Source: Halobacteriovorax sp. HLS
Lineage (GTDB): Bacteria > Bdellovibrionota > Bacteriovoracia > Bacteriovoracales > Bacteriovoracaceae
Direction: 5' to 3'
Assembly: GCF_004006665.1 (NCBI RefSeq)
Contig: NZ_QOCL01000003.1
Span: 310,001-374,000 of the forward strand
DNA: 64,000 nt
Shown: in pieces, positions 1-64,000 of the stretch
Numbering within the stretch: the first letter of the stretch is position 1
Layout: each line of letters starts with the position of its first letter
Notes under the pieces: model-generated
What the model was told of the DNA's origin: nothing
The model's input: only the letters and a program-made list of their open reading frames with translations
Database searches by the model: none
Translations under genes and position numbers: made by a program

Positions 1-184
1 CCTTTTTAGCATCAGTCTTGCCTGAGTTAAGATCTATTAAGATTGGGTCATTGAGATCAACACGCTTGTTTAAAAATTGAGAATGGCACTTTATATATTT
101 TCTAGCTTGTTCTGTAAGATCAATTGCGTTAGCGCAAAAAATTGTGATTGAGAAAATGATGATACTTTTTGCAAGTTGAATCAA
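1..184 (-). CDS. Secreted protein, N-terminal part (cut by window edge)
   Basis: A minus-strand frame is open from a TTG codon at 184 to the window edge, about 61 codons. It begins with a signal peptide (MIQLAKSIIIFSITIFCANA) and continues with a hydrophilic stretch containing one Cys and ending in Lys-rich sequence. The TTG directly follows the stop codon of the upstream gene (TAA then TTG), which suggests translational coupling, and AAGG lies about nine bases before it. I do not recognise the family. The start is inferred from the signal peptide and coupling; the rest of the gene lies outside the window. Confidence 0.6.
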   Translation of the reverse strand, partial: MIQLAKSIIIFSITIFCANAIDLTEQARKYIKCHSQFLNKRVDLNDPILIDLNSGKTDAKK

Positions 185-463
185 TTATCTAGACCTTTTG
201 CGAATCCTTTTGATTTCACTTTGTTTGGTTTGCTCTTTTAGAACTTTGTTTTGAGTTGGTGGCAGCTCTTCTTTTTGTAGAGCGCTTGAGGATAAGGAGA
301 TACTATCTTGGGAGGAATTATCTCCCTGTTGTGCGATGTCCCAATTCGAGATATCAATATCTTTTGATGACTTCTCCAGCATTTCAAGTTCGCTTTGGAA
401 CGAATTTTGCGCAAAAGAGCTAGCTTGAAGTAAGAAAAATAGTATGGACGCCTTTACTAGCAT
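185..463 (-). CDS. Small secreted protein, family unknown
   Basis: This 92-residue protein begins with a clear signal peptide (hydrophobic ILFFLL core, likely cut after SFA). The mature part is polar, rich in Ser, Glu, Gln and Lys, and ends in a basic KRIRKRSR tail; it looks helical or disordered rather than enzymatic. A good ribosome binding site (GAGGAA) precedes the ATG. It is the first gene of a minus-strand pair with the edge gene, diverging from queA. No family is recognised. The signal peptide and ribosome binding site support a real gene. Confidence 0.6.
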   Translation of the reverse strand: MLVKASILFFLLQASSFAQNSFQSELEMLEKSSKDIDISNWDIAQQGDNSSQDSISLSSSALQKEELPPTQNKVLKEQTKQSEIKRIRKRSR

Positions 464-538
464 TGATTCCTCATATACAAATCATATTCTTATAAATACA
501 TATATTTATTATGCCTAATGTTTGGAATAGCTGCAACT

Positions 539-1585
539 ATGAATGATGTTGATTTGAGACTTAGTAACTATGATTTTGATTTGCCAGCAAGTCTTATTGC
601 TGATCGCCCTGTTGCGGGACGTCATCACTCGAAAATGCTGGTCTATAAAGTGAAATCTGATGAAATCATTCATGATGAATTTATCAATCTATCAAATTAT
701 CTACCAGAGTCCTCCTTACTAGTTGTAAATCAGTCAAAAGTATTTCCTTGTCGATTAATTGGATCAAAGTCTACAGGTGGCAAATGTGAAGTCTTCATTC
801 TAGACATTGAAGCAAATGAGCAAGGGCTACGTGAAGTACTAATTAAAACAACTTCTAAAAAAAGGCTTGAGCAAACTTTTCACTTTGAAAATGGTCTTGT
901 GGCCACATTAAAAGAAATACGCGATGGCCGCTTCTTTGTTGAATTTAATAATGAAAACCTTGCGAGCTATTTAGAGGAGCATGGAAAAATTCCTATCCCT
1001 CCTTATATTAGAAATGGCGAAAGTGATGCAAAAGATGTCGAAGATTATCAGACTGTTTATGCAAAGGAAGTAGGGAGTGTTGCTGCTCCTACTGCTGGAC
1101 TGCACTTTACTGAGGAAGTTTTTAAGTCTTTAGAAGATAAGTCAATCTCTAGAGCACAAGTCACTCTTCACGTAGGTCTTGGAACGTTCTTGCCAGTAAA
1201 GGTCGATAATTTACAAGAGCATAAAATGCATACTGAGAAGTATTTTATAGACTCTAAGAACTTAGATAAAATTAAAGGCAATCGTGAGATCTATGCCGTT
1301 GGTACAACTTCTCTAAGAGTTCTTGAGAGTTGTCATGATGGAAGTGATTTTAATTTAGAGGCAGATAAATATTACGAGACAGATATCTTCTTACACCCAG
1401 GTGTTGAGGTGAATTCCATAAAAGGATTAGTGACTAATTTTCACTTACCCAAATCAACTCTGCTCATGCTGGTGAGCTCTCTTATTGGAAGAGAGAAAAC
1501 TCTTGAGCTATATAAAGAGGCCATTGCAAGAGAGTATAGATTCTTCTCTTATGGTGATTCCATGTTAATTTTGAGGGACCAATGA
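539..1585 (+). CDS. queA: S-adenosylmethionine:tRNA ribosyltransferase-isomerase QueA
   Basis: QueA transfers and isomerises the ribosyl group of S-adenosylmethionine onto 7-aminomethyl-7-deazaguanine in tRNA, giving epoxyqueuosine. The N-terminus YDFDLPASLIADRP, the central GSVAAPTAGLHFT, and the C-terminal VTNFHLPKSTLLMLVSSLIG are family signatures. Length is about 348 residues, normal for QueA. An upstream in-frame ATG at 518 exists, but homologues begin just before the DFxLP motif and GGAA precedes the ATG at 539, so I chose that one. The gene overlaps tgt by four bases (ATGA), so the two consecutive queuosine steps are co-expressed, first in an operon that continues into the Sec genes. 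Confidence 0.95.
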   Translation: MNDVDLRLSNYDFDLPASLIADRPVAGRHHSKMLVYKVKSDEIIHDEFINLSNYLPESSLLVVNQSKVFPCRLIGSKSTGGKCEVFILDIEANEQGLREVLIKTTSKKRLEQTFHFENGLVATLKEIRDGRFFVEFNNENLASYLEEHGKIPIPPYIRNGESDAKDVEDYQTVYAKEVGSVAAPTAGLHFTEEVFKSLEDKSISRAQVTLHVGLGTFLPVKVDNLQEHKMHTEKYFIDSKNLDKIKGNREIYAVGTTSLRVLESCHDGSDFNLEADKYYETDIFLHPGVEVNSIKGLVTNFHLPKSTLLMLVSSLIGREKTLELYKEAIAREYRFFSYGDSMLILRDQ

Positions 1586-2700
1586 CGACTATGTATACAA
1601 ATATTGCCTATGACGGTAAGGCCAGGGCCGGAGTTGTAAAAACTGCCCACGGTGATATCGAAACACCTATCTTCATGCCTGTAGGTACACGAGCTACAGT
1701 AAAGTGTATGTGGCAAGATCAGTTAGAAGAGATCGGCTCTCAAATTATTTTGGGTAATACTTATCACTTATATCTAAGGCCAGGTCACGAGCTCATCGAA
1801 AGAGTTGGTGGTGGGCTTCATGGATTTATGAATTGGAATAAGCCTATTCTTACTGATAGTGGTGGCTTTCAAGTATTTTCTTTGTCAGATATAAATAAGC
1901 TAACTGAAGAAGGGGTTAGGTTTCAATCTCATATTGATGGCTCATATCATATGATCTCACCTGAGAAGTCTATGGAAATCCAGAAGGCCCTAGGCAGTGA
2001 TATTGTAATGAACTTTGATGAGTGTCCTGCACTTCCAGCTACAAAAGAGAGACTTAGAGAAAGTATGGAACTTACTCTAAGATGGGCACAGCGCTGTAGA
2101 AACTATGAACTTAAAGAACATCAAAATCTCTTTGGAATCATTCAAGGCGGACTTCACTTTGACCTAAGAAGTGAGTGCATGGAACGTTTAGTTGAGATGA
2201 ATTTTGAAGGTTACGCACTTGGCGGATTAAGTGTTGGCGAAAAAAATGAAGAAATGGTTGAGTTTTGCTCAGACTTTGTCCACACAATGCCTAAGGATAA
2301 GCCGCGCTACCTTATGGGAGTTGGAAAGCCACTAGATATACTTACAGGGATTAAAAATGGCCTAGATATGTTTGACTGTGTGCTTCCAACTAGGAACGCC
2401 CGTAATGGGCAGTTTTTAACCCACGATGGGCCACTAAATATTAAAAAAGAACGATTTAAGGAAGATAAAGCTCAACCAGATCCAGATTGTGAGTGTAAGG
2501 TTTGTAAGACCTATTCTAGATCTTATATTAGACATCTTTATAACACGGGTGAATACCTGGCCGGACAACTTATAAGTTATCATAACTTACACTTCTTTAT
2601 TAAGATGACGAAGGACGCAAGAGCGCATATTATCGCAGGAACATTTGACGAATATTATAAGAACTTTTATAACAAATACACTTCTGAGAAATGGAAATAA
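1582..2700 (+). CDS. tgt: Queuine tRNA-guanine transglycosylase
   Basis: Tgt exchanges guanine 34 of GUN-anticodon tRNAs for preQ1, the step before QueA. The 372 residues match a normal bacterial Tgt. DSGGFQVFSL (about residue 92) carries the general-acid Asp, GGLSVGE is the substrate-binding loop, FDCVLPTRNARNG (about 262) holds the nucleophilic Asp, and the CECKVC cluster near residue 303 plus a following His form the zinc site. It overlaps queA by four bases and lies 22 bases before yajC, an arrangement common in many bacteria. Confidence 0.97.
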   Translation: MTTMYTNIAYDGKARAGVVKTAHGDIETPIFMPVGTRATVKCMWQDQLEEIGSQIILGNTYHLYLRPGHELIERVGGGLHGFMNWNKPILTDSGGFQVFSLSDINKLTEEGVRFQSHIDGSYHMISPEKSMEIQKALGSDIVMNFDECPALPATKERLRESMELTLRWAQRCRNYELKEHQNLFGIIQGGLHFDLRSECMERLVEMNFEGYALGGLSVGEKNEEMVEFCSDFVHTMPKDKPRYLMGVGKPLDILTGIKNGLDMFDCVLPTRNARNGQFLTHDGPLNIKKERFKEDKAQPDPDCECKVCKTYSRSYIRHLYNTGEYLAGQLISYHNLHFFIKMTKDARAHIIAGTFDEYYKNFYNKYTSEKWK

Positions 2701-2722
2701 CTAAATAAAATAAGGATATATC

Positions 2723-3064
2723 ATGTTAGAATTACTTTTTACTTCAGTACAGGCACAAGAAGCAACAGCTGCAGCAGCTCCGGGTGGTTTAGCGTCTTTC
2801 GCTCCAATGATCATCATCTTTGCAATCTTTTACTTTTTAATGATTAGACCACAGTCTAAGAAACTTAAAGAAGAGCAAGCACTTCTTGCAACACTTGGTA
2901 AAGGTGAAGAGATCTTCACTAAGTCTGGTATCATTGGAACAATTACAGGTCTTACAGATAAAGTTGTAACTCTTGATGTTGCGGAAGGAACAAAAATTAA
3001 AGTTCTAAGAAGCCAAATTGGTGGAAAGGCCAGTACAATCTTTGAAAAGAAAACTGAAAAATAA
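2723..3064 (+). CDS. yajC: Preprotein translocase subunit YajC
   Basis: YajC is a small single-span inner-membrane protein that associates with SecDF. This 113-residue protein has an Ala/Gly-rich N-terminal segment, one membrane span (about residues 26-43, ending FYFLMIRPQSKK) and the family cytoplasmic domain with GIIGTITGLTDKVVTLDVAEG. The RPQSKK pattern straight after the span is a YajC hallmark. It sits between tgt and the Tat and Sec genes, the usual tgt-yajC-secDF context. Confidence 0.95.
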   Translation: MLELLFTSVQAQEATAAAAPGGLASFAPMIIIFAIFYFLMIRPQSKKLKEEQALLATLGKGEEIFTKSGIIGTITGLTDKVVTLDVAEGTKIKVLRSQIGGKASTIFEKKTEK

Positions 3065-3075
3065 TCGAGAATAAT

Positions 3076-3366
3076 ATGTTTGGAATTGGCGCAAGTGAAC
3101 TTTTAGTAATCTTTCTTTTTGCCTTACTCTTTATTGGACCTAAAAAGCTTCCAGAGCTAGCAAAGGGATTAGGTAAAGGGTTAAGAGAGTTTCAAAAAGC
3201 TAAAGATGACCTCTTTGATGAGGTGAATAAACCTGCGCCAAAAGATGAAACTGTTGATGAAATAACTGTTTCAAAAGAGTCAGCAATTTCTGTTGATGAA
3301 CAAACTGTGCAGGAAGTCACTGCCATTATTCAAGACCAAAAAGAAAAGACTAAAACTGACGCATAG
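3076..3366 (+). CDS. tatA: Twin-arginine translocase subunit TatA/B family
   Basis: This 96-residue protein has the TatA/B layout. A short N-terminal span (about residues 5-20) is followed by the conserved FIGPKKLPELAKGLGKGLRE hinge and amphipathic helix, then an acidic, poorly conserved tail. The Phe-x-Gly-Pro and KGLREF pattern is closer to TatA than to TatB, although the MFGIGASELL opening is TatB-like, so the subtype is not certain. It forms the pore for folded proteins with TatC, which is not in this window. Lying 11 bases after yajC, it is probably co-transcribed. Confidence 0.9.
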   Translation: MFGIGASELLVIFLFALLFIGPKKLPELAKGLGKGLREFQKAKDDLFDEVNKPAPKDETVDEITVSKESAISVDEQTVQEVTAIIQDQKEKTKTDA

Positions 3367-3406
3367 GCACTCTACTAATTATTTTGGTAGTTTGCCTTAT
3401 CTTTCG

Positions 3407-3436
3407 TTGCATTTTCGTTGAGTTTTCCACTATACT
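3407..3436 (+). promoter_or_regulatory. Predicted sigma-70 promoter upstream of secD
   Basis: A TTGCAT hexamer (3407-3412) and a TATACT hexamer (3431-3436) are separated by 18 bases, about 90 bases upstream of the secD start. This would give secDF a promoter of its own besides read-through from queA-tgt-yajC-tatA. The call rests on hexamer match and spacing only. Confidence 0.4.
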
Positions 3437-3525
3437 TTTAACAGTTTAAATTTAGGTATCTATATATAAGACACCGTTCGGAGTTAAGTCGTATTGATGT
3501 GACTTGTCCAATGAAGGAGTATTGA

Positions 3526-5238
3526 ATGAAAAGAAGCTGGTGGTATCGCTTTATTTTCCTATTGTTAGTTGCTGTAACGTCGGTAGTGATGATCTTACCT
3601 ACGACAATGGACTTCCATGAAGAATCTAATTACCCTGTTAAGTCTAAGATTAACCTAGGGCTCGACCTACAAGGTGGTCTCTACATGATTCTTGGTATCG
3701 ACTTTAAGAAAGTCTACAAAGAAGAAGTAGAAGGTTATGCTAGAAAGATTTCTAATCTTTTAAAAGATGAAGGAATCCTAGCAACAAATGGTGAGTTAGA
3801 TGTTGCTGATGAGCTTGATCCTAAGATCTCTCTTGTTCTAGCGAATGCATCTGATATGTCAAAAGTAAAAGATAAGATTCACGAATTCTATCAAGGTTAT
3901 ATTAGAATCACTGCTGATACTGGTACAAACCTACAGATCGCTTTAACGAAAGTTTTAAAAACACAAATTGAAGAACAGTCGGTATCAAAGTCTATTGAAG
4001 TTATCCGTAACCGTATTGATGAGTTTGGTGTAACTGAGCCTGAAATTATTTCTCAAGGTAATGATAGAATTATCGTTCAGCTTCCTGGTGTTAAAGATAT
4101 CGATAGAGCGAAAGACCTCATCGGTAAAACAGCTAAGTTAACATTTAATCTTGTTAATAATGAAGTAAGCCCAGTAACTATTCAGGAATGGATAACTAAG
4201 GCCGAAGCAACTGGTATAACTTTCAAAAAAGGTGATCGTTTTTCGACTTATTTAAATGGTCTGAATGATTACTTAAAAGGTGAGAAGCTTCTACCTGCTG
4301 GTTGGGTTTTAGCTTTTGAAAAGAAAGTTAGTAAAGTAACTAATGAGCTTGAATCTAAAATACCTTACCTAGTAGAAGAGAATACTGCTCTAACAGGTGA
4401 AGCTCTTCAAGATGCTAGAGTACAAATTGATCAACAAAAGAATGAGCCTTACGTTTCTTTAGAGTTCAAATCAAGTGGAGCAAAGCTCTTTGAAGAGATC
4501 ACTGGAAATAGTATTGGTAGACAATTAGCGATTATCCTAGATGGTAACGTTTACAGTGCACCAAGTATCAATTCAAGAATTGGTGGTGGTAGAGCACAAA
4601 TTACTCTTGGTTCTGGTGGTTTCAATTCTGTTATGAAAGATGCAAGAGACTTGGCCCTTGTTCTAAGAGCTGGTGCACTTCCTGTGCAACTAGACTTTCT
4701 AGAGCAAAGAACAGTTGGTCCTTCTCTTGGTCATGATTCGATTGATAAGGCTCGCTTTGCTTCTATGATTGCTTGTTTAGTCGTATTTGGATTTATCCTT
4801 ATCTATTATAGAGTAAGTGGTGGAATCGCTATTGTAACTCTTGGTTTAAACGTTCTTGTTGTTCTAGCATGTCTAGTTGGGCTTGAAGCAACACTTACTC
4901 TTCCAGGTATTGCAGGTATCGCGCTTACGATTGGTATGGCCGTCGATGCAAATATTATTATCTATGAAAGAATACGAGAAGAAATTCGTAAAGGTGTTGG
5001 TTACTACAAGGCCGTTGAAAGTGGATTTGATTCAGCTTTCTGGACAATCATTGATGCTAACATTACGACAGCTCTAGCTGGTTTCTGTCTGCTCAACTTT
5101 GGTACTGGTCCAATTAGAGGGTTCGCTGTAACTCTTATCATTGGTATCTTTGCTACTGTTTACACTTCTTACTTTGTTGGGAAGTTATTATTTGAGTTCT
5201 ATATGGATAAAACTAGAGGAGAAGACCTTAGTATCTAA
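3526..5238 (+). CDS. secD: Protein translocase subunit SecD
   Basis: SecD uses the proton motive force to pull exported proteins from the SecYEG channel. The 570 residues show the family layout: an N-terminal span, the NLGLDLQGGLYMILGID motif (about residues 43-60), a large periplasmic domain with the VIRNRIDEFGVTEPEI and IIVQLPGV motifs, and a C-terminal RND-like membrane domain with five spans. That domain contains GIALTIGMAVDANIIIYERI, which includes the conserved Asp of the proton pathway. A clear AAGGAG precedes the ATG. secF follows after 17 bases. Confidence 0.97.
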   Translation: MKRSWWYRFIFLLLVAVTSVVMILPTTMDFHEESNYPVKSKINLGLDLQGGLYMILGIDFKKVYKEEVEGYARKISNLLKDEGILATNGELDVADELDPKISLVLANASDMSKVKDKIHEFYQGYIRITADTGTNLQIALTKVLKTQIEEQSVSKSIEVIRNRIDEFGVTEPEIISQGNDRIIVQLPGVKDIDRAKDLIGKTAKLTFNLVNNEVSPVTIQEWITKAEATGITFKKGDRFSTYLNGLNDYLKGEKLLPAGWVLAFEKKVSKVTNELESKIPYLVEENTALTGEALQDARVQIDQQKNEPYVSLEFKSSGAKLFEEITGNSIGRQLAIILDGNVYSAPSINSRIGGGRAQITLGSGGFNSVMKDARDLALVLRAGALPVQLDFLEQRTVGPSLGHDSIDKARFASMIACLVVFGFILIYYRVSGGIAIVTLGLNVLVVLACLVGLEATLTLPGIAGIALTIGMAVDANIIIYERIREEIRKGVGYYKAVESGFDSAFWTIIDANITTALAGFCLLNFGTGPIRGFAVTLIIGIFATVYTSYFVGKLLFEFYMDKTRGEDLSI

Positions 5239-5255
5239 GGTCGAGGGGAATTATC

Positions 5256-6179
5256 GTGTTTGAAATAATTAAAAGTGACACAAAAATTAATTTTGTATCT
5301 AAGTTTTCTATAACTGCAACATTGTCTCTTATTCTTGTCGCTGTTTCGATTTTTGGAATTGTTACCAAAATGGATTACGGGGTAGACTTTAGAGGTGGAG
5401 CAGAAATACAACTAAAGTTTAGAGATGCAGTTGCGCTTGATGGAATTAGAAAGACTCTAACTGACGCCGGATTCAAAGGAATCGCTGCTCAAAGTATTGG
5501 TGAGCCAGTAGATAATGAATACCTTGTTAAAGTGCAAGGTGATGAGTCAAATTTAAACCAAATTACAGATCAGGTTTCAAGTGCTCTATCTAATACTTAC
5601 GCTTCAGCTGGAGTAGAAGTTAGAAAGGTAGATATCGTTGGACCAAAAGCTGGGGCCCAGTTGAGAATTTCAGGTTTTCAAGCAATGCTTTGGGCCTTAA
5701 TTGCTATCATGATCTACATTGGATTAAGATTTGATTTTAAGTATTCTCCAGGAGCTATCGTTGCACTCTTTCATGATGTAACAATAATTCTTGGTGTATT
5801 TGCATTCTTTCATGTTGAATTTACTCTACAGACTGTTGCGGCCCTTCTTGCTGTTATTGGTTACTCAGTGAATGATACGGTTATTGTTTATGATAGAGTA
5901 AGAGAGCATGAAGATAGAAATCCTGCCCTAGCTCTTGGAACTCATATTAATAATGCTGTTAATGAAACACTTTCAAGAACAATTATGACTTCACTTACAA
6001 CTTTATTTGTTTCTGGTGTTATGTATGTTTTTGGTGGACTTGCGATTAGAGATTTCTTCTTAGCAATTACTCTTGGTGTTGTGATTGGTACTTATTCATC
6101 AATCTTCGTGGCCGCTCCTGTGACTTTATTCTTTGATAGGATGAAAGGTAAGGAGCAGGGCTCAGCTGCTAAGGCATAG
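5256..6179 (+). CDS. secF: Protein translocase subunit SecF
   Basis: SecF forms a complex with SecD. This 307-residue protein starts at GTG, preceded by GAGGGGAA. It has an N-terminal span, the MDYGVDFRGGAEI motif (about residues 39-51), a small periplasmic domain with VGPKAGAQLR, and a five-span RND-like domain with AALLAVIGYSVNDTVIVYDR and NETLSRTIMTSLTTL, both SecF signatures. Length and domain order are normal. Confidence 0.97.
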   Translation: MFEIIKSDTKINFVSKFSITATLSLILVAVSIFGIVTKMDYGVDFRGGAEIQLKFRDAVALDGIRKTLTDAGFKGIAAQSIGEPVDNEYLVKVQGDESNLNQITDQVSSALSNTYASAGVEVRKVDIVGPKAGAQLRISGFQAMLWALIAIMIYIGLRFDFKYSPGAIVALFHDVTIILGVFAFFHVEFTLQTVAALLAVIGYSVNDTVIVYDRVREHEDRNPALALGTHINNAVNETLSRTIMTSLTTLFVSGVMYVFGGLAIRDFFLAITLGVVIGTYSSIFVAAPVTLFFDRMKGKEQGSAAKA

Positions 6180-6183
6180 TCTC

Positions 6184-6912
6184 TTGATTAAAAAAACTTT
6201 TCAAAAAAATATTCTAATCCTAGGAGTTGTACTTCTAGGATTTTCTTTTTTACCTACTTTTTCTTATAGTCAAAATTCTGATGTGGAATATGTTGAAAAT
6301 GAAGATCATGATAGTGAAGAGTTAGAGAACGTTATCGAAAACTATCGTAAAGAAAATAGTGAAATGGTAAATATGCTTCAAGAGATGAATAAAGATGGAA
6401 AGATCTCAGAAGAAGAAAAAATGAAGCTCGCTCAAATGTATGCGGGAAATATGAAGCCTGGGCAAAAAATGGATCGGGCCGAAATGCTAAAGAAAATGCC
6501 TGCTATGATCAAGCAGTTAACCGGCCAGTTTTCACGTATGAGTAGACCAGCTGCTCGTGCCAAGATTCAAGAAAATATTGACCAGACTCCAGCTAAGGCA
6601 ATCTTTAAGTTCATTCCTAAGGGAGTAGACTTTATAACAGACCTTCTTAGAAGTGATACGGCTTTGATTTCGCTATTAGGTATGTTTAAAGATAAAGCAA
6701 AGCTGACTCAATTCTTCATAGCAAACCTTGTTACATTTATTCTTGGGTTCTTTATTTTAAAAAAATCAAAAGAAGCTTCTTTCTTTGAAAGAGTTACTAA
6801 ATGGTTTATGAAAAAAGGGATTATTTATTCCCTTAGAGTGGGAATTCTCATGTACTTCTTCTCAAATGAAGTAGGTCCTACTTGGGTAATCTTTTCAAAT
6901 ACATTTTTCTAA
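6184..6912 (+). CDS. Exported membrane protein with an EF-hand-like loop
   Basis: A 242-residue protein begins at TTG only four bases after secF, so it is probably made with the Sec genes. It has an N-terminal hydrophobic signal or anchor, then a Glu-rich helical stretch. The loop EMNKDGKISEEE (about residues 68-79) resembles an EF-hand calcium loop, with Asp, Gly and the final Glu in register but Glu rather than Asp first. Two further hydrophobic segments lie in the C-terminal third. No family is recognised; an envelope role linked to export is only suggested by position. Its stop overlaps the stop of the convergent gene by four bases. Confidence 0.75.
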   Translation: MIKKTFQKNILILGVVLLGFSFLPTFSYSQNSDVEYVENEDHDSEELENVIENYRKENSEMVNMLQEMNKDGKISEEEKMKLAQMYAGNMKPGQKMDRAEMLKKMPAMIKQLTGQFSRMSRPAARAKIQENIDQTPAKAIFKFIPKGVDFITDLLRSDTALISLLGMFKDKAKLTQFFIANLVTFILGFFILKKSKEASFFERVTKWFMKKGIIYSLRVGILMYFFSNEVGPTWVIFSNTFF

Positions 6913-8555
6913 TCTAGTGCTGGAGCGCAGCCAAATCTCTTATCTGGCGGCGTAACCGTTGTAGTTAGACCAGTTTGACTAGCATCTACATTTAACTCTG
7001 TTGGCCTTCTTACAGTGTAAATCTTTTGAGAAGACTTTTTGATATACGGATTCACTGGATCTGCTGGCCAGTAGAAGTGAATAGTTTTTTGAGAAGCTGT
7101 TATTTCATCAGGAACATAGTGCTGACCATTTTCATAGTAGAACCAGATTTTCTTTAAGAGATTCTCTCTTATGATAAGAATATCCTGAGGAGCAAGAACA
7201 GGAGTATTATCATTATTTGTTAATAACTCAGGCTCTTTAATAGACATGTAGATACCTTCTGTACTCACACCTATAACTTCTTTCATTATATTAAATAGCT
7301 TATCTGTTCCGTTGTACTCTGCTTGTCCTGGACAGTAAGCGCGACCAGTTACTTGATCTATCCAAGGAAGTAGATAGAAACCTAGATTTGGTGCGGACCC
7401 GTTAGAATCAGGAACATTTGGCCATGTAAGTAGTCCAAAGATATTAATTGTTTTACTAATACCGTGTTCATTTAAAAGTCTTTCTTGTAGTTGCTCATTT
7501 ATATCAGGTCTAGAATTAGCATTTTGATCTGCAAATCTAACATCAGATTGATCCCATAGGGCAAAGTGTTGCGGAATTAATTCTAGTCTATCATACAGAG
7601 GAGAGTCGTTATCCCCATACTTTGCTACATCATGACAGAATAAGAATGGGTTTCCTGGAGGTAGTGAAGTTGGATTATTATTGCTTGCAAAGTAGAAGTG
7701 TAACCTTGCAGCGTTGTCGTATAAATTCCCTGCGTCTACCTGTGTTCCCGCTCTAGTTAAGCAAGTGTATTGAGATATTGGCATGATCTTTAGAGGAGTT
7801 TCATCCGGATCTGTCGTAGATGAATATTCTGTTCTTCTTATTTGGAAAGACTGGCTTTGTGCATTTGATCCTGAACCTTTTTCTTTTAGAGTCGCAACAT
7901 ATGTCTTGTCCATTGCCAATGAAGAGATATTAACTTTAAAGCTATTTGAATTAGGACTTATCTCTATAGAGAGATCTTCAGTTCCACTGCCATCATATAC
8001 TTCAAGAAAGCATCCTGGTCCAGTTAGTCCATCACCAATTTCATTAGTACACCAATTATATAGGTTTCCTAGGTTCTCATTTAATGAAATTGTAGGGCCT
8101 AAAGTTGTTGATACAAATAGGGTTGCAGCTTCAGTGTTTTGAGTTGAGCAAAAGCTTGCACAATTATTTATGATATCAGGAACATTACCCTTACAAGCAC
8201 AGAAGTCTCTTTTGATATAAACTTCATTAGTTGGTCTAACAATTTTAGTGGACTCATCTAAACAGATACCTGCAGAAGCAGCAATAATATCTTGAATGTC
8301 TGCACTTTGCTCAGCTGTAATAGTGGCCAGTTCGTCACCTGTTGGCTGGTAGTATCCTTCTGGACAAATATTGACACAGGAATCTCCTGTATCTAGTAGG
8401 AAGAGATCTTCACCGCAGCCAGCACTTGTGGCACCTTGAGCACTACTTTTAATAACTGGTTTACCTTCACGACCATCACCTGTAACACAACTTGCCAAGT
8501 TGAGAGTGAGTAGGGCCATTAATATAAACTTGAGTGTTTTCATCCGTCTATTCAT
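6909..8555 (-). CDS. Cysteine-containing surface lipoprotein, family unknown
   Basis: The 548-residue product has a lipoprotein signal (hydrophobic segment ending LNLASC, lipidated Cys near residue 23). Cys-rich stretches follow, including DTGDSCVNICPEGYYQPTG and KRDFCACKGNVPDIINNCAS, which probably form disulfides outside the cytoplasm. The C-terminal half has no motif I recognise. The protein is long, with a composition typical of predatory-bacterium surface lipoproteins. It converges on the secF-linked gene with overlapping stop codons. Confidence 0.75.
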   Translation of the reverse strand: MNRRMKTLKFILMALLTLNLASCVTGDGREGKPVIKSSAQGATSAGCGEDLFLLDTGDSCVNICPEGYYQPTGDELATITAEQSADIQDIIAASAGICLDESTKIVRPTNEVYIKRDFCACKGNVPDIINNCASFCSTQNTEAATLFVSTTLGPTISLNENLGNLYNWCTNEIGDGLTGPGCFLEVYDGSGTEDLSIEISPNSNSFKVNISSLAMDKTYVATLKEKGSGSNAQSQSFQIRRTEYSSTTDPDETPLKIMPISQYTCLTRAGTQVDAGNLYDNAARLHFYFASNNNPTSLPPGNPFLFCHDVAKYGDNDSPLYDRLELIPQHFALWDQSDVRFADQNANSRPDINEQLQERLLNEHGISKTINIFGLLTWPNVPDSNGSAPNLGFYLLPWIDQVTGRAYCPGQAEYNGTDKLFNIMKEVIGVSTEGIYMSIKEPELLTNNDNTPVLAPQDILIIRENLLKKIWFYYENGQHYVPDEITASQKTIHFYWPADPVNPYIKKSSQKIYTVRRPTELNVDASQTGLTTTVTPPDKRFGCAPALD

Positions 8556-8872
8556 CCTTAATAATTCATAATACTCTTCGTCAAAATATCCTTATACTTG
8601 AATTTGTTTCTTTAATTTTAGCTGAATTACTGCTCAAACTTTGAGACTTTTCACTTTATTCGAGATTTCAGTACTTTATGTGAGTTTTTTGCAATATAAT
8701 AAAGCTATAGTCGGCACGAAAAGTTGGCAGCTTAGCTTATTTAGTCTTTGAATTTTCAATAGATTAGAATTATTTAAAAAAAGTGAGTTAGACTGTTTAG
8801 AAAATACTCGTAACTGCCGAGAAGTTTATTAATCATACAAAACTTATATAAATGCTTCACAAGGAGAGACGT
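8556..8872. other. Intergenic region upstream of the HU-like gene
   Basis: About 317 bases between divergent genes. The region is AT-rich and has no open frame with a plausible start and ribosome binding site on either strand. It must carry promoters for the lipoprotein gene to the left and the HU-type gene to the right, but I see no pair of hexamers good enough to place them. The only clear signal is the AAGGAGAG ribosome binding site just before the HU start. Confidence 0.4.
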
Positions 8873-9178
8873 ATGACTAAAGCGGATCTTGTAGCTGCTA
8901 TCGAAAAGCAGGCAAACTTAACACACAAACAAGCGGAATCAATCGTAAACATTTGTTTTGATTCAATGATCAAATCCCTCTATAACGATGAGAGAATTGA
9001 AATCAGAGGATTTGGCTCATTTGCTAATAGAAATTATAAAGCTTATGAAGGACGTAACCCTAAGACTGGTAAAGTAGTAAAAGTACCACCTAAGAAAGTT
9101 CCATTTTTCAAAGTAGGTAAAGAACTTAGAGAAATGGTAGACCAAGGTAAAGATAAGTACGTCATTCGCGAAGCATAA
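8873..9178 (+). CDS. HU/IHF-family DNA-binding protein
   Basis: This nucleoid protein bends and compacts DNA as a dimer. The sequence shows the family pattern: TKADLVAAIEKQA at the N-terminus, IEIRGFGSFANRNYKA leading into the DNA-clasping arm, and GRNPKTGKVVKVPPKKVPFF with the Pro at the arm tip. I start at the ATG at 8873 (about 101 residues) because AAGGAGAG lies just before it; an upstream in-frame ATG at 8852 has no such site. The basic arm and GRNP motif fit both HU and IHF-alpha. A strong hairpin follows the gene. Confidence 0.93.
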   Translation: MTKADLVAAIEKQANLTHKQAESIVNICFDSMIKSLYNDERIEIRGFGSFANRNYKAYEGRNPKTGKVVKVPPKKVPFFKVGKELREMVDQGKDKYVIREA

Positions 9179-9193
9179 AGAATATCTATATAA

Positions 9194-9232
9194 CAACCTA
9201 GAACTACTGAAAAATCAGTCAGTTCTAGGTTG
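9194..9232 (+). terminator. Hairpin terminator after the HU-like gene
   Basis: CAACCTAGAACT (9194-9205) pairs perfectly with AGTTCTAGGTTG (9221-9232). The stem extends inward through ACTGA and TCAGT around an AAAA loop, with a one-base bulge, for about 17 pairs. The following T run is weak, so this is a strong structure with moderate support as an intrinsic terminator. It separates the gene from the tRNA. Confidence 0.65.
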
Positions 9233-9272
9233 ACATATTTACTTCAATCAATCATTATACATTCATTAATGA

Positions 9273-9354
9273 GGTCAGGTGGCAGAGCGGTCGAATGCGT
9301 CGGTTTGCAAAACCGATATCCCACGCGCCGGTTCGAATCCGGCCCTGACCTCCA
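9273..9354 (+). tRNA. tRNA-Cys (GCA)
   Basis: The cloverleaf can be drawn by eye. The acceptor stem is GGTCAGG/CCTGACC, the D arm is closed by GCA/TGC, and the anticodon stem TCGGT/ACCGA encloses loop TTGCAAA with anticodon GCA (9307-9309). The T arm is GCCGG-TTCGAAT-CCGGC. The discriminator is T and CCA is encoded. A U73 discriminator with anticodon GCA fits cysteine. The stretch between the anticodon and T stems is 10 bases (9317-9326), longer than the usual four or five for this isotype. Confidence 0.95.
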
Positions 9355-9428
9355 TTAATTTCTTTTTTCTCATTTACATTTTTCTTTCTCGCTTGATACC
9401 TTATTAGAAAAAACTAATAGGAAATTCT

Positions 9429-9770
9429 GTGAAAAAAATCATGCAAATCATCTCTTTACTCTTACTAACAAACTTGTCTATGGCCATAGAATGTACTGGA
9501 GAAAGAAGGGAGACGATTGGTAGCGAAGTCTATGTCACAAAAGCAAAACTCATTGATCAAAATTATTCGACAGTTCTAAAACTAGAACTTGATATAGAAG
9601 AGTCATATTTCTCAGCTCAAATAGATGGAGATGATGTGTTGGCGATTATTTCGATTGGTCCAAATTACACAGACGGTAATCTTTCGAGATCTAGTTTTAA
9701 TAGCTCCGGGCAGTTAAAACTATCATATGTCTCCGCTGCATTGACTTTGATTTTAGAGTGTCACAAGTAA
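9429..9770 (+). CDS. Small secreted protein, family unknown
   Basis: This 113-residue protein starts at GTG with AGGAAA six bases upstream. It has a signal peptide (IISLLLLTNLSMA) and a short mature domain of alternating polar and hydrophobic residues, suggesting a beta fold, with Cys residues near both ends (IECTGE and LECHK) that could form one disulfide. It follows the tRNA and precedes another secreted protein. I do not recognise it. Confidence 0.65.
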   Translation: MKKIMQIISLLLLTNLSMAIECTGERRETIGSEVYVTKAKLIDQNYSTVLKLELDIEESYFSAQIDGDDVLAIISIGPNYTDGNLSRSSFNSSGQLKLSYVSAALTLILECHK

Positions 9771-9832
9771 CGAGTTCTAAAGTATAAATTGCCGACTATT
9801 TTTCTTTTTAGACTAAGTTTAGTATTTATTTA

Positions 9833-10885
9833 ATGAAATACTTTACTCAAATAATTTTCTTATTCTACTCGCTTAGTATAAGTGCAGATTATTCTTTAGA
9901 AGAAAATTATAGACTCATTAAAGATAAGTCTTTTTTCGAGAGAAGCCTTCATAATTCGCTCTATGAGTCTTATCTAGATTTAGATATTACAGCGACAATA
10001 GATGGATATACACTTTCACAAGATATTAATGAAATCAGCTCGAGTTCAAAAACAAGTACTGAAAAAGAAGCAGCTGTTTTAGCGCTGTTAAATGAAAATC
10101 AGTCGACTCAAAATTTTGTTGAACTAAACTCTGCGTTTGCGATTCCTCTTCCATCTATCAATATAAAAAAGTATCGCCTAACTTCTTCTCTTTTCTATAG
10201 TTTGAATCTTTCATCTTTATTTGCGATTTCGACTTTTGACTCAGCTACTTCTCCTAGTACAAAGGTATATATGAATAAGGAGACTAGGGCAGGAGTCAGT
10301 ACTATCATTACTCACCAAGATAAGCGTGAATCATTCTGGAAGCTTAATCTATTTTATTCAAGAAAGGATGATACGTTAATTAATCAAAGTGTTAATGATC
10401 TTCTTCGAAATACTAAGATCTATGACTTTGGAACACTTAATAAAGGGGAGTCGAACCTTAGTGCTGATTTGTTATGGAATACTAAAAATATTCATAGAAC
10501 AATCAAGCTTGAGGTTTATGATTTAGATTTAATTGATCTAAGTTCACAAAAGGCGTTAACTTTTTCTAGCACGCCACTTCTTCATCTGTTTTATCAGCGT
10601 CACACTAAGAGTTTAAAAGATTATAGATTCGAATTCTTTGGTGGTTTACATTACCGAGACGAAGTCCCTCTTCTAGACGGACTCTATATTGGTTCATGGT
10701 TCTATTCTCAACGCTCTTCTTTTAGAACATCAATTAGCGTTAGTAAGAGTTTCTTATCTGTTGTACCTGAATATAAAGGAGATAGATTTTTTATTAATTA
10801 TAAATTTAAGCTAAGTTACTTAGGAAAGAGAGATGGATTTAAAACTCCAATTATTCATACATTAAGTTCTGGTATTACTTTTTAA
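9833..10885 (+). CDS. Secreted or outer-membrane protein, probable beta barrel
   Basis: The 350-residue product has a signal peptide (IIFLFYSLSISA). The mature part is rich in aromatic residues and alternating polar/hydrophobic strands such as YRFEFFGGLHYRDE and KFKLSYLGKRDG, and it ends in a strand finishing with Phe (SSGITF), a common pattern of outer-membrane barrels. No enzyme motif is seen. It ends four bases before the stop of the convergent FG-GAP gene. The barrel assignment is an inference from composition. Confidence 0.65.
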   Translation: MKYFTQIIFLFYSLSISADYSLEENYRLIKDKSFFERSLHNSLYESYLDLDITATIDGYTLSQDINEISSSSKTSTEKEAAVLALLNENQSTQNFVELNSAFAIPLPSINIKKYRLTSSLFYSLNLSSLFAISTFDSATSPSTKVYMNKETRAGVSTIITHQDKRESFWKLNLFYSRKDDTLINQSVNDLLRNTKIYDFGTLNKGESNLSADLLWNTKNIHRTIKLEVYDLDLIDLSSQKALTFSSTPLLHLFYQRHTKSLKDYRFEFFGGLHYRDEVPLLDGLYIGSWFYSQRSSFRTSISVSKSFLSVVPEYKGDRFFINYKFKLSYLGKRDGFKTPIIHTLSSGITF

Positions 10886-10889
10886 TTCT

Positions 10890-13391
10890 TTAAGGTAGTT
10901 TTTCAATTTGAATATAAACTGACCCTGAATTATAACCAATATCATCATCTGCAGCTGCACCCATGATTAAATCTTGAGAACCATCGTTATTGAAGTCAAA
11001 AGTTGTTATAGAATATCCTAGCCATTCTCCATGATCGTAAGAAGGGGCGTCGAATGTTCCTGTTGAGTATGGTGATACTTCAACACCTGTTGATTTTCCT
11101 TTATAGATCCAAATATTTCCGGCATCTGTTCCTCCAATATCATCTAGGTACGAGCCAACAAAGAGATCTGGGTAACTTGAGCTATAATATAGACCTCCAT
11201 GTAGAGCAGAGCCGAAGCCTACATTTGCTAGTGCCGTAGGAGCTGTAATATTAGAGTCTATCGTAGTGTCAAGAAGTGTATTCACTCCAGCGTTAGCTCC
11301 ATTTGTCCCATTAAGCATTACATGGACTATGCCTGTTCCAGCAGCTGTAGTGTCATTACCTGGAGAACCTATTAAGAGATCTTTATCTCCATCTCTATCA
11401 TAATCAAATGCTAGAACTGAAAAACCATAATAGTCGAGAGTTGCTCCTGCTGGATTATGGAATCGGGTGTAGCTATTTAAGTCTACAATTCCAGTAGTAG
11501 AGTTTGATCTAAAGATATATATGGCCCCTTGATTTACGGCAGTGGAGTCATCGAGATGTGCTCCAACAATCAGATCATCAAAACCATCATTGTCTATATC
11601 TCCTACGCTCAAGGAAGAGCCAAAGCCATAGTTCGTTGTCGCAGGACCGAGGACTGTTAGGTTTGGAGAGTGTGAAACACCACTTGAACTTCCTAGGTAA
11701 ATATTTACTCTACCTGCATTTGCCCCACTTGTATCATCATTAATTGCGCCAACAAGAAGGTCTTTATATCCATCTCTGTTGTAATCATAGACGATACATG
11801 AATGTCCAAGGCCTGTGGTTGAAACGGTTGCAGAATCAGCTCTAATTTTAACATCAGGTCTCTGGTATATTTCTCCACCGGTACGCTTGTAGTAAATATA
11901 AATTGATCCGTTGTCAGTAAAGTTACTATCATCGAGATAAGCACCGACAATAAGATCATCCATACCATCATTATTCATGTCACCATGACAAACTGAAGAA
12001 CCAAAGGATCCATTGGCATTCAATTTCTTTAATGTAGGAGAGGTATGATAATCATAAGTAATCTTCTTTGATCTCGCTGTGAAGTCAATTCCTCCCCAGT
12101 AAGTTCTCGCTAGTACTGATACACTTCCTCCTGAGTAGCCCTCAGTTCTGCTTAGAATGGCGCCAACAAGTAAGTCTGGATAAGAGTCTCCTGTAACATC
12201 GGCAAGAGTAAGACTTGATCCGAAGTACTCAGCAGATACACTTGTGTAGGGAGGCCCTACAACAGAGTCTACGGTGGCATTAGTTTGTATATCACTATAA
12301 AGGTAAAGGGCGCCGGAGTCAGCAAAGCTATCATCTGCCCTTACGGCACCAATAATTAAATCTATTTTAGAGTCTGCATTATAGTCGGCCGAAAGAATTG
12401 ATTCTCCAAAGTTATCATTGGCAGTTGGGACTGGATTATAAATATTTGCACTAGGTGTAGTATTACTAACAACCCACGTTCCATTAACTCCATTTCCATA
12501 ATATACAAATACAGCTCCTGCATTTGAGCCACCAGTATCTTCGTAAGGACAGCCTAGGTAAATATCTAGAAGACCGTCACCATTGTAGTCTCCGGTTTCA
12601 AGGCCATGTCCACATTCATCGCTGGCGCTTACTAAGGCCGCTGGCATATCAACTCTAAGTGCTGATGCTGTACTATAAAGAATATTACTAGTTCCTGGGA
12701 TAATCCAAAAGCCACCAGCATTGGTACTCGGTGTATCTGCGTATTTTGCAGAAGCAATGATTTCGTAATATCCGTCTTTATCAAGGTCTGCTACTCGTAT
12801 AGTTGTACCAAAACCTTCGTTTACTGTATTGGTGGGGTGATCAAGAATTTGAGATGGGGAGGAGTTTAAACCATTGGCGCTACCGTAATAAATATAAATT
12901 GATCCAGTATTAGCACCAACTCTATCCTCAGTAGGAGCTCCTACGAGTAAGTCGCTGTAACCATCTCTATTAATGTCAAAAGCAAATAGAGCATTTCCAA
13001 ATAAGTTGTTAGTATTTGTGTTGGCAGAAATCATTTTGTCTGCGACAGAGAAATCTGTTCCATCTTGAATTGAGTTATAGATAAAAACACCACCAGTATC
13101 TGTTTGACCAACGGAGCCTAAAACACTGTAGTCTCCATTTGGAGCACCTACTGCAAGATCATTCTTTCCGTCATTGTTAAAATCTCCAACGGCAATAGAC
13201 TGACCAAAGAATGAAGAGCGATCATCTGCGGGTGAAACAAGTTTTACTTTTCCAGAGCTTTGATCAAGAAGCCACTGAGTAGATGCTGCCGGAGCTGTAC
13301 TAAGTGGAGCAGATGCCTCTGGTGTTTTGCCACAAGAACTCAATAATAAGAAAATGGCATGGAAAATTAATAACTTGTTTAAGTAGTTCAT
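10890..13391 (-). CDS. FG-GAP repeat lipoprotein (integrin-alpha-like propeller)
   Basis: The 833-residue product starts with a lipoprotein signal (IFLLLSSCGK) and is then almost entirely FG-GAP repeats. I count 12 units of the form FGxSxxxxDxNxDGxxDLxVGA, for example FGQSIAVGDFNNDGKNDLAV near residue 63. The DxNxDG loops are the calcium-binding loops of integrin-alpha beta propellers. Such proteins are displayed at the surface and bind other proteins or polysaccharides. Unit 11 has lost its acidic loop (LYYSSSYPD) and units 5 and 6 are partly degenerate. A role in prey or surface attachment is inference. Confidence 0.85.
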   Translation of the reverse strand: MNYLNKLLIFHAIFLLLSSCGKTPEASAPLSTAPAASTQWLLDQSSGKVKLVSPADDRSSFFGQSIAVGDFNNDGKNDLAVGAPNGDYSVLGSVGQTDTGGVFIYNSIQDGTDFSVADKMISANTNTNNLFGNALFAFDINRDGYSDLLVGAPTEDRVGANTGSIYIYYGSANGLNSSPSQILDHPTNTVNEGFGTTIRVADLDKDGYYEIIASAKYADTPSTNAGGFWIIPGTSNILYSTASALRVDMPAALVSASDECGHGLETGDYNGDGLLDIYLGCPYEDTGGSNAGAVFVYYGNGVNGTWVVSNTTPSANIYNPVPTANDNFGESILSADYNADSKIDLIIGAVRADDSFADSGALYLYSDIQTNATVDSVVGPPYTSVSAEYFGSSLTLADVTGDSYPDLLVGAILSRTEGYSGGSVSVLARTYWGGIDFTARSKKITYDYHTSPTLKKLNANGSFGSSVCHGDMNNDGMDDLIVGAYLDDSNFTDNGSIYIYYKRTGGEIYQRPDVKIRADSATVSTTGLGHSCIVYDYNRDGYKDLLVGAINDDTSGANAGRVNIYLGSSSGVSHSPNLTVLGPATTNYGFGSSLSVGDIDNDGFDDLIVGAHLDDSTAVNQGAIYIFRSNSTTGIVDLNSYTRFHNPAGATLDYYGFSVLAFDYDRDGDKDLLIGSPGNDTTAAGTGIVHVMLNGTNGANAGVNTLLDTTIDSNITAPTALANVGFGSALHGGLYYSSSYPDLFVGSYLDDIGGTDAGNIWIYKGKSTGVEVSPYSTGTFDAPSYDHGEWLGYSITTFDFNNDGSQDLIMGAAADDDIGYNSGSVYIQIEKLP

Positions 13392-13780
13392 GCCAACTTA
13401 TCGACTTTAGTAAAGAAAACATAAATTTTTGCTAAAGAAAGACTGAATTACTAGGTGTTGTAAAGTTGAGTAAAATACTTTTTTTAGAAGTGAGAATAAC
13501 TAGAGTTTTTAATTTAGATTGTTCGCTATTTGGCGTGCCTTACAAAGCTTGAAGATACCATAAATAAAAGAAGAATTTGAAATGTCAGCAATGAATGAAT
13601 TGAGCTTTATAAAAAGAAGACGAATTCGTTAGGAAAATTAACAAACAGGCAGTTTGTTACTGTTAACTATTCGTAATTTATCCAAATCTAACATTTGTAA
13701 TCTTTACTTAAATAGACTTATTTTATTGTGATTATTTTGATAGTTACTATACTTAGGCTTTATGGTTAAGGAGTATTCTT
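13392..13780. other. Intergenic region before the accessory island
   Basis: 389 bases between divergent genes with no convincing reading frame. It holds an inverted repeat AACAAAC-AGGCA-GTTTGTT (13640-13658) of unknown role. A good promoter for the right-hand gene lies at its end (listed separately). No promoter could be assigned to the FG-GAP gene. Confidence 0.4.
13726..13753 (+). promoter_or_regulatory. Predicted sigma-70 promoter of the first ankyrin-like gene
   Basis: TTGTGA (13726-13731) and TATACT (13748-13753) are separated by 16 bases and lie about 28 bases before the ATG. The AAGGAG ribosome binding site falls between promoter and start. The hexamers and distance fit a vegetative promoter. 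Confidence 0.5.
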
Positions 13781-14407
13781 ATGAAGTATCTAATCTTATT
13801 ATTAGCATTTGCGACTTTTTCAGCACAAGGTTACACACCTACTGAGGATCAGCGAAAAGAATTTTATGAAGCTTTTCAGAGTCGAGACTACCCTTATCTT
13901 GCCGAGAAACTTAAGGATGGGTACGATCCTAACGATTCTAATTATGATTTTCCTACAAAGAACCACACATATGTAGCCACACTGTCTGCACAAAGAAGAG
14001 ATAGTGATTTTTTTGAGTCCGACTTAAAACTCTTGCGTCAGTTTCTTGAAGCTGGGGCGAGTGTGGAGGCGACAAGTGATAGCGGTGGTTTTCCGTTGTA
14101 TTTTGCGGAAGAAATTGAGGTAGCTAGTATCTTAGATGAGTTTGGGGCTGATTTTACTAGAATCTATCATAATACTAGGTTTGGAGTAATTGAGGGGCCA
14201 GAGCGCTATATAAGAAACCCTAGAGTTTTGGAGGTTTCTTTTAATTATGGAGTTGTTCCTACTTGCAGGGAGGCTAATGTTCGTTGGTACAGAGGCGGTT
14301 CTCGTGAGAAACGCGAAAACCGAGAGCTTTACGACAGGTTCTTCTTACTTCATTTTGGGAAGAATAAAGTTGATTTTTGCGATGCAGATGATGATTGGGG
14401 CTTTTAG
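13781..14407 (+). CDS. Secreted ankyrin-like protein (first copy)
   Basis: This 208-residue protein has a signal peptide (YLILLLAFATFSAQG) and ankyrin-type helical pairs: FYEAFQSRDYPYLAEKLKDG, then LLRQFLEAGASVEATSDSGG, then VASILDEFGADFTRIY. The repeats are degenerate and the C-terminal 50 residues are outside them. AAGGAG precedes the ATG. The gene ends exactly where repeat copy A begins (stop at 14405-14407, repeat from 14408). A second secreted ankyrin-like gene follows and is also followed by the repeat. Function is unknown; ankyrin repeats usually bind proteins. Confidence 0.75.
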   Translation: MKYLILLLAFATFSAQGYTPTEDQRKEFYEAFQSRDYPYLAEKLKDGYDPNDSNYDFPTKNHTYVATLSAQRRDSDFFESDLKLLRQFLEAGASVEATSDSGGFPLYFAEEIEVASILDEFGADFTRIYHNTRFGVIEGPERYIRNPRVLEVSFNYGVVPTCREANVRWYRGGSREKRENRELYDRFFLLHFGKNKVDFCDADDDWGF

Positions 14408-14487
14408 GTACACGCCTCCTTTTCGCGAAATCAAGATCATAACTTTGTTCGTTTCTAAAGTGAATTTCTCACAATCTCAATAACGGT
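14408..14487 (+). repeat. Island repeat, copy A (80 bases)
   Basis: This copy starts with GTACACGCCTCCTTTTCGCG and matches copy B (15277-15356) over all 80 bases with only about eight mismatches. The first 19 bases also occur inverted at 16034-16052 and 16950-16968. It begins immediately after the stop codon of the first ankyrin-like gene. It has the features expected of a REP-like target of the neighbouring transposase, though I see no strong internal hairpin apart from the TTTCGCGAAA palindrome. Confidence 0.85.
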
Positions 14488-14659
14488 AAGACAAGATTAA
14501 TGGGTGTTTAGATTTTAGTTTGGATACTTGGAGGGATGAAAATCTTGCTGACAATGCATCAGTTTAGTAAGGATTCCACTCCTTGTAATTTTTACATTAT
14601 CGGAGTTAACTCTGGATATTTTTTATTGAGGGCTTATATTTAAAATATACCTGTTCTTT

Positions 14660-15253
14660 ATGGAGATGAATTTTATGTTTAAATTTGCAGTTGTTTTATT
14701 TTCTATACTGACGGTTTTTAACTCATTTGCCTTTGAGCCTAGCGACTCAGAAATGAAGAATATTATTTCTGAGTTACGCAGGGGCGAGTCTGACTTTGTT
14801 CTCTCACTGCTTTCTAAGGGGATGAATCCTAATATTTCTGTGTTTCATAATATTCCCCTGCTTCATACAGCACTTTATAGCGAAAATGGAGATAGCAACT
14901 TGAATCGAAACTATAAGAAATTGGCTAACAGTCTTATTCTTAATCCTCGCACAGACCTTAGTAGTGCCAATGTGGATGGAGATACACCCCTATTTATAGT
15001 TCGTAACTTTGAAAGAGTTAAACTATTATTGGAAAACGGGGCGAACCCTCACTATGTTAAAGTAAATACTCAATATGGAATTTCGACTACACTTTTATCT
15101 ACCCAGACTAGTTATCATATAGTTCGTCTTCTTTTAGATTATAAAGTAGCAGTTACTTGTGATGATTATATGTCATCTTATACTACCGAGATTGAGAAAC
15201 TGCTTTTTGAGAAATTGGCTTCAAGTGGAGTTGATCCTGATTCTTGTTGGTGA
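14660..15253 (+). CDS. Secreted ankyrin-like protein (second copy)
   Basis: The 197-residue product has a signal peptide (FAVVLFSILTVFNSFA) and several ankyrin-like units: ELRRGESDFVLSLLSKGMNP, then DGDTPLFIVRNFERVKLLLE with NGANPH, then TSYHIVRLLLDYKVAV. It resembles the first ankyrin-like gene in length, architecture and its C-terminal Cys and Asp residues, so the two are probably paralogues, although the DNA between them is not a simple duplication. Repeat copy B follows 23 bases after the stop. The mature protein may be periplasmic or released. Confidence 0.75.
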   Translation: MEMNFMFKFAVVLFSILTVFNSFAFEPSDSEMKNIISELRRGESDFVLSLLSKGMNPNISVFHNIPLLHTALYSENGDSNLNRNYKKLANSLILNPRTDLSSANVDGDTPLFIVRNFERVKLLLENGANPHYVKVNTQYGISTTLLSTQTSYHIVRLLLDYKVAVTCDDYMSSYTTEIEKLLFEKLASSGVDPDSCW

Positions 15254-15276
15254 TTTAGCTTCGGAAAGTACGGAAA

Positions 15277-15356
15277 GTACACGCCTCCTTTTCGCGAAAT
15301 CAAGACTTTAACTTTGTTCGTTTCTAAACTGAATATCTCACGATCAAAATAACGGT
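15277..15356 (+). repeat. Island repeat, copy B (80 bases)
   Basis: This copy is in the same orientation as copy A and about 90 percent identical to it over 80 bases. It lies 40 bases upstream of the transposase start. Together with the inverted copy C just downstream of the transposase it brackets that gene, the usual arrangement of a REP-associated transposase and its repeats. Confidence 0.85.
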
Positions 15357-15396
15357 TTTCTTGAAGATGTCTAATGTGTGATGATATTTGACTTCG

Positions 15397-16029
15397 ATGC
15401 CAAGAAGAAAACTAATTCGACAAAATATTTATCCATACCATGTCACTACGAGAACAAATAATAAAGAATGGTTTAAAATTCCCCTTTGTGAAGTTTGGGA
15501 TATCTGCAAACAAGCTCTTGTTTATTCTTTGGAAAAAGAAGAAGTAATTATCCATTCATTTGTTCTAATGAATAATCACTATCACTTATTAATATCTACT
15601 CCTAATAAAAATATAGATCGATTTATGATGTACTTTAACCAGCACATAGGGAGACTGATTAAGAAGAATGTAAATATAATAAATCATAAATTTAGCAATC
15701 GTTATAGCTGGTCAATAATTGATAAGCAAAGCTATTTGTTGAATGTCTATAGATACATTTATCAGAATCCAGTACGAGCAAAAATAGTAAAAAGAATTGA
15801 GGATTATCCCTATAGCTCAATTTATTTTTCATCACATGAACGTAAGAAATTCAACTTTCTTCCACACATCGAATGGGCAATTGGAAAAAACTGGCTAGAG
15901 AAGAGATATAGTCAAGATTTTGATTCAATAATGAGATGTGGATTAAAGAAATCTTTTTTCCAACCACATCAAAAGATTTCAACTCTTGAAAAAAGAATTT
16001 TATCTGAGGCTAACATCACAAGGTGTTGA
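15397..16029 (+). CDS. REP-associated tyrosine transposase (Y1/HUH family)
   Basis: The 210-residue enzyme belongs to the IS200-like Y1 group that nicks single-stranded DNA with a tyrosine. It starts MPRRKLIRQNIYPYHVTTRT, carries the metal-binding motif FVLMNNHYHLLIS (about residues 55-67; the HUH variant HYH), and has the VYRYIYQNPVRAKIV stretch around residue 125, which holds candidate catalytic tyrosines and is typical of RAYTs. I use the ATG at 15397 rather than an upstream TTG because homologues begin MPR. Its last 16 codons lie inside the direct repeat that recurs at 16897. Confidence 0.88.
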   Translation: MPRRKLIRQNIYPYHVTTRTNNKEWFKIPLCEVWDICKQALVYSLEKEEVIIHSFVLMNNHYHLLISTPNKNIDRFMMYFNQHIGRLIKKNVNIINHKFSNRYSWSIIDKQSYLLNVYRYIYQNPVRAKIVKRIEDYPYSSIYFSSHERKKFNFLPHIEWAIGKNWLEKRYSQDFDSIMRCGLKKSFFQPHQKISTLEKRILSEANITRC

Positions 16030-16056
16030 TTTTGCGAAAAGGAGGCGTGTACCCTA
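15980..16056 (+). repeat. Long direct repeat, copy C (includes inverted core)
   Basis: This 77-base segment covers the last codons of the transposase and the inverted core at 16034-16052. It recurs as copy D at 16897-16972, with one single-base gap and about five substitutions. Copies C and D are direct repeats flanking the toxin-antitoxin module. Copy D therefore carries a detached piece of transposase 3-prime end, so the unit was copied from a source that included the transposase. Confidence 0.85.
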
Positions 16057-16060
16057 TGCT

Positions 16061-16096
16061 TATGACATTAAATAGTATATAATATTTAATGTCATA
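16061..16096 (+). promoter_or_regulatory. Palindromic operator/promoter of the toxin-antitoxin operon
   Basis: TATGACATTAAATA (16061-16074) and TATTTAATGTCATA (16083-16096) are perfect 14-base inverted arms around an 8-base centre. A consensus -10 hexamer TATAAT (16078-16083) lies in the centre, 31 bases before the toxin ATG. An antitoxin dimer bound here would block RNA polymerase, the usual autoregulation of HigBA and RelBE loci. The palindrome is seen directly; its role is inferred. Confidence 0.7.
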
Positions 16097-16113
16097 CTTA
16101 GGGTGCCGATAGT

Positions 16114-16464
16114 ATGATTAGAACATTTGTAGAAACTGATATTTTTAAAGCTTTACTAGACCAAGAAGGTGATAAGGGCCTTGAAGCTACGATAAAGAAT
16201 AATATTTTGGAAGACCCTTCTCGTGGTGATGTAATAGCTGGAACTGGCGGGGTCAGAAAATTTAGAGTAAGTGATAAAAGTAGAAGAAAAGGTAAAAGAG
16301 GTGGATTTAGAATTCTATACGTTGATTTACCAAAATGTAAAATAACCTATCTGCTATTTTTATACAATAAAGATGAGCTTGAAAATATATCTTCACACCA
16401 AAAGAAGGCCTTAAGGAAGATTGTTGAAGGAGTAAAAAATGAGTGCGAAAAGAAAAAAACTTGA
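16114..16464 (+). CDS. HigB/RelE-type toxin
   Basis: This 116-residue protein resembles HigB-like toxins of the RelE superfamily, which cleave mRNA on the ribosome. Supporting segments are the helical N-terminus, GDVIAGTGGVRKFRVSDKSR followed by basic KGKRGGFRILYVDL, and the strand-rich TYLLFLYNKDELENIS. The positively charged centre and final helix fit the fold. The toxin gene comes first and overlaps the antitoxin by 26 bases, as in higBA. A palindromic promoter precedes it. The subfamily is not certain. Confidence 0.82.
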   Translation: MIRTFVETDIFKALLDQEGDKGLEATIKNNILEDPSRGDVIAGTGGVRKFRVSDKSRRKGKRGGFRILYVDLPKCKITYLLFLYNKDELENISSHQKKALRKIVEGVKNECEKKKT

Positions 16465-16789
16465 AATCACAAAAGATAACTTTGGAGACTTACTTCTTGC
16501 AAGTGCGAATCAAGCACTTGATCACGCTCGTGGGAAAGTGACTTTAAAATCAGAGGCTCTCGAACTTCCAAAGGAGCCACCGAAGTTTTCAAAAACTAGA
16601 ATTAAAAAAATAAGAGAACAAATATTAGAAGTTAGTCAGCCTGTCTTTGCAACAATTCTTGCTTGTTCACCTAGTTCTGTTAAATCGTGGGAGAGAGGAG
16701 AAAATACTCCAAATGGTTCTACTAGAAGGTTGCTTCAATTAATTGAGAATGATCCAACGTATTTTTTACAGACTATAACAAACCCGTGA
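16439..16789 (+). CDS. HigA-type antitoxin with XRE helix-turn-helix
   Basis: The 116-residue protein has a C-terminal helix-turn-helix of the XRE/HigA kind: REQILEVSQPVFATILACSP then SSVKSWERGENTPNGSTRRL (about residues 58-99), where VSxxxFAxxLxxSxxSVxxWExG is the family signature. The N-terminal half would wrap the toxin. It has its own AAGGAG site and starts inside the toxin gene. It should bind the palindrome upstream of the operon. Its last bases overlap an antisense ORF6N remnant. Confidence 0.88.
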   Translation: MSAKRKKLEITKDNFGDLLLASANQALDHARGKVTLKSEALELPKEPPKFSKTRIKKIREQILEVSQPVFATILACSPSSVKSWERGENTPNGSTRRLLQLIENDPTYFLQTITNP

Positions 16790-16892
16790 ATGAACGACGG
16801 CCAATATTACGTCTAACTGTCTTTTTAAGTGTCTTCGTTTCAACTCCATAAAGCTCTGCTAAATCACTATCAGTATGAGCTTCTGAATTCAT
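16773..16892 (-). pseudogene. ORF6N-domain gene remnant
   Basis: Read on the minus strand, this 39-codon frame begins ATG and encodes DSDLAELYGVETKTLKKTVR followed by RNIGR, then breaks into unrelated residues and a stop. The pattern D-x-DLAELYGVETKxLxxxVxRNI is the N-terminal signature of ORF6N proteins, phage- and mobile-element-borne DNA-binding domains. The usual continuation (RFPxDFMFQL) is missing. I read it as a fragment left by insertion or deletion in the island; it has no ribosome binding site and overlaps the antitoxin end. Confidence 0.6.
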
Positions 16893-16896
16893 TTTC

Positions 16897-16972
16897 CAAC
16901 TCTCAAAAAAGAATTTTATCTGAGGCTAGAATCACAAGGTGTTGATATTGCGAAAAGGAGGCGTGTACCCTA
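16897..16972 (+). repeat. Long direct repeat, copy D (inverted core at its end)
   Basis: This is the second copy of the 77-base segment at 15980-16056, with the core at 16950-16968 in the same inverted orientation. It contains a detached copy of the transposase 3-prime end. On the minus strand its end is read through as the last 12 codons and stop of the kinase-like gene. Confidence 0.85.
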
Positions 16973-18227
16973 AAAAACACTTTTTGACATCAAATCTAGA
17001 TTTCAAGTTTTTCATGATGGTAAAAACACCTAAAATTTTTCGGTCCAGAAAGATAAATTGCGATGGGATCTTATCGATCTTAATTGTCTTACGTAACTTT
17101 TCGCCATATTTGATTAGTTGATCGGGAAGATCCGTCTCTCCCCAGTCGTAGTCATTACTTCTTAAGGGAGATGAAAGTAGAGTAATATACTCCCACAATA
17201 GATCCTTATCTATTTCTAAATTTGCTTTAGCATACTTTGAAAACTCATCTTGTATTTTGAAAAAACTTTCGCGATCTAATTCATAGCTAGAAGTTAAAAA
17301 TCCTTTGTAGAAGTTTAGTACTTCACTATCAAATTCAAGACATGCCCCAAAATCTATGAGGTAAGTACTAGCAAGGTCTTCGCTCACAAGGTAGTTTCCA
17401 CCATGAGAATCCGTTTGAACCAATGAGTAGACAAAAATTTCTTTTAGAAAGAGTTCAAATAACTTCATCCCTAGCTTATTTCTTTGCTCTTTGTTTTCTT
17501 CTAAAATAGGAACTTGGTTTATATGAATACCGTAAACTCTATCCATGCAAATTGAAGTGTTATTAGAATACTGATCATGAACTTGGGGTATTTTAAAAAA
17601 AGAATCGTCTAGTAGAGACTTATACTTATTCATGAGACTAATCTCTCTTTTGTAATCCATCTCTTTTCTTAGCACATCCTCAATTTCAAGAAAAACTTCG
17701 CTCGTATCAATTGAGCTTGGGAAGATATTTAGCATTTTAGCTAGAATTTTAATAAAATACATATCGGCGCCAATGGCCTTTTCTATTCCTAGGTATTGAA
17801 TTTTAAAGATAACTTCATTTTGGTTTTCCTTATGAACCGCTGAGTGTACTTGACCAATACTTGCAGCAGCAAGTGGTGTTTCAGAGATATCAAAGTGTGA
17901 GTGTGCTGTAGCTGATAGTTGTTTCTTAATAACTTCAAACTCTAAAAAGTGAGTTGATGATTGCAGTAGACGAAGTTTCTCATTAACACTTTCTGAAAAG
18001 TAATATTCTCCGTATTGAGAAATAAGCTGTCCGGCCTTGGTAATAGAACCTTTGTAATGGGATAGATCATCAACAAATTTCTGTGGATCAACTCCAATAA
18101 TTGATTCCAAGATCTTCTTAGGATCGTTCTTATTTTTTAAAATACTTAGTCCTGTTTTTAGACCGTAGTTTAATATAGAAGCGTTTCTTTTAAATAATCC
18201 ATTCTTGATCTTGTTAAGCTTTTTCAT
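16932..18227 (-). CDS. ABC1/UbiB-family atypical kinase-like protein, C-terminus supplied by a repeat
   Basis: The 431-residue protein has the ADCK/UbiB features: SITKAGQLISQYGEYY (the KxGQ motif, about residue 63), the Ala-rich nucleotide loop AAASIGQVHSAVH (about 120), VIFKIQYLG with the Lys, EKEMD-like helix KEMDYKREIS, QTDSHGGNYLV (catalytic loop) and YLIDFGACLEF (metal Asp). Such proteins support quinone biosynthesis or membrane lipid handling by an ATPase-like activity. The last 12 residues, GYTPPFRNINTL, are encoded by repeat copy D, so the native end was replaced. The conserved domain itself looks complete, so it may still work. Confidence 0.85.
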   Translation of the reverse strand: MKKLNKIKNGLFKRNASILNYGLKTGLSILKNKNDPKKILESIIGVDPQKFVDDLSHYKGSITKAGQLISQYGEYYFSESVNEKLRLLQSSTHFLEFEVIKKQLSATAHSHFDISETPLAAASIGQVHSAVHKENQNEVIFKIQYLGIEKAIGADMYFIKILAKMLNIFPSSIDTSEVFLEIEDVLRKEMDYKREISLMNKYKSLLDDSFFKIPQVHDQYSNNTSICMDRVYGIHINQVPILEENKEQRNKLGMKLFELFLKEIFVYSLVQTDSHGGNYLVSEDLASTYLIDFGACLEFDSEVLNFYKGFLTSSYELDRESFFKIQDEFSKYAKANLEIDKDLLWEYITLLSSPLRSNDYDWGETDLPDQLIKYGEKLRKTIKIDKIPSQFIFLDRKILGVFTIMKNLKSRFDVKKCFLGYTPPFRNINTL

Positions 18228-18426
18228 TTTATAAATTTAACATCTTTGAAGAATCCAAGCTCAAAAAAGCACAAATGTTCAAGTTATCGCTGCGCGCGTA
18301 TAGCTATAACCCTAAAAATACTGCTATGTGGCTAAAATCTTTTCTTAAAACTAGGGTGAGTTTATAGCTAATCTCAATTAGTTATGAAATAATCTATCAA
18401 ATTGAATATTTTTAAAGGATTAAAAA

Positions 18427-18759
18427 ATGGCAGAAGAAGCAAAAGGTTTAAAAAAACCAGTTAAATTAAAATCAGATCTAGCGTCAATGTTAGGTGAAAC
18501 AGAATTACCAAGAACAGAGATCACTAAAAGACTTTGGGATTATATCAAAGCAAATAAGCTTCAAACTAAAACTGAAAATGGTGCTGCTGAAAATGCAGGA
18601 AAGTATATTGTTGCTGATTCAACTTTACTACCAATCTTCAAGAACACTAAATCAACTAGTAAGTCTGGAAAGTTAACTGATCTTACTAATATGAAAGAAG
18701 GTGAAACTATCAATATGATGCAAATGGCAGCTGTTGTTGGTGCAAATATCGAGAAATAA
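18427..18759 (+). CDS. SWIB/MDM2-domain protein
   Basis: This 110-residue protein matches the SWIB/MDM2 fold. After a basic N-terminus comes LPRTEITKRLWDYIKANKLQ (about residues 29-48), the domain core, then ADSTLLPIFK at the end of the groove. SWIB domains are best known in eukaryotic chromatin remodelling, but stand-alone bacterial versions occur in Chlamydiae and some other phyla. The bacterial role is unclear; DNA-associated function is inferred. AAAGGA precedes the ATG and the gene appears to be monocistronic or weakly linked to the next one. Confidence 0.85.
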   Translation: MAEEAKGLKKPVKLKSDLASMLGETELPRTEITKRLWDYIKANKLQTKTENGAAENAGKYIVADSTLLPIFKNTKSTSKSGKLTDLTNMKEGETINMMQMAAVVGANIEK

Positions 18760-18771
18760 TTTCAATACTAG

Positions 18772-18803
18772 GGCCAGTTGAGCTCTTTAAGAGTAGGCTG
18801 GCC
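18772..18803 (+). terminator. Hairpin between the SWIB and YcgN-like genes
   Basis: GGCCAG (18772-18777) pairs with CTGGCC (18798-18803), and CTCTT/AAGAG forms an inner stem. There is no T run after it and the next ATG lies only two bases downstream. It could act as a weak terminator or mask the ribosome binding site of the next gene. Confidence 0.4.
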
Positions 18804-18805
18804 GT

Positions 18806-19237
18806 ATGTTTTGGAAAGATAAGAAATTAGATCAATTTACTAATGATGAATGGGAATCTCTCTGTGATGGTTGTGGCAAATGCTGTTTACTAAAGCTTGA
18901 AGACCCTGACACTATGGAAATTGCTTATACCGCCTGTAGCTGTGATCAGCTTGATACCGATAAAATTCAATGTAAGCAGTATGCATCGAGAAGCCTTGTA
19001 GTACCTGAATGCTTGCAAATTACACCTAAAAATATTGCTCAGCTAACTTACTTACCTAGTACTTGCTCTTATAAACTTATTCATGAAGGAAAGGATCTTC
19101 CCGAGTGGCACCATCTTGTCTGTGGTGATGCTCAGAGAATTCATGAAATAGGCAGATCTATTAAGGATTACTGTGTTCCTGTCTCCCGTGTCGCTGAAGA
19201 AGATTGGGTCGATCTCATCGTTGAAATTGAAGATTAA
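18806..19237 (+). CDS. YcgN-family (UPF0260) Cys-cluster protein
   Basis: The 143-residue protein matches the UPF0260/YcgN family. Its N-terminal WESLCDGCGKCCLLKLED has the CxxCxxCC cluster (about residues 22-29). Further conserved pieces are ACSCDQLD, CxxY, TCSYKLIHEGKDLPEWHHLV with CGD, and VPVSRVAEEDWVDLIV. The CxxCxxCC cluster suggests zinc or iron-sulfur binding, but the biochemical role of the family is not established. Length is normal. It is followed by mepA after about 40 bases. Confidence 0.92.
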   Translation: MFWKDKKLDQFTNDEWESLCDGCGKCCLLKLEDPDTMEIAYTACSCDQLDTDKIQCKQYASRSLVVPECLQITPKNIAQLTYLPSTCSYKLIHEGKDLPEWHHLVCGDAQRIHEIGRSIKDYCVPVSRVAEEDWVDLIVEIED

Positions 19238-19280
19238 TTATTAGTAGTCTTTATAGGAAAATCCTTGTTAGAATTTCCTT

Positions 19281-19979
19281 ATGAAAATATTTACTAAAAT
19301 AATACTCCCTTTATCCTTTATGACCTCTGTATTTGCTTCTACTCCAATTGGCTATTACTCAAAAGGTAAAATTGAAAATTCTCAGTCTATAGACCAATTT
19401 AGCGGACACTTTGAAAAGTTGTTTAGAGGTAGATCGAACCTTTATGCTACTGAGTATCTTCTGAGTGATGTTGTTACTATAGCTGAAGATATTAAATCTA
19501 ACTTCTCTGACGTTGAAAAGTTGCAGATTGGGGATATTTCTTCTCTTAATGGAGGCAATATTCCTCGCCATGCTTCTCATCAAAATGGACTTGATATAGA
19601 TATAGTTTATTTAAGGGTAAATAAAACTCCTCAAAGTACAACTAATCCCGAGTGGGGGGAAGACTTTACGAATGGTAAAAAAGTTTCTAAGAACTTTTCT
19701 GTCCAGAGAAATTGGAAGCTCTTTACTAATATCGTATCTATGGGAAATGTTGGGCGTATTTTTGTCGATTGGAGTGTGAAGACTAAGTTTTGCGAAATTC
19801 ATGGAACAAGTCAGGATCCTTTAGTTAAAGAAACACTAAGAAGATTAAGGCCTGCTAAGTATCATAAGACTCACTTTCATCTTAGGTTAGAATGTCCTAA
19901 AGATGCGCCTAAGTGCAGAAAGCAAGATCCTCCTGCAAATAATACAGGTTGTAACAATATGGAAGTAGATTCTCTATAG
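19281..19979 (+). CDS. mepA: Penicillin-insensitive murein endopeptidase MepA
   Basis: MepA is a periplasmic zinc peptidase that cuts D-Ala-meso-DAP cross-links in peptidoglycan. This 232-residue protein has a signal peptide (KIILPLSFMTSVFAS), the zinc motif RHASHQNGLDIDIVY (about residues 93-107; His and Asp ligands) and the HKTHFHLRLECP motif near residue 196 with HxH. The C-terminal CxxxxPPANNTGC could be disulfide-bonded. It converges on a periplasmic amidase with stop codons overlapping by six bases. Both hydrolases would serve cell-wall remodelling, or prey-wall attack in a predator. Confidence 0.92.
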   Translation: MKIFTKIILPLSFMTSVFASTPIGYYSKGKIENSQSIDQFSGHFEKLFRGRSNLYATEYLLSDVVTIAEDIKSNFSDVEKLQIGDISSLNGGNIPRHASHQNGLDIDIVYLRVNKTPQSTTNPEWGEDFTNGKKVSKNFSVQRNWKLFTNIVSMGNVGRIFVDWSVKTKFCEIHGTSQDPLVKETLRRLRPAKYHKTHFHLRLECPKDAPKCRKQDPPANNTGCNNMEVDSL

Positions 19980-20726
19980 TAGGGGTGGTCTCTTCTTTAC
20001 TTTGCCGAAGTAGTCTTCAACACCTTGAGCGATTGCTTTAGCATATTCTTTTTGAAATTTCTTTGTGCTCATTATTTTTAATTCTTTTTGATTAGAAATA
20101 AATCCAACTTCTAGTAAAATGGCCGGTCTCTTACTTAATGCCATGACGTAGAATAGGGCCGGTTTAACACCCCTGTCGATCATACCATACTTCTTAGGTA
20201 GAACTTTCGATAGTCTGTTATGAATTTTTCCTGATAGCTTTCGAGAGCTTGGTGCTGTTCGATCAATAACTAAGTCTGCAAGAATTTTATTTATAATAAC
20301 TTGCTCACCTTGTGAGTTCTTATTTTCTACTTCTTCGACTTTCTTAACAGCTGCATCATCATGATTATCTAAGTAGAATGTCTCAAATCCCCTTGATGAT
20401 CTTGATGTTGATCCATTGATATGAATTGAGATAAAGATATCTGCCTTTATTTTGTCTGCTAGAGCTGCCCTTTGTTCAAGGGTAAGTGTTCTGTCTACAC
20501 TTCTTGTTAGGTACGCATTGTGATTTTTAGAGATAAGCTTGTGGGCCTCTTTAGCAATGGAAAGAGCAATATCTTTTTCGCACACAATTTTTAGGGTTTT
20601 CTTTACCCAGTACTTTCCTTTTGCGCCACAATCTTCTCCACCATGACCAGGGTCAATGAGTATAGACTTAGCACTGGAGTTATCCAGGGAAATTAGAAGA
20701 AAAAAGAACAGAGTAATGAATTTCAT
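19974..20726 (-). CDS. N-acetylmuramoyl-L-alanine amidase (Amidase_3 family)
   Basis: This enzyme cleaves the bond between muramic acid and the stem peptide. The 250-residue product has a signal peptide (FITLFFFLLISLDNSSA), ILIDPGHGGEDCG (first zinc His), EKDIALSIAKEAHKLI (Glu ligand), IFISIHINGS (second His) and AILLEVGFISN (catalytic Glu), all diagnostic of AmiABC-type amidases. There is no AMIN domain. I start at the ATG at 20726 because the signal peptide begins there; an in-frame ATG at 20765 adds 13 unlikely residues. Neither start has a clear ribosome binding site. Confidence 0.93.
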   Translation of the reverse strand: MKFITLFFFLLISLDNSSAKSILIDPGHGGEDCGAKGKYWVKKTLKIVCEKDIALSIAKEAHKLISKNHNAYLTRSVDRTLTLEQRAALADKIKADIFISIHINGSTSRSSRGFETFYLDNHDDAAVKKVEEVENKNSQGEQVIINKILADLVIDRTAPSSRKLSGKIHNRLSKVLPKKYGMIDRGVKPALFYVMALSKRPAILLEVGFISNQKELKIMSTKKFQKEYAKAIAQGVEDYFGKVKKRPPLL

Positions 20727-20795
20727 TAGATTTATTTTAATGTAAAATTCAACTTGTTGAAACATTTTATTTTAATTTAATGATATAATATCACT

Positions 20796-22055
20796 ATGAG
20801 TTACATATTAGTCAATAAGAACGAATCCCATTCTAAGGCCATCTCACTACAGTTAAAAACTAAGTTCAGTATCGATATTATACTTTATACAACTCTAGAG
20901 CAGGCAAGGGGTATGTTGGAAATTCTTCCTGATATTAAGGGAGTTCTTTTACTCGCCTCAGTTTCAGCAAGTGATATGGAGTACTTTCTAAAAAAGACAG
21001 AATCTCTCGATTTTAAATTGATAGTTCCTAGAGAGCAACCCTCAGGTGAAAAATGTACTTTATGGGAAACAAATGAAGATCTAATTGACTTCATTGCCGA
21101 GCAGGAAAAGACTGAGCAGTCTACTGAGGGTGACTTTTGTAAGTTTCCTGTCAGTCATCTCAATATATTAAAGAGCGCTCCCGTGGATTACTATCTCATG
21201 ATTGGAGACAATAGGAAATTTCTCAAAGTGATAAATAAATCAGATAGTGATTTTCAAGAAGCACTTTCAAAAGTACATGCTCGAAAAATTAAGTATCTCT
21301 ACGTTCATAATGAAGATGTACCAATGATGCTTAAGAGTGTTGAGAAAATCTTTCATGACACTTCTGTCAAGAAGAAAGAAGTCGACTTTATTAAGGTTCA
21401 GGAGGAAGTCTACGGGCTCATGCAAAGTGTAGGACTATCTGAGTCAGCTCTTAATTTAGCTCAAGAATCTATTGAGGGAATTACCGATAGACTTAGCTCT
21501 AGTAAAGATACTAAGAAGCTATTAAATAGCCTATATGTTAATTCAACAAGTAAGTCCTATCAGTTAACGTATATGACCGCGGTAGTTAGTGTAAATCTTC
21601 TTTCTCAGTTTAGCTGGAGTACTAAGGAGATGAGAGTCGCCCTTATTAATGCTGCTTTCTTTAATGATATTAAGCTAGAGGGTGATGATGTTTTTCATCG
21701 CAATCTTGAGTCCATTAAAAATATAAAGGGGACCAAGAATATAGAGATACTCGAGCATGCTAGCAAAACAGCTGAATTCTTAGAAAAGACAAGTCTTTCA
21801 CAATTGCAGCAGACGTGTAAGATTGTTAGAGAGCATCATGGTGAGCGTAGTGGCGTAGGCTTTAGTTATAACCTCTCAGGAATATCTAAGTTGTCAGATA
21901 TCTTTATCGTAAGTGAGGAATTCTGTATCGATATGATTCACGCAAAAGGTGGGAAAATTAATATAGGCAATATTTTGAAATCCATTTCCCAGAGATACTC
22001 TGGGAAGTTTGTAAATGAGTACTGCCAAGCTCTTTTAAATATCTTTAAGGGCTAG
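20796..22055 (+). CDS. Degenerate HD-GYP-type protein with receiver-like N-terminus
   Basis: The 419-residue protein has an N-terminal region of about 110 residues resembling a decayed receiver domain, a middle segment like those preceding HD-GYP domains, and a C-terminal HD-GYP-like domain. There INAAFFNDIKLEG stands where HDIG-type residues are expected, ILEHASKTAEFLE matches the helix that follows, and IVREHHGERSGVGFSY matches HHExxDGxGYP. The HD metal dyad is NDIK and GYP is altered, so cyclic-di-GMP hydrolysis is unlikely. It may bind a ligand or partner instead. It starts 30 bases from the divergent amidase. Confidence 0.75.
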   Translation: MSYILVNKNESHSKAISLQLKTKFSIDIILYTTLEQARGMLEILPDIKGVLLLASVSASDMEYFLKKTESLDFKLIVPREQPSGEKCTLWETNEDLIDFIAEQEKTEQSTEGDFCKFPVSHLNILKSAPVDYYLMIGDNRKFLKVINKSDSDFQEALSKVHARKIKYLYVHNEDVPMMLKSVEKIFHDTSVKKKEVDFIKVQEEVYGLMQSVGLSESALNLAQESIEGITDRLSSSKDTKKLLNSLYVNSTSKSYQLTYMTAVVSVNLLSQFSWSTKEMRVALINAAFFNDIKLEGDDVFHRNLESIKNIKGTKNIEILEHASKTAEFLEKTSLSQLQQTCKIVREHHGERSGVGFSYNLSGISKLSDIFIVSEEFCIDMIHAKGGKINIGNILKSISQRYSGKFVNEYCQALLNIFKG

Positions 22056-22812
22056 TTAGAAGTTTTAGGTTCTCGTGCCATCCCCATCCTTGAACCTTTC
22101 TGCCTTTCAAGTGGTCTGTGTATTCGAGCTTTATCCATCCTTTTTTCTGATCTAGCTTGGTAAGAACTTGATTAGGAGAAATTGTCATTAGTACTTTAGA
22201 CTTTGGAGAGTTTAAATCTCTAATATTTACGAACTTCGTCGTAACGTACTGGTCTAGTTTCTTTATAGCTTTGATTTCTGTGTTAATTTTCGCTGGTGCC
22301 TGAATAGTTACTGTTTTAGGTTCTGAAAATAATAAGGGGCCTAGAACCATTCCAAACAGAAGACAAATGGCCATGACTACATATAGGTAGTTACGTTTTT
22401 CTTTAATGAGTTCAAAACGAGTCTTCGTAATTTCTACATTAATATCCTGATCAAGTTTGTTCATTTCTTCAAAGTGAGTTAAATCTTCTAATTTCTTTTG
22501 AAGACCTTCAATTTGTTGAGGAAGCTCTGAGAGAGTTTCTAAAGTTTGAGTAAGTTTCTCATTCTTTTGTCTCTCTAATCTTAGAAATTCATTATTAATT
22601 GAGGCATCTGTAGGATAGTATTCAGTAGTAATCTGTTGGAACTGTGTCTTCGTCTGACTTATAGGTTTACCAATTTCGTTTGATAATAGGCTCGAGAGTC
22701 CCTTTGCCGGTGCGTCGAGTGTATTCTTTTGTAAAATTGAAGAAAGAGATTTTCCTCCAAGAGGTGTGTCTTCAATTGTTTCTTTGACCATGTCTTGAAT
22801 ATTATCTTTCAT
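22045..22812 (-). CDS. Membrane protein with coiled coil and periplasmic SH3-like domain
   Basis: This 255-residue protein has a cytoplasmic N-terminal half with a long predicted coiled coil (about residues 75-135), one membrane span (YLYVVMAICLLFGMVLGPLL, about 142-161) and a C-terminal domain of the bacterial SH3 type: TKFVNIRDLNSPKSKVLMTI, then GWIKLEY and VQGWGWHENLKLL. Such SH3 domains often bind peptidoglycan or peptides in the periplasm. A link between a cytoplasmic oligomer and the cell wall is inferred. It overlaps the convergent HD-GYP-like gene by 11 bases. Confidence 0.75.
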   Translation of the reverse strand: MKDNIQDMVKETIEDTPLGGKSLSSILQKNTLDAPAKGLSSLLSNEIGKPISQTKTQFQQITTEYYPTDASINNEFLRLERQKNEKLTQTLETLSELPQQIEGLQKKLEDLTHFEEMNKLDQDINVEITKTRFELIKEKRNYLYVVMAICLLFGMVLGPLLFSEPKTVTIQAPAKINTEIKAIKKLDQYVTTKFVNIRDLNSPKSKVLMTISPNQVLTKLDQKKGWIKLEYTDHLKGRKVQGWGWHENLKLLTSP

Positions 22813-22868
22813 AACGTCCCTGTTAGAAAAAGTTGTATGTGTGAAAATATTCTATCTACTTAGATTTA

Positions 22869-23852
22869 CTATGGCAAATCTTTTGCGACCACAATCAATG
22901 CGGCCCTTTCTCCAATTCTAACTTTACGATTAGGAAAGAGGATTTTTGATCCATCTTCTTTCGCTATGAAATCTCCATCATTATTAAAACAAATGAGCTG
23001 CTCTTTATCAAAGCTTGTAAAGTTTGGCGCGGTATCACTGAAGCTAAATTCAATGCTCTCAGCTCTCTTGTCTATGAGATCTGTAATAATGTAAGTTTCA
23101 ATATTGTCCAAGTCGGTATGGTGTTTATAGGTTCCATCTATATACTGCCTAAGGGTTAGCTCAGTTTGTTCGAAGTCCTCTTTTTTATTTTCACCAAAAG
23201 GTCGAACCTTGCCTAGTTCAATAGTGTAGGAAGTCGCACCAAAAAGTTTTGCGCTGTGATAGGAGAAGGTCGTGGCCTCTCCATCATTAAAGATAACGGC
23301 CCTAACTCCTAGGTCGCTCAAAAAAGCGAGTTGTGATTTGTCGACATTCTTATCCATAGCTGAAGGGAATATAGCAAACTTTTCAATTTCAGAATCTCTT
23401 ATCGCTGTATGTAGGTCATAGTGAAACTTGCGAGAACCTTCTTTAAAAAAGCTTTCGACACAATTAATCAGCACTTGTGCTCTTTGTGTTTCGTAATTAC
23501 TTGATTTTCCTTCTAATGCCCCAGCAAATAGACGATTAAGATTTTCTTCACAAAATCTCTTTTCAATATTTATCGCTCTAGGGTTACCAAAAATAAAAAG
23601 GATATGTTTTTGTGACTTTATCTTTTCATAGTAAAAGTCTTGTACGATATTGCTTAAAATCTCAATTGGTGCCGTCTCATTTCCATGAATTGCGCAGCTT
23701 AAGATGACTTGTTCGTTAGATACTGTCCTTGGTTTATATTCGAGAACTCCAGTGTCATGTACAATCAATTGAAATTGATCAGTGTCCTTCCAAACAAATG
23801 ATTTCTCAATTGATTGTTCATTATCTTGTGTCCATTTTAAAAAATTATCCAT
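22869..23852 (-). CDS. astE: Succinylglutamate desuccinylase / aspartoacylase family protein (AstE-like)
   Basis: The 327 residues align well with AstE, which releases succinate from N-succinylglutamate in arginine catabolism. The zinc site is visible: CAIHGNETAPIEIL (His and Glu, about residues 52-65) and HYDLHTAIRDS (third ligand His). FIFGNPRAI, RFCEENLNRLF and the late YTIELGKVRPFG (catalytic Glu region) are AstE-type. No other ast genes lie nearby, so the physiological substrate could differ. It is in a run of minus-strand genes, three bases from the MBL-fold gene. Confidence 0.82.
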   Translation of the reverse strand: MDNFLKWTQDNEQSIEKSFVWKDTDQFQLIVHDTGVLEYKPRTVSNEQVILSCAIHGNETAPIEILSNIVQDFYYEKIKSQKHILFIFGNPRAINIEKRFCEENLNRLFAGALEGKSSNYETQRAQVLINCVESFFKEGSRKFHYDLHTAIRDSEIEKFAIFPSAMDKNVDKSQLAFLSDLGVRAVIFNDGEATTFSYHSAKLFGATSYTIELGKVRPFGENKKEDFEQTELTLRQYIDGTYKHHTDLDNIETYIITDLIDKRAESIEFSFSDTAPNFTSFDKEQLICFNNDGDFIAKEDGSKILFPNRKVRIGERAALIVVAKDLP

Positions 23853-23855
23853 AAC

Positions 23856-24872
23856 TTACTCAATCCTAAACTGCTGACCAAACTCCGGAGCAATGAAGCT
23901 CTTGTGATCAATTTTATATTTTTCCAAAGCCAGCTTTAACTCTTTGATAGGAGTGTCAATGGCCTCATCAGTTAATTGAAATGTTCCAAAGTGCATACCG
24001 ATGCTAAATTTAGACTTTAGATCTATATGAGATTTAACCGCTTCTTCAGGGTTCATGTGTTGAGACTTCATAAACCATCTTGGCTCATATGCTCCAATTG
24101 GAAGAAGTGATATATCCATTGGACCGTAAACTTCTTGTTGTTCTTTAAAATGCTGCGAGTAACCTGTATCACTAGCAAAATAGATATTCTTTGAATGGTT
24201 TTTTATTATAAAGGAACCCCAAAGAGTTTTATTTCTATCAAAGAGGCCGCGGGCCGACCAGTGCTGACACTCTACAAAATGGTATTCAATATTTGAAAAT
24301 GTTACCGACTCTCTCCAGCCTAATGATGTAATATTTTTTAGACCATTATCTTTTAAGAGTAGATCTACTCCTAGACCTACTATAAACCTTGGTTCATGGT
24401 CGCGGCCTAGCTTTTTTAATGTATCAATATCCAAATGATCATAGTGATTATGGCCTATCAGAACAATATCGATAGGAGGTAAGTCTTCATACTTTACCCC
24501 TGGCAGTCTTGTTCGCTGTGGACCGACCCAGCTAAAAGGGGAAACTCTTCTAGACCACACTGGATCGGTTAGTATATTGACTCCATCAATTTGAATTAAG
24601 AAAGTAGAGTGATTAATAAAGGTGAGTACAACTCCCTTATTTACCCGTTGTTCTTTGATTTTAACTGGGTTTACTTTGATTTCTTCTGGCCACTGCTGCC
24701 TTTTTCCTGAAAATTTCCATTTTAGTAAATCACTAAAAGACTTGTTAATCTTTTGATTCTTATAATGAAAATTCTCTCCATCATAGTAATCTGAAACTGG
24801 TCCTTTGTATGACGGCCCGCCGACGCAGGAAGATAAAATTAATATTGTAATTAGCGTAGTAAATAACTTCAA
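23856..24872 (-). CDS. MBL-fold lipoprotein, NAPE-PLD-like
   Basis: The 338-residue product has a lipobox (ILILSSCVGG, Cys near residue 16) and a metallo-beta-lactamase fold. TFINHSTFLIQIDGVNILTD, VLIGHNHYDHLDIDTL (the HxHxDH metal motif, about residue 139) and LPIGAYEPRWFMKSQHMNPE are hallmarks of the N-acyl-phosphatidylethanolamine phospholipase D branch. FASDTGYSQHF and GMHFGTFQLTDE carry further ligands. As an envelope lipoprotein it may act on lipids; the true substrate is unknown. Confidence 0.85.
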   Translation of the reverse strand: MKLFTTLITILILSSCVGGPSYKGPVSDYYDGENFHYKNQKINKSFSDLLKWKFSGKRQQWPEEIKVNPVKIKEQRVNKGVVLTFINHSTFLIQIDGVNILTDPVWSRRVSPFSWVGPQRTRLPGVKYEDLPPIDIVLIGHNHYDHLDIDTLKKLGRDHEPRFIVGLGVDLLLKDNGLKNITSLGWRESVTFSNIEYHFVECQHWSARGLFDRNKTLWGSFIIKNHSKNIYFASDTGYSQHFKEQQEVYGPMDISLLPIGAYEPRWFMKSQHMNPEEAVKSHIDLKSKFSIGMHFGTFQLTDEAIDTPIKELKLALEKYKIDHKSFIAPEFGQQFRIE

Positions 24873-24926
24873 ATATACTCCTTAGCAGTGGAGTATACTC
24901 ATAAAAAAATTAGACGTCCATTGTCG

Positions 24927-25427
24927 CTAATTAGGCAACCAATTAAACCATTCTATAGGGTCATTCTCTTTGATGCGTAAGCACATTGTCGCTGACCAAT
25001 TAGGAGTCTTAGGAGTATTGAGTAACTTAAAATTAGTTTCAGCTAATAGCTTTGCACCTTTTTGGGAGTTACATTTTTTACAGCAAGTGACTATATTTTC
25101 CCAAGTTGTTTGACCACCTTTTGATACAGGGTGAACGTGATCAAAAGTTAGTTCGGCAAACTTGAAACTCTTGTAACAATATTGGCAGGTGTAATTATCT
25201 CGAAGGTATATATTAAGTCGGGTGAATTTTACTTGGCGTCGTTTATGATGTTTATTGTGAAGTCGTAGAATCTTTGGAAGCGTAAAGCTCTGTGTTGTTG
25301 ACCGAATCTGTTTATCGTCGTATTCGGTTACGACTTCGGCCCGCCCGGTCAGAAGGAGTATCATGGCCTTTTGCCAACTAATAATCCTAACCGGGAAGAA
25401 GGTGCTATCTAAGAGCAAGGTTCGCAT
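24927..25427 (-). CDS. HNH endonuclease-family protein
   Basis: This 166-residue protein carries an HNH domain in its C-terminal half: YTCQYCYKSF (CxxC), then LTFDHVHPVSKGG (metal His and general base) and NIVTCCKKCNSQKGAKLL (Asn, CxxC). The N-terminal MRTLLLDSTFFPVRIISWQK is typical of a widespread group of small chromosomal HNH proteins often found singly in proteobacteria. Their role is not known; DNA nicking or repair is likely. It has an AGGAG site before the ATG. Confidence 0.88.
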   Translation of the reverse strand: MRTLLLDSTFFPVRIISWQKAMILLLTGRAEVVTEYDDKQIRSTTQSFTLPKILRLHNKHHKRRQVKFTRLNIYLRDNYTCQYCYKSFKFAELTFDHVHPVSKGGQTTWENIVTCCKKCNSQKGAKLLAETNFKLLNTPKTPNWSATMCLRIKENDPIEWFNWLPN

Positions 25428-25539
25428 AAAATACTCCTTTACTTCCCACTATTACTTAAATTTTAACACAAGTTTTGTTTAAAAAACAATCGGTGAAAGT
25501 CTTTCTTATTCTTACTTCTAAGTCTTTGTATTTTATGAG

Positions 25540-26343
25540 TTATAATTTGCTTAAGATTGTTTTTCTAATAAGCTGCCAACTCTCTAAACCAGCTGACTGA
25601 GGGTCTAGAGAGAGGTGATAGATTTTCTTACCTCTATCAAAAGGAGTGTTCTTTAGCTCAGTAAACTTACAGTTTTTTTTCATTTCACAGAGGTGCTTTG
25701 TATTAGTGTAGTCAACAAGTTCATCTCTGAGATCCATAAAAATAAAATTTTCAAGCTCGTCAGAGTATTTAAGTCCTTGGTTGAGTTCGTACATACTTTT
25801 ATAGGCGACTAGTGAAGTATTAGATTGTGCTCGATAGTCTTCGTAATTGGAACTAGGGATATTGAAGGTAAAACCGAGTTTAAAAAGACCTGTTATGAAT
25901 CCAACATACCATCTTGTTTTAAATGCTGGAGAAATGTGAAAAACCTTCGCAAATGGAGCTTTAAATTTTTCTACAGCATCTTGAATAAGAACACTTCCTA
26001 AAGAATAGCCAAAAGCATACATGGGAACTTTACTGTTTTTTGAAATAAGAAATGCTTGGCATAGTCCTTTATAAAAATCTTTACGCCATCGATCCGCGCT
26101 CACTGCTTCCCAGTTAGAGTTCTTAGTGTGTCCTGTTAGCTTGACATAGATCGGAGTAACTTTTCTTTCCTTAAAAATTGATCCAATTACTTCCATTTTC
26201 TCAGGATTTAAATTAAGTCCATGAGCGATAATAACGACTCCAGTAATATCTTTTTCTGGAAAGACGGTCTGTTTAGCGTTGTTACAGCTAAGAGCAAATA
26301 TATTAGATGAAATAAAGAATATTAAAAGGCCGAGTGTTTTAAT
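25540..26343 (-). CDS. Secreted alpha/beta-hydrolase-like protein with probable ATT start
   Basis: The frame runs from an ATT at 26343-26341 to a stop at 25540 (about 267 residues). Starting at the first ATG (26196) would cut off the first strand and oxyanion loop GVVIIAHGLNLNP. Upstream, the frame encodes a signal peptide (TLGLLIFFISSNIFA) and AGGA sits six bases before ATT, with no ATG, GTG or TTG in between. The core has the nucleophile elbow YAFGYSLGSVL (GxSxG, Ser nucleophile) and a C-terminal His in KKIYHLSLDPQS. It is likely an esterase or lipase. The ATT start, or an ATG-to-ATT loss, is inferred. Confidence 0.7.
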   Translation of the reverse strand: MKTLGLLIFFISSNIFALSCNNAKQTVFPEKDITGVVIIAHGLNLNPEKMEVIGSIFKERKVTPIYVKLTGHTKNSNWEAVSADRWRKDFYKGLCQAFLISKNSKVPMYAFGYSLGSVLIQDAVEKFKAPFAKVFHISPAFKTRWYVGFITGLFKLGFTFNIPSSNYEDYRAQSNTSLVAYKSMYELNQGLKYSDELENFIFMDLRDELVDYTNTKHLCEMKKNCKFTELKNTPFDRGKKIYHLSLDPQSAGLESWQLIRKTILSKL

Positions 26344-26430
26344 TGGGTATCCTAACTGTTTCTGACATCACTTGTCGTTTCTATTTTCGAAACCTAAACT
26401 ATTTAAATATCTTACTTAAGGAGTAATTCG

Positions 26431-26988
26431 ATGAAAAGCATTTTTAAGCTCGCTGTAGCATTCTCTCTATTATTTTCGGTCGCAGCTGAAACAGGTTTGT
26501 CAGCGGGTGATCAATTTCTAAATCACAGGCTTGAAGGTAATATTACTATTCTTTGTAGTGACAGAGGTCAGACGGACAGAGTTTATGTAACTTGTAGAGA
26601 TAGTTATTTAACACCTTCTATGAGATCTAAGTTTGTTTATGATTCAGATGTACAAGCGGATAAGCTAGAGCTCACTTATACAAATAGTAGAGGTAGATCT
26701 AAGACTAAGTCTTCAAACGTTAAAGATAAAGAGAGCTCAAGAAACTTTAACCTATGGATTGGTTCTTTAACGCAAAGACCTCTTTTGAAGCCAGGTCATA
26801 ACGAATTATCTTATAAACTTTTAAAAGGTAAAAATGTTACAGAGCAGGGAACTTTCACTGTGAATGTCGATCCTCAGCCTGTAAGGTACTGTCCATATAG
26901 AAGCTACTACTCAAGTTCTGCAAGTGATTGTAGAAATGCTAGCCTCGTTTGCGGTCGATACTTCCGTGAGCATAACGACTGTCAATAG
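26431..26988 (+). CDS. Secreted cysteine-containing protein, family unknown
   Basis: The 185-residue product has a signal peptide (KLAVAFSLLFSVAAETG) and a beta-rich mature part with Cys residues at ILCSDRG, VTCRDSY and a C-terminal group CPYRSYYSSSASDCRNAS plus VCGRYFREHNDC, likely disulfides. AAGGAG precedes the ATG. It is followed by a strong hairpin. I do not recognise a family; a periplasmic or released structural role is possible. Confidence 0.7.
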   Translation: MKSIFKLAVAFSLLFSVAAETGLSAGDQFLNHRLEGNITILCSDRGQTDRVYVTCRDSYLTPSMRSKFVYDSDVQADKLELTYTNSRGRSKTKSSNVKDKESSRNFNLWIGSLTQRPLLKPGHNELSYKLLKGKNVTEQGTFTVNVDPQPVRYCPYRSYYSSSASDCRNASLVCGRYFREHNDCQ

Positions 26989-26996
26989 TCTTGGAG

Positions 26997-27020
26997 TTGG
27001 CGAAGATTTCTCTTCGCCAA
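26997..27020 (+). terminator. Hairpin between two secreted-protein genes
   Basis: TTGGCGAAGA (26997-27006) pairs perfectly with TCTTCGCCAA (27011-27020) around TTTC. The following bases are A/T-rich but not a clean T run. The next ATG is nine bases later, so it could end the first transcript or limit translation of the next gene. Confidence 0.6.
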
Positions 27021-27029
27021 ATTTAACTT

Positions 27030-27533
27030 ATGAAAAAAATACTACTGCTTGTTTTACTAACGATTTCTTTTGCAAGTGCTGAAGAGATTGTTCATGAAGT
27101 TTCTAGAGGCCGTCACCATAAGGGTGGAGAAGTTAGAATAGAGACTGTCGACTCTAGTGCTGATCAATTTGTAGCGAAGCTAAAATATAAAATTATTAAA
27201 AAGTTCTACATACCTATTAGCAACTCTAAACTACAAGGAGAACTCTCTCAGGAGTTACCGACAAGTTTTGCAACTCTAGAAGGATATGAATCTTTGGAAA
27301 GAGATGGAGAGTTAGACCTCGAAAAGGCCACAATAAAATTTGTCAAAAGGACTGATGTTGGTCAGTACTACGACAGTTTCGAGTTTCAAATACTACCAAA
27401 GAATGGTAAGTGGAAGGCCACTATCTGGTATCATCCTGACGTCGAAAGTCTAGGTTGGCACCGAAGTGAGATTACAATCTACGCCATTCCTGTCCTGGGT
27501 CAATATAATGTATCGAGCTCTCTAAAAAACTGA
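27030..27533 (+). CDS. Secreted protein, family unknown
   Basis: This 167-residue protein has a short signal peptide (ILLLVLLTISFASA) and a mature domain with alternating strands (QFVAKLKYKIIKKFYIP, ESLERDGELDLEKATIKFVK, GKWKATIWYH), probably all beta. No Cys residues and no known motif. The ribosome binding site is poor and overlaps the upstream hairpin. A second hairpin follows its stop. It may be expressed at a lower level than its upstream neighbour. Confidence 0.65.
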   Translation: MKKILLLVLLTISFASAEEIVHEVSRGRHHKGGEVRIETVDSSADQFVAKLKYKIIKKFYIPISNSKLQGELSQELPTSFATLEGYESLERDGELDLEKATIKFVKRTDVGQYYDSFEFQILPKNGKWKATIWYHPDVESLGWHRSEITIYAIPVLGQYNVSSSLKN

Positions 27534-27547
27534 CTAAACTTTTGATA

Positions 27548-27573
27548 GTTGGCAAAGGCCTAACTTTGCCGAC
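27548..27573 (+). terminator. Hairpin after the secreted-protein gene
   Basis: GTTGGCAAAG (27548-27557) pairs with CTTTGCCGAC (27564-27573), 10 pairs with one G-T, loop GCCTAA. It is only about 15 bases beyond the stop codon. The T run is missing, so this is likely but not certain to end transcription before the pilus operon. Confidence 0.5.
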
Positions 27574-27743
27574 ATAAACCTGACAAAGCTGACAGTAAAT
27601 TAACCATAAACTACTGTATTTATTCAAAATAATCCCTTACTATATATTTAGATAAAGAAATTGATAACGGTTGTTACTATTTCTCACTGTCTATTTTTTT
27701 ATCAATTTGTTTGATAGAATTGTATAAACCTTAAGCGATAGAG

Positions 27744-27760
27744 TTGGCATAGTTTTTGGA
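27744..27760 (+). promoter_or_regulatory. Sigma-54-like promoter candidate for the pilus operon
   Basis: TTGGCATAGTTTTTGGA has the TTGGCA element and a TTG element at the right spacing for a sigma-54 promoter (TTGGCAYR-N4-TTGCW), 43 bases before the pilin ATG. The conserved GC of the downstream element is GG here, which weakens the match. A sigma-70 alternative is not clearly better. Confidence 0.35.
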
Positions 27761-27802
27761 TAATAAAGTTCAGAAATATTTACTCTAAAATAGGAGAGAC
27801 AT

Positions 27803-28276
27803 ATGAAAAAATTAATAATGGCAACAGTTTTAGCATCAGTTGTTTCTGCTCCAGTTATGGCAGCAACTCAAGGAACATTACTTTTACAAGGTCAAGTAGA
27901 CCAGGTTTTATCTTTAACTGTTAATCCGGTAGCAGGTCATGACTCTCTTGATTTAACAGCTAGTCCAGTAGATTTAAATGTTGCGTCTGTTAATGAAGTA
28001 TCAAACGCTGAAACTGGATATAAAATATTAGTTAGATCTGCAAATGCAAGTAGCCTAAAGAATGGTACTGCGGACCAAGTAGACTACACTCTTTCATATG
28101 GAAATAGTGGAGCACTTACTCTTACAACGACAGACCAAGTTGCTAAATCTGTGACTACTGCTGGTACATATAATGTTGATACTGATGTAGATATCTCATA
28201 CACAGGTAGTCCAGCTGCTGAACTAGTACAAGGTACTTACTCAGATACAGTTACTTTTACTATTCAAGCTAACTAG
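27803..28276 (+). CDS. Major pilin-like subunit of a chaperone-usher pilus
   Basis: The 157-residue product has a signal peptide (MATVLASVVSAPVMA) and a compact Thr/Ser/Val-rich mature domain starting ATQGTLLLQGQVDQVLSLTV, where an N-terminal donor strand is expected. The core ETGYKILVRSANASSLKN and YSDTVTFTIQAN fits the spore-coat-U/Csu type of archaic pilins. It lies first in an operon with chaperone, usher and tip genes, has a GGAGAG site, and is followed by a strong hairpin, as expected for the most abundant subunit. It has no Cys pair, unlike type 1 pilins. Confidence 0.82.
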   Translation: MKKLIMATVLASVVSAPVMAATQGTLLLQGQVDQVLSLTVNPVAGHDSLDLTASPVDLNVASVNEVSNAETGYKILVRSANASSLKNGTADQVDYTLSYGNSGALTLTTTDQVAKSVTTAGTYNVDTDVDISYTGSPAAELVQGTYSDTVTFTIQAN

Positions 28277-28295
28277 TTGATATAATAAATAAGTA

Positions 28296-28321
28296 GACCT
28301 TTTTACTCAAGTAAGAAGGTC
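28296..28321 (+). terminator. Attenuator hairpin after the major pilin gene
   Basis: GACCTTTTTACT (28296-28307) pairs with AGTAAGAAGGTC (28310-28321) over 11 Watson-Crick pairs and one wobble, with only two loop bases. It sits between the pilin and the assembly genes. Such hairpins allow a large excess of pilin mRNA over chaperone and usher mRNA by partial termination or 3-prime stabilisation. Confidence 0.65.
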
Positions 28322-28327
28322 ATGTAA

Positions 28328-28359
28328 CCGAGAAGCTCTTATAATAGGGGGTTTCTCGG
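28328..28359 (+). promoter_or_regulatory. Hairpin enclosing the ribosome binding site of the second pilus gene
   Basis: CCGAGAA (28328-28334) pairs with TTCTCGG (28353-28359). The loop carries the GGGGG ribosome binding site and the last paired base is the first base of the GTG start codon. This could limit translation of the small protein or couple it to read-through. The structure is seen in sequence; its effect is inferred. Confidence 0.45.
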
Positions 28360-28613
28360 TGAAACTATTTAAGCTATGTCTGTTTCTTTGGTTTTCTTCA
28401 CCTGCTGCAAGTTATGCAGGTAGCTCGAAGCAGCTGTTCTTAAGAGCTATTGTTCGTCCAAATATCAACGTGTACTTTGATGAAAATCAGGGAATACGTG
28501 TCCATACAAATTCATATATTAAAAAATCAATTAAGAACTATAAATATTCTGGAAAGCTTAAAAAAGTGTCCTCAAATAAGAAGCTTAAACTCTTAGAAAT
28601 CTCTATGAATTAG
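28359..28613 (+). CDS. Small pilin-like secreted protein in the pilus operon
   Basis: An 84-residue protein starts at GTG and has a signal peptide (LCLFLWFSSPAASYAG). The mature start SSKQLFLRAIVRPNINVYFD resembles the donor-strand region of the major pilin (TQGTLLLQGQVDQVLSLTV), but the protein stops after about 65 residues with a basic tail. It could be a minor subunit, a pilus terminator or a decayed pilin. Its position between pilin and chaperone matches the minor subunits of Csu-type operons. Confidence 0.6.
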   Translation: MKLFKLCLFLWFSSPAASYAGSSKQLFLRAIVRPNINVYFDENQGIRVHTNSYIKKSIKNYKYSGKLKKVSSNKKLKLLEISMN

Positions 28614-28648
28614 TTGTTAGACACAATTAATTTAGATAATATTATTGA

Positions 28649-29356
28649 ATGAAAAATTCAATAATTATAATCTTATGTTCTCTTTTCTCTCTATCCATAC
28701 ATGCCTTTAAACTCTCTCCAATGAGTTATTCCATAATAGGTGGTGGTAAGAATAATATAGCTAACTTTACTGTTTCAAATGATGGAGAAACACCTATTGC
28801 TGTTCAGCTCGAAGTTAAAGTTAGAGATATGTTGAGCGATGGTAGTGAAAAACTTCCTGAGACTGAGGACTTTCTTGTTTTTCCGGATCAATTAGTTTTG
28901 GGCCCAAAGTCTAGAAGGGTTGTTAAAGTTAGATGGTTGAAAGGTGAAGTTGAAGATTTTGAAAGATCATTTCGATTAATTGCAGAGCAACTTCCTATTG
29001 ATCTAAATAAGAAAAAAGGTGCTAAGACTGATATCAAGATCTTACTGCGTTATGTTGCTGCCTTGTATGTCACCCCAAGTAAGGCGCAAAGTAATATCTC
29101 TGTTGTTAAGTCTAGTGCGACAAAAGACTTGAAGAAGGTTCTTATTGACGTACGTAATGATGGTAATTTGCACTTAGTGCTCAGCAGTCCTAAGATAACT
29201 TTTACTCAAGAAGGAAAAGACTTTTTGGTTGAAAATTATGAAGGTATTCTTGGAGAAAATATCTTAACTCGCTCTAACCGTAAATTCTTAGTTACTCCTC
29301 CATCTCTTGTAAATATTCAAAAACCATTTAAGGTAAGAATTAAAAATAATGATTAA
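28649..29356 (+). CDS. Periplasmic pilus assembly chaperone (PapD/CsuC-like)
   Basis: The 235-residue protein has a signal peptide (IIIILCSLFSLSIHA) and the two immunoglobulin-like domains of pilus chaperones. FKLSPMSYSIIGGGKNNIAN is the first strand pair, VFPDQLVLGPKSRRVVKVRW is the conserved G1/F1 region with the P-x-x-x-R-x-V pattern, and FRLIAEQLPIDL is close to the archaic (Csu) group. It donates a strand to pilin subunits and brings them to the usher. It overlaps the usher gene by eight bases. Confidence 0.88.
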   Translation: MKNSIIIILCSLFSLSIHAFKLSPMSYSIIGGGKNNIANFTVSNDGETPIAVQLEVKVRDMLSDGSEKLPETEDFLVFPDQLVLGPKSRRVVKVRWLKGEVEDFERSFRLIAEQLPIDLNKKKGAKTDIKILLRYVAALYVTPSKAQSNISVVKSSATKDLKKVLIDVRNDGNLHLVLSSPKITFTQEGKDFLVENYEGILGENILTRSNRKFLVTPPSLVNIQKPFKVRIKNND

Positions 29357-31736
29357 GCTGGTCTTCACTCTATTTCTTTTATTAGTCAACTTTAGTAGTT
29401 ACGCACAAGGTAGTGACGAAATATTTAGCAAGGTTTTTAAAACTAAAGAGCGCTGGGTCCCTGTAAATATTATTTTTGATTCGCAAGACCTTGGTGAAAT
29501 ACCAGTAAAGTTTGAAAATAACAAGGCCAAATCTTTTCTAAAAACGAAGAGTGTACTTTCGGCCCTTTTGAAGGATTCTTCGCTTTTAACTGATGATGAA
29601 GTAACCAATACTGAGTTAGCAAAGTCTGGCGTTGAACTTATTTTAAATGAAGAGAAGTTCTTTCTTGAAGCGAAAATTGATATAAAGTATAGAAAGGAGA
29701 TTGTAACGAATTTAAGTTCAGACTATAAACCTGAATGGGTTAAGAATGAATCGACTCCTGAAGATATATCATTTTTTTCGAATTTCTTTTTTTATGCGCC
29801 TTATGCTCACAATAAGACGACAACAGATTCAGAGCTTGATCTCGCTCCGAATTTAAAGCTCTACGACTTTGTTGTAGAAAGCTCACACACTTACAAAGAA
29901 GACTTCGTTGCTCGTAAATTTACTCGTCTTGTTTATGATCGACCTCAAGATTCGACAAGGCTAGTTTTAGGAGATAACTCTGGCCCATCGAAGGAATTCG
30001 TAGCACCAATCCAATTTCTAGGATTGAGTTACGGTAAGAACTTCTCACTGCGTCCTTATGATGTAACAGTCCCTAGAGGATATGCTGAGTTTGAGTTAAC
30101 AGAGCCATCAACAGTGAAGGTGTATGTTAATGGTTCATTGATACAGATTTTAAGACTAAGGGAAGGAAAGCATAATTTGGAGGACCTTCCTCTGATTCAA
30201 GGGCTTAACGAAGTTAAATTAGTTATAGAGACTGAACTTGGAAGAATTGATGAGATTATTATTCCGGCCTCTTTTAGCCAAGATCTGCTTAAAAAAGGTC
30301 TATCTGATTTTTATTACTCAATTGGAAAAAAGAGTACGCTTACTCAAAGAGATTTGGATTATTCAGACGATGAAGAGGTCTATACTGTCTTTCATCGTTA
30401 TGGTTTTTCTAATACCTTTACTCTTGGTGGACTTCTTCAAGGAGATGATGAGTCTCAAATTCTTGGATCCGACCAGGTTTTCTCATCAGAGATAGGGCAG
30501 TTTAAATTTCAACAATATGCAAGTAATTCATCAAGTGAATACGGTGGTAACCTAAAAGGTGAGTACTACTACCTTAATAGATCCGTTAAGGGGGAAGCTG
30601 CAACAGGACACTTGGTTGGTTTAGAATGGAGAAGTCCTAAATTTAAGGTTGTAGGGGATGAAAGTGCTCTTAATTATGCACGTACTAAGTTGAGCTATTC
30701 TTTTAACTCTACGATTAGTTTGTTGAACTTTAGAATTGGAACTGAGTATGAGTGGAATAAGCTAAATCCTGATTCTTTAAATGCCAACTTAGGCCTTAGT
30801 CGTACCTTTAAAAGAAGACTAAATGTTAACTTAACATCTAGTCTCAAGGAGACATTTGGTCATACTTCAAGCTTTGATATTTCATTATTCTTTAATTGGT
30901 ACCTTGCTGAAGAGGGACACAGCATTTACGGTAATTATAACTCCACTGGAAATAACTCTCAGCTCTCTTGGCAAAAGCTGCAAACTTCGTCTCACGATGA
31001 ATTCTCGTATCAGGTTACAGCTAGAAATGATGAATCGGGTAGCTCTGCTGAGATTGATGCTAACTATAACCATCATCGAGTTGAAACTTCTCTGCGCCAT
31101 ACTCAGTCAAAATCTAATGGAACAAATTGGAATCAGTATGACGGTAGATTAAAACTTGGAACTGCAATTGCTTTTGCTGGAAATAAGTTCTCAGTAGGTC
31201 GTCCAATTACTGATGGGTTTGCAATAATTAGTCGAGATGAAATTACGGAGAATCAAGATATTAAAATTAATAAATCTGGTCTTGATTATGAATATGAAAG
31301 TGATTTTTTCAATAGTATTATGGTCTCTAAGCTACAGGCCTATAGATATCGTCATTTAAGAATTGATTCGACGGCACTTGATGATGGACTTTCGTTAGAA
31401 AACGAAGAATATAGTTTATTTCCAAGCTATAAGTCTGGAATTCATATTAACTTGAAAGGCAAGGGCTCTGTGTCTGTTGTTGCAAATTTAGTATTACCAA
31501 ATGGTAAGCGAGCGGCCTTGAAAACATTTGATATTTACGATGATAGGAATAAACTTGTGCAAAGAAGCTTTACTAATCGTAAGGGAAGACTCGTTGCTGA
31601 AGGTCTAAATAGTGGTGTTTACTCTGTAAGGCTTAATGATGGTAATAGAGTTTATCAAGGTACTATTAGGATCAATAATAAGAAATTTGGATTACTGAAT
31701 TTAGAAGATATTAAGCTAGTAAGGGCCGCTAAATGA
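29349..31736 (+). CDS. Outer-membrane usher of a chaperone-usher pilus
   Basis: The 795-residue protein has a signal peptide (LVFTLFLLLVNFSSYAQG), an N-terminal chaperone-binding domain, a central region with PRGYAEFELTEPSTVKVYVN then GSLIQILRLREGKHNLEDLP (the usher plug and its flanking strands), a long barrel with many GxxLxxxF-type strands, and a C-terminal beta-sandwich domain (AALKTFDIYDDRNKLVQRSF). It forms the pore through which subunits are added. It matches the shorter, archaic ushers of about 800 residues. Confidence 0.9.
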   Translation: MIKLVFTLFLLLVNFSSYAQGSDEIFSKVFKTKERWVPVNIIFDSQDLGEIPVKFENNKAKSFLKTKSVLSALLKDSSLLTDDEVTNTELAKSGVELILNEEKFFLEAKIDIKYRKEIVTNLSSDYKPEWVKNESTPEDISFFSNFFFYAPYAHNKTTTDSELDLAPNLKLYDFVVESSHTYKEDFVARKFTRLVYDRPQDSTRLVLGDNSGPSKEFVAPIQFLGLSYGKNFSLRPYDVTVPRGYAEFELTEPSTVKVYVNGSLIQILRLREGKHNLEDLPLIQGLNEVKLVIETELGRIDEIIIPASFSQDLLKKGLSDFYYSIGKKSTLTQRDLDYSDDEEVYTVFHRYGFSNTFTLGGLLQGDDESQILGSDQVFSSEIGQFKFQQYASNSSSEYGGNLKGEYYYLNRSVKGEAATGHLVGLEWRSPKFKVVGDESALNYARTKLSYSFNSTISLLNFRIGTEYEWNKLNPDSLNANLGLSRTFKRRLNVNLTSSLKETFGHTSSFDISLFFNWYLAEEGHSIYGNYNSTGNNSQLSWQKLQTSSHDEFSYQVTARNDESGSSAEIDANYNHHRVETSLRHTQSKSNGTNWNQYDGRLKLGTAIAFAGNKFSVGRPITDGFAIISRDEITENQDIKINKSGLDYEYESDFFNSIMVSKLQAYRYRHLRIDSTALDDGLSLENEEYSLFPSYKSGIHINLKGKGSVSVVANLVLPNGKRAALKTFDIYDDRNKLVQRSFTNRKGRLVAEGLNSGVYSVRLNDGNRVYQGTIRINNKKFGLLNLEDIKLVRAAK

Positions 31737-32647
31737 AATTTTTAATATTGCTGTTAACTCTTTTTTCTACTCACGCTATGGCGGTCAATTGCCCAATGTA
31801 TGCATTTGTAAATTCTGTTAATTTTGTACAAATGCAGGCCGACCAAAGTGTCGCTGTTGATATTGACCTGTATCGTTTTACTTCTCATAATGATTGTAAA
31901 AAGTATTCTCTAGGTATTACAACAGGATCAGCTAGTTCTTATTCAAGAAAACTCTATAACGCTCAACATAGTGTTAGCTATAACTTTCATGAAAATGAGA
32001 GCACCTCTAAAGTGATTAAGGACTTAGATGATGGGAATAATAGTGAGCATGTATCTATTAATTTTAAGAATAGTTACTATCAAAGAGTTACTGTGTACGC
32101 GAGAATGCCTAACCCTTATAGCAATGGGAACCTACAGACGGGACTCTATTCGGATAATGTCACAATAAATATTCGACCTACTAAGAATGGCACAACTGGA
32201 GGAGTAAGCCGATCAGTTAGCCTATATCTAAATATCCAGTCAGACTTAAATATCTCTCTAGTAGAAAAGGGTGGTGCTTTTAATGAGAATAGCACTTTCT
32301 ATTCTCTTTCTTTCATACCTATGGTTGGTGGTCAGACTAAGGGAATGCATTTAATCGTTAAGTCTAATTCTGGCTATAGAATAACTGTCTCAAGTGAAAA
32401 TGACGGAAGGCTTACACATGTTAATAAGCCTAATGGAAATACAGTTGATTATACCTTTAGTGTAAATGGAGTTGGTAGAAGCTTAATTGGTTCTTTGAAT
32501 AATCCTGATGAAATATTTTATTCACCAGTGGCCTCCCCTAATGATGGAGATGTTATTGATATTGATGTGACTATAGATAGTGTTATTAATAAGTTGTCCG
32601 GAACCTATCGCGATCACATCTACTTTAATGCAATCAGTACTCATTAA
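31733..32647 (+). CDS. Tip adhesin-like subunit with C-terminal pilin domain
   Basis: The 304-residue protein has a signal peptide (ILLLTLFSTHAMA), an N-terminal beta-rich domain (about residues 20-165) with few Cys residues, and a C-terminal domain that resembles the major pilin: SGYRITVSSENDGRLTHV and TVDYTFSV parallel the pilin segments TGYKILVRSANASSLKN and QVDYTLSY. This two-domain layout fits a tip adhesin such as CsuE. It overlaps the usher by four bases and converges on a permease gene with a four-base overlap. Confidence 0.8.
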   Translation: MKFLILLLTLFSTHAMAVNCPMYAFVNSVNFVQMQADQSVAVDIDLYRFTSHNDCKKYSLGITTGSASSYSRKLYNAQHSVSYNFHENESTSKVIKDLDDGNNSEHVSINFKNSYYQRVTVYARMPNPYSNGNLQTGLYSDNVTINIRPTKNGTTGGVSRSVSLYLNIQSDLNISLVEKGGAFNENSTFYSLSFIPMVGGQTKGMHLIVKSNSGYRITVSSENDGRLTHVNKPNGNTVDYTFSVNGVGRSLIGSLNNPDEIFYSPVASPNDGDVIDIDVTIDSVINKLSGTYRDHIYFNAISTH

Positions 32648-33372
32648 GTAAGAACTTTGTAAACGATACGAACTCCGGCCAGGAAAAGCGCACTTTTAAA
32701 AACAATTCTAAATGTTTTATCGTTTACTCTAGTTAGAATTTTCACTCCCAGATGTGTTCCTAAAATTGCAGCTACAACGAGAGCAATAATTAGAAAGGCA
32801 TGGTCTAGATAATTAAAACCAAGGTAGAGAAAAGTTGGAATTTTAATTAAGTGACCAATGACTTGAACGGAAGACTTTGTTGCGATAATTTGCTCTTTAG
32901 AAAAGTCCTCTCTCATGAAAAAAGGTGCGATGGTAGGCCCTGTTGCACCAATGAGTGGACCTAGTATTCCAACAGAAACACCAACGAATAAGAAACAATA
33001 ACTTGGTATTCTCAACTCAGGTAACTTCTTTGGTTTAAAAATACTGTAGAAGATTAGCGCTGCTATAAGAGAGAATAAAATAATCTTATTCTCTATGCTC
33101 TGTATTATTTTTATTGAAATAAAGGTTCCTATTGGAAGACCAAGAGCGAACCACAGAAAGATATTTTTAATAACACTTTCTCTAAGAAGCCATGTTCTCG
33201 AAATATTGCTCATCAATTGAACGACACCGTGTATAGGTATAAGTGTTGATAGTGGAAGGAAGAAAGTCATTATAGAAAGAAGGACTATTCCGCCTCCCAT
33301 TCCACTTACCGCTGAAATAATTGCACTTAAAGAGGTCGCCACAAATAGGAGTGTCGTAATTGCGATGCTCAT
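32644..33372 (-). CDS. TauE/SafE-family membrane transporter
   Basis: The 242-residue protein has about eight hydrophobic spans. Family signatures are SAVSGMGGGIVLLSIMTFFL near the N-terminus and VGILGPLIGATGPTIAPFFM in the middle. TauE/SafE proteins export or import small sulfonates or sulfite and are often named sulfite exporters; the substrate here is not known. It overlaps the methyltransferase gene by four bases and is probably co-transcribed with it. Confidence 0.88.
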   Translation of the reverse strand: MSIAITTLLFVATSLSAIISAVSGMGGGIVLLSIMTFFLPLSTLIPIHGVVQLMSNISRTWLLRESVIKNIFLWFALGLPIGTFISIKIIQSIENKIILFSLIAALIFYSIFKPKKLPELRIPSYCFLFVGVSVGILGPLIGATGPTIAPFFMREDFSKEQIIATKSSVQVIGHLIKIPTFLYLGFNYLDHAFLIIALVVAAILGTHLGVKILTRVNDKTFRIVFKSALFLAGVRIVYKVLT

Positions 33373-34289
33373 TTATTTCGTATCTCAAAGCATACGTGTA
33401 TTTTCTTATCCTTGAAGTCTTCAGGGATGGTTTTAAGTGAAATATCTTTTACATTATAGGTTTGTGAAATTATCTCATTTAAAGAAAACCCCCTCTTATT
33501 ATTTGAGAAGTAGAGAACACCATTTTCATTTAATATATTCATACAAGAAGAAACTAGAATATTCTGATCCCTTTGAATATCAAGGATATCCGTCATCTTC
33601 TTTGAGTTGCTGAAAGTTGGAGGGTCAAGAAAAATGATATCAAATTTATTCATCTTGTTTTGCTCTAGGTACTTAAAAACATCGGCATTAATGAAGTGGT
33701 GATTTTCTAAGTTAATTTCATTTACTTGGAAATTTTCCTTGCTCCATTCTAGATAGGTGTTTGAAAGATCAACATTCGTAGTACTTGCTCCCCCTAGGGC
33801 CGCATGAACGGAGACCATGCTAGTATAGCAAAAGAGATTGAGTAACTTTTTGTCCTTGGAGATTGTATTTAAATACATTCTCATTGGTCGGTGATCAAGA
33901 AATAATCCAGTGTCTATATAATCATGTAAATTAATTATTGATTTTGCTCTCCCTTCTGCAACGACTAATTTGTTTTTGGATTTATCGAGTTTGGTATACT
34001 TATTTTCTTTCGTTTGAATGATTCTCTTTTTTATAATTATACTGTCTTGGTCAATATTAAGAACTTCGCAAATAGCGCAAATTGTTTCGAGGTAAAGTTC
34101 TTCTTTGTCCGAGTCTATTTTATCTATTCTTCTATCGTAGAGAATAACTTCTTTGCCATATATATCAATTAAATATGGGTATTGAGGGATTTCCTTGTCA
34201 TAAAGCCTATAGCACTCAAAGTTGTTCTTTTTGGCCCACTTCTTTTTGTGTTTGTAATTTTTAAGTAATTTATTTTTAATTTCACTCAT
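33369..34289 (-). CDS. rlmK: Stand-alone RlmK-type 23S rRNA methyltransferase
   Basis: The 306 residues correspond to the C-terminal half of the fused E. coli RlmKL: KKNNFECYRLYDKEIPQYPY (N-terminal signature), NLFCYTSMVSVHAALGGAS (SAM motif I), NVDLSNTYLEWSKENFQVNE, FDIIFLDPPTFSNSKKM (DPPTF catalytic motif) and LYFSNNKRGF. That half makes N7-methylguanosine at G2069. The RlmL half, which methylates G2445, is not here. Alternatives within the COG1092 group (RlmI) are less likely because no PUA domain is present. Confidence 0.88.
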   Translation of the reverse strand: MSEIKNKLLKNYKHKKKWAKKNNFECYRLYDKEIPQYPYLIDIYGKEVILYDRRIDKIDSDKEELYLETICAICEVLNIDQDSIIIKKRIIQTKENKYTKLDKSKNKLVVAEGRAKSIINLHDYIDTGLFLDHRPMRMYLNTISKDKKLLNLFCYTSMVSVHAALGGASTTNVDLSNTYLEWSKENFQVNEINLENHHFINADVFKYLEQNKMNKFDIIFLDPPTFSNSKKMTDILDIQRDQNILVSSCMNILNENGVLYFSNNKRGFSLNEIISQTYNVKDISLKTIPEDFKDKKIHVCFEIRNK

Positions 34290-34300
34290 ATTAGGCCTAA

Positions 34301-34326
34301 AAAAATAGAGGACTAAGTCCTCTATT
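34301..34326 (-). terminator. Terminator after the papain-like gene
   Basis: AATAGAGGACT (34304-34314) and AGTCCTCTATT (34316-34326) form a perfect 11-pair stem around a single base; read on the minus strand it is followed by a run of Ts. It lies just beyond the stop of the papain-like gene and before the methyltransferase gene on the same strand. Confidence 0.8.
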
Positions 34327-34328
34327 TA

Positions 34329-35453
34329 TTAAAGTGGATATATTTGGATAGCATGATTAAGGAGATTTTCGGCCCACTCATACTCTCTAAGGATGACTGG
34401 TGCATTGAGGTGACTTTCTTCACCCTCATTTAATAAATCGTAATCATAAATAGGCATATTCTTATTAGGGTAGATTGAGTCTCTCACGTAGAAGACTCCC
34501 TTTCCTCGGCACGAGCCGTTACTCTCATAAGAGTCTTGAACTTGTTTTCCTCTTGATCTAAATTTTGCTGCTTTACGCTCTAGCTTTCTCTTTTTCTTTG
34601 GATCTTCTTCGTTACTGGCCTCTAGAGAAATTTCATCGGCTCTTTTATTCATTAACTTGTCAAAGTTTGATACGAATGGGCAGCCCTTAGAGTCAGCGTA
34701 GTCATTGTAGCCAACGATCAAGTTTGCATGCCAATAACCTACATGATTATAGATTACGAGAACTGGGGCATTTCTTTTCTTTAAGGCATTCTTTATTCTT
34801 GTAACAATATCTTTAGGAGCAGTAGTAACATTCCATCTATTTTCACTTGGGTCTTTAAAAATAATTTCTCTATCAAACTGAGGTAACTTAACCATTGGTG
34901 CTTTAATATCTTGATAAAGGCTAATCCAGCTATAAGAAATACCGTACTTTGCACCTTCTTCATCTTTTAAAGCAGGAACTCTTTGTCCTTCTACACTCTT
35001 ATACCAACCCTTTGTGTATCTATAGTCTTCATTTTTGTAAATTTCACCACGCTTGTTAAGAGCATAGATCATATCTGTAGGCCAATGTTCAAGATCATCA
35101 TCAAGACCTTCTTTAGATAGATTCATAAAGTATCTTTCTGATAAATTTCTCTTTTCAGAAGTCTGTCTATCGTTACTCAGTTTTGAATACCACCATTCTA
35201 CATTACCTGTATGGCTCATAAATAAGCAGCTTCCGGCATCTTCTTGATCAGGAGCTGGGAGTATATGTTTTAGTAACTTATTAAAACCACCCTTATACGA
35301 GCTAGAGTCGGGGACGATTGCTTTTGTGAAAACTGCAGTCGTTCCCTCAGATGTAGAGTTTGGGAATTTGGCCCCAATAATTAGGCTCTGGTCTGTGTTC
35401 ACAGTGGCCATAGGATTAGCTGTAAGAAAGCTAATAAGAAAAAGTGTTAACAA
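34329..35453 (-). CDS. Secreted papain-like cysteine peptidase-type protein
   Basis: The 374-residue product starts at TTG with AGGAGA upstream and a signal peptide (TLFLISFLTANPMA). The segment APDQEDAGSCLFMSHTGN has Gln70 and Cys76, the exact six-residue spacing of papain Gln19 and Cys25 (oxyanion and nucleophile). Further on, HVGYWHANLIVGYNDYA resembles the papain His motif. A Lys/Glu-rich helix lies between His and the C-terminal strand. It is divergent from the amidoligase-like pair. Peptidase or transpeptidase action on a peptide or amide is likely; the substrate is unknown. Confidence 0.7.
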   Translation of the reverse strand: MLTLFLISFLTANPMATVNTDQSLIIGAKFPNSTSEGTTAVFTKAIVPDSSSYKGGFNKLLKHILPAPDQEDAGSCLFMSHTGNVEWWYSKLSNDRQTSEKRNLSERYFMNLSKEGLDDDLEHWPTDMIYALNKRGEIYKNEDYRYTKGWYKSVEGQRVPALKDEEGAKYGISYSWISLYQDIKAPMVKLPQFDREIIFKDPSENRWNVTTAPKDIVTRIKNALKKRNAPVLVIYNHVGYWHANLIVGYNDYADSKGCPFVSNFDKLMNKRADEISLEASNEEDPKKKRKLERKAAKFRSRGKQVQDSYESNGSCRGKGVFYVRDSIYPNKNMPIYDYDLLNEGEESHLNAPVILREYEWAENLLNHAIQIYPL

Positions 35454-35663
35454 GTAGTTCTCCTAGATTAGTGGATGAAAATAGTAAGATAACCTTGGCT
35501 TCAACGCACGACTCTGTGCGCATAATCAACGTGAAATCAGTTATTTAGAGCATTAATTATTTTAATACTAAAGTAAATGACTCAGGTGTCCGTAAAGTTG
35601 AGTGAATAACTATATTAATAACGATTTTACTAAAGGTAGTAAAAAACAAATAAAGAGGTAGAA

Positions 35664-36635
35664 ATGTTCTTTTGTAAAAAATTTCTAAGGAAGGCATCCC
35701 TTGCTTTCATTCTTGGAATGCTCATTACGGGTCAGTCTATGGCCTCGGCCGTTAAATTGATTGATATTTTAATCAACGATTCTGGACTGTCTCAATCATT
35801 GTCTAAATACGGTGTTCGTGGCACGAGTGCGACTCAAGTTAAGAGTTATGTTAAAAACTCTATTGACTCTCTTTATAAATTTGGAGGATCAACGCCTTCA
35901 GCAAAAACTTTGAGAATGCATATCTCTCAAATACCTGCACAAGGAAAAGATCTTAAATATAAGAAAGACCTTATGGCACTACTGAATAAGTCAGAATCTT
36001 CTATGGCAGAAGGTGACTTGGTTAAGGCCGTAAACTCATTAATTTATTTATCTAATCGTTATGGGAAAAGAAGTGCAACAGTACTTGCCTGTTCTGCGTG
36101 TGTAAGTGACAAACTTAGTAGTTTAGGATTCAAGTTCACATTAGAAGTAATGAGCGACAAACAATCTAAAGAAGTTCTAACAAAGATGCTACCTAATCAA
36201 CCTAGGTCATTGACTAACTTTATCAATACTAAACTGGCAAAACATAATATTGGCTCACTGGCAGGATCAAAAAATATAGTTGCACCAGAAGAAGAAAGAG
36301 CACTTGGTTTGTTCCTAGGACTCAAAGAGATCGGCTCAGCTGACCAGAAAAAATTGATCGCAGCGATAGAAGAAATTTCTAAAGATGAACATGGATCGAT
36401 TAATATTTTAAATCCTAAGAATCCACATAAGTTATGGAAGCTCTTTAGTGAAGATATTTCTGAGAGTGATATGACTGGATGGACGAAGCTATTAGATGAA
36501 GTGGCATCAAAATCAGCTGGCAAAACTAGCAAGAAAGATACTTTCTACGAAATTCTTGAGGCCAGAGCAGCAAAGAATCCAGAGTTTGAAGATCGTATTC
36601 AGATACTAAAAAATAAGAACTGTTTTTTTAAATAA
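35664..36635 (+). CDS. Secreted helical protein, family unknown
   Basis: The 323-residue product has a signal peptide (ASLAFILGMLITGQSMASA) and a mostly helical mature part rich in Lys, Leu and Ser, with one CSAC pair in VLACSACVSDKLSSLGFK (about residues 141-158). AGAGGT precedes the ATG. It is 24 bases upstream of the amidoligase-like gene and probably in the same operon. No known motif; perhaps a partner or substrate of its neighbour. Confidence 0.7.
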   Translation: MFFCKKFLRKASLAFILGMLITGQSMASAVKLIDILINDSGLSQSLSKYGVRGTSATQVKSYVKNSIDSLYKFGGSTPSAKTLRMHISQIPAQGKDLKYKKDLMALLNKSESSMAEGDLVKAVNSLIYLSNRYGKRSATVLACSACVSDKLSSLGFKFTLEVMSDKQSKEVLTKMLPNQPRSLTNFINTKLAKHNIGSLAGSKNIVAPEEERALGLFLGLKEIGSADQKKLIAAIEEISKDEHGSINILNPKNPHKLWKLFSEDISESDMTGWTKLLDEVASKSAGKTSKKDTFYEILEARAAKNPEFEDRIQILKNKNCFFK

Positions 36636-36659
36636 TATATAAGTTAAAAAGGATTAAAT

Positions 36660-39600
36660 ATGTCTATTAAAAAGAATAACAAAGGCTGGAGGCAGTTACC
36701 TGCAAATCTCGCCATGATGACATTGCTATATAATTGTTCAAGTGTTTCAACTGGACCACGATATATAGCCGATGATAGCGATGCTCCAAAGTCCGCTTAT
36801 GATATGTGGGGATATTTGCAACAAGGAGCAACTCAATATAATGCTAACGCTGTTCAGGTCGAAGGCCAGAACATGGACGGCTTTATGGGTGGGGTCTCTT
36901 TTGGTGCTGAGAAAGAAGCATCTTCGGGACTTATAACTAGAATAATGGGACCAAGCGGAGATGATTTTAAAAGCTATGTACTTAGTCTACCAGAGTCACA
37001 GAGAAAAGAGTTTATCTCAGATTTTCTTAGCAATTATATGAAAAATGCTAATGGGTATAGAACCTATATCACCGAAGATGGAGTTAAGGTTGACCTAGCT
37101 TCAGATGTTAAAGATATAGATGGTGTGGCAAAGGTAATCGATCTTGATCAACTTAGAGGTGTTGATTACGCAAGTGCCAGCACAGAAGTTCTCGATGAAA
37201 AATTTTCTAAATTTGTTGATATGACTGATGGTCGTCCTATGTCTTTTATTAAGCCTTCTGTGAAGATGAAGCTTTTTAAAGGAAGTATGCCTGGTCAAGG
37301 TGGTTCTGCTATACCTAAGAACTATAGATCATATGTAACAAACTTTGGTCTTCCACAAAAGTATATCGAAGATGCTCACGGTCATTACGGTGGTGTTGGT
37401 GGAGGATGGGAGCTAGGTTTCACTCCTCAAAATAGTTATGCAGAATTTGAAGAGATGGTTATTTGGTTTAGAAAAGAGCTTAAAAATGCAGGGCAGATTT
37501 TCCAAGCACCAGGTCACCAAAGAATGGTTTTCAAGGCCCATTCACAATTAGACGAGGCCAGACTGGCCGAACTCTATAGAGGTATTCAGGCCCTCATTGT
37601 GATTGACGGTATCAAAGGTGGAACAGGTATCGAGAAGGCCAATTATAAAGGCGTTCAAACAGACAATGGACTGGCCTCTTTAAGAACTCAAAGAGGGGTT
37701 ATCAGACTTGAAGGAAATAGATGGAAAGAAGGAACCCATGGGGTCGAATTTAGAGCAGGTACAAAAGATATTAAGCTCGCAAGATTTTATCAAACAGTTT
37801 TAGCTTCTAGAGTCTCATCAAATGACTTTAGTGGTCTGTCCAAGATCTCTGACTGGAGCTTATGGGATGGAAATGTTCCTAGCGCAAGTGTTCTAGCGCA
37901 AAGACATGGTGTGAGTGAAACTGTTGCTCAAAAAGCACTCGATAATATTCGAGGAGGTAATCTTAAATATGAATTTACACTTCCATTGTGGAATTGGGGT
38001 GATTCAAATAATCCAATTCTTGGGGCAAATAAAAGAGCTATGGTAAACTCTCTAACCAAGGACTTCTTAGAGCAAGTCGCGGCGTTGGATGCAGACAGTG
38101 GAGTTCTTGAAAGAGATGTTAGAAGCTTATTAAAGTCTTGGACTAAGATGACAAGACTATCTGACGAGGTCAGAAGATATATCCAACCACGTAGAGGAAT
38201 AAATGTTGCGCAGGATCTTCTACAATTCAATCTTCCTGAAGATGGAAGAAGATTTGTAAGGGCCGTTACGGATGTGAATAATATCGACTTGGGTATCGAA
38301 TATTCGGGTAAGATGCCTTTGATGGTAAATGCTGAAATGACTCCTGATAAATTAGGAGATAATAAGAAAGCGTGGATACAAACATATGGCGACTTAACAG
38401 ATGAAGAAAGAGAAGCAACAATTAGAAATATTGCTCAGGATTTACATAAGAACCTTGGTGGTGATGGTACTGCGACAAAGGTTGAAGGTGGCGGAGGTCA
38501 TGGTCATGGTTTAGAGCTATCTTATGAAATTAGAGATCCGCAAAATAGAAAGTGGATCGTTGAGTGGGATGGTATTGGTAGAACTTACACTCCAAATGGT
38601 GAAGTTATTGATGGTTCTGCAAGAGCAGGGTCTGTTGAGCTTGTAACACCGAAATTCACTCCTGCGATTGAAGATATTGGCGCTGTGTATGAAGCATTCC
38701 AGAAGAATAATATTCTTCCAAATCTTCTTTCAGGTGGTGGGCACGTAAATATCGACTTAGCTGCTTTTGAAGGTAAACCAAAGGAGTTAGCAAGATTCTT
38801 AACAATTTTCCATGAAAATAGAGGAATCATGTCGTTAATGTTTCAACATGTAAATCGTGTTAAAACATCAGAGCCAATAGCAATTTCTGACAACCTTAGA
38901 AATCAGCTTAAAAACTTTGAAGGTAGTGAGGAAGATCTTAAGAAGCTTCTTTATAACGAAGAATACTTTAATACTCGCTATGGAAGAAAGTCTCGTTATT
39001 TACAACTTGATATGTCTGCATATTTTCAAGATGTGATACCAGAAGAATTTATTACTGAAGACTTTGATATTGCAAACCCGACGGTTCCTTGGAGAAGACA
39101 ATTTAGAGTTGACCCAAGAATTAGAAAGGCCGAGTTTAGAATGTTTAATGCTCCTAGAGATGCAGCTGAGTCTGCACTGCAGATCAGACTTGTAAAGGCA
39201 ATGCTCTCTAAAGCATTGAATGAAGATGATGCTTTAAGTGGAACTGTTCAAAATACTAGTCACACTGACTACTTGGCAACACCACAAAAGGCATACGATG
39301 ATCTTGATAAGCTTTGTGCACAACTTGGATTAAATGCTGATGACTTTAGACCAAGTGTTGCAGAAGGGTTAAGTGAAACTGATCTTGCGACAAAATCAAT
39401 TTTCTTTGAGAAATTCGAAGACAAAATGAGAGTTCATCCACACCAAAGAGGTTGGGGACAAGCCGTTGCTGCGAGAGAAGAGGCCTTAAACTCTGAAGGG
39501 CGTGTTTGGCAACCTGGTAGCGCTGATGAGTTGAATACTATGACTCACGAATTTAGAATTGAAGCTGCTGAAGAAGGTGCCAGAAGAAGAGCGAATATTT

Positions 39601-39674
39601 CTCCAAATAGAAATATTCCAGTGCAATTTAAAAGAACTGATAGCTGTATAGATGCTATTGGCCCATTATTATAG
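36660..39674 (+). CDS. Envelope protein with two amidoligase (GCS-fold)-like domains
   Basis: The 1004-residue protein has a basic N-terminus and a possible lipobox (TLLYNCSS, Cys25). It shows the motif order of GCS-fold amidoligases twice. First: GGGWELGFTPQ (about 246-256), HQRMVFKAHSQL and GTHGVEFRAGTKD (about 357-369). Second: GHGLELSYEI (about 612-621), AGSVELVTPKF (about 655-665), SGGGHVNIDLAAF (about 691-703) and KAEFRMFNAPRD (about 822-833). The E-x-E, ExxTP, G-G-H-x-N and EFR features are typical ATP- and metal-binding elements. It would ligate an amine to a carboxylate; the substrate is unknown and the call is by motif only. Confidence 0.7.
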   Translation: MSIKKNNKGWRQLPANLAMMTLLYNCSSVSTGPRYIADDSDAPKSAYDMWGYLQQGATQYNANAVQVEGQNMDGFMGGVSFGAEKEASSGLITRIMGPSGDDFKSYVLSLPESQRKEFISDFLSNYMKNANGYRTYITEDGVKVDLASDVKDIDGVAKVIDLDQLRGVDYASASTEVLDEKFSKFVDMTDGRPMSFIKPSVKMKLFKGSMPGQGGSAIPKNYRSYVTNFGLPQKYIEDAHGHYGGVGGGWELGFTPQNSYAEFEEMVIWFRKELKNAGQIFQAPGHQRMVFKAHSQLDEARLAELYRGIQALIVIDGIKGGTGIEKANYKGVQTDNGLASLRTQRGVIRLEGNRWKEGTHGVEFRAGTKDIKLARFYQTVLASRVSSNDFSGLSKISDWSLWDGNVPSASVLAQRHGVSETVAQKALDNIRGGNLKYEFTLPLWNWGDSNNPILGANKRAMVNSLTKDFLEQVAALDADSGVLERDVRSLLKSWTKMTRLSDEVRRYIQPRRGINVAQDLLQFNLPEDGRRFVRAVTDVNNIDLGIEYSGKMPLMVNAEMTPDKLGDNKKAWIQTYGDLTDEEREATIRNIAQDLHKNLGGDGTATKVEGGGGHGHGLELSYEIRDPQNRKWIVEWDGIGRTYTPNGEVIDGSARAGSVELVTPKFTPAIEDIGAVYEAFQKNNILPNLLSGGGHVNIDLAAFEGKPKELARFLTIFHENRGIMSLMFQHVNRVKTSEPIAISDNLRNQLKNFEGSEEDLKKLLYNEEYFNTRYGRKSRYLQLDMSAYFQDVIPEEFITEDFDIANPTVPWRRQFRVDPRIRKAEFRMFNAPRDAAESALQIRLVKAMLSKALNEDDALSGTVQNTSHTDYLATPQKAYDDLDKLCAQLGLNADDFRPSVAEGLSETDLATKSIFFEKFEDKMRVHPHQRGWGQAVAAREEALNSEGRVWQPGSADELNTMTHEFRIEAAEEGARRRANISPNRNIPVQFKRTDSCIDAIGPLL

Positions 39675-39685
39675 AATAAAAAATC

Positions 39686-39717
39686 GGCCCTCTTTTCTTG
39701 AGAGGGCCATTTTTTTT
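39686..39717 (+). terminator. Rho-independent terminator after the amidoligase-like gene
   Basis: GGCCCTCT (39686-39693) pairs with AGAGGGCC (39701-39708) around TTTCTTG and is followed by a run of eight Ts. It lies 12 bases beyond the stop codon. An A run before the stem may let it also serve the convergent gene. Confidence 0.92.
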
Positions 39718-40126
39718 AGACATCTAAAGTATGTAAAACAAATTCCTCACTTCCTAACTTCAGCTTAAATTGCCAACTACCTTTCATGCCTTGCATGTAG
39801 AAAATTTTAGAATTTTCATATATTCCATCACTTTCTAGTTTAGTAGAGACTGGTCTTGTTCCATGAGAGTGACCATGCATTAGCATCCATCCAAAGAATT
39901 GAACACTTTCTTTTGGAGAGTTATAAACTTCTTTTTCTTCAGTACTTAATAATAGATTTTTGAATCGTACAATATTTCTTGAAAAAGATCCTACATATGG
40001 GCCTTGAGTCCACTCAATTTGAATACAGAGTTTTTCCTTTGTGATTGCAACACAGTTTTCATTACTAGAGCTAGCAAATACGACATTGGAAAAGAGTAGT
40101 GCTGTTAGGGCAATAAGTTTAATCAT
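39716..40126 (-). CDS. Small secreted protein, related to the lipoprotein at 42681
   Basis: The 136-residue product has a signal peptide (LIALTALLFSNVVFAS) and an immunoglobulin-like mature part: IEWTQGPYVGSFSRNIVRF, then MLMHGHSHGTRPVS and FYMQGMKGSWQFKLKL. The same order (WKEGPEFGSKSSMVIKFW, MPDGNEHGSSPISI, IMAGRWELRIR) occurs in the lipoprotein at 42681-43184, so the two are homologues. The pattern resembles FixH/YtkA-type domains linked to copper or cytochrome assembly. It abuts the His/Met-rich gene by one base. Confidence 0.7.
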   Translation of the reverse strand: MIKLIALTALLFSNVVFASSSNENCVAITKEKLCIQIEWTQGPYVGSFSRNIVRFKNLLLSTEEKEVYNSPKESVQFFGWMLMHGHSHGTRPVSTKLESDGIYENSKIFYMQGMKGSWQFKLKLGSEEFVLHTLDV

Positions 40127-42039
40127 TAGAATTCTCCTTCTATATAAGTTCTATACCTTTTGATATTTGTTCCTTCAATATTTAAAATGGCCTTCTTTAC
40201 TTTTTTTCCTGATGCTTTCATTACTTCATTTAGCACAAAGCGATTTTCTAGAGACAGTTTTCCCAGTTTCGTGAAGCTTTCATTGAAACGCTGGTGTTGT
40301 TTTGTAATAAGCTCATTCTTCATTTTCTTTAGTAATGGAGAAATCTCTTTTAAGATCTTTTTTGTCTTTTTTATTACTCTTTTTTCACATATCGATAATA
40401 AGAGATCAATTGCACAATATTCTTTAAGATTTTTTCCTCTAGCGAAGTAACTTTCTATTTCACGTTTTATATTTGTGGTCGACTTATTTATATTTGAGTT
40501 CAATAAATTTATTGTTTCATCCTGATTCAATGATAGGTCTAGCTCAATTTTTATATAACCAATCTCTTCTTGCTGTGGAAGCTCTAATGTTCTTACCTCA
40601 TCAATACCTAAAACCTTTGCTGCTTTTTTTAGTTTTTTTACTAAAGTATCCCTTTGCACGTCCTGTTTCGAGTAAAACCATTTGAATGATCCTGCATACC
40701 TTGGCGAAATGTCCTTGTGTTCTTGATTTTCGCTCACCATGGACATGAAAACTACTCCTCCATTCTTATGATTACTTAAAATCCCGTCAGTTGTGTGCGT
40801 TTTCTTGAACATACCCATGTAAGACTTTATCTTTGAACCTGTGTATCCATTGTGCGTGAATGAGGTATTAATTATTTCGCCTTTTGTATTTTGTGAATTA
40901 AATAGAAATGGCATACCGGCAGTTAATTTACGTGAACTTCCACTCATTGATGAGGTCGAAGTTTTTACTATTTCAATGGCCTTAAGACCACTTTTTATTA
41001 GTTCTTGTGAATACAATATGTCGCCGTTTAAAAATCTTCTATAGGCGATTGATGCTTTTGCATCTGATAGATCAAAAATGAAATTGAAATATTTGTCTGT
41101 ATCTAGCATTTTTGATGTGGATATCTGAACCAGCATGTTAGAGATACCTTTTGAGAACATTTTTACTTCGCTTTTTCTAATTGTTGCTAAAACAAAATTT
41201 TCGTCAATTTTTCTCACGCTTGTGTGCCAGGTCCCCTGTGCCATATAGGTTTGCATTGCACTTACTATAATAGACATTCCTGCACCAGCTCCAAACATCA
41301 CTCCACCTGTAGAGCTATAAGATATTTGATCATTAATTTTCCAATCATTAAGCTCTTTTAAGCTTGTTGGAACACTCATCTTTTCAACGAGTTCTGACTT
41401 TTCAATTGAGTCTATATGTTTAAGTTTATAAACATGTCCGCCCTTATATGGCATTAAACTTAGTTTTAGAGAAAATAGGGGAATATCCACGGGCGGCATT
41501 GCCATTATTCCAATTCCTCCTCCCGCGTGTATCATCTTATTCTGTGCTACGACCAGATTATGTGAGTCATAATCCCACTCGAGTTGTGACGAGTTAGATT
41601 TGTTTAAATTAATGATATTAGTAAATTTATCACCACCTAGAGAGATCATTGGCATAACTGAGTACATCCATTCTTGATCCATATCCATTGCATCTCCATG
41701 GTGATTCATGCTTTGTTCGTCTTCATGCATGTCACCATTCATTTGATTATCATTCATATGGTCGCCATTCATATGATTTGAGTGCATGTCATTCATTGCT
41801 GAATGATCAGACATATTGTTGTTATTCATACCATCTGAACTCATCGTTGAATGATGATCCATGGAGTGACCACTAAAATCTAAATTATATCCCCACATGA
41901 GCATACCGTTGTGATTTATTCTAAGTGGTAGTGGTATCATCGAATTGATGCTGCTTGTTGCTTCCTCTGTTGCCTGTGCTTTATTTGAGTGCGAAAAAAA
42001 TATCAGCGCACATATTATTACTATACATTTATTAATCAT
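40126..42039 (-). CDS. Secreted His/Met-rich protein, probable metal binding
   Basis: The 637-residue product has a signal peptide (IVIICALIFFSHSNKAQA). Residues about 57-125 are crowded with His, Met, Asp and Asn, for example SGHSMDHHSTMSSDGM and GDHMNDNQMNGDMHEDEQSM, a composition typical of copper-binding regions in periplasmic proteins such as CopA and PcoE. The remaining 500 residues look like a beta-rich secreted domain plus a helical C-terminus with Lys-rich KKMKNELITKQHQRFNESF. No enzyme motif is seen. It is divergent from a redox cluster and shares a palindrome-containing promoter region with it. Confidence 0.72.
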   Translation of the reverse strand: MINKCIVIICALIFFSHSNKAQATEEATSSINSMIPLPLRINHNGMLMWGYNLDFSGHSMDHHSTMSSDGMNNNNMSDHSAMNDMHSNHMNGDHMNDNQMNGDMHEDEQSMNHHGDAMDMDQEWMYSVMPMISLGGDKFTNIINLNKSNSSQLEWDYDSHNLVVAQNKMIHAGGGIGIMAMPPVDIPLFSLKLSLMPYKGGHVYKLKHIDSIEKSELVEKMSVPTSLKELNDWKINDQISYSSTGGVMFGAGAGMSIIVSAMQTYMAQGTWHTSVRKIDENFVLATIRKSEVKMFSKGISNMLVQISTSKMLDTDKYFNFIFDLSDAKASIAYRRFLNGDILYSQELIKSGLKAIEIVKTSTSSMSGSSRKLTAGMPFLFNSQNTKGEIINTSFTHNGYTGSKIKSYMGMFKKTHTTDGILSNHKNGGVVFMSMVSENQEHKDISPRYAGSFKWFYSKQDVQRDTLVKKLKKAAKVLGIDEVRTLELPQQEEIGYIKIELDLSLNQDETINLLNSNINKSTTNIKREIESYFARGKNLKEYCAIDLLLSICEKRVIKKTKKILKEISPLLKKMKNELITKQHQRFNESFTKLGKLSLENRFVLNEVMKASGKKVKKAILNIEGTNIKRYRTYIEGEF

Positions 42040-42087
42040 ATTGACCCCTTTTTAGGAAAACCTAGTCAATTTTTACCAAGTTGTAAC

Positions 42088-42104
42088 TGCAACAAATTGT
42101 TGCA
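42088..42104. promoter_or_regulatory. Palindromic operator candidate in the divergent metal/redox promoter region
   Basis: TGCAACA-AAT-TGTTGCA is a perfect inverted repeat with 7-base arms, lying between two divergent genes (His/Met-rich protein to the left, thioredoxin-fold protein to the right). The centre is about 35 bases from the right start and 57 bases from the left. This is where a metal- or redox-responsive regulator would act. The regulator is not identified. Confidence 0.55.
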
Positions 42105-42138
42105 TCGTCATTTGAAAATAAAATTGCTATAAGGCTTT

Positions 42139-42678
42139 ATGAAAAAAATATACGTACTTATATTGTTATTTCTAGGCCAGCAAGCAATGGCATCTTTAGC
42201 AAGAATACATGCGCTCGATCATAGCGGTGAAAGGATTGACATAGATACAGCAAAGAATAAAACGACTGTCCTTATTTTTATTTCAGCTCAGTGTCCATGC
42301 TCTGATTCACATATTGAAGAAATTAAACGCTTAAAGAAAAAGTATTCAAATGTTAAATTCTATGGCGTTCATTCAAACTATACAGAATCTAAGTCTGTTG
42401 CAATAGAGTATTTTAAATCTAAGAAAATTAATTTCCCAATTATTCATGATAGTGAATCTTCTCTAGCAAAGAAATTAGGAGCACTTAAGACTCCGCATGC
42501 ATATATTTTGCAAGCTCAAGGAAATATCGTATATCGAGGTGGTGTTACTAACAGATCTAATGCTCTTAATGCTACTAAGTTTTACCTTGATTCAGCATTA
42601 TTAGATATAAAAGAAAATCGAATGCCAAGAACTCCTATGAGGAAAACTCTAGGGTGCTATATCGCTTTAAAGGATTGA
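42139..42678 (+). CDS. Thioredoxin-fold protein with a CPC active site
   Basis: The 179-residue product has a short signal peptide (LILLFLGQQAMAS) and a thioredoxin-like fold of the redoxin type: VLIFISAQCPCSDSHIEEIK (Cys52 and Cys54), VKFYGVHSNYTESK, KINFPIIHDSESSLAKKLGA, KTPHAYILQAQGNIVYRGGV (cis-Pro region). CPC redoxins occur beside copper and cytochrome assembly genes; SCO-like roles are analogous but the motif here is CxC rather than CxxxC. It heads a set of genes ending in a sensor kinase and regulator. Confidence 0.8.
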   Translation: MKKIYVLILLFLGQQAMASLARIHALDHSGERIDIDTAKNKTTVLIFISAQCPCSDSHIEEIKRLKKKYSNVKFYGVHSNYTESKSVAIEYFKSKKINFPIIHDSESSLAKKLGALKTPHAYILQAQGNIVYRGGVTNRSNALNATKFYLDSALLDIKENRMPRTPMRKTLGCYIALKD

Positions 42679-42680
42679 GT

Positions 42681-43184
42681 ATGAGTAAATTATTATCCTT
42701 TCTTTTTTTACTTTTTCTTTCTAGCTGTGGTGGAGAACCTCTTTTTTCTTCTTTAAAAGAGAAGACCAGTAACGATCAAGCATTCATCGAACAGGTACGT
42801 AACAATAAAGTGATGAAGTGGGCAGGTGACACTCGAATAAGTTTTGCCATTTCGTGGAAGGAGGGCCCTGAGTTTGGAAGTAAGTCATCTATGGTTATAA
42901 AGTTTTGGGACTCCTATCAGAATGACTTCTTTGGACCATACGAGAAACTGAGTGATAAAGTATGTGCCTTTCTTTGGATGAAAATGCCAGATGGAAATGA
43001 ACATGGCTCTTCACCAATTAGTATTATTGAAAATGAAGACTCTTATTTCTTTGATGATATCTATTTTATTATGGCCGGTCGATGGGAATTAAGGATAAGG
43101 ACGATCGACAACGATATGAATTGTAGTTCTATTAAAGATTCACCTTATATTCATGAAGAGATTCTTAGTATTCATGTTAAATAG
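42681..43184 (+). CDS. FixH/YtkA-like small lipoprotein
   Basis: Starting at the ATG at 42681, which has AAAGGA upstream, the 167-residue product has a lipobox (FLLFLSSCGGEP). Mature segments IRNNK-type helix, SWKEGPEFGSKSSMVIKFWD, MPDGNEHGSSPISI and MAGRWELRIRTI match the protein at 39716-40126, so this is a paralogue in a lipid-anchored form. The longer frame from 42654 overlaps the upstream gene and is less likely. It starts two bases after the thioredoxin-fold gene. Confidence 0.78.
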   Translation: MSKLLSFLFLLFLSSCGGEPLFSSLKEKTSNDQAFIEQVRNNKVMKWAGDTRISFAISWKEGPEFGSKSSMVIKFWDSYQNDFFGPYEKLSDKVCAFLWMKMPDGNEHGSSPISIIENEDSYFFDDIYFIMAGRWELRIRTIDNDMNCSSIKDSPYIHEEILSIHVK

Positions 43185-44088
43185 ATTTCTTTTTATATAT
43201 TTCTTTTTTTGTCTAAAGGTTTTTGCTGGAAGTTGTTGTGGCGGAGGCGGAGGAACTACTCAAATAATGCTTGGTGATACTGATAAAGTCTTTAGGGTCA
43301 GCTATTTTGATAGAACTATTTTAGCTGATACTGGCGAAAGTCGATATTTATCACTAAGATCAGAATCGGAGCTTGAATCTCTTAGATCAATTAATCTCTC
43401 TAGCAGTATACGTTTTAATGAATATTTTCAATATGGTCTTCAGTTTAAGGTAATAGAAAAGACAAAAGAGATTAATCAACAAAGGCACAGTGAGAGTGGT
43501 TTAGGGGATAGTGAATTTAACCTTGCTTATGAATTTATGCCTGAGTATTCAAGTTCTTCCTTTATATCTCAAGGCTTCATTTATTCAAAAATTCAGATAC
43601 CTTCTGGAACATCTCTTTTTACAACTAAGAGAAATGATACTCTAGACACATTTGGAACTGGTCATTACTTATTTAGTCTTGGCAGCATATTTACTAAAAG
43701 ATTCAGTAAGGGATTAACTAGTGTGACTCTTGGGCTTTCATATAGGCCAGGAAGAACATTTGAAAGAACTCTTATATCTGATAGTGAGCTACGAACATCC
43801 TCTTCTTTAAATTATGATTTATCCATTAATCAGAGTTTAGATATATCAAATTCATTGTCATTAGATTTCGCGATATCAAGAACTTATATTTCAAAACTAC
43901 CGACTTCTTCATTATCTAGAAATAAACTATCTTCTAGCTTAAATAGTGCCTCATTTGGTGGTTCTTATAACACAGAGCTGTATACATATTTAATTACATA
44001 TATAGATGATTTTCTTATCGGATCGAGTTACAACACTATTCTTGCTCGATCAATAAAGATGGAAATTATGAGAAAGGTTAATCTCTAG
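43174..44088 (+). CDS. Exported barrel-like protein with N-terminal Cys-Gly cluster
   Basis: From the ATG at 43174 (overlapping the previous stop by 11 bases) the 304-residue product has a signal peptide (FLFIYFFFCLKVFAG) and then SCCGGGGGTTQIMLGDTD, a Cys pair in a Gly-rich loop that could bind metal. The rest is strand-like, with SGLGDSEFNLAYEFMPEYSS, SVTLGLSYRPGRTFERTL and similar segments typical of outer-membrane barrels. An in-frame start at 43153 is possible. Position in the cluster suggests an outer-membrane channel or sensor; this is inference. Confidence 0.7.
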   Translation: MLNRFLFIYFFFCLKVFAGSCCGGGGGTTQIMLGDTDKVFRVSYFDRTILADTGESRYLSLRSESELESLRSINLSSSIRFNEYFQYGLQFKVIEKTKEINQQRHSESGLGDSEFNLAYEFMPEYSSSSFISQGFIYSKIQIPSGTSLFTTKRNDTLDTFGTGHYLFSLGSIFTKRFSKGLTSVTLGLSYRPGRTFERTLISDSELRTSSSLNYDLSINQSLDISNSLSLDFAISRTYISKLPTSSLSRNKLSSSLNSASFGGSYNTELYTYLITYIDDFLIGSSYNTILARSIKMEIMRKVNL

Positions 44089-45245
44089 TGGATTTTATAA
44101 GTAAGTATTCGACAATTAGTTGGCTCGTTAAGTTTCGCTGGATGGCCATCTCCTTTCAGTTGCTGGCCTATTTCTTTGGTATAAAACTTGGCTATATCGA
44201 GAATGATTCAATTTACTTCTATTTATCAATTATAGGTATTTCTACAATATTTAATATTGATTTTATTTGGAAGAAGTTTTCGTTCTACTCAGGATCGTTC
44301 TTTCATGTTTGCTTAGATCTAATATCATTTACGTTTCTAATTTATTTCTCAGGTAGAATGCATAACCCTTTTTGGCCATTGATCTACTTACATGCTGGTA
44401 TTGGTGCCATACTTGTTGGCAGAGTACGTTCTCATTCATTCTTTATTATGCTTTGTCTTTCGATGTTCTTTATTCAATTCTCTTCACATAGTTATCACTT
44501 TGCTATCACCTATACTATGTTACCTCAATGGATTATTCTCTTGAGTGTTTGGTTTTTAACTAGAGCGGTTGGAAATTTACTGTCAAGGCAAAGTAGGGAA
44601 ATATCTCTTTTTGAGCAACGAGAAATGAATTTCCAAAAACTTAAGTCTATTGGCTCGATCTCTGCGGGGATACTACATGAGCTTGGTACACCACTTAATA
44701 CAGTTCGCCTAAAAGTAGATAAGTTATATGATCCTAGTAATAAAGATTTTCAAATATTGAATCAAGCACTTTCCCAGTGTGAAGAAACAATTAGTAAAGT
44801 GAACTCGATTCAAAATGACTCGAGACAGACACTTCAGAGTCAGGACATTGTAAGTTTTGTGAAGAACTTCCTTGCTGCAAGAAATGATAAAGGTATTCAT
44901 ATTAGTTTGACTGGGGATCGTGAGGCGAGATGTTTATTTTCTAAAATAAGTCTTTCGATAATACTAAGCGTTCTAATTGATAATAGTATCGATGCTAAAA
45001 GTTCTATTGTTGAAGTGAATATATTAAGAATTGAAGATAGGGTAAACCTATTTATAAGCGATAATGGATCCGGTTTCGATGATTTTATATTGGAAAACCT
45101 AGGCTCTCCGTATATAACAACCAAGGGCAGAGGTCATGGTCTTGGTCTCTTTTCGACCAAAATGAATATTGAAGCTATGGGCGGATCTTTAGAGATATCA
45201 AACTCACAACATGGAGCCGTCGTAATGTTAGAGTTAATAAGTTAG
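44088..45245 (+). CDS. RegB/PrrB-like redox sensor histidine kinase
   Basis: The 385-residue kinase starts at GTG overlapping the previous stop by one base. The N-terminal half is membrane-spanning and contains FSGRMHNPFWPLIYLH (about residues 88-103), close to the GGxxNPF quinone-sensing motif of RegB. The H-box is ILHELGTPLNTVRLKV (His197), nearly identical to the RegB HELGTPLATI motif. DNSIDAKSS, DNGSGFDDF and GRGHGLGL form the ATP domain. RegB-type kinases sense the quinone pool and control respiratory genes. The known redox Cys linker is not clearly conserved. Confidence 0.85.
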   Translation: MDFISKYSTISWLVKFRWMAISFQLLAYFFGIKLGYIENDSIYFYLSIIGISTIFNIDFIWKKFSFYSGSFFHVCLDLISFTFLIYFSGRMHNPFWPLIYLHAGIGAILVGRVRSHSFFIMLCLSMFFIQFSSHSYHFAITYTMLPQWIILLSVWFLTRAVGNLLSRQSREISLFEQREMNFQKLKSIGSISAGILHELGTPLNTVRLKVDKLYDPSNKDFQILNQALSQCEETISKVNSIQNDSRQTLQSQDIVSFVKNFLAARNDKGIHISLTGDREARCLFSKISLSIILSVLIDNSIDAKSSIVEVNILRIEDRVNLFISDNGSGFDDFILENLGSPYITTKGRGHGLGLFSTKMNIEAMGGSLEISNSQHGAVVMLELIS

Positions 45246-45246
45246 T

Positions 45247-45768
45247 ATGAAGAATATTTTGATAATTGATGATGACATGCTTTTTGGTGAGAGCCTATGT
45301 GATTCTTTTAAAGATGAGGGGTTCTCATCTACCTATATTGAAGATCCAACTATTACGAACTTGTCCCCTGAGTTAGGACTGTTTGATACCGTGCTTATAG
45401 ATCTGAGATTGAAAGGTTTAACTGGAACAAATTTAATTGTAGATATTAAGCGATTGTGGCCAGGAGCCTATATTATTGTGATGACTGGCTTTGGGACCAT
45501 TTCGACAGCTGTTGATGCCATCAAAAAAGGTGCAGATGATTATATTACTAAACCTGTAACAGTCGAGAAGGTTAGGGCCCTCTTTGATAATGATGATATG
45601 GAAGAGAAACTCAATGGCCCTGTGACATCATTAGATCGAATTGAAAGAGAATATATTGAATATATTCTTGCTCAAGAAAGTGGAAATATCTCTAAGGCCG
45701 CCAAGAAGCTAGGTCTTCATCGACAAAGTTTACAAAGAAAATTAAAGAAATGGGTTCCGGACTCTTAA
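45247..45768 (+). CDS. RegA/PrrA-like response regulator with Fis-type helix-turn-helix
   Basis: The 173-residue regulator has a receiver domain (ILIIDDDMLF, phospho-acceptor Asp52 in LIDLRLKG, then VMTGFGTIS and ITKPVTVEKV) and a C-terminal helix-turn-helix YILAQESGNISKAAKKLGLH then RQSLQRKLKKW, close to the RegA DNA-binding domain. It starts one base after the kinase gene, so the pair is co-expressed. Targets are unknown; in Proteobacteria RegA controls cytochromes, hydrogenase and nitrogen genes. Confidence 0.88.
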   Translation: MKNILIIDDDMLFGESLCDSFKDEGFSSTYIEDPTITNLSPELGLFDTVLIDLRLKGLTGTNLIVDIKRLWPGAYIIVMTGFGTISTAVDAIKKGADDYITKPVTVEKVRALFDNDDMEEKLNGPVTSLDRIEREYIEYILAQESGNISKAAKKLGLHRQSLQRKLKKWVPDS

Positions 45769-46548
45769 CTATTTAAAACTTTCTATTGATATACCATATT
45801 TTTTTAGTATTTCTTCTAGTTCTCCAGACTCTTTTAATTTCTCTATACCGTCACTCAGGATTTGAGCATATCTTTGCGACTGTTTTCTATTCTTTGGAGA
45901 AAAAGCTATATATACTTTAGTGCTGGTAAATCTTTGTCCTGCTATTTTTATTTTATCTTTTAGATAAGGCTTTCGTTTCATTAACCATTTTAAAACAGCT
46001 TCATTTGCTATAACAGCACTTATTCTGTTGTTTAGAAGTTTGCGTATATTTCTCTCTAGAGGCATATCACCTGAGACAATCTGTATTCTTTGGAAATTTG
46101 TTTTATTAAGTGCAATGTAGCTATCAATATTTTGACCATAGGAATAGTCTCTGATAACTCCAAGGGTGACTTCATCAAGGGACTTTATTCCTGAGTACTT
46201 CCATTCATGATCCTTTTTTACAACGAAGACCTCTAATGATTCTCCTAAGTGGGTTGAAGGAAATACAAAATCTTCCGCATCACTTTTATAAGCACCAATT
46301 ATTCCGTTTATTTTGCCACTTCTTGCATCTAGAATTGCTCTAGACCAGTTAAGTGTTCTATATTCAAGCTGAATATTTTTAGATTCAAAAACCTTCTTTG
46401 CTATCTCAACCATATAACCCATTTTTTCAGACTTTTCTGAGCAATTGTAAGGACACCACTCGTCGGCCACGAGTTTTATTTTTTCATTAGCTAAAGTCGT
46501 CAGTATTAAGAAGAATTGAAAGAAGATTAATATACTTTTAGTTTTCAT
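45769..46548 (-). CDS. Periplasmic substrate-binding protein, family 3
   Basis: The 259-residue product has a signal peptide (ILIFFQFFLILTTLA) and the family 3 fold: IKLVADEWCPYNCSEKSEKM, GYMVEIAKKVFESKNIQLEY, GKINGIIGAYKSDAED and LEEILKKYGIS. There are no transporter genes next to it, so it could be an orphan sensor or a degenerate binding protein. It converges on the response regulator with adjacent stops. The ligand cannot be predicted. Confidence 0.85.
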   Translation of the reverse strand: MKTKSILIFFQFFLILTTLANEKIKLVADEWCPYNCSEKSEKMGYMVEIAKKVFESKNIQLEYRTLNWSRAILDARSGKINGIIGAYKSDAEDFVFPSTHLGESLEVFVVKKDHEWKYSGIKSLDEVTLGVIRDYSYGQNIDSYIALNKTNFQRIQIVSGDMPLERNIRKLLNNRISAVIANEAVLKWLMKRKPYLKDKIKIAGQRFTSTKVYIAFSPKNRKQSQRYAQILSDGIEKLKESGELEEILKKYGISIESFK

Positions 46549-46609
46549 TAACTAAGTATCAAGTATATTGTTATTAATGCGTATTTAATTTTTGTATAAG
46601 AATAGAGAC

Positions 46610-46636
46610 TGTAAGCTGCCAATTGAGCAGCTTACA
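46610..46636. terminator. Hairpin between the porin-like and binding-protein genes
   Basis: TGTAAGCTGC (46610-46619) pairs perfectly with GCAGCTTACA (46627-46636), loop CAATTGA, followed by TTTTT on the plus strand. It lies just beyond the stop of the porin-like gene on the minus strand. The T run favours termination in the plus direction, but the stem could serve both. Confidence 0.6.
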
Positions 46637-46647
46637 TTTTTAAGGAA

Positions 46648-47802
46648 TTAGAACCAGAAGTTAATACCTGATCCAATTTCCCAACCATCTTTAAAGCCTT
46701 CATATCCTACAATGTAGTTATTAGATGCTTGAGCTTTCCATTCGTACTTTCTCTCATAGAGAAATCCTACTTTAAAGTTCACTCTTTGGGCCAGCTTCCA
46801 TAAGACACCAACTTCGGCCTTATAGTTATTTGTCTCCACTTTATCACCATAGTTAGGACTCTTATTTCCGATTCCATTTGGTAGATTGTCTTTATTGTAT
46901 TGTTGAGTATTAACAAGTGCAAATTCTGTGTTGAATTGAAACTTTGTTATATTAGTCATTTGATATAGGAACTGAAATTGACCTAGTTGTTCATGTTGAT
47001 GTTCTACAGCGAATCTATCATTTGGATTGTTACTTACGTAAGCATAAACATATTCCCAAATAATTTCCCAGTCACCTGACTTGTACTTTCCTGAAAAGTC
47101 GAGGGCCCAGTTCTCGTTATAATCAATATCTCTGTCTCTATAAAGTCCACCGATACCGACAGTAAATCCTCTTCTAGGGTAGAACTCAAACTTATTCGAT
47201 ATTCCCCAATCTTGTTTTGTATCAATCTCTTTTTCTGAAGAATATACGAGGTTCCCTTTTCCTGGATCAGTCGGGTTATCTGTTGTATAACCAACATTAT
47301 TATTCGTTGCACTTGGTTGAGCTGCGTCGGCATAAATACTGAAGTAGTTTCTAAAACCTTTCTTGTAACCACCGTAAGCAACTTCAGTCATAATTTTTCT
47401 ATCTTGATCTCTTAATCCATGAGTAGTCCCTAAAATAGAACCTCCGTCACCATAATGAGACTCTAATATACCGTAACTCATTTGGTGAAATCTAATCTTC
47501 CCTTTACCCATTGAGAATTTCCAGTCTCTTTGAGGGTTCCAAGTGATTAATGCTTCTTCGTAGAGATTATTACTTTCTTCAAGTCTACCATCTAGGTCTA
47601 GTTTAATTTTTGCCCCGAAATCTTCATGGTTGAAATAGAACTTGAGGTCAATTGTTCCAATTCCCATTTTTAGAGTCTGTTCTCTATGATCTACTTTTTC
47701 GAAAGTAAGAGTATTTAGAGCAACGAAACCTTTAACTTCTGTGTCAAGTGCAAAGCTGTTGAATGATAAAAGTGCTAGGATAAGAAAAGAGAGGTTTTTC
47801 AC
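46648..47802 (-). CDS. Outer-membrane porin-like protein
   Basis: I start at GTG (47802) because GGAG lies six bases upstream; an in-frame TTG four codons earlier overlaps that site. The 384-residue product has a signal peptide (FLILALLSFNSFA) and long alternating strands with many aromatics: VKGFVALNTLTFEKVDHREQ, DFGAKIKLDLDGRLEESNNL, EALITWNPQRDWKFSMGKGK, and it ends in GSGINFWF, a final-Phe barrel signature. It resembles porin or phosphate/pyrophosphate-porin-type barrels in strand style. Specificity is unknown. Confidence 0.8.
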   Translation of the reverse strand: MKNLSFLILALLSFNSFALDTEVKGFVALNTLTFEKVDHREQTLKMGIGTIDLKFYFNHEDFGAKIKLDLDGRLEESNNLYEEALITWNPQRDWKFSMGKGKIRFHQMSYGILESHYGDGGSILGTTHGLRDQDRKIMTEVAYGGYKKGFRNYFSIYADAAQPSATNNNVGYTTDNPTDPGKGNLVYSSEKEIDTKQDWGISNKFEFYPRRGFTVGIGGLYRDRDIDYNENWALDFSGKYKSGDWEIIWEYVYAYVSNNPNDRFAVEHQHEQLGQFQFLYQMTNITKFQFNTEFALVNTQQYNKDNLPNGIGNKSPNYGDKVETNNYKAEVGVLWKLAQRVNFKVGFLYERKYEWKAQASNNYIVGYEGFKDGWEIGSGINFWF

Positions 47803-47920
47803 TAAGTGCTCCAAATTTAAAATAAACTTGAGGCAGATTTAACATAGTAAAAAGCTTTATTAAAGTTAGAACTTTATTGGTCTGTTTTTGACGTTGTGCG
47901 TTTAGACTATTTACATAACA

Positions 47921-47941
47921 TAGAGGTCTTAGCGACCTCTA
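47921..47941 (-). terminator. Hairpin overlapping the end of the small lipoprotein gene
   Basis: TAGAGGTC (47921-47928) pairs with GACCTCTA (47934-47941) around TTAGC, which includes the stop codon of the small lipoprotein gene. The stem therefore encodes its last codons. Confidence 0.5.
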
Positions 47942-48084
47942 CATTTATCTATTAAATCAAAGTACTGATTTTCATCTGTGTAATAGTTTTCTGCACATGG
48001 GTCGTTTGCTATTGTTCTCTTCGTTGAACTAGAGCTGCAGGCAGTGATTGTTAGTGCTAAGAAAAGAAATATTATATTTTTCAT
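47929..48084 (-). CDS. Small lipoprotein (51 residues)
   Basis: A 51-codon frame starts at the ATG at 48084 with AGGAG five bases upstream. It encodes MKNIIFLFLALTITACSSSS, a perfect lipoprotein signal with lipobox TITAC, then a short tail with two Cys (DPCAENYYTDE and LIDKCRGR). Tiny lipoproteins of this kind are common near the envelope genes of this genome. A hairpin overlaps the stop. No function is known. Confidence 0.7.
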   Translation of the reverse strand: MKNIIFLFLALTITACSSSSTKRTIANDPCAENYYTDENQYFDLIDKCRGR

Positions 48085-48175
48085 CATGTCTCCTATTTCA
48101 CATTTTCGATCACATTACTTATCGTCATACTTTGAGTAAAAGTGAGAGAAAAAGCCCAAATTAGGGCCATTTCAA

Positions 48176-48451
48176 CTACTTAGAAGACTTTTTCTTCTTA
48201 TCCATATCACAGCTTTTGCCGTCACACTTCTTCTTGTCCATGTCACATTTATCTTTTTTACAGTCACCTTTTTTCATGTCACAAGACTTCTTGTCGCACT
48301 TTCTCTTATCCATGTGACACTTTTTCTTTCCATCACATTTCTTCTTAACCGAGCACTGCTTTTGGTCTTTTCCGCCACAATGTTTTTGACCTGAGTGATG
48401 TGCACAAGACGTAATAAATAAAGCAAAGCATAGTAGTAATAGTTTTTTCAT
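48176..48451 (-). CDS. Cys/Lys/Asp-rich repetitive lipoprotein
   Basis: The 91-residue product has a lipobox (LCFALFITSCAHH, Cys16) and then a string of short Cys-centred units such as KKCDGKKKCHMDKRKC and KKCDGKSCDMDKKKK. About 15 Cys occur in 70 residues, spaced by Lys and Asp. This looks like a metal-sequestering or redox-active surface protein, similar in composition to metallothioneins but membrane-anchored. A good GGAGA site precedes the ATG. The repeats are the only clear feature. Confidence 0.75.
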   Translation of the reverse strand: MKKLLLLCFALFITSCAHHSGQKHCGGKDQKQCSVKKKCDGKKKCHMDKRKCDKKSCDMKKGDCKKDKCDMDKKKCDGKSCDMDKKKKSSK

Positions 48452-48502
48452 GAAATCTCCTTTTTCAGTTTCTGGATATATTTTACTACATCCCGAAATT
48501 AT

Positions 48503-49336
48503 TTAAAGAGGTCTTTTTTTGATCATAGCTAAATCGAAGTACTTTAGAGTATCTAGGCCGCAACTTGTGCCACTTAGGTTTCCGAGACGATGTAATATGT
48601 CGATATTATTTGGAGGGTCAAATGAAGAGGATATTATAACTTTAAAATAGGCTTTTTCTATCTCGTCTATAGTGTCTGCGAGCGATAGGTTATAGGTAGG
48701 CTTCACGACTAGGAATTTACAAGATTCAATTAAATTTCTTTTGGAAATATTCTCATCTAAGGCCAATTCGAACTTCTCGCTAGCTTTTGAGCAAGACCAA
48801 TGTTCAATATCTATCAGAGGCTCTTCAAGGTATTCTATGTGCTTAGGATCAATACCTTGTAAAAGATAGTCCAGTTGCTCAGCTGTAAGAGAGCGATTTG
48901 CATCAAGTCTAAATTTTATAGATGTTAAATCAAGTTCAAATAAATAATCTAGCCACTTCTTTTCTTGCTCAAGACTATTTCTTCCTATCTTTAATTTAAT
49001 AATGTCACCTTTGGACCATTTATTAAGATAAGACTTCGGGTCTTGCGTAAGATCAATATAATCTAGTTTATTAATTTTAGAGCGGTCTGTATTGTTGAAG
49101 AAGTCTTTTCTTATAACATCTTTTGCAAATTGTGCGCTTGGTGTAATGGAAACTTTTCTATGGAAGTCTTCTAAGGCCTCTTCAAGAGACTCTTGATGAA
49201 GTCCGGGCAAAGGGGCTAAATCTACTTTTTTTCCAATTTCTTCAAGATCAATCTCGATCCACTTTCGTTCACTTATTACTACCTCACCAACTGTAATAGT
49301 GTTTTTTAGTGGGCAATGGCAAATAGAAAACTTCAT
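48503..49336 (-). CDS. menC: o-Succinylbenzoate synthase MenC
   Basis: MenC dehydrates SHCHC to o-succinylbenzoate in menaquinone synthesis. The 277 residues have the enolase-superfamily pattern: IIKLKIGRNS (KxK bases), FRLDANRS (metal Asp), YLEEPLIDIE (metal Glu), LALDENISK (third metal Asp) and LVVKPTYNL (catalytic Lys). It is last in the operon and shares one base with menA. The barrel is slightly short but all ligands are present. Confidence 0.9.
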   Translation of the reverse strand: MKFSICHCPLKNTITVGEVVISERKWIEIDLEEIGKKVDLAPLPGLHQESLEEALEDFHRKVSITPSAQFAKDVIRKDFFNNTDRSKINKLDYIDLTQDPKSYLNKWSKGDIIKLKIGRNSLEQEKKWLDYLFELDLTSIKFRLDANRSLTAEQLDYLLQGIDPKHIEYLEEPLIDIEHWSCSKASEKFELALDENISKRNLIESCKFLVVKPTYNLSLADTIDEIEKAYFKVIISSSFDPPNNIDILHRLGNLSGTSCGLDTLKYFDLAMIKKRPL

Positions 49337-50217
49337 TAGATATTCAGACCAATAGATAGAAGAACACAGAATATAAGAAGATACTTACCAGTATTTGCAA
49401 GAGCATTATTTAATTTCTCATCTATTGGAGCTGAGGCAATTTGCATCCATGTTTTTATAAATAGGTAAGTGCTAATAGTTGCTAGTGCCGACCAGTAAGC
49501 TTTGGAGCTTATCGCAACTACAAATGGAATAAAGCTTGAAGCACTAATCAATAATAGAGTTAGTAATCTTGCGCCCTTTGCTCCAACGAGAACGGCAACA
49601 GTTTTCTTGGTTGTCTTAGAGTCGGTTTGAATATCTCTAAGATTATTTATAGACATAATTCCAGCAGCTATTAGGCCAGGTCCGAATCCTGCCATAATGG
49701 CCAATTCAGAAGTCGTCCCGCTCAGTAAATAGTTTGTTCCCCAAACAGGGACTGGACCAAAGAATATAAGAGCGAGTACTTCTCCTAATGCGAAGTAACT
49801 CAACGGAAATGGTCCTCCTGTATAGGCGTATGCAAATAATATTGAAAGAAGGCCCGTTATAATAATGGGCATACCTCCCGTCATCATGAGATAGATTCCA
49901 AGTAAAAAAGAAATAATGAAAATACTGCAGAAGGCCTTTTTTACCGAGGAAGCTGCGATTAAGCCAGATTGTGTCACTCTTGTAGGTCCAAGTCGCGACT
50001 CATCATCTATGCCTTTTTTATCATCATAGTAATCATTTACTAGGTTCGTTCCAATTTGCAATAAGACAGCAGTTAGAAGAGTGAGAAAGAAAATAAGAAT
50101 ATTTATTTTGTTGCCCTCATAGTGAGCGATTGCTGCACCAAGAACTACCGGACCAACTGAGGCCATGAGCGTTTTTGGTCTTGTGGCCAAAATCCAATAT
50201 TTAAAATTCTTACTCAT
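49336..50217 (-). CDS. menA: 1,4-Dihydroxy-2-naphthoate polyprenyltransferase MenA
   Basis: MenA attaches the isoprenoid chain to DHNA in the membrane. The 293-residue protein has about eight to nine spans, an opening ILATRPKTLMASVGPVVLG, the Asp-rich NLVNDYYDDKKGIDD (about residues 60-74) and NNLRDIQTDSKTTKKT (second Asp-rich loop), both family signatures. The gene is eight bases after menD and shares one base with menC. Confidence 0.95.
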   Translation of the reverse strand: MSKNFKYWILATRPKTLMASVGPVVLGAAIAHYEGNKINILIFFLTLLTAVLLQIGTNLVNDYYDDKKGIDDESRLGPTRVTQSGLIAASSVKKAFCSIFIISFLLGIYLMMTGGMPIIITGLLSILFAYAYTGGPFPLSYFALGEVLALIFFGPVPVWGTNYLLSGTTSELAIMAGFGPGLIAAGIMSINNLRDIQTDSKTTKKTVAVLVGAKGARLLTLLLISASSFIPFVVAISSKAYWSALATISTYLFIKTWMQIASAPIDEKLNNALANTGKYLLIFCVLLSIGLNI

Positions 50218-50225
50218 AGGTTCGC

Positions 50226-51941
50226 CTATAACTTTAGTGTCTTTAATGTCTTGTAGAGTTCAACATTTTTTTCATTATCTATCGTAACTTCGATAATGAC
50301 TTTGCTCATGTGTTCTTGAGCTTTTAAGTAACAATCTAAGAAGTCACTTGTATTATCAACTTTATGATAATCTAAATCAAACATCTTTGCAGCGTTTTCA
50401 AAGTTTACTTGGTGTGGAGTTGTTAAGTAAGGCAGTAATTGCTGATTCTTTGCAATTGGTAGGAGAGTAAAGATACCTCCTCCGAAATTATTAACAACAA
50501 TTATGCAAAGATTCTGTTTTGAAGTCTTAAGCATTTGCAATGAATTTAAGTCGTGAAGAAGACTAATATCACCAACCACTAGTGTTGTGTATTTTTCGCT
50601 ACCTTCAGCACTACCTATTGCTGAGGCCAGTAATCCTTCGATTCCACTCACTCCACGATTTGTGAATATATCTAACGACTTTGTAGTTGCTTGTGAGATA
50701 TAGTTATCAAAACTTCTAACCACGGTACTATTAGAAATATATAGAGATGAATTATCTCTAATATTTTCAATTATTTTTTTGGAAAGTACTGGATAGGAAA
50801 TTTCTGATTCTTCAATAAGCTCAATTTTCTTTTTAACGAAATTAGTGAAATCAATCTCTAGTAAAGAGCTAGAGTTTTCAATTCTTTCGCAAAGCTGGGT
50901 ACAGAATTGATCAACATGAGAGACAATTCTTAGGTCAACACTTTGAGCAGGGTCTTCTTTTTGCTCACTCCAGTTGACGGTAATATATTCTATACTTGGA
51001 TTCTCTTCTAGTAGTCTGTAGTAATGCTTAGAGGTAGTTCTTCCACCTAAATGAATAATTGTCGAAGGAAGATTCTTAGAAATATTCTCATAGACCTCTG
51101 GATGGTCAAATGTTGGAATGATTTTATCATTAAGCGAATAGCTAAACTTCAAAGACGAAGATACATCAAGATGCATCGGCCAGTTAAGTTTATCAATGAG
51201 CTTTCTAACACTTTCTTTGCACATTGAATTAGGTAAAGAGCCTATAACGAGAATACCATTCTTAGTATTCGAAACTATGGCACTTACTTTGTCTATGAGA
51301 TCATTAGATAGTGATTGAATAGGGCCATAGTAGTCGGTTTGTATAGTTCTATTAAAACTTTTCTGTGATTGATCTAGATATTCTTTAGAAATTGGTGTTA
51401 CTGAATCATCTAGTGGTTCACGTAGAGGTATATTAAAGTGAACTGGACCCTTATTAGGATACATGGATCTAAATAGTAGGTGATTAATTGTATTTCTAAT
51501 CACCGAGGGTGCAATTTGTTCTGTTGGAGCACCAAGACATGCATCGGCCATCACATGTTGTGAGTAGAATTTATTTTGATCTATTGTCTGGTTCGCGTCA
51601 CTCAATGCTAATTCAACAGGCCTATCCGCAGAGAGAACGATCAGAGGTACTGCAGATTTTTTCGCTTCTATTAATGCTGGTAGATAATTTGCTAGAGCGG
51701 TTCCTGATGTACAAATTAGAGCACTCGTTCGGCCTGTGGCCTTGGAACATCCTAGGGCCCTGTAAGCTTGGGCACGTTCATCAATACCAACATAGAGTTT
51801 CGCTTTAGAGTTTTCAATAAGGGAGTTTACAAGAGGTGCACAACGCATTCCTGGCGAGATATAAAAGTCAATAACTTCACTTTTTATCAGCTCGTCAATT
51901 ATTATAGAAGACCACAAATTTGATAAATTATGGGTTCGCAT
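50226..51941 (-). CDS. menD: SEPHCHC synthase MenD
   Basis: MenD is a thiamine-diphosphate enzyme that condenses 2-oxoglutarate with isochorismate. The 571 residues show the N-terminal LWSSIIIDELIKSEVIDFYI and SPGMRCAPL pattern, the ThDP-activating YVGIDERAQAYRALGCSKAT (Glu), GTALANYLPALIEAKKSAVP, and the C-terminal VVGDISLLHDLNSL and CIIVVNNFGGGIFTLLP ThDP/Mg motif. Length is normal. An AAGGA site lies before the ATG; menF is nine bases upstream. Confidence 0.96.
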   Translation of the reverse strand: MRTHNLSNLWSSIIIDELIKSEVIDFYISPGMRCAPLVNSLIENSKAKLYVGIDERAQAYRALGCSKATGRTSALICTSGTALANYLPALIEAKKSAVPLIVLSADRPVELALSDANQTIDQNKFYSQHVMADACLGAPTEQIAPSVIRNTINHLLFRSMYPNKGPVHFNIPLREPLDDSVTPISKEYLDQSQKSFNRTIQTDYYGPIQSLSNDLIDKVSAIVSNTKNGILVIGSLPNSMCKESVRKLIDKLNWPMHLDVSSSLKFSYSLNDKIIPTFDHPEVYENISKNLPSTIIHLGGRTTSKHYYRLLEENPSIEYITVNWSEQKEDPAQSVDLRIVSHVDQFCTQLCERIENSSSLLEIDFTNFVKKKIELIEESEISYPVLSKKIIENIRDNSSLYISNSTVVRSFDNYISQATTKSLDIFTNRGVSGIEGLLASAIGSAEGSEKYTTLVVGDISLLHDLNSLQMLKTSKQNLCIIVVNNFGGGIFTLLPIAKNQQLLPYLTTPHQVNFENAAKMFDLDYHKVDNTSDFLDCYLKAQEHMSKVIIEVTIDNEKNVELYKTLKTLKL

Positions 51942-51950
51942 TGAGTCCTT

Positions 51951-53300
51951 CTATAACGTTGGTTGCTCAAAGATCTTCATTTTATTCTTTGACTCAAGCC
52001 ACTCGCTATCAGTATCACTTCCAGTCACTAGGCCACATCCTCCAAATACATGAAGCTTTGTTTCTTCACTAAGAGCACTTCTGATAGCAACGGCAAACTC
52101 GCAAGAATCAGAACTAATATAACCCATTGGTCCTGCATAGAGGCCTCTGTCAAATGGCTCAATTTCATCGATACACTTCTTCGCCATTACCCATGGTCTA
52201 CCTCCAACAGCTGGTGTTGGATGAAGTGTATTAAGAAGAACTGCAAAGTTACTCTTTTCTGAAAGAGTTCCAACTATGTGAGTATGAATATGTTGAATAT
52301 ACTTTAATTTTAGAACACTTTCTGGAGCTTCTATTTTTACCTGAGCTCCAAGCATTGAAAGTTTCTCTTGAATTTCGCGAGAAACTATTCTGTGCTCTTC
52401 GAGCTCTTTTGGTGAACTCGTTAGTTCACTTTGGTATTTAAGATCAAGTTCAAAATCATTTGACCTTGGTCTTGTTCCAGCTAAACAATCTAGAGATATT
52501 TCTCTATCTTTTGCTTTGAAGAGCTTTTCAGGAGTAAAACTCATGAAGACCTTACCATCTCCTGGATCAAGGTAGAGGTGATAGCTATCTGGAGCATTTT
52601 TGATATTCTTCTCAAAAATGGCCATCGGATCAACTATTCTGTCAAACTCTATTATTTCTTTTCTTGCTAGAACAACTTTTTCAAGTGGAGTCTTTTCTAA
52701 GTTGTCCATGCAGGCTTTCATCATCTTATCCCAATGTGATTTTTCTGGATAAGTTGTTGTCGAGCAAGTATTTACAACTGCAAACTCATGACGAATAAAA
52801 TTCAAATACGCTTCAAGTTCAAATAAGGCATTGGCCCTTTTGTCTTCACTCGTAAGAGATTTCTTATTAAAGATAACTTTAAGCACAGTTTGATTTTCAG
52901 AAGTTTCAAAAACTAGCTTCGGTAAAGAGAAATGGCACTCGTCAAAACCTGTCCAAGTTTCATCTCTTTTTGTAGACTGTGAAAAGCGTTGGGCACCGAG
53001 GAAGATAAGATCTTCATGTTGCTCGATTAATCCTAGGAGTTTATTGTAGTCATACTTCTTTGTATAAGTGATATGAGAGCCAATACCTAAGATCTCTTTC
53101 TTTCCATCTTTACTTTTGAAGTAATTAAGCGGTCTGTGAATAACATGACCTAGTAAATTTGATAATTGAGTTTGTTCGATTTTAAATTTATATGTAACAA
53201 ATCTCTTCTTATCTTTAGTAATAGCTTCAAAATCTACATTTTTCCAATGTTCAGAAAGTTGTCTAATAACTGAATGTTTAAGTTCTAGAAGATTAATCAT
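51951..53300 (-). CDS. menF: Isochorismate synthase MenF
   Basis: MenF converts chorismate to isochorismate, the first committed step. The 449-residue product has the chorismate-binding fold: EKVVLARKEIIEFDRIV, YLDPGDGKVFMSFTPEKLFK, DCLAGTRPRSND, ELEEHRIVSREI, YIQHIHTHIVGTLSEKSNF, LHPTPAVGGRPW and FDRGLYAGPMGYISSDSCEF with FAVAIRSAL. These match the MenF/EntC/DhbC group. It follows menG directly; the start is adjacent to the menG stop. Confidence 0.95.
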   Translation of the reverse strand: MINLLELKHSVIRQLSEHWKNVDFEAITKDKKRFVTYKFKIEQTQLSNLLGHVIHRPLNYFKSKDGKKEILGIGSHITYTKKYDYNKLLGLIEQHEDLIFLGAQRFSQSTKRDETWTGFDECHFSLPKLVFETSENQTVLKVIFNKKSLTSEDKRANALFELEAYLNFIRHEFAVVNTCSTTTYPEKSHWDKMMKACMDNLEKTPLEKVVLARKEIIEFDRIVDPMAIFEKNIKNAPDSYHLYLDPGDGKVFMSFTPEKLFKAKDREISLDCLAGTRPRSNDFELDLKYQSELTSSPKELEEHRIVSREIQEKLSMLGAQVKIEAPESVLKLKYIQHIHTHIVGTLSEKSNFAVLLNTLHPTPAVGGRPWVMAKKCIDEIEPFDRGLYAGPMGYISSDSCEFAVAIRSALSEETKLHVFGGCGLVTGSDTDSEWLESKNKMKIFEQPTL

Positions 53301-54014
53301 TTATTCTTTATCACCTATATATAGATTTGCGATTCCAAATGTGAGCTCTTCAAATCTAGCATTATTAAAACCAGCTTCTTTCATCCAAGCTGTAAAGTCA
53401 TCGCCGTAAGCGAAGTCTTCGACTGTTTCATTTAAATATGTATAAGCATCTCTATGTTTTGATAATAGATTTCCTACAAAAGGAAGTAGGTGTCTAAAGT
53501 AGAACATATAAACTGCATGAACTATTTTATTCTTTGGGAGACCAAATTCCATGATCATTACGCGACCATTTGGCTTTAATACTCTAAAAATTTCACGAAG
53601 AGATTTTTGTGGGTCTGGAAAATTTCGAATTCCAAAACTAATCGTTACAACATCAACAGTTGAATCTGCTGCAGGAATATTACATCCATCACCAATATGT
53701 AGTGCTATCTTATTTTCTTTTTTAGCTTTCTTTACCTTAACTTTTCCAAGCTCAACCATTCCTCTAGATAGGTCAAGACCTGTTATCTTTTCAATCTTAG
53801 GAGACTTCGCAAGTACAAGGGCAACATCTCCAGTTCCTGTAGCAAGGTCTAGCGCTATTAGGTTATTTCTTTGAGGAAGATTCTTAAGAAGTTTTCTTCT
53901 CCAATAAACATCTATCCCGCAAGATAGGATGCGGTTTAATAAGTCATAAGTTCCTGCAATCTCGTCAAAGATCTTCCAAGATTCTTTTTTTCGACCCTGA
54001 AGTGCTGAATTCAT
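53301..54014 (-). CDS. menG: Demethylmenaquinone methyltransferase (MenG/UbiE)
   Basis: This class I methyltransferase adds the last methyl group to demethylmenaquinone. The 237-residue product has IFDEIAGTYDLLNRILSCGI, ALDLATGTGDVALVLA (SAM motif I), IGDGCNIPAADSTVDVVTIS, FGIRNFPDPQKSLREIFRVL and a C-terminal LTFGIANLYIG, all family signatures. I choose the ATG at 54014 because GAGGAAA lies just before it; an in-frame ATG at 54026 is inside that region. It is first in the men operon. Confidence 0.95.
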   Translation of the reverse strand: MNSALQGRKKESWKIFDEIAGTYDLLNRILSCGIDVYWRRKLLKNLPQRNNLIALDLATGTGDVALVLAKSPKIEKITGLDLSRGMVELGKVKVKKAKKENKIALHIGDGCNIPAADSTVDVVTISFGIRNFPDPQKSLREIFRVLKPNGRVMIMEFGLPKNKIVHAVYMFYFRHLLPFVGNLLSKHRDAYTYLNETVEDFAYGDDFTAWMKEAGFNNARFEELTFGIANLYIGDKE

Positions 54015-54172
54015 AGATTTCCTCATTTAGATATTCAAGGGCTTGATATAACTTTTTGTGCCTAATGTTGCAAGTATTGTCTAAAAAAATTGGTAATGGC
54101 CACACGCAACAACTTGATCATTTCTTCAGAATGGGGTTTTTTATTTTACAATGAGGTGCTAGGCCGTTAAAA

Positions 54173-55177
54173 ATGCATCAAAAAAACCATAAAAATAATA
54201 TGTTACAAGATTTTTTATCGACAATTCCATTGAAGACTCTAAAGCATGTCAAAGACATGGATTTAAATATATCTTCCCCTAACTGTAATAAGGCCATTAA
54301 TGATCTATTGCAAAATAGTGTTCTTGTTGGTGGGAAGAGGTTACGTCCACTTTTAACTTATTTAGTAGGTAGCTTGTTTGGACAAGACTTCTCAAAAGTC
54401 GCTCCTTATGCAAAATCCATTGAGCTCGTTCACGCGGCTAGTTTAAGCCACGATGATGTTATAGATAACGCAACGACTAGAAGAAATGTTGCTTCGATCA
54501 ATATACAGGCCTCTAATAAGAAAGCAGTACTTGCAGGTGATTATTTACTAGCAGATGTTATTGTTGGATTGACACAGGCCGGAAATTTAGAGCTAGTGGG
54601 TGAGATGGCAAAGGTTATTCAAGACCTTGCTGTGGGTGAGTGGATTCAGTCAGATGCTATTGAAAATAGAGACTATACAAGTGAACTTATCGAGACAATT
54701 GCAATAAAGAAGACTGCTTCAGTAATGAGCTGGTGTTGTTTTTCTCCTGCTATCTTGGCCGGACATAGCGCAGAGGTTGTAGAGAAAGCTAGGCAGATGG
54801 GAATTGATCTTGGTATTGCTTTTCAATTAATGGATGACACATTAGATTTTAGTGAATCCTCTCAAAAAGATGCTAATTTAGACCTTGAAAATGGGCTTGT
54901 TAATGCGGTTCTCTTCCAATGGCTTCAACTTAATCCTTCTCTTAATGAAAAGTACAAAGCAGGTGAAGGTTTAATTTCTATATATAATGGTGAGAAAATT
55001 GACAAGGCCGTTGAGATAGTCAAGCAAACGGCCATGAGTCATATTAATAGCGCTCGTTCTCTTCTAGATGAGATTCAGTCAGATATCTGTTCTAATGAAA
55101 AAGAAGTTAAGGCCTTTGAAAAGAACAAGAAGCCTATTTTATATATCTTTGATTATCTAACACAACGTAGACATTAA
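54173..55177 (+). CDS. ispB: Polyprenyl diphosphate synthase
   Basis: This enzyme extends isoprenoid chains for the quinone side chain. The 334 residues hold both Asp-rich motifs: AASLSHDDVIDNATTRRN (about residues 96-113) and AFQLMDDTLDFSESSQ (about 221-236). The VGGKRLRPLLTYLVG segment and KKAVLAGDYLLADVIV are also diagnostic. The gene is divergent from the men operon, consistent with menaquinone-side-chain synthesis. Octaprenyl versus heptaprenyl length cannot be read from sequence alone. The start has no clear ribosome binding site; a second ATG nine codons in is possible. Confidence 0.88.
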   Translation: MHQKNHKNNMLQDFLSTIPLKTLKHVKDMDLNISSPNCNKAINDLLQNSVLVGGKRLRPLLTYLVGSLFGQDFSKVAPYAKSIELVHAASLSHDDVIDNATTRRNVASINIQASNKKAVLAGDYLLADVIVGLTQAGNLELVGEMAKVIQDLAVGEWIQSDAIENRDYTSELIETIAIKKTASVMSWCCFSPAILAGHSAEVVEKARQMGIDLGIAFQLMDDTLDFSESSQKDANLDLENGLVNAVLFQWLQLNPSLNEKYKAGEGLISIYNGEKIDKAVEIVKQTAMSHINSARSLLDEIQSDICSNEKEVKAFEKNKKPILYIFDYLTQRRH

Positions 55178-55644
55178 GATCTTTTTATACAATGAGGTAG
55201 AAGATTGAAGACATCTTGTATTGCTCTTCTACACCTTTCATTTCCTTTTGGTGTGTGCCGAGGAAATGCTCTTTTTGAACTCTGCTCAAAAGAGATATCA
55301 TCATCATTCATTGCACGGTCAACTTTTGACTTCTTAAGGACTAATTCAGCAGAACAGTCTTTGAATAGGTTCTCACCAGATCGTTGCCAGCTAAATTTTA
55401 AGTGAAAGTCTCCTGCAATAATCTTCCTATCTTCTTTGAGCATACTTGCTTGATACTTTCTCTCTTTTAAAAGAGAGAGTACAAGCTCTTTGTACTTTAA
55501 ATCTTCTTCAGACTTAAAGGTATCCCAAACTTTTACTCTGCAAGTACCATGGTTAATCTTGTAGTATATTCTTTCTGACTTTGCACTGACGTGAGTGCAA
55601 AGTGCAAAAGCAACTATAAGAATTGTTCGTAATTTTCTTCGCAT
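55174..55644 (-). CDS. Secreted protein, family unknown
   Basis: The 156-residue product has a signal peptide (TILIVAFALCTHVSAKS) and a mature part with four Cys (HGTCRVKVWD, FKDCSAELVLKK, ERCRRAIQD, LPHCIKR), suggesting disulfides. It begins inside the aminopeptidase gene (31-base overlap) on the same strand, so it is translated from the same message. It ends overlapping the polyprenyl synthase stop. No family is recognised. Confidence 0.65.
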   Translation of the reverse strand: MRRKLRTILIVAFALCTHVSAKSERIYYKINHGTCRVKVWDTFKSEEDLKYKELVLSLLKERKYQASMLKEDRKIIAGDFHLKFSWQRSGENLFKDCSAELVLKKSKVDRAMNDDDISFEQSSKRAFPRHTPKGNERCRRAIQDVFNLLPHCIKRS

Positions 55645-56936
55645 GCTTTTTCTACCTCTTTAACTTCTTTAGGGATCATTGCTGTTAAGTTTTCATGGGA
55701 GCTTTCTGTGATTAAAATATCATCTTCAATTCTAACGGCCATACCTCTTAGTTCACTTGGAATATCTAAATTATCTGGTTGAAAGTAGAGACCTGGCTCA
55801 ACTGTAAAGAGCATGCCTTCTTTAAATGTAATTGGGCGAAAGTCATCGTCCATATATGGATTTTGATCGTGAACATCCATTCCTAACCAATGGCTTGTTC
55901 CATGAGGGTAGAATTCTTTATAGAGATTTTTTTCAACAATCTCATCAATACTTTGCTTGAATATTTTTAAATCTCTTAGTCCTTGGGACAATGACTTTAC
56001 TGATTCCATGTGAACTTCTTCAAGGGTGTGCCCTGGAGAACATTTGGAGAAGCTATTTTTCATGGCCTCAAGAACAATTTCGTAAACTTCTTTTTGAATC
56101 CCTGTGTACTTACCATTTATTGGGAAAGTTCTTGTTACATCACTTGCGTAAGTATCAAACTCACTTCCAGCATCGATTAAGAGCATGTCTCCGTCAGCTA
56201 GCTGCATGTTATTTTGAACGTAATGTAGAATCGTTCCATTTACTCCACCTGCTACAATTGATTCATAAGCACTTGAGTGAGCTCCATTTTGTCTAAAGAC
56301 ATATTCCATTAAGTTGAAAATTTCAGCCTCGTTGGCGCCCACTTTCGCTTTTGCCATTGCGGCCCGGTGTGCTCTATTAGTTGCATGAGCTGCTTTTTTC
56401 ATTTTTAGAATTTCATTTTGATCTTTAATGAGTCGTTGTTGCTCAATAAGAGAGCTGACGTGACGAAATGCTTTAGGAGTAGGTGTCTTTAATCTACCTC
56501 TTGGATCAAGATCCATGCATATTTTTCTAACCTTCATAAGAAGTTCTGTCTCATTGAATAGGTCTAAAAATACTTCGCGGTGTCCTTTTAAAAGCTCAGG
56601 CAAAACTTTTTGAAAATCGTCAATTGAATAACACTCGTCCATATCAAAAACTTCTTTTGACTTCTCTGGACCAAGACGTCTGCCAGACCAAATTTCCATA
56701 AGTCTATCATTTGGCCTAACGAAGAGGTGATCTTTCTTTTCAAGGTGAGGTGTTAGAACAAGTATCGCATCTGGTTCGTTGCAACCAGTAAGATATTTAA
56801 AATTAGAGTTTTGTCTAAAAGTGAACTCTGTGTCGTTAGATCTTGTCTTGTATCCAGCCGCTGGTATGATGGCGACTCCATCTTTTAATTTTGATAGAGT
56901 TGTGTATCTTCTATTTTTAAAATTAGTGTTTTCCAT
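55614..56936 (-). CDS. pepP: Xaa-Pro aminopeptidase (PepP-type, M24B)
   Basis: PepP removes N-terminal residues before proline using two metal ions. The 440 residues carry the N-terminal domain (FRQNSNFKYLTGCNEPDAIL) and the pita-bread catalytic domain with LLIDAGSEFDTYASDVTRTF (two Asp ligands), PHGTSHWLGMDVHDQN (His ligand), LFTVEPGLYFQPD (Glu) and GMAVRIEDDILIT (Glu). Length and order are normal for E. coli-type PepP. Its ribosome binding site is inside a 9-pair hairpin (listed separately). Confidence 0.95.
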   Translation of the reverse strand: MENTNFKNRRYTTLSKLKDGVAIIPAAGYKTRSNDTEFTFRQNSNFKYLTGCNEPDAILVLTPHLEKKDHLFVRPNDRLMEIWSGRRLGPEKSKEVFDMDECYSIDDFQKVLPELLKGHREVFLDLFNETELLMKVRKICMDLDPRGRLKTPTPKAFRHVSSLIEQQRLIKDQNEILKMKKAAHATNRAHRAAMAKAKVGANEAEIFNLMEYVFRQNGAHSSAYESIVAGGVNGTILHYVQNNMQLADGDMLLIDAGSEFDTYASDVTRTFPINGKYTGIQKEVYEIVLEAMKNSFSKCSPGHTLEEVHMESVKSLSQGLRDLKIFKQSIDEIVEKNLYKEFYPHGTSHWLGMDVHDQNPYMDDDFRPITFKEGMLFTVEPGLYFQPDNLDIPSELRGMAVRIEDDILITESSHENLTAMIPKEVKEVEKACEENYEQFL

Positions 56937-56941
56937 TCGTA

Positions 56942-56971
56942 TTTCTCCTAATCAATATATTGTAGGAGAAA
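56942..56971 (-). promoter_or_regulatory. Hairpin sequestering the pepP ribosome binding site
   Basis: On the minus strand TTTCTCCTA pairs perfectly with TAGGAGAAA (9 pairs; plus-strand arms 56942-56950 and 56963-56971) around a 12-base loop. The downstream arm is the ribosome binding site TAGGAG, and the ATG lies five bases beyond the stem. The site would be closed at low temperature or until something opens it. Confidence 0.6.
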
Positions 56972-56983
56972 TATCTCTTTAGA

Positions 56984-57011
56984 TCAAAAAAAAGGGCCTA
57001 AAAGGCCCTTT
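56984..57011 (-). terminator. Terminator after the Cys/Arg-rich secreted gene
   Basis: AAAGGGCCT (56991-56999) and AGGCCCTTT (57003-57011) form a perfect 9-pair stem with an AAA loop. Read on the minus strand it is followed by a run of eight Ts, so it ends the gene at 57034-57651 before pepP. It is a textbook intrinsic terminator. Confidence 0.9.
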
Positions 57012-57033
57012 ATTTATTAAAAATATACTAGTT

Positions 57034-57651
57034 TTATCTCTGTGAGCAGTATTGTCTACGAACTACATTTCTTTCACATTGTCTCATGGCCTTTTGACAT
57101 GCTTTTGCTTGAACGCCACTACCTCTTTGACCTTGTGCTGAAGCGATGTGAGTCTCAACAACTCCTCTTCTTCCCATTCTATCAACTGAACAAGTCTTAG
57201 TAACTTCTCTTCCAGGATTAGAATATCTACTTTGAACACAACGTGCATGAAGATTACGTCCTGATCTATTTCTTGATACTAATTCTCTATAGCAAGCGTC
57301 ATTTGCAGCAACACAAGCTCTTCTTGAAAATGTTTCAATTACTCTTCCGTTTCTTGTAACTAGATCAAATGAACATTGATTTCTTCCATTGTCTCCGCCT
57401 CTTCTTCCTTCTAGTTTACAGTTGAAGTTTGCATTATAGTCATACCTTCTTCTTTCTCTTAGTTCTTGCCTACACTCTTTCATTGATTCATCACAAGCTG
57501 CTCTTTCGCTGTAGTAATCATAGTTTGTAAAAGTTCTAACGATATAGTCATATCCTCTTTCATTTCTTTCAAGAACAGCTGTACAAGAATCTGCTTGAGC
57601 TGAAGTTGTTATTGCCATTAATGCCATAAGTGCGAATACCATTTTTTTCAT
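57034..57651 (-). CDS. Secreted Cys/Arg-rich protein with three related units
   Basis: The 205-residue product has a signal peptide (MVFALMALMAITTSAQA). The mature part is very basic and contains three similar units of about 55 residues: each begins Cys-x-(V/F)-x-x, then a short strand with ETx, then ACxxxxxxCxxxL. Examples are CSFDLVTRNGRVIETFSRR with ACVAANDACYREL, and CSVDRMGRRGVVETHIASA with ACQKAMRQCERNV. Regular Cys spacing suggests disulfides within each unit. GAGAG precedes the ATG. The role is unknown; a structural or nucleic-acid-binding extracellular protein is possible. Confidence 0.75.
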   Translation of the reverse strand: MKKMVFALMALMAITTSAQADSCTAVLERNERGYDYIVRTFTNYDYYSERAACDESMKECRQELRERRRYDYNANFNCKLEGRRGGDNGRNQCSFDLVTRNGRVIETFSRRACVAANDACYRELVSRNRSGRNLHARCVQSRYSNPGREVTKTCSVDRMGRRGVVETHIASAQGQRGSGVQAKACQKAMRQCERNVVRRQYCSQR

Positions 57652-57981
57652 TTTTCTCTCCCTCTTTGGTGGTTGCTTAATACTGTTTTCGCTAAATAAA
57701 TAAAAAGTGGCAAATAAGCTTTGAAAGAAATTAAAAAAAAGTGCTAAATGTAATACTTTTTTGTGAAATGTAAGTTTTTACAAAATTTGTGAATGAGCGT
57801 TTTTTTATAAGTTGTTGATTTTATTGCTGGTGTCAAAGTGCGCATAGGGTCAGTTTGGAAAAAATACGAATTTACACAAAATTGACAAGGCCTTAACTCT
57901 GCTTGGACAACCTTCGCCGATACTTATTTTAGAATGATTACAGAGCTTATGAAAGCTTTGAAACTCTAAAGGAGAGTCGTT
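57652..57981. other. Intergenic region between the Cys/Arg-rich and small cytosolic genes
   Basis: 330 AT-rich bases between divergent genes without a credible reading frame. It contains TTGACA at 57882-57887, but no -10 hexamer lies at the usual spacing. TTGGAC (57903-57908) with TATTTT (57925-57930) is a weak alternative for the right-hand gene. AAAGGAGAG just before 57982 is a strong ribosome binding site. No structured RNA is evident. Confidence 0.35.
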
Positions 57982-58194
57982 ATGGAAAATGTATTAATCT
58001 TAGGAAATAAAGTTTTTTACATGCCAGCAATTAATGAAAGTTCACTTGAAAAAAGACCAAAGAAGTCAGTTTCTTCTGATAATAAAGACTATCTAGAGCT
58101 ACAAAGACATTGGTCTCAAAGCGAAGAAGATCTAAAGAAGGAAAAAGAAATTTTTCAAAATATTCTTGGAGAGGAAATCTCCAAAGGAGCTTAA
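57982..58194 (+). CDS. Small soluble protein, family unknown
   Basis: This 70-residue protein has an excellent AAAGGAGAG site. It has no signal peptide. The first 14 residues (MENVLILGNKVFYM) may form a strand pair; the rest is Lys/Glu-rich and helical (DYLELQRHWSQSEEDLKKEK). The next small gene starts one base after its stop, so the pair forms a tiny operon ended by a strong terminator. No family is recognised. Confidence 0.65.
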   Translation: MENVLILGNKVFYMPAINESSLEKRPKKSVSSDNKDYLELQRHWSQSEEDLKKEKEIFQNILGEEISKGA

Positions 58195-58195
58195 C

Positions 58196-58369
58196 ATGAA
58201 CAATTTAAAGTTTATTCTTAATAAGTTTTTTAAATATACAGTAGCTAGGGAAGGGAAATTATATAAAACAAGGCAAGATGCCAGCAAAGGACACTGGAAT
58301 TTCGATGATACAGGACTTTGCCATGAAGATAATATGTTAAGAGCTAATCTTAATAAGCAGTCTTGCTAA
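58196..58369 (+). CDS. Small basic protein (57 residues), family unknown
   Basis: I start at the ATG at 58196 because AAAGGAG sits eight bases upstream; an earlier in-frame ATG overlaps the previous gene and lacks such a site. The product is short and basic at the N-terminus (NNLKFILNKFFKYTVAREGK), with a conserved-looking WNFDDTGLCHEDNML in the C-terminal half. It has no signal peptide. It starts one base after its neighbour and is probably translationally coupled. Confidence 0.6.
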   Translation: MNNLKFILNKFFKYTVAREGKLYKTRQDASKGHWNFDDTGLCHEDNMLRANLNKQSC

Positions 58370-58374
58370 AGAAG

Positions 58375-58408
58375 AAGGCCTCGCAATTGTCGAGGCCTTT
58401 TCTTTTTC
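58375..58408 (+). terminator. Rho-independent terminator of the small-gene pair
   Basis: AAGGCCTCG (58375-58383) pairs with CGAGGCCTT (58391-58399), loop CAATTGT, followed by TTTTCTTTTTC. It lies directly after the second small gene and is a strong intrinsic terminator. Confidence 0.9.
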
Positions 58409-58470
58409 TATCCTAGTAGTCAATACTTGCTCTAGATGGTAAAAATTAACATCATAAATTTGGAGCAATA

Positions 58471-59949
58471 ATGAAATCATATAATAAATTAGTCGCATTA
58501 AATGAAAAGTTACATAATTTGGCCCATCTTGGATCTATTGTAAGTTGGGATCAACAAACCATGATGCCTGCAGGATCTAACGATGCTAGGTCAAAGGCCA
58601 TGGCAGAGTTTGGTGTCTTAATGCATCAACTTTCAACTGATCCTAAAATTGGTGATAATCTAGAGCTCGCTGCTAATGAAGATTTAGATAGTAATCAAAG
58701 AGCAACTTTAAGAGAGATGAGAAGAAGCTATGAAATGGCAACCATCTTACCTGAAAAATTAGTAAAGGCTAAGTCTCTTGCAGGTTCTAAGTGTGAGCAC
58801 GCTTGGCGTGATCAAAGAGGTAAGAACGATTGGAGTGGCTTCTTAGATAACTTTAAAGAGGTTGTTTCTCTCTCAAGAGAAGAAGCTAATTTGAGAGCGG
58901 ACAAGTCAGGACTAACTCCTTATGATGCCTTGGTTGATCTTTATGAACCTGGTATGACTTCAAAGACTTTAGACAGTATTTTTAATGATGTTAAAAGTTG
59001 GCTTCCTAAGTTAATTGAAGACGTTGTTGAAAAACAAAAGTCTATTAATATCATTGAACCAGTAGGGCCTTTTAGTGTCGAGAGTCAAAAAGAATTAGGT
59101 TTAAAAGTTATGGCCAAGCTTGGTTTTGACTTTAATAAAGGAAGAGTTGATATTTCTTCACATCCTTTTTGCGGAGGAGTTAGTGAAGATATAAGAATGA
59201 CCACTCGCTATGATGAGTCTGATTTTGTACAGTCTCTAATGGGGATTGTTCATGAAACAGGTCACGCTAGATATGAACAAAATTTGCCAAAAGATTTCCT
59301 GGCCCTTCCATCTGGTTCAGCTCGCTCAATGGGAATTCACGAGAGTCAGAGTCTTTTTTTTGAAATGCAGATTGGAAGAGGTAGGCCATTTCTTGAGTCT
59401 ATTCATAAAGACTTAATTGATTGTTTTGGAGACAAAGATTTCTTCTCGTTAGACAACCTTGTTAAAATTTATGGCAGAGTTCAACCTGGTTTTATTCGCG
59501 TTGACGCTGATGAAGTTACCTATCCAGCTCATGTGATTCTTCGCTATGAAATTGAGAGAGATCTGATAAATGGAAAGATAGAGGCCTCTGATATCCCTGA
59601 TATCTGGAACGATTTAATGATGAAGTATTTAGGAATTGATACTAAAGGGAATTTCTCTCAGGGACCTATGCAAGATATACATTGGACAGATGGAGCATTC
59701 GGGTATTTTCCTTCCTATACTTTAGGAGCAATGTATGCTGCTCAACAATTCAATACTGTAGAGAAACTAAACCCTTCTATTCATGACTCAATTGCTCGTG
59801 GAGACTACAGTGCTGCATTTGATTGGCTGAAGAAAAATATATGGGAAAAGGGTAGTTTATTAACCACGAATGAGCTCATTGTGCAGGCGACTGGCGAAGA
59901 GCTTAACCCTAAGTTTTTGAAAGATCATCTTGTATCAAGATATCTATAA
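58471..59949 (+). CDS. Carboxypeptidase Taq (M32) metallopeptidase
   Basis: M32 carboxypeptidases remove C-terminal residues using a metal bound by HExxH. The 492-residue protein has SLMGIVHETGHARYEQNLPK (HETGH near residue 264), with the downstream IHESQSLFFEMQIGR giving the third ligand Glu. The HPFCGGVSEDIRMTTRYDE and RVDADEVTYPAHVILRYEIE motifs, and WDQQTMMPAG near the N-terminus, are all family signatures. It has no signal peptide and should act in the cytosol. Length is normal. Confidence 0.95.
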   Translation: MKSYNKLVALNEKLHNLAHLGSIVSWDQQTMMPAGSNDARSKAMAEFGVLMHQLSTDPKIGDNLELAANEDLDSNQRATLREMRRSYEMATILPEKLVKAKSLAGSKCEHAWRDQRGKNDWSGFLDNFKEVVSLSREEANLRADKSGLTPYDALVDLYEPGMTSKTLDSIFNDVKSWLPKLIEDVVEKQKSINIIEPVGPFSVESQKELGLKVMAKLGFDFNKGRVDISSHPFCGGVSEDIRMTTRYDESDFVQSLMGIVHETGHARYEQNLPKDFLALPSGSARSMGIHESQSLFFEMQIGRGRPFLESIHKDLIDCFGDKDFFSLDNLVKIYGRVQPGFIRVDADEVTYPAHVILRYEIERDLINGKIEASDIPDIWNDLMMKYLGIDTKGNFSQGPMQDIHWTDGAFGYFPSYTLGAMYAAQQFNTVEKLNPSIHDSIARGDYSAAFDWLKKNIWEKGSLLTTNELIVQATGEELNPKFLKDHLVSRYL

Positions 59950-60007
59950 TTTTATTTTTGTTAGTAAAATCTCTTGCTCTAAGCAAAAATACTTTTAAAA
60001 TAGAATA

Positions 60008-60727
60008 GTGAAAGCTTTAGTCTTATCCTTTATTCTTTCTGTTTTATTTTGTCTGCAAGTTAGCGCCAAGCAACCTCCTGTCGTGATAAAGGTAGGGACT
60101 GTGGCCATTGCTAAGAAATGGTCTGATATCTATAGCGAAGTATCTCGTCTCATTCTCGAAAAAGCGCAGCTTAAGTCTCGCATAATGGTAACTCCTTATT
60201 TAAGAGTAAAGAACGGCCTAGAGGATGGTACGATTCATATGAGTATTATGTTTAGGTCCGCTGACGTAGATACTTACACTGTAGCGATTGGGAAAGTTAG
60301 GGAAAAAAAGATCGTCGTTTTGGGAAAGAGAGGAAATCATTTTAACTCTTTATCAAGTTTACATGGGAAGACTGTAGCGACTCAAAGAGGTACTCACTAT
60401 GATGCTGACTTTGATAAGGATGATAAAATCTTAAAACAGTCTTCTAATAGTTACGAACAAAATATTCTTCTTGTTTTAAAAGGCCGTGTTGATGGTGTGA
60501 TTGGTGACTATCAAAGTATCTTAACTGTTGCAAAAGGTTTGGGACATTCTCCAAGTGATTTTGATAGACCGTTAGTTCTAAGCCGTAAAAGTTCTTGGCT
60601 ATTATTATCAAGCTCTAGTGTAACTCCTGAGTTACGAAAAAAGATTGAGATTGCCTACCAGAGCGTATTGAATTCTGGACAAATAGAGAAGCTAATTAAT
60701 ACTTATCCATCATGGTTAAAAGATTAG
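60008..60727 (+). CDS. Periplasmic substrate-binding protein, family 3
   Basis: The 239-residue product starts at GTG with no clear ribosome binding site and has a signal peptide (LVLSFILSVLFCLQVSA). The fold features are IKVGTVAIAKKWSDIYSEVS, LEDGTIHMSIMFRSADVD, SLSSLHGKTVATQRGTHYDA and LLVLKGRVDGVIGDYQSI. It resembles the binding protein at 45769 only at the family level. No permease genes are adjacent. The ligand is unknown. Confidence 0.85.
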   Translation: MKALVLSFILSVLFCLQVSAKQPPVVIKVGTVAIAKKWSDIYSEVSRLILEKAQLKSRIMVTPYLRVKNGLEDGTIHMSIMFRSADVDTYTVAIGKVREKKIVVLGKRGNHFNSLSSLHGKTVATQRGTHYDADFDKDDKILKQSSNSYEQNILLVLKGRVDGVIGDYQSILTVAKGLGHSPSDFDRPLVLSRKSSWLLLSSSSVTPELRKKIEIAYQSVLNSGQIEKLINTYPSWLKD

Positions 60728-60737
60728 CTCGTAATTC

Positions 60738-61091
60738 TTAATCTAGTTTTGATCCCCAGTCACATAATTGATCAAGAATAGGTGAAAGCTCTTTTGCAAG
60801 CTCAGTCGGTGAGTATTCTACTTTGGGTGGAATTTCTGGATAAACTTTTCTCGTAACGAGTCCATCTCTTTCGAGCTCTCTTAACTGTTGAGTCAGCATT
60901 TTTTGAGTAATTTTTGGAATGCTCTTTTTTATTTCTCCAAACCTTAAGGTTTTCTCTCTAAGTATGTAGAGAACAATAACTTTCCATTTTCCGCCGATAA
61001 CACTTAGGGCCTTTGTTATTGGGCAATCAAATATATCTTTTTCACTAGTATTAGTTTCACAATTTGATCTTTTAGAAGACTTCTTGGTCAT
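60738..61091 (-). CDS. HxlR-family transcriptional regulator
   Basis: This winged-helix regulator (117 residues from the ATG at 61091, which has GAGGGAA just upstream) contains DCPITKALSVIGGKWKVIVL, LREKTLRFGEIKKSIPKITQ, KMLTQQLRELERDGLVTRKV and PPKVEYSPTELAKELSPIL, the HxlR signature. The Cys before the helix is the redox-sensing position in several HxlR proteins. It is divergent from an old yellow enzyme gene and probably regulates it; two palindromes lie in the shared promoter region. Confidence 0.93.
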   Translation of the reverse strand: MTKKSSKRSNCETNTSEKDIFDCPITKALSVIGGKWKVIVLYILREKTLRFGEIKKSIPKITQKMLTQQLRELERDGLVTRKVYPEIPPKVEYSPTELAKELSPILDQLCDWGSKLD

Positions 61092-61154
61092 AGTTCCCTC
61101 GAGGATACAGTGTTTCAAAATAGTGCGTACTTGTAAATTTTGGAAAAATCTTTA

Positions 61155-61188
61155 GTATGCTTTTATACCTAAGTATCTTTTGGATACT
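61155..61188. promoter_or_regulatory. Two operator-like palindromes between hxlR and the OYE gene
   Basis: GTAT-GCTTTT-ATAC (61155-61168) and AGTATC-TTTTG-GATACT (61172-61188) are inverted repeats sharing GTAT/ATAC ends. They lie in the divergent promoter region, where an HxlR dimer would be expected to bind. The sequence is seen directly; binding is inferred. Confidence 0.5.
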
Positions 61189-61215
61189 ATCATACTTTAC
61201 TATACTGGAGAACCT

Positions 61216-62253
61216 ATGAAATTACTTGAAAAATATAAGCTAAATTCTACAATTGAAATGCAAAATCGAATAGTTATGGCACCACTAACGAGATGTTTTG
61301 CTACTGATGAGCTCGTTCCAACACAACTTATGGCCGATTACTATGAGAAAAGGGCCGATGCTGGTTTGATAATTACTGAAGCGACAATAGTCACTAAAGG
61401 TGGTCAGGGATATCCAAATACACCAGGGCTGTTTTCCAAGGAGCAAGGCGATGGCTGGAAGCTTGTAACTGATAAGGTTCACAAAAGAGGTGGGAAAATA
61501 TTTGCTCAGTTGTGGCATGTGGGGCGTGTGAGCCACTCTATTTATTTAAATGGAAACGCTCCTGTGGCCCCTTCGGCAGTTCTGCTCGCAGGAAGAGTTC
61601 CAAGGGCAGAAGATTTAGAGTACCCAATGCCTAGAGCTCTAGAAATTTCAGAGATAGAAACAATTATTCAAGAATTTAAACAGGCCGCGATTAATGCCAT
61701 TGAAGCAGGGTTTGATGGGGTTGAGATTCATGGTGCTAATGGATACTTAATTGATCAATTCCTTCATCAACATACTAATCTTAGGGATGACCAATACGGA
61801 GGTAGTGTCGCAAATAGAGCTAGGTTTGCTTTACAAATTATCGATGAGACGATTAAGGCCATTGGTTCACATAGAGTGGGAATTCGTTTATCGCCAGCTG
61901 CTTATTTCAATATGGAATATGTCAAAGGTGATGAAGATACTTTCGATTTTCTATTGGAGATGATTAATGACAAGAATATGGCCTATGTCCATGTCGGAAT
62001 ATTCGATGACACCGCAAGCTTTGATTACCTTGGTGGAACTGTAAGTGAATATATTAGATCAAAGTACAAAGGCGTTCTTATTGCTTCAGGTGGAAAAACG
62101 AGTGAAGTTGCCGAACAAGATCTTCACTTAAATAAGTATGACTTAGTTGCCATTGGGAGGCCATTTATTGCAAACCCTGACTATGTAAGTCGTGTTAGGT
62201 CTAATAGTTCTTTAGTGGACTATAATGAATCAATGTTAACTTCATTAGTGTAA
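61216..62253 (+). CDS. Old yellow enzyme-family alkene reductase (NemA-like)
   Basis: The FMN enzyme reduces activated C=C bonds or nitro compounds with NADPH. The 345 residues from the ATG at 61216 (GGAGAA site) have NRIVMAPLTRCFATDELVPT, AQLWHVGRVSH, VEIHGANGYLIDQFLHQHTN then LRDDQYGGS (catalytic His-Asn and Tyr region), VGIRLSPAAYF and LVAIGRPFIANPDYVSR, all OYE signatures. An upstream ATG at 61180 lies in the operator region and is unlikely. Its divergence from an HxlR regulator is a common inducible electrophile-response arrangement. Confidence 0.94.
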   Translation: MKLLEKYKLNSTIEMQNRIVMAPLTRCFATDELVPTQLMADYYEKRADAGLIITEATIVTKGGQGYPNTPGLFSKEQGDGWKLVTDKVHKRGGKIFAQLWHVGRVSHSIYLNGNAPVAPSAVLLAGRVPRAEDLEYPMPRALEISEIETIIQEFKQAAINAIEAGFDGVEIHGANGYLIDQFLHQHTNLRDDQYGGSVANRARFALQIIDETIKAIGSHRVGIRLSPAAYFNMEYVKGDEDTFDFLLEMINDKNMAYVHVGIFDDTASFDYLGGTVSEYIRSKYKGVLIASGGKTSEVAEQDLHLNKYDLVAIGRPFIANPDYVSRVRSNSSLVDYNESMLTSLV

Positions 62254-62341
62254 TAGTTAAGAGTTTTATACCGGAATATAGGGGTGCGCGTCTTTTAAAA
62301 AAATGAGTTTGCTTTGATCCTTTAAAGAAGGAGCTTTATAA

Positions 62342-62899
62342 ATGATCAAACTTTTTTTTGTAGGCCTACTATCTCTATATTCTATTAACTCTTATAGCTT
62401 GGTTGGAGTAGGTGGTTATGTTCCTTTTGGTATGAGCACACAAAGTGAATCTGATGGATCAAGAAGAACCTTCTCTTTTGAGCCTTATGTCTATGCTAAT
62501 ACAATCTTGTCAGCTCCCTATAATCATCTATTCTTACCTGAGGTTGGACTGGTTATTCATACAGCTGAGAAGTTTGACGACTATAGTAAGTCCACAATAT
62601 TCTTGCTCTTAGATGTTGGGTACAAATTTACACCTGCATTGATTTTAAGGTATGGGCTAGGTTTGTTTAGAACTTCGATCAGCTCTGATGGTGGCGCTGT
62701 TATATTAAATAATGGCTCTGGAACTTCAACATTTTATAAAGCGAGTGATTCTTCAACTAGTTATAATACAACTTGGAATCTAGGGCTTGAACATTCATTT
62801 AACTCAAATTATTCTTTAAAGTTTCAGACATATCTGTTTGAACCAATTTCTTCTCAAAGAGATATTAGTTATTCTCTTTCAATTTCTTATTATAGGTAA
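62342..62899 (+). CDS. Outer-membrane beta-barrel-like protein
   Basis: The 185-residue product has AAGGAG upstream, a signal peptide (LFFVGLLSLYSINSYS) and repeating strands with aromatic girdles: GVGGYVPFGMSTQSE, FLLLDVGYKFTPALILRYGL, TWNLGLEHSFNSNYSLKFQT and SYSLSISYYR at the end. Eight strands would fit the length, as in small OmpA- or OmpX-type barrels. No specific family is recognised. The metalloprotease gene follows after four bases. Confidence 0.75.
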   Translation: MIKLFFVGLLSLYSINSYSLVGVGGYVPFGMSTQSESDGSRRTFSFEPYVYANTILSAPYNHLFLPEVGLVIHTAEKFDDYSKSTIFLLLDVGYKFTPALILRYGLGLFRTSISSDGGAVILNNGSGTSTFYKASDSSTSYNTTWNLGLEHSFNSNYSLKFQTYLFEPISSQRDISYSLSISYYR

Positions 62900-62903
62900 A
62901 ATT

Positions 62904-63671
62904 ATGAAGGCCATTGCAGTATTTATTATTTGTATGAGTTGTTTTAATTCTAATGCATTTACTCTTGTCTCTAGTCCTCCTACAAAGTTTCCGGTGATGG
63001 AAGTAGTAGTTAATGTATCTAGTGACAGTTGTTCAGGAGCTGGTATTACGAATGAAGGTCTACTTGATTTAGTCGAAACAGCGGCCAATGATTTTTGGAA
63101 TAGTGTCACAACAAGTGCACTAGTTCTTAAAAGAGGTACTCTTGTGTCGACAACATTGAATGGAGTAACCTCTATAGGAGCTGCGGCCTCTCAGACTACA
63201 GCAAATACCATTATAGTTGGATGTTCTACAAATACGACTTTATTTCCAACTCCTGGGAGTGATAACACTCTTGGTGTAGGAGGAATTGGATCTTACTCAA
63301 GTGGAGTAAAGGGTGCCTTTCTCGTGAATGCTAATGGTAATTTTGTGAATCAAGGACAAACTGAGCGCTTAGCTGTCATCGCACATGAGCTTGGTCATGC
63401 TTTAGGTCTAGGTCATTCGTCTGACCCTATTGCTCTAATGTACTACTCTGTCAGTTCTAAAACACAAGAGAGATTAACTATGGATGATAAGGATGGCCTA
63501 ACTTATCTCTACCCGAACGAAGATGCTATTGCTGCTAGTTGTGGGAGTGTCTCATACAGTGGCGATAATGGAGGAGGCCCTAGCAGTTTATTGCTAACTC
63601 TTCTTGGATTTTTATTACTCATGAGATTCGCTCGTTTTGACAAAAAAAATGCCTCCATAATGGAGGCATAA
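62904..63671 (+). CDS. Secreted matrixin-like metalloprotease with C-terminal sorting tail
   Basis: From the ATG at 62904 the 255-residue product has a signal peptide (AIAVFIICMSCFNSNAF) and the zinc motif VIAHELGHALGLGHSSD (HExxHxxGxxH, about residues 158-174) with ALMYYSVS as Met turn, a matrixin/M10-type peptidase. The C-terminus has SGDNGGGPSSLLLTLLGFLL followed by basic residues, which resembles a GlyGly-CTERM or MYXO-CTERM surface-sorting tail. An in-frame ATG at 62838 overlaps the previous gene and is unlikely. Its last codons form the terminator of the convergent gene. Confidence 0.88.
   Translation: MKAIAVFIICMSCFNSNAFTLVSSPPTKFPVMEVVVNVSSDSCSGAGITNEGLLDLVETAANDFWNSVTTSALVLKRGTLVSTTLNGVTSIGAAASQTTANTIIVGCSTNTTLFPTPGSDNTLGVGGIGSYSSGVKGAFLVNANGNFVNQGQTERLAVIAHELGHALGLGHSSDPIALMYYSVSSKTQERLTMDDKDGLTYLYPNEDAIAASCGSVSYSGDNGGGPSSLLLTLLGFLLLMRFARFDKKNASIMEA
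63640..63669 (-). terminator. Terminator of lysyl-tRNA synthetase gene
   Basis: ATGCCTCCA (63649-63657) pairs with TGGAGGCAT (63661-63669) around TAA. On the minus strand it is followed by a run of eight Ts. The hairpin also encodes the last six codons of the convergent metalloprotease, so coding and termination signals overlap. Confidence 0.85.
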
Positions 63672-63673
63672 AA

Positions 63674-64000
63674 CTATTTAAATAGTTGTAGAACTCTGTC
63701 TTTACCAATGGTTCGAATGAAGCCTGCTAATTTAGGTCCTTTCTCTTTGCAGATTAACTTTTGGTACATAACAGGAAATACATCATTTGGCTGAACTTCA
63801 ACGGCATGAATGATTTCATACATCTTTTCATGAAGTTCTTTGTCTGTTGATATTGAATCCCAATCACTTTCCATAAAGCTAGTAAACTTATTCATAAATT
63901 CTTTTTGCTTATCATCAACAGAGTATTCTACTGCAGATTTATTAATCTGAAATTTAAACTCTTCTGGAGCATAGTTTTCAAGCCAAAATAGTGCACATGT
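63674..64000 (-). CDS. lysK: Lysyl-tRNA synthetase, class I, C-terminal part (cut by edge)
   Basis: Class I LysRS charges tRNA-Lys by a Rossmann-fold mechanism and replaces the usual class II enzyme in archaea and some bacteria. The frame is open to the window edge; the ATG at 63895 is internal. It encodes CALFWLENYAPEEFKFQI (edge), then DDKQKEFMNKFTSFMESDWD, ELHEKMYEIIHAVEVQPNDV, FPVMYQKLICKEKGPKLAGF and IRTIGKDRVLQLF, the C-terminal alpha-helical cage of LysK, with the conserved YxxxxxKxxGPxLxxF pattern. The catalytic KMSKS part lies beyond the edge. The terminator at 63640-63669 follows it. Confidence 0.85.
   Translation of the reverse strand, partial: TCALFWLENYAPEEFKFQINKSAVEYSVDDKQKEFMNKFTSFMESDWDSISTDKELHEKMYEIIHAVEVQPNDVFPVMYQKLICKEKGPKLAGFIRTIGKDRVLQLFK

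Follow-up and report, generated by a model that had tools for sequence, protein, structure and literature searches.

A protein predicted to be an exported, tandem amidoligase (AL) is encoded next to a secreted papain-like protein (PAP1) in the marine predatory bacterium Halobacteriovorax sp. HLS, and relatives of AL recur beside unrelated peptidases across the phylum Bdellovibrionota. With about even confidence, we interpret this arrangement as an exported amidoligase-peptidase module which would act on substrates of the envelope or of the prey. The window, i.e. the whole stretch of 64,000 nucleotides that was analysed, contains the locus at 34329-39708.

Locus layout and the secreted proteins

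Three open reading frames reported in a preliminary description of this DNA were confirmed at the same positions. The features of the locus are as follows.

34329..35453, minus strand: PAP1, secreted papain-like protein of 374 residues, with Q70, C76, H242 and D325
35454..35663, no strand: intergenic region between PAP1 and MID-AL, presumed promoter region from the divergent gene layout
35664..36635, plus strand: MID, secreted and probably helical protein of 323 residues, with invariant C143, C146 and C320
36660..39674, plus strand: AL, predicted exported tandem amidoligase-like protein of 1004 residues, with PF12224 match and AlphaFold2 model
36660..36737, plus strand: predicted lipoprotein-type signal of AL (residues 1-26, LYNC at 23-26), by simple hydropathy
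36894..37820, plus strand: N-terminal half of AL (residues 79-387), GS/GCS-like motif set, putative fold
38277..39410, plus strand: C-terminal half of AL (residues 540-917), Amidoligase_2 domain, GS/GCS fold
39686..39708, no strand: bidirectional terminator-like hairpin, 12 nt 3' of the AL stop

MID and AL are co-directional and 24 nt apart, and PAP1 is divergent from both. No promoter-like site was listed within the intergenic region 35454..35663. The hairpin downstream of AL is formed by 9 pairs (6 GC) with a T run on both strands. The nearest named genomes are those of a Halobacteriovorax marinus isolate and a Bacteriovoracaceae MAG.

The AlphaFold2 model of PAP1 (pLDDT 90.6) matched cathepsin S with a Z of 15.9 (rmsd 3.0, 186 residues aligned) and procathepsin K with an E of 1.3e-4 in Foldseek. 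Residues Q70, C76 and H242 are placed like the Gln, Cys and His of papain, and the position of papain's catalytic Asn is taken by an invariant Asp, D325. Since the strict Gln-Cys-His-Asn site is absent, PAP1 is called papain-like and not strict C1A. The model thus assigns a papain-like fold to PAP1 with high confidence, and the papain-like neighbour divergent from AL that had been proposed earlier was borne out. The PF00112 profile gave no match in the window PAP1 in the Pfam search; 11 of 25 PAP1 relatives matched it at E<=1 (best 3e-5). PAP1 carries a long helical insert at about 264-311 and is without a long propeptide; a DUF6381 match on this insert was set aside. PAP2, a further family of papain-like proteins (PF00112 above cut-off in L068), is encoded a few genes downstream from AL in several genomes, at L063, L065-L068 and L134, and about 300 kb from AL in the Halobacteriovorax sp. 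HLS genome.

MID is a secreted, probably helical protein, and it stands between PAP1 and AL as had been claimed. Its three cysteines are invariant in an alignment of 17 sequences, and the gap between MID and AL is 9-53 nt in relatives. Among the loci read, MID was found only beside AL. The Pfam search of MID returned no family above cut-off, and a weak Thioredoxin_13 match (E 0.021) was set aside.

Export was judged by simple hydropathy of the N-terminal stretch. A strong hydrophobic stretch was present in 81% of 42 AL homologues, 96% of PAP1, 100% of MID and all eight subtilisin-like S8 partners described below, compared with 44% of the remaining long ORFs of these loci. The window AL has one of the weakest signals of the AL homologues (h 1.40, short h-region). 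Its LYNC is a non-canonical, lipobox-like site, which aligns with the lipobox-like orthologue sites IASC, LPGC, ITGC and FSSC. Hence AL is predicted to be exported, as the preliminary description held, mainly from the clear signal peptides and lipoboxes of its orthologues, and it is probably lipid-anchored.

Family, fold and conserved residues of AL

AL matched Amidoligase_2 (PF12224) over residues 587-790 with 22.5 bits and an E of 1.2e-4 (Pfam), which alone passes the cut-off of 22 bits only marginally. All 30 aligned homologues (alignment A1, 37-82% identity to AL) matched the same family at E<=0.1, the best with 1.5e-8. In the AlphaFold2 model (pLDDT 85.6, pTM 0.84), the C-half matched YbdK 1r8g (Z 13.3, rmsd 4.6, 248 aligned, model 540-915), glutamine synthetases (Z about 14) and the depupylase Dop (5lrt, Z 11.5, model 540-917). 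A plain Foldseek search with the model gave weak matches in the PDB (best E 3.4e-3), and among viral models phage amidoligases came top (E 2.8e-5). AL is thus a divergent PF12224 protein whose C-half models as a glutamine-synthetase/GCS fold. An ADP-ribosyltransferase match (E 0.009), obtained with the AL alignment in a sequence search of solved structures, covered a mostly helical stretch and was taken as chance.

Two sets of polar residues are invariant across the 30 homologues. Those of the C-half, with strand positions read from the AlphaFold2 model, are E547 (strand 544-551), D637 (631-639), E660 in ELVTP (655-662), H695 and N697 in GGHVN, and E825-x-R827 (strand 823-826). Those of the N-half are E84-x-E86 (strand 79-87), E251 in GWEL (250-254), H286 (286-292) and E363-x-R365 (359-364). 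On the pattern of the GS/GCS fold, we assign these residues to its metal and phosphate site. In both halves the model shows the same strand-helix-strand-helix order following each E and H, and the spacing from E251 to H286 and from E660 to H695 is 35 residues in both cases. A second alignment brought in 17 further members of the AL family, for the most part more distant than the 30 homologues. Nearly all of them kept the listed residues, apart from E251, which a clade with proteins of roughly 900 residues has not conserved, and the ExE pair, which is absent from the apparently truncated L120. Across the phylum, E84, E86, H286, E363, R365, E547, D637, E660, H695, R733, E825 and R827 were kept in nearly every sequence. 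The C-half has Ser or Thr at the position of the second Glu of ExE, and no Asp equivalent was found in the N-half.

The two halves were also compared directly. Alignment of the N-half and C-half profiles by hhalign gave a probability of 2.7%, with no significant match. When the strand states of the model were added, about 90 columns aligned with E84 near E547 (P 0.0016 uncorrected, probability 0.02%). Because the profile alignment was not significant, we only infer a GS/GCS-like fold for the N-half. The amidoligase family and GCS fold proposed earlier were therefore upheld for the C-half, and in the N-half the structure check revealed only the motif and strand order. As for the proposal that AL carries the motif set twice, the motifs named in it are present, with polar residues that do not vary among the 30 homologues, and an independent GCS fold of the N-half is putative.

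Distribution and exchange of peptidase partners

AL relatives were found in 37 of the 129 genomes of the family and in 65 of 369 genomes of the phylum. The trio proved to be syntenic elsewhere in Bdellovibrionota: the order divergent PAP1, MID and AL occurs in 16 genomes, Halobacteriovorax sp. HLS included. Some AL relatives reach about 2000 residues by a long helical C-terminal extension, which is HEAT-like where Pfam detects it. No AL relatives were found in viral contigs, in phages (tblastn) or in plasmids (searched with C-half DNA only), and there is thus no sign of a mobile-element origin. An anti-phage role was also set aside, as the trio had no PADLOC match.

A secreted subtilisin-like S8 protease goes with the AL relative in eight loci from other GTDB families, and in seven of them it lies directly downstream of AL and co-directional with it. 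The Asp, His and Ser motifs of these partners are intact (PF00082 E 1.1e-43 for L122); a papain identity for the gene after AL in L120-L127 was rejected in favour of subtilisin S8. In L119 (genome G131), from another GTDB family, a PAP1 homologue lies 30 nt downstream of AL and co-directional with it, and this AL falls inside the S8-partner clade. The peptidase has therefore been exchanged: either PAP1 became associated with AL on two or more occasions or it took the place of S8. A BPL_N GAT-like protein (L110 and L113) or a Gln_deamidase_2 protein (L111) adjoins other AL members, so that exported GAT-fold or glutaminase-family proteins are neighbours of some members, and beside some others an adjacent peptidase is absent. 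Because the pairing recurs across the phylum with unrelated peptidase folds, the amidoligase-peptidase linkage suggested in the preliminary description is real.

PF12224 proteins outside the AL family were considered as well. In 15 of 20 such loci taken from the phylum, the protein has a strong hydrophobic signal at its N-terminus. Three signal-bearing ones, of about 770-820 residues, have matches to R2K ATP-grasp domains as well; that of L171 is above the cut-off and those of L164 and L169 are below it. Exported BPL_N proteins come after these R2K-matching proteins, and L178 has BPL_N nearby. Three canonical members of about 325 residues (L181-L183) have no signal and adjoin Peptidase_C26. 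Peptidase-like neighbours are therefore common to both groups: in this phylum, cytosolic and many exported amidoligases have one. The earlier remark that an envelope version would be new thus needs refinement, since the phylum has several groups of exported PF12224 proteins, to which the AL family belongs. A literature search found no description of exported, tandem, protease-paired amidoligases in Bdellovibrionota, where a mention in the survey of Iyer et al. 2009 is still possible. The family and fold are known already, and the exported, tandem, protease-paired versions are apparently new.

Proposed function and comparison with known systems

Catalysis and a functional linkage are argued for because the sites are conserved and the proteases are swapped. 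In the proposed mechanism AL would be exported, probably lipid-anchored, and its single chain would contain two GS/GCS-type sites. AL would act outside the predator cytoplasm, either on the predator's own envelope or in the prey periplasm during predation, and the bonds it makes, amide or isopeptide, would be on a protein or peptide of the envelope or of the prey. The secreted protease paired with it (PAP1 here, S8 elsewhere) may prepare, trim or remove the product, MID may be a dedicated co-expressed partner of AL, and the ATP could be prey ATP or leaked nucleotide. ATP outside the cytoplasm is the main difficulty for the ligase reading, as the bacterial periplasm is generally taken to lack ATP. 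Judging from its lifestyle, an intraperiplasmic predator would have access to prey nucleotides, and there are older reports of ATP uptake by Bdellovibrio. Counted against the module are the replaced second Glu of the C-half ExE, the missing Asp equivalent in the N-half, the halves that did not align significantly by profile, the weak signal of AL and the AL members without a peptidase.

The leading rival, which we regard as possible but rather unlikely, is that AL cleaves, as Dop does in depupylation. AL would then be an amidase, isopeptidase or amide transferase of the GS fold that works outside the cytoplasm, and the peptidases would be co-secreted degradative enzymes. Such a Dop-like hydrolase or ATP-free transferase would ease the ATP problem, because no ATP turnover is required. 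The fold matches include Dop (Z 11.5), every recurrent partner is hydrolase-type, and degradation suits a predator lifestyle. However, Dop itself still binds nucleotide, predicted ligation gave PF12224 its name, and exported relatives within PF12224 have matches to ATP-grasp ligase domains.

Across many genera, few positions are as well conserved as the acidic, His and Arg residues of the two halves, which makes it improbable that AL retained the fold as a catalytically dead protein with a binding or structural role in the envelope, in spite of the Ser or Thr at the second Glu of ExE and the long helical, HEAT-like extensions of its relatives, which suggest scaffolding. Least probable is that AL and PAP1 are functionally independent and their synteny reflects slow rearrangement within the family: housekeeping genes (methyltransferase, TauE and prfC-like) are syntenic too, some genomes have PAP1 without AL beside unrelated genes, and PAP1 and AL are divergently transcribed, and in two genomes they are separated, but the PAP1 of L119 takes the co-directional position after AL that S8 normally holds in that clade.

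Amide ligases of the GS/GCS fold are thought to be cytosolic and ATP-driven. If the export of AL is real, the module would represent ATP-dependent conjugation outside the cytoplasm, possibly with prey ATP, or the glutamine-synthetase fold put to a new, metal-dependent use. The pair of AL and a peptidase would be a compact module open to experiment in bacterial predators, a group in which few secreted proteins have been characterised, and the presence of unrelated cutters in related bacteria suggests an unstudied system that attaches and removes peptide bonds extracellularly. In a wider version, which is speculative and which we consider unlikely, peptide conjugation outside the Bdellovibrionota cytoplasm would depend on ATP and be fuelled by nucleotides from the prey: exported amidoligases, some of which seem to have ATP-grasp domains, would tag proteins of the envelope or of the prey, and the tag would be processed by a secreted protease that is exchangeable.

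Iyer et al. 2009 are said to have described Amidoligase_2 as cytosolic and paired with a GAT-type peptidase neighbour. AL resembles the canonical members in family, fold, motif order and peptidase pairing. It differs in being (by prediction) exported, in being apparently tandem and in its length (about 1000 residues versus about 325), and it and its relatives pair with papain-like or subtilisin proteases instead of GAT-type/Peptidase_C26 proteins. The C-half fold is shared with glutamine synthetase, YbdK and GCS, from which AL is set apart by an identity of only about 10-12%, two presumed copies per chain and a predicted place outside the cytoplasm. Dop, with which the C-half shares the superfold, is a precedent for a GS-fold enzyme that cleaves isopeptide bonds, and it belongs to the cytosolic, actinobacterial Pup pathway. 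PAP1 resembles the papain-like C1A peptidases in its fold and in the placement of Q70, C76 and H242, and departs from them by the Asp in place of the catalytic Asn, the helical insert and the lack of a long propeptide. In the Pseudomonas Rlo module, a secreted protease is likewise linked genetically to an ATP-dependent ligase-type protein (PMC12239564). The ATP-grasp protein of that module is predicted to be cytosolic (PMC12239564), whereas in the present locus the amidoligase itself would, by its sequence, be exported.

Gene clusters near the trio

A chaperone-usher-like cluster (window 27803-32647, + strand) was observed near the trio of PAP1 (secreted, papain-like), MID (secreted, probably helical) and AL (exported, tandem amidoligase-like). 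Its members are all on the + strand:

small pilin-like protein
28649-29356, PapD_N chaperone
usher-like protein, 795 aa
tip-like protein, 304 aa

Window 39716-44088 is probably a metal-handling gene cluster, composed of:

secreted Met/His-rich protein, 637 aa
two YtkA-like proteins (matches below cut-off)
AhpC/TSA thioredoxin-like protein
311-aa protein with a Cys/Gly-rich start

Relatives of AL and PAP1

AL homologues of about 1800-2130 aa were found at L048-L052 and L110-L112. Their C-terminal extensions are long, and helical or HEAT-like where examined; the L110 homologue additionally carries an N-terminal extension. The PAP1 family is expanded in genomes G058, G059 and G060 (L084-L086), where 5-7 PAP1 matches per genome were accompanied by no AL match.

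Other PF12224 proteins

The genome of the window encodes a second protein of the amidoligase family PF12224 (L131:6660-9521; contig C9, about 22.7-25.5 kb). This 953-aa protein is a fusion of an SF2 helicase (type I restriction R-subunit-like) and an amidoligase domain. Genes for an AAA protein and a WYL regulator lie nearby, and the neighbourhood may be a defence island.

Elsewhere, PF12224 and an R2K-like ATP-grasp region were combined in single exported proteins (L171:6143-8605, L169:6820-9219 and L164:3837-6155), each adjoined by exported BPL_N GAT-fold proteins. At L170:4250-8937, three neighbouring genes all encode exported proteins: a PF12224 protein, one with a weak ATP-grasp match (YheC/D-like, below cut-off) and a 748-aa protein without family.
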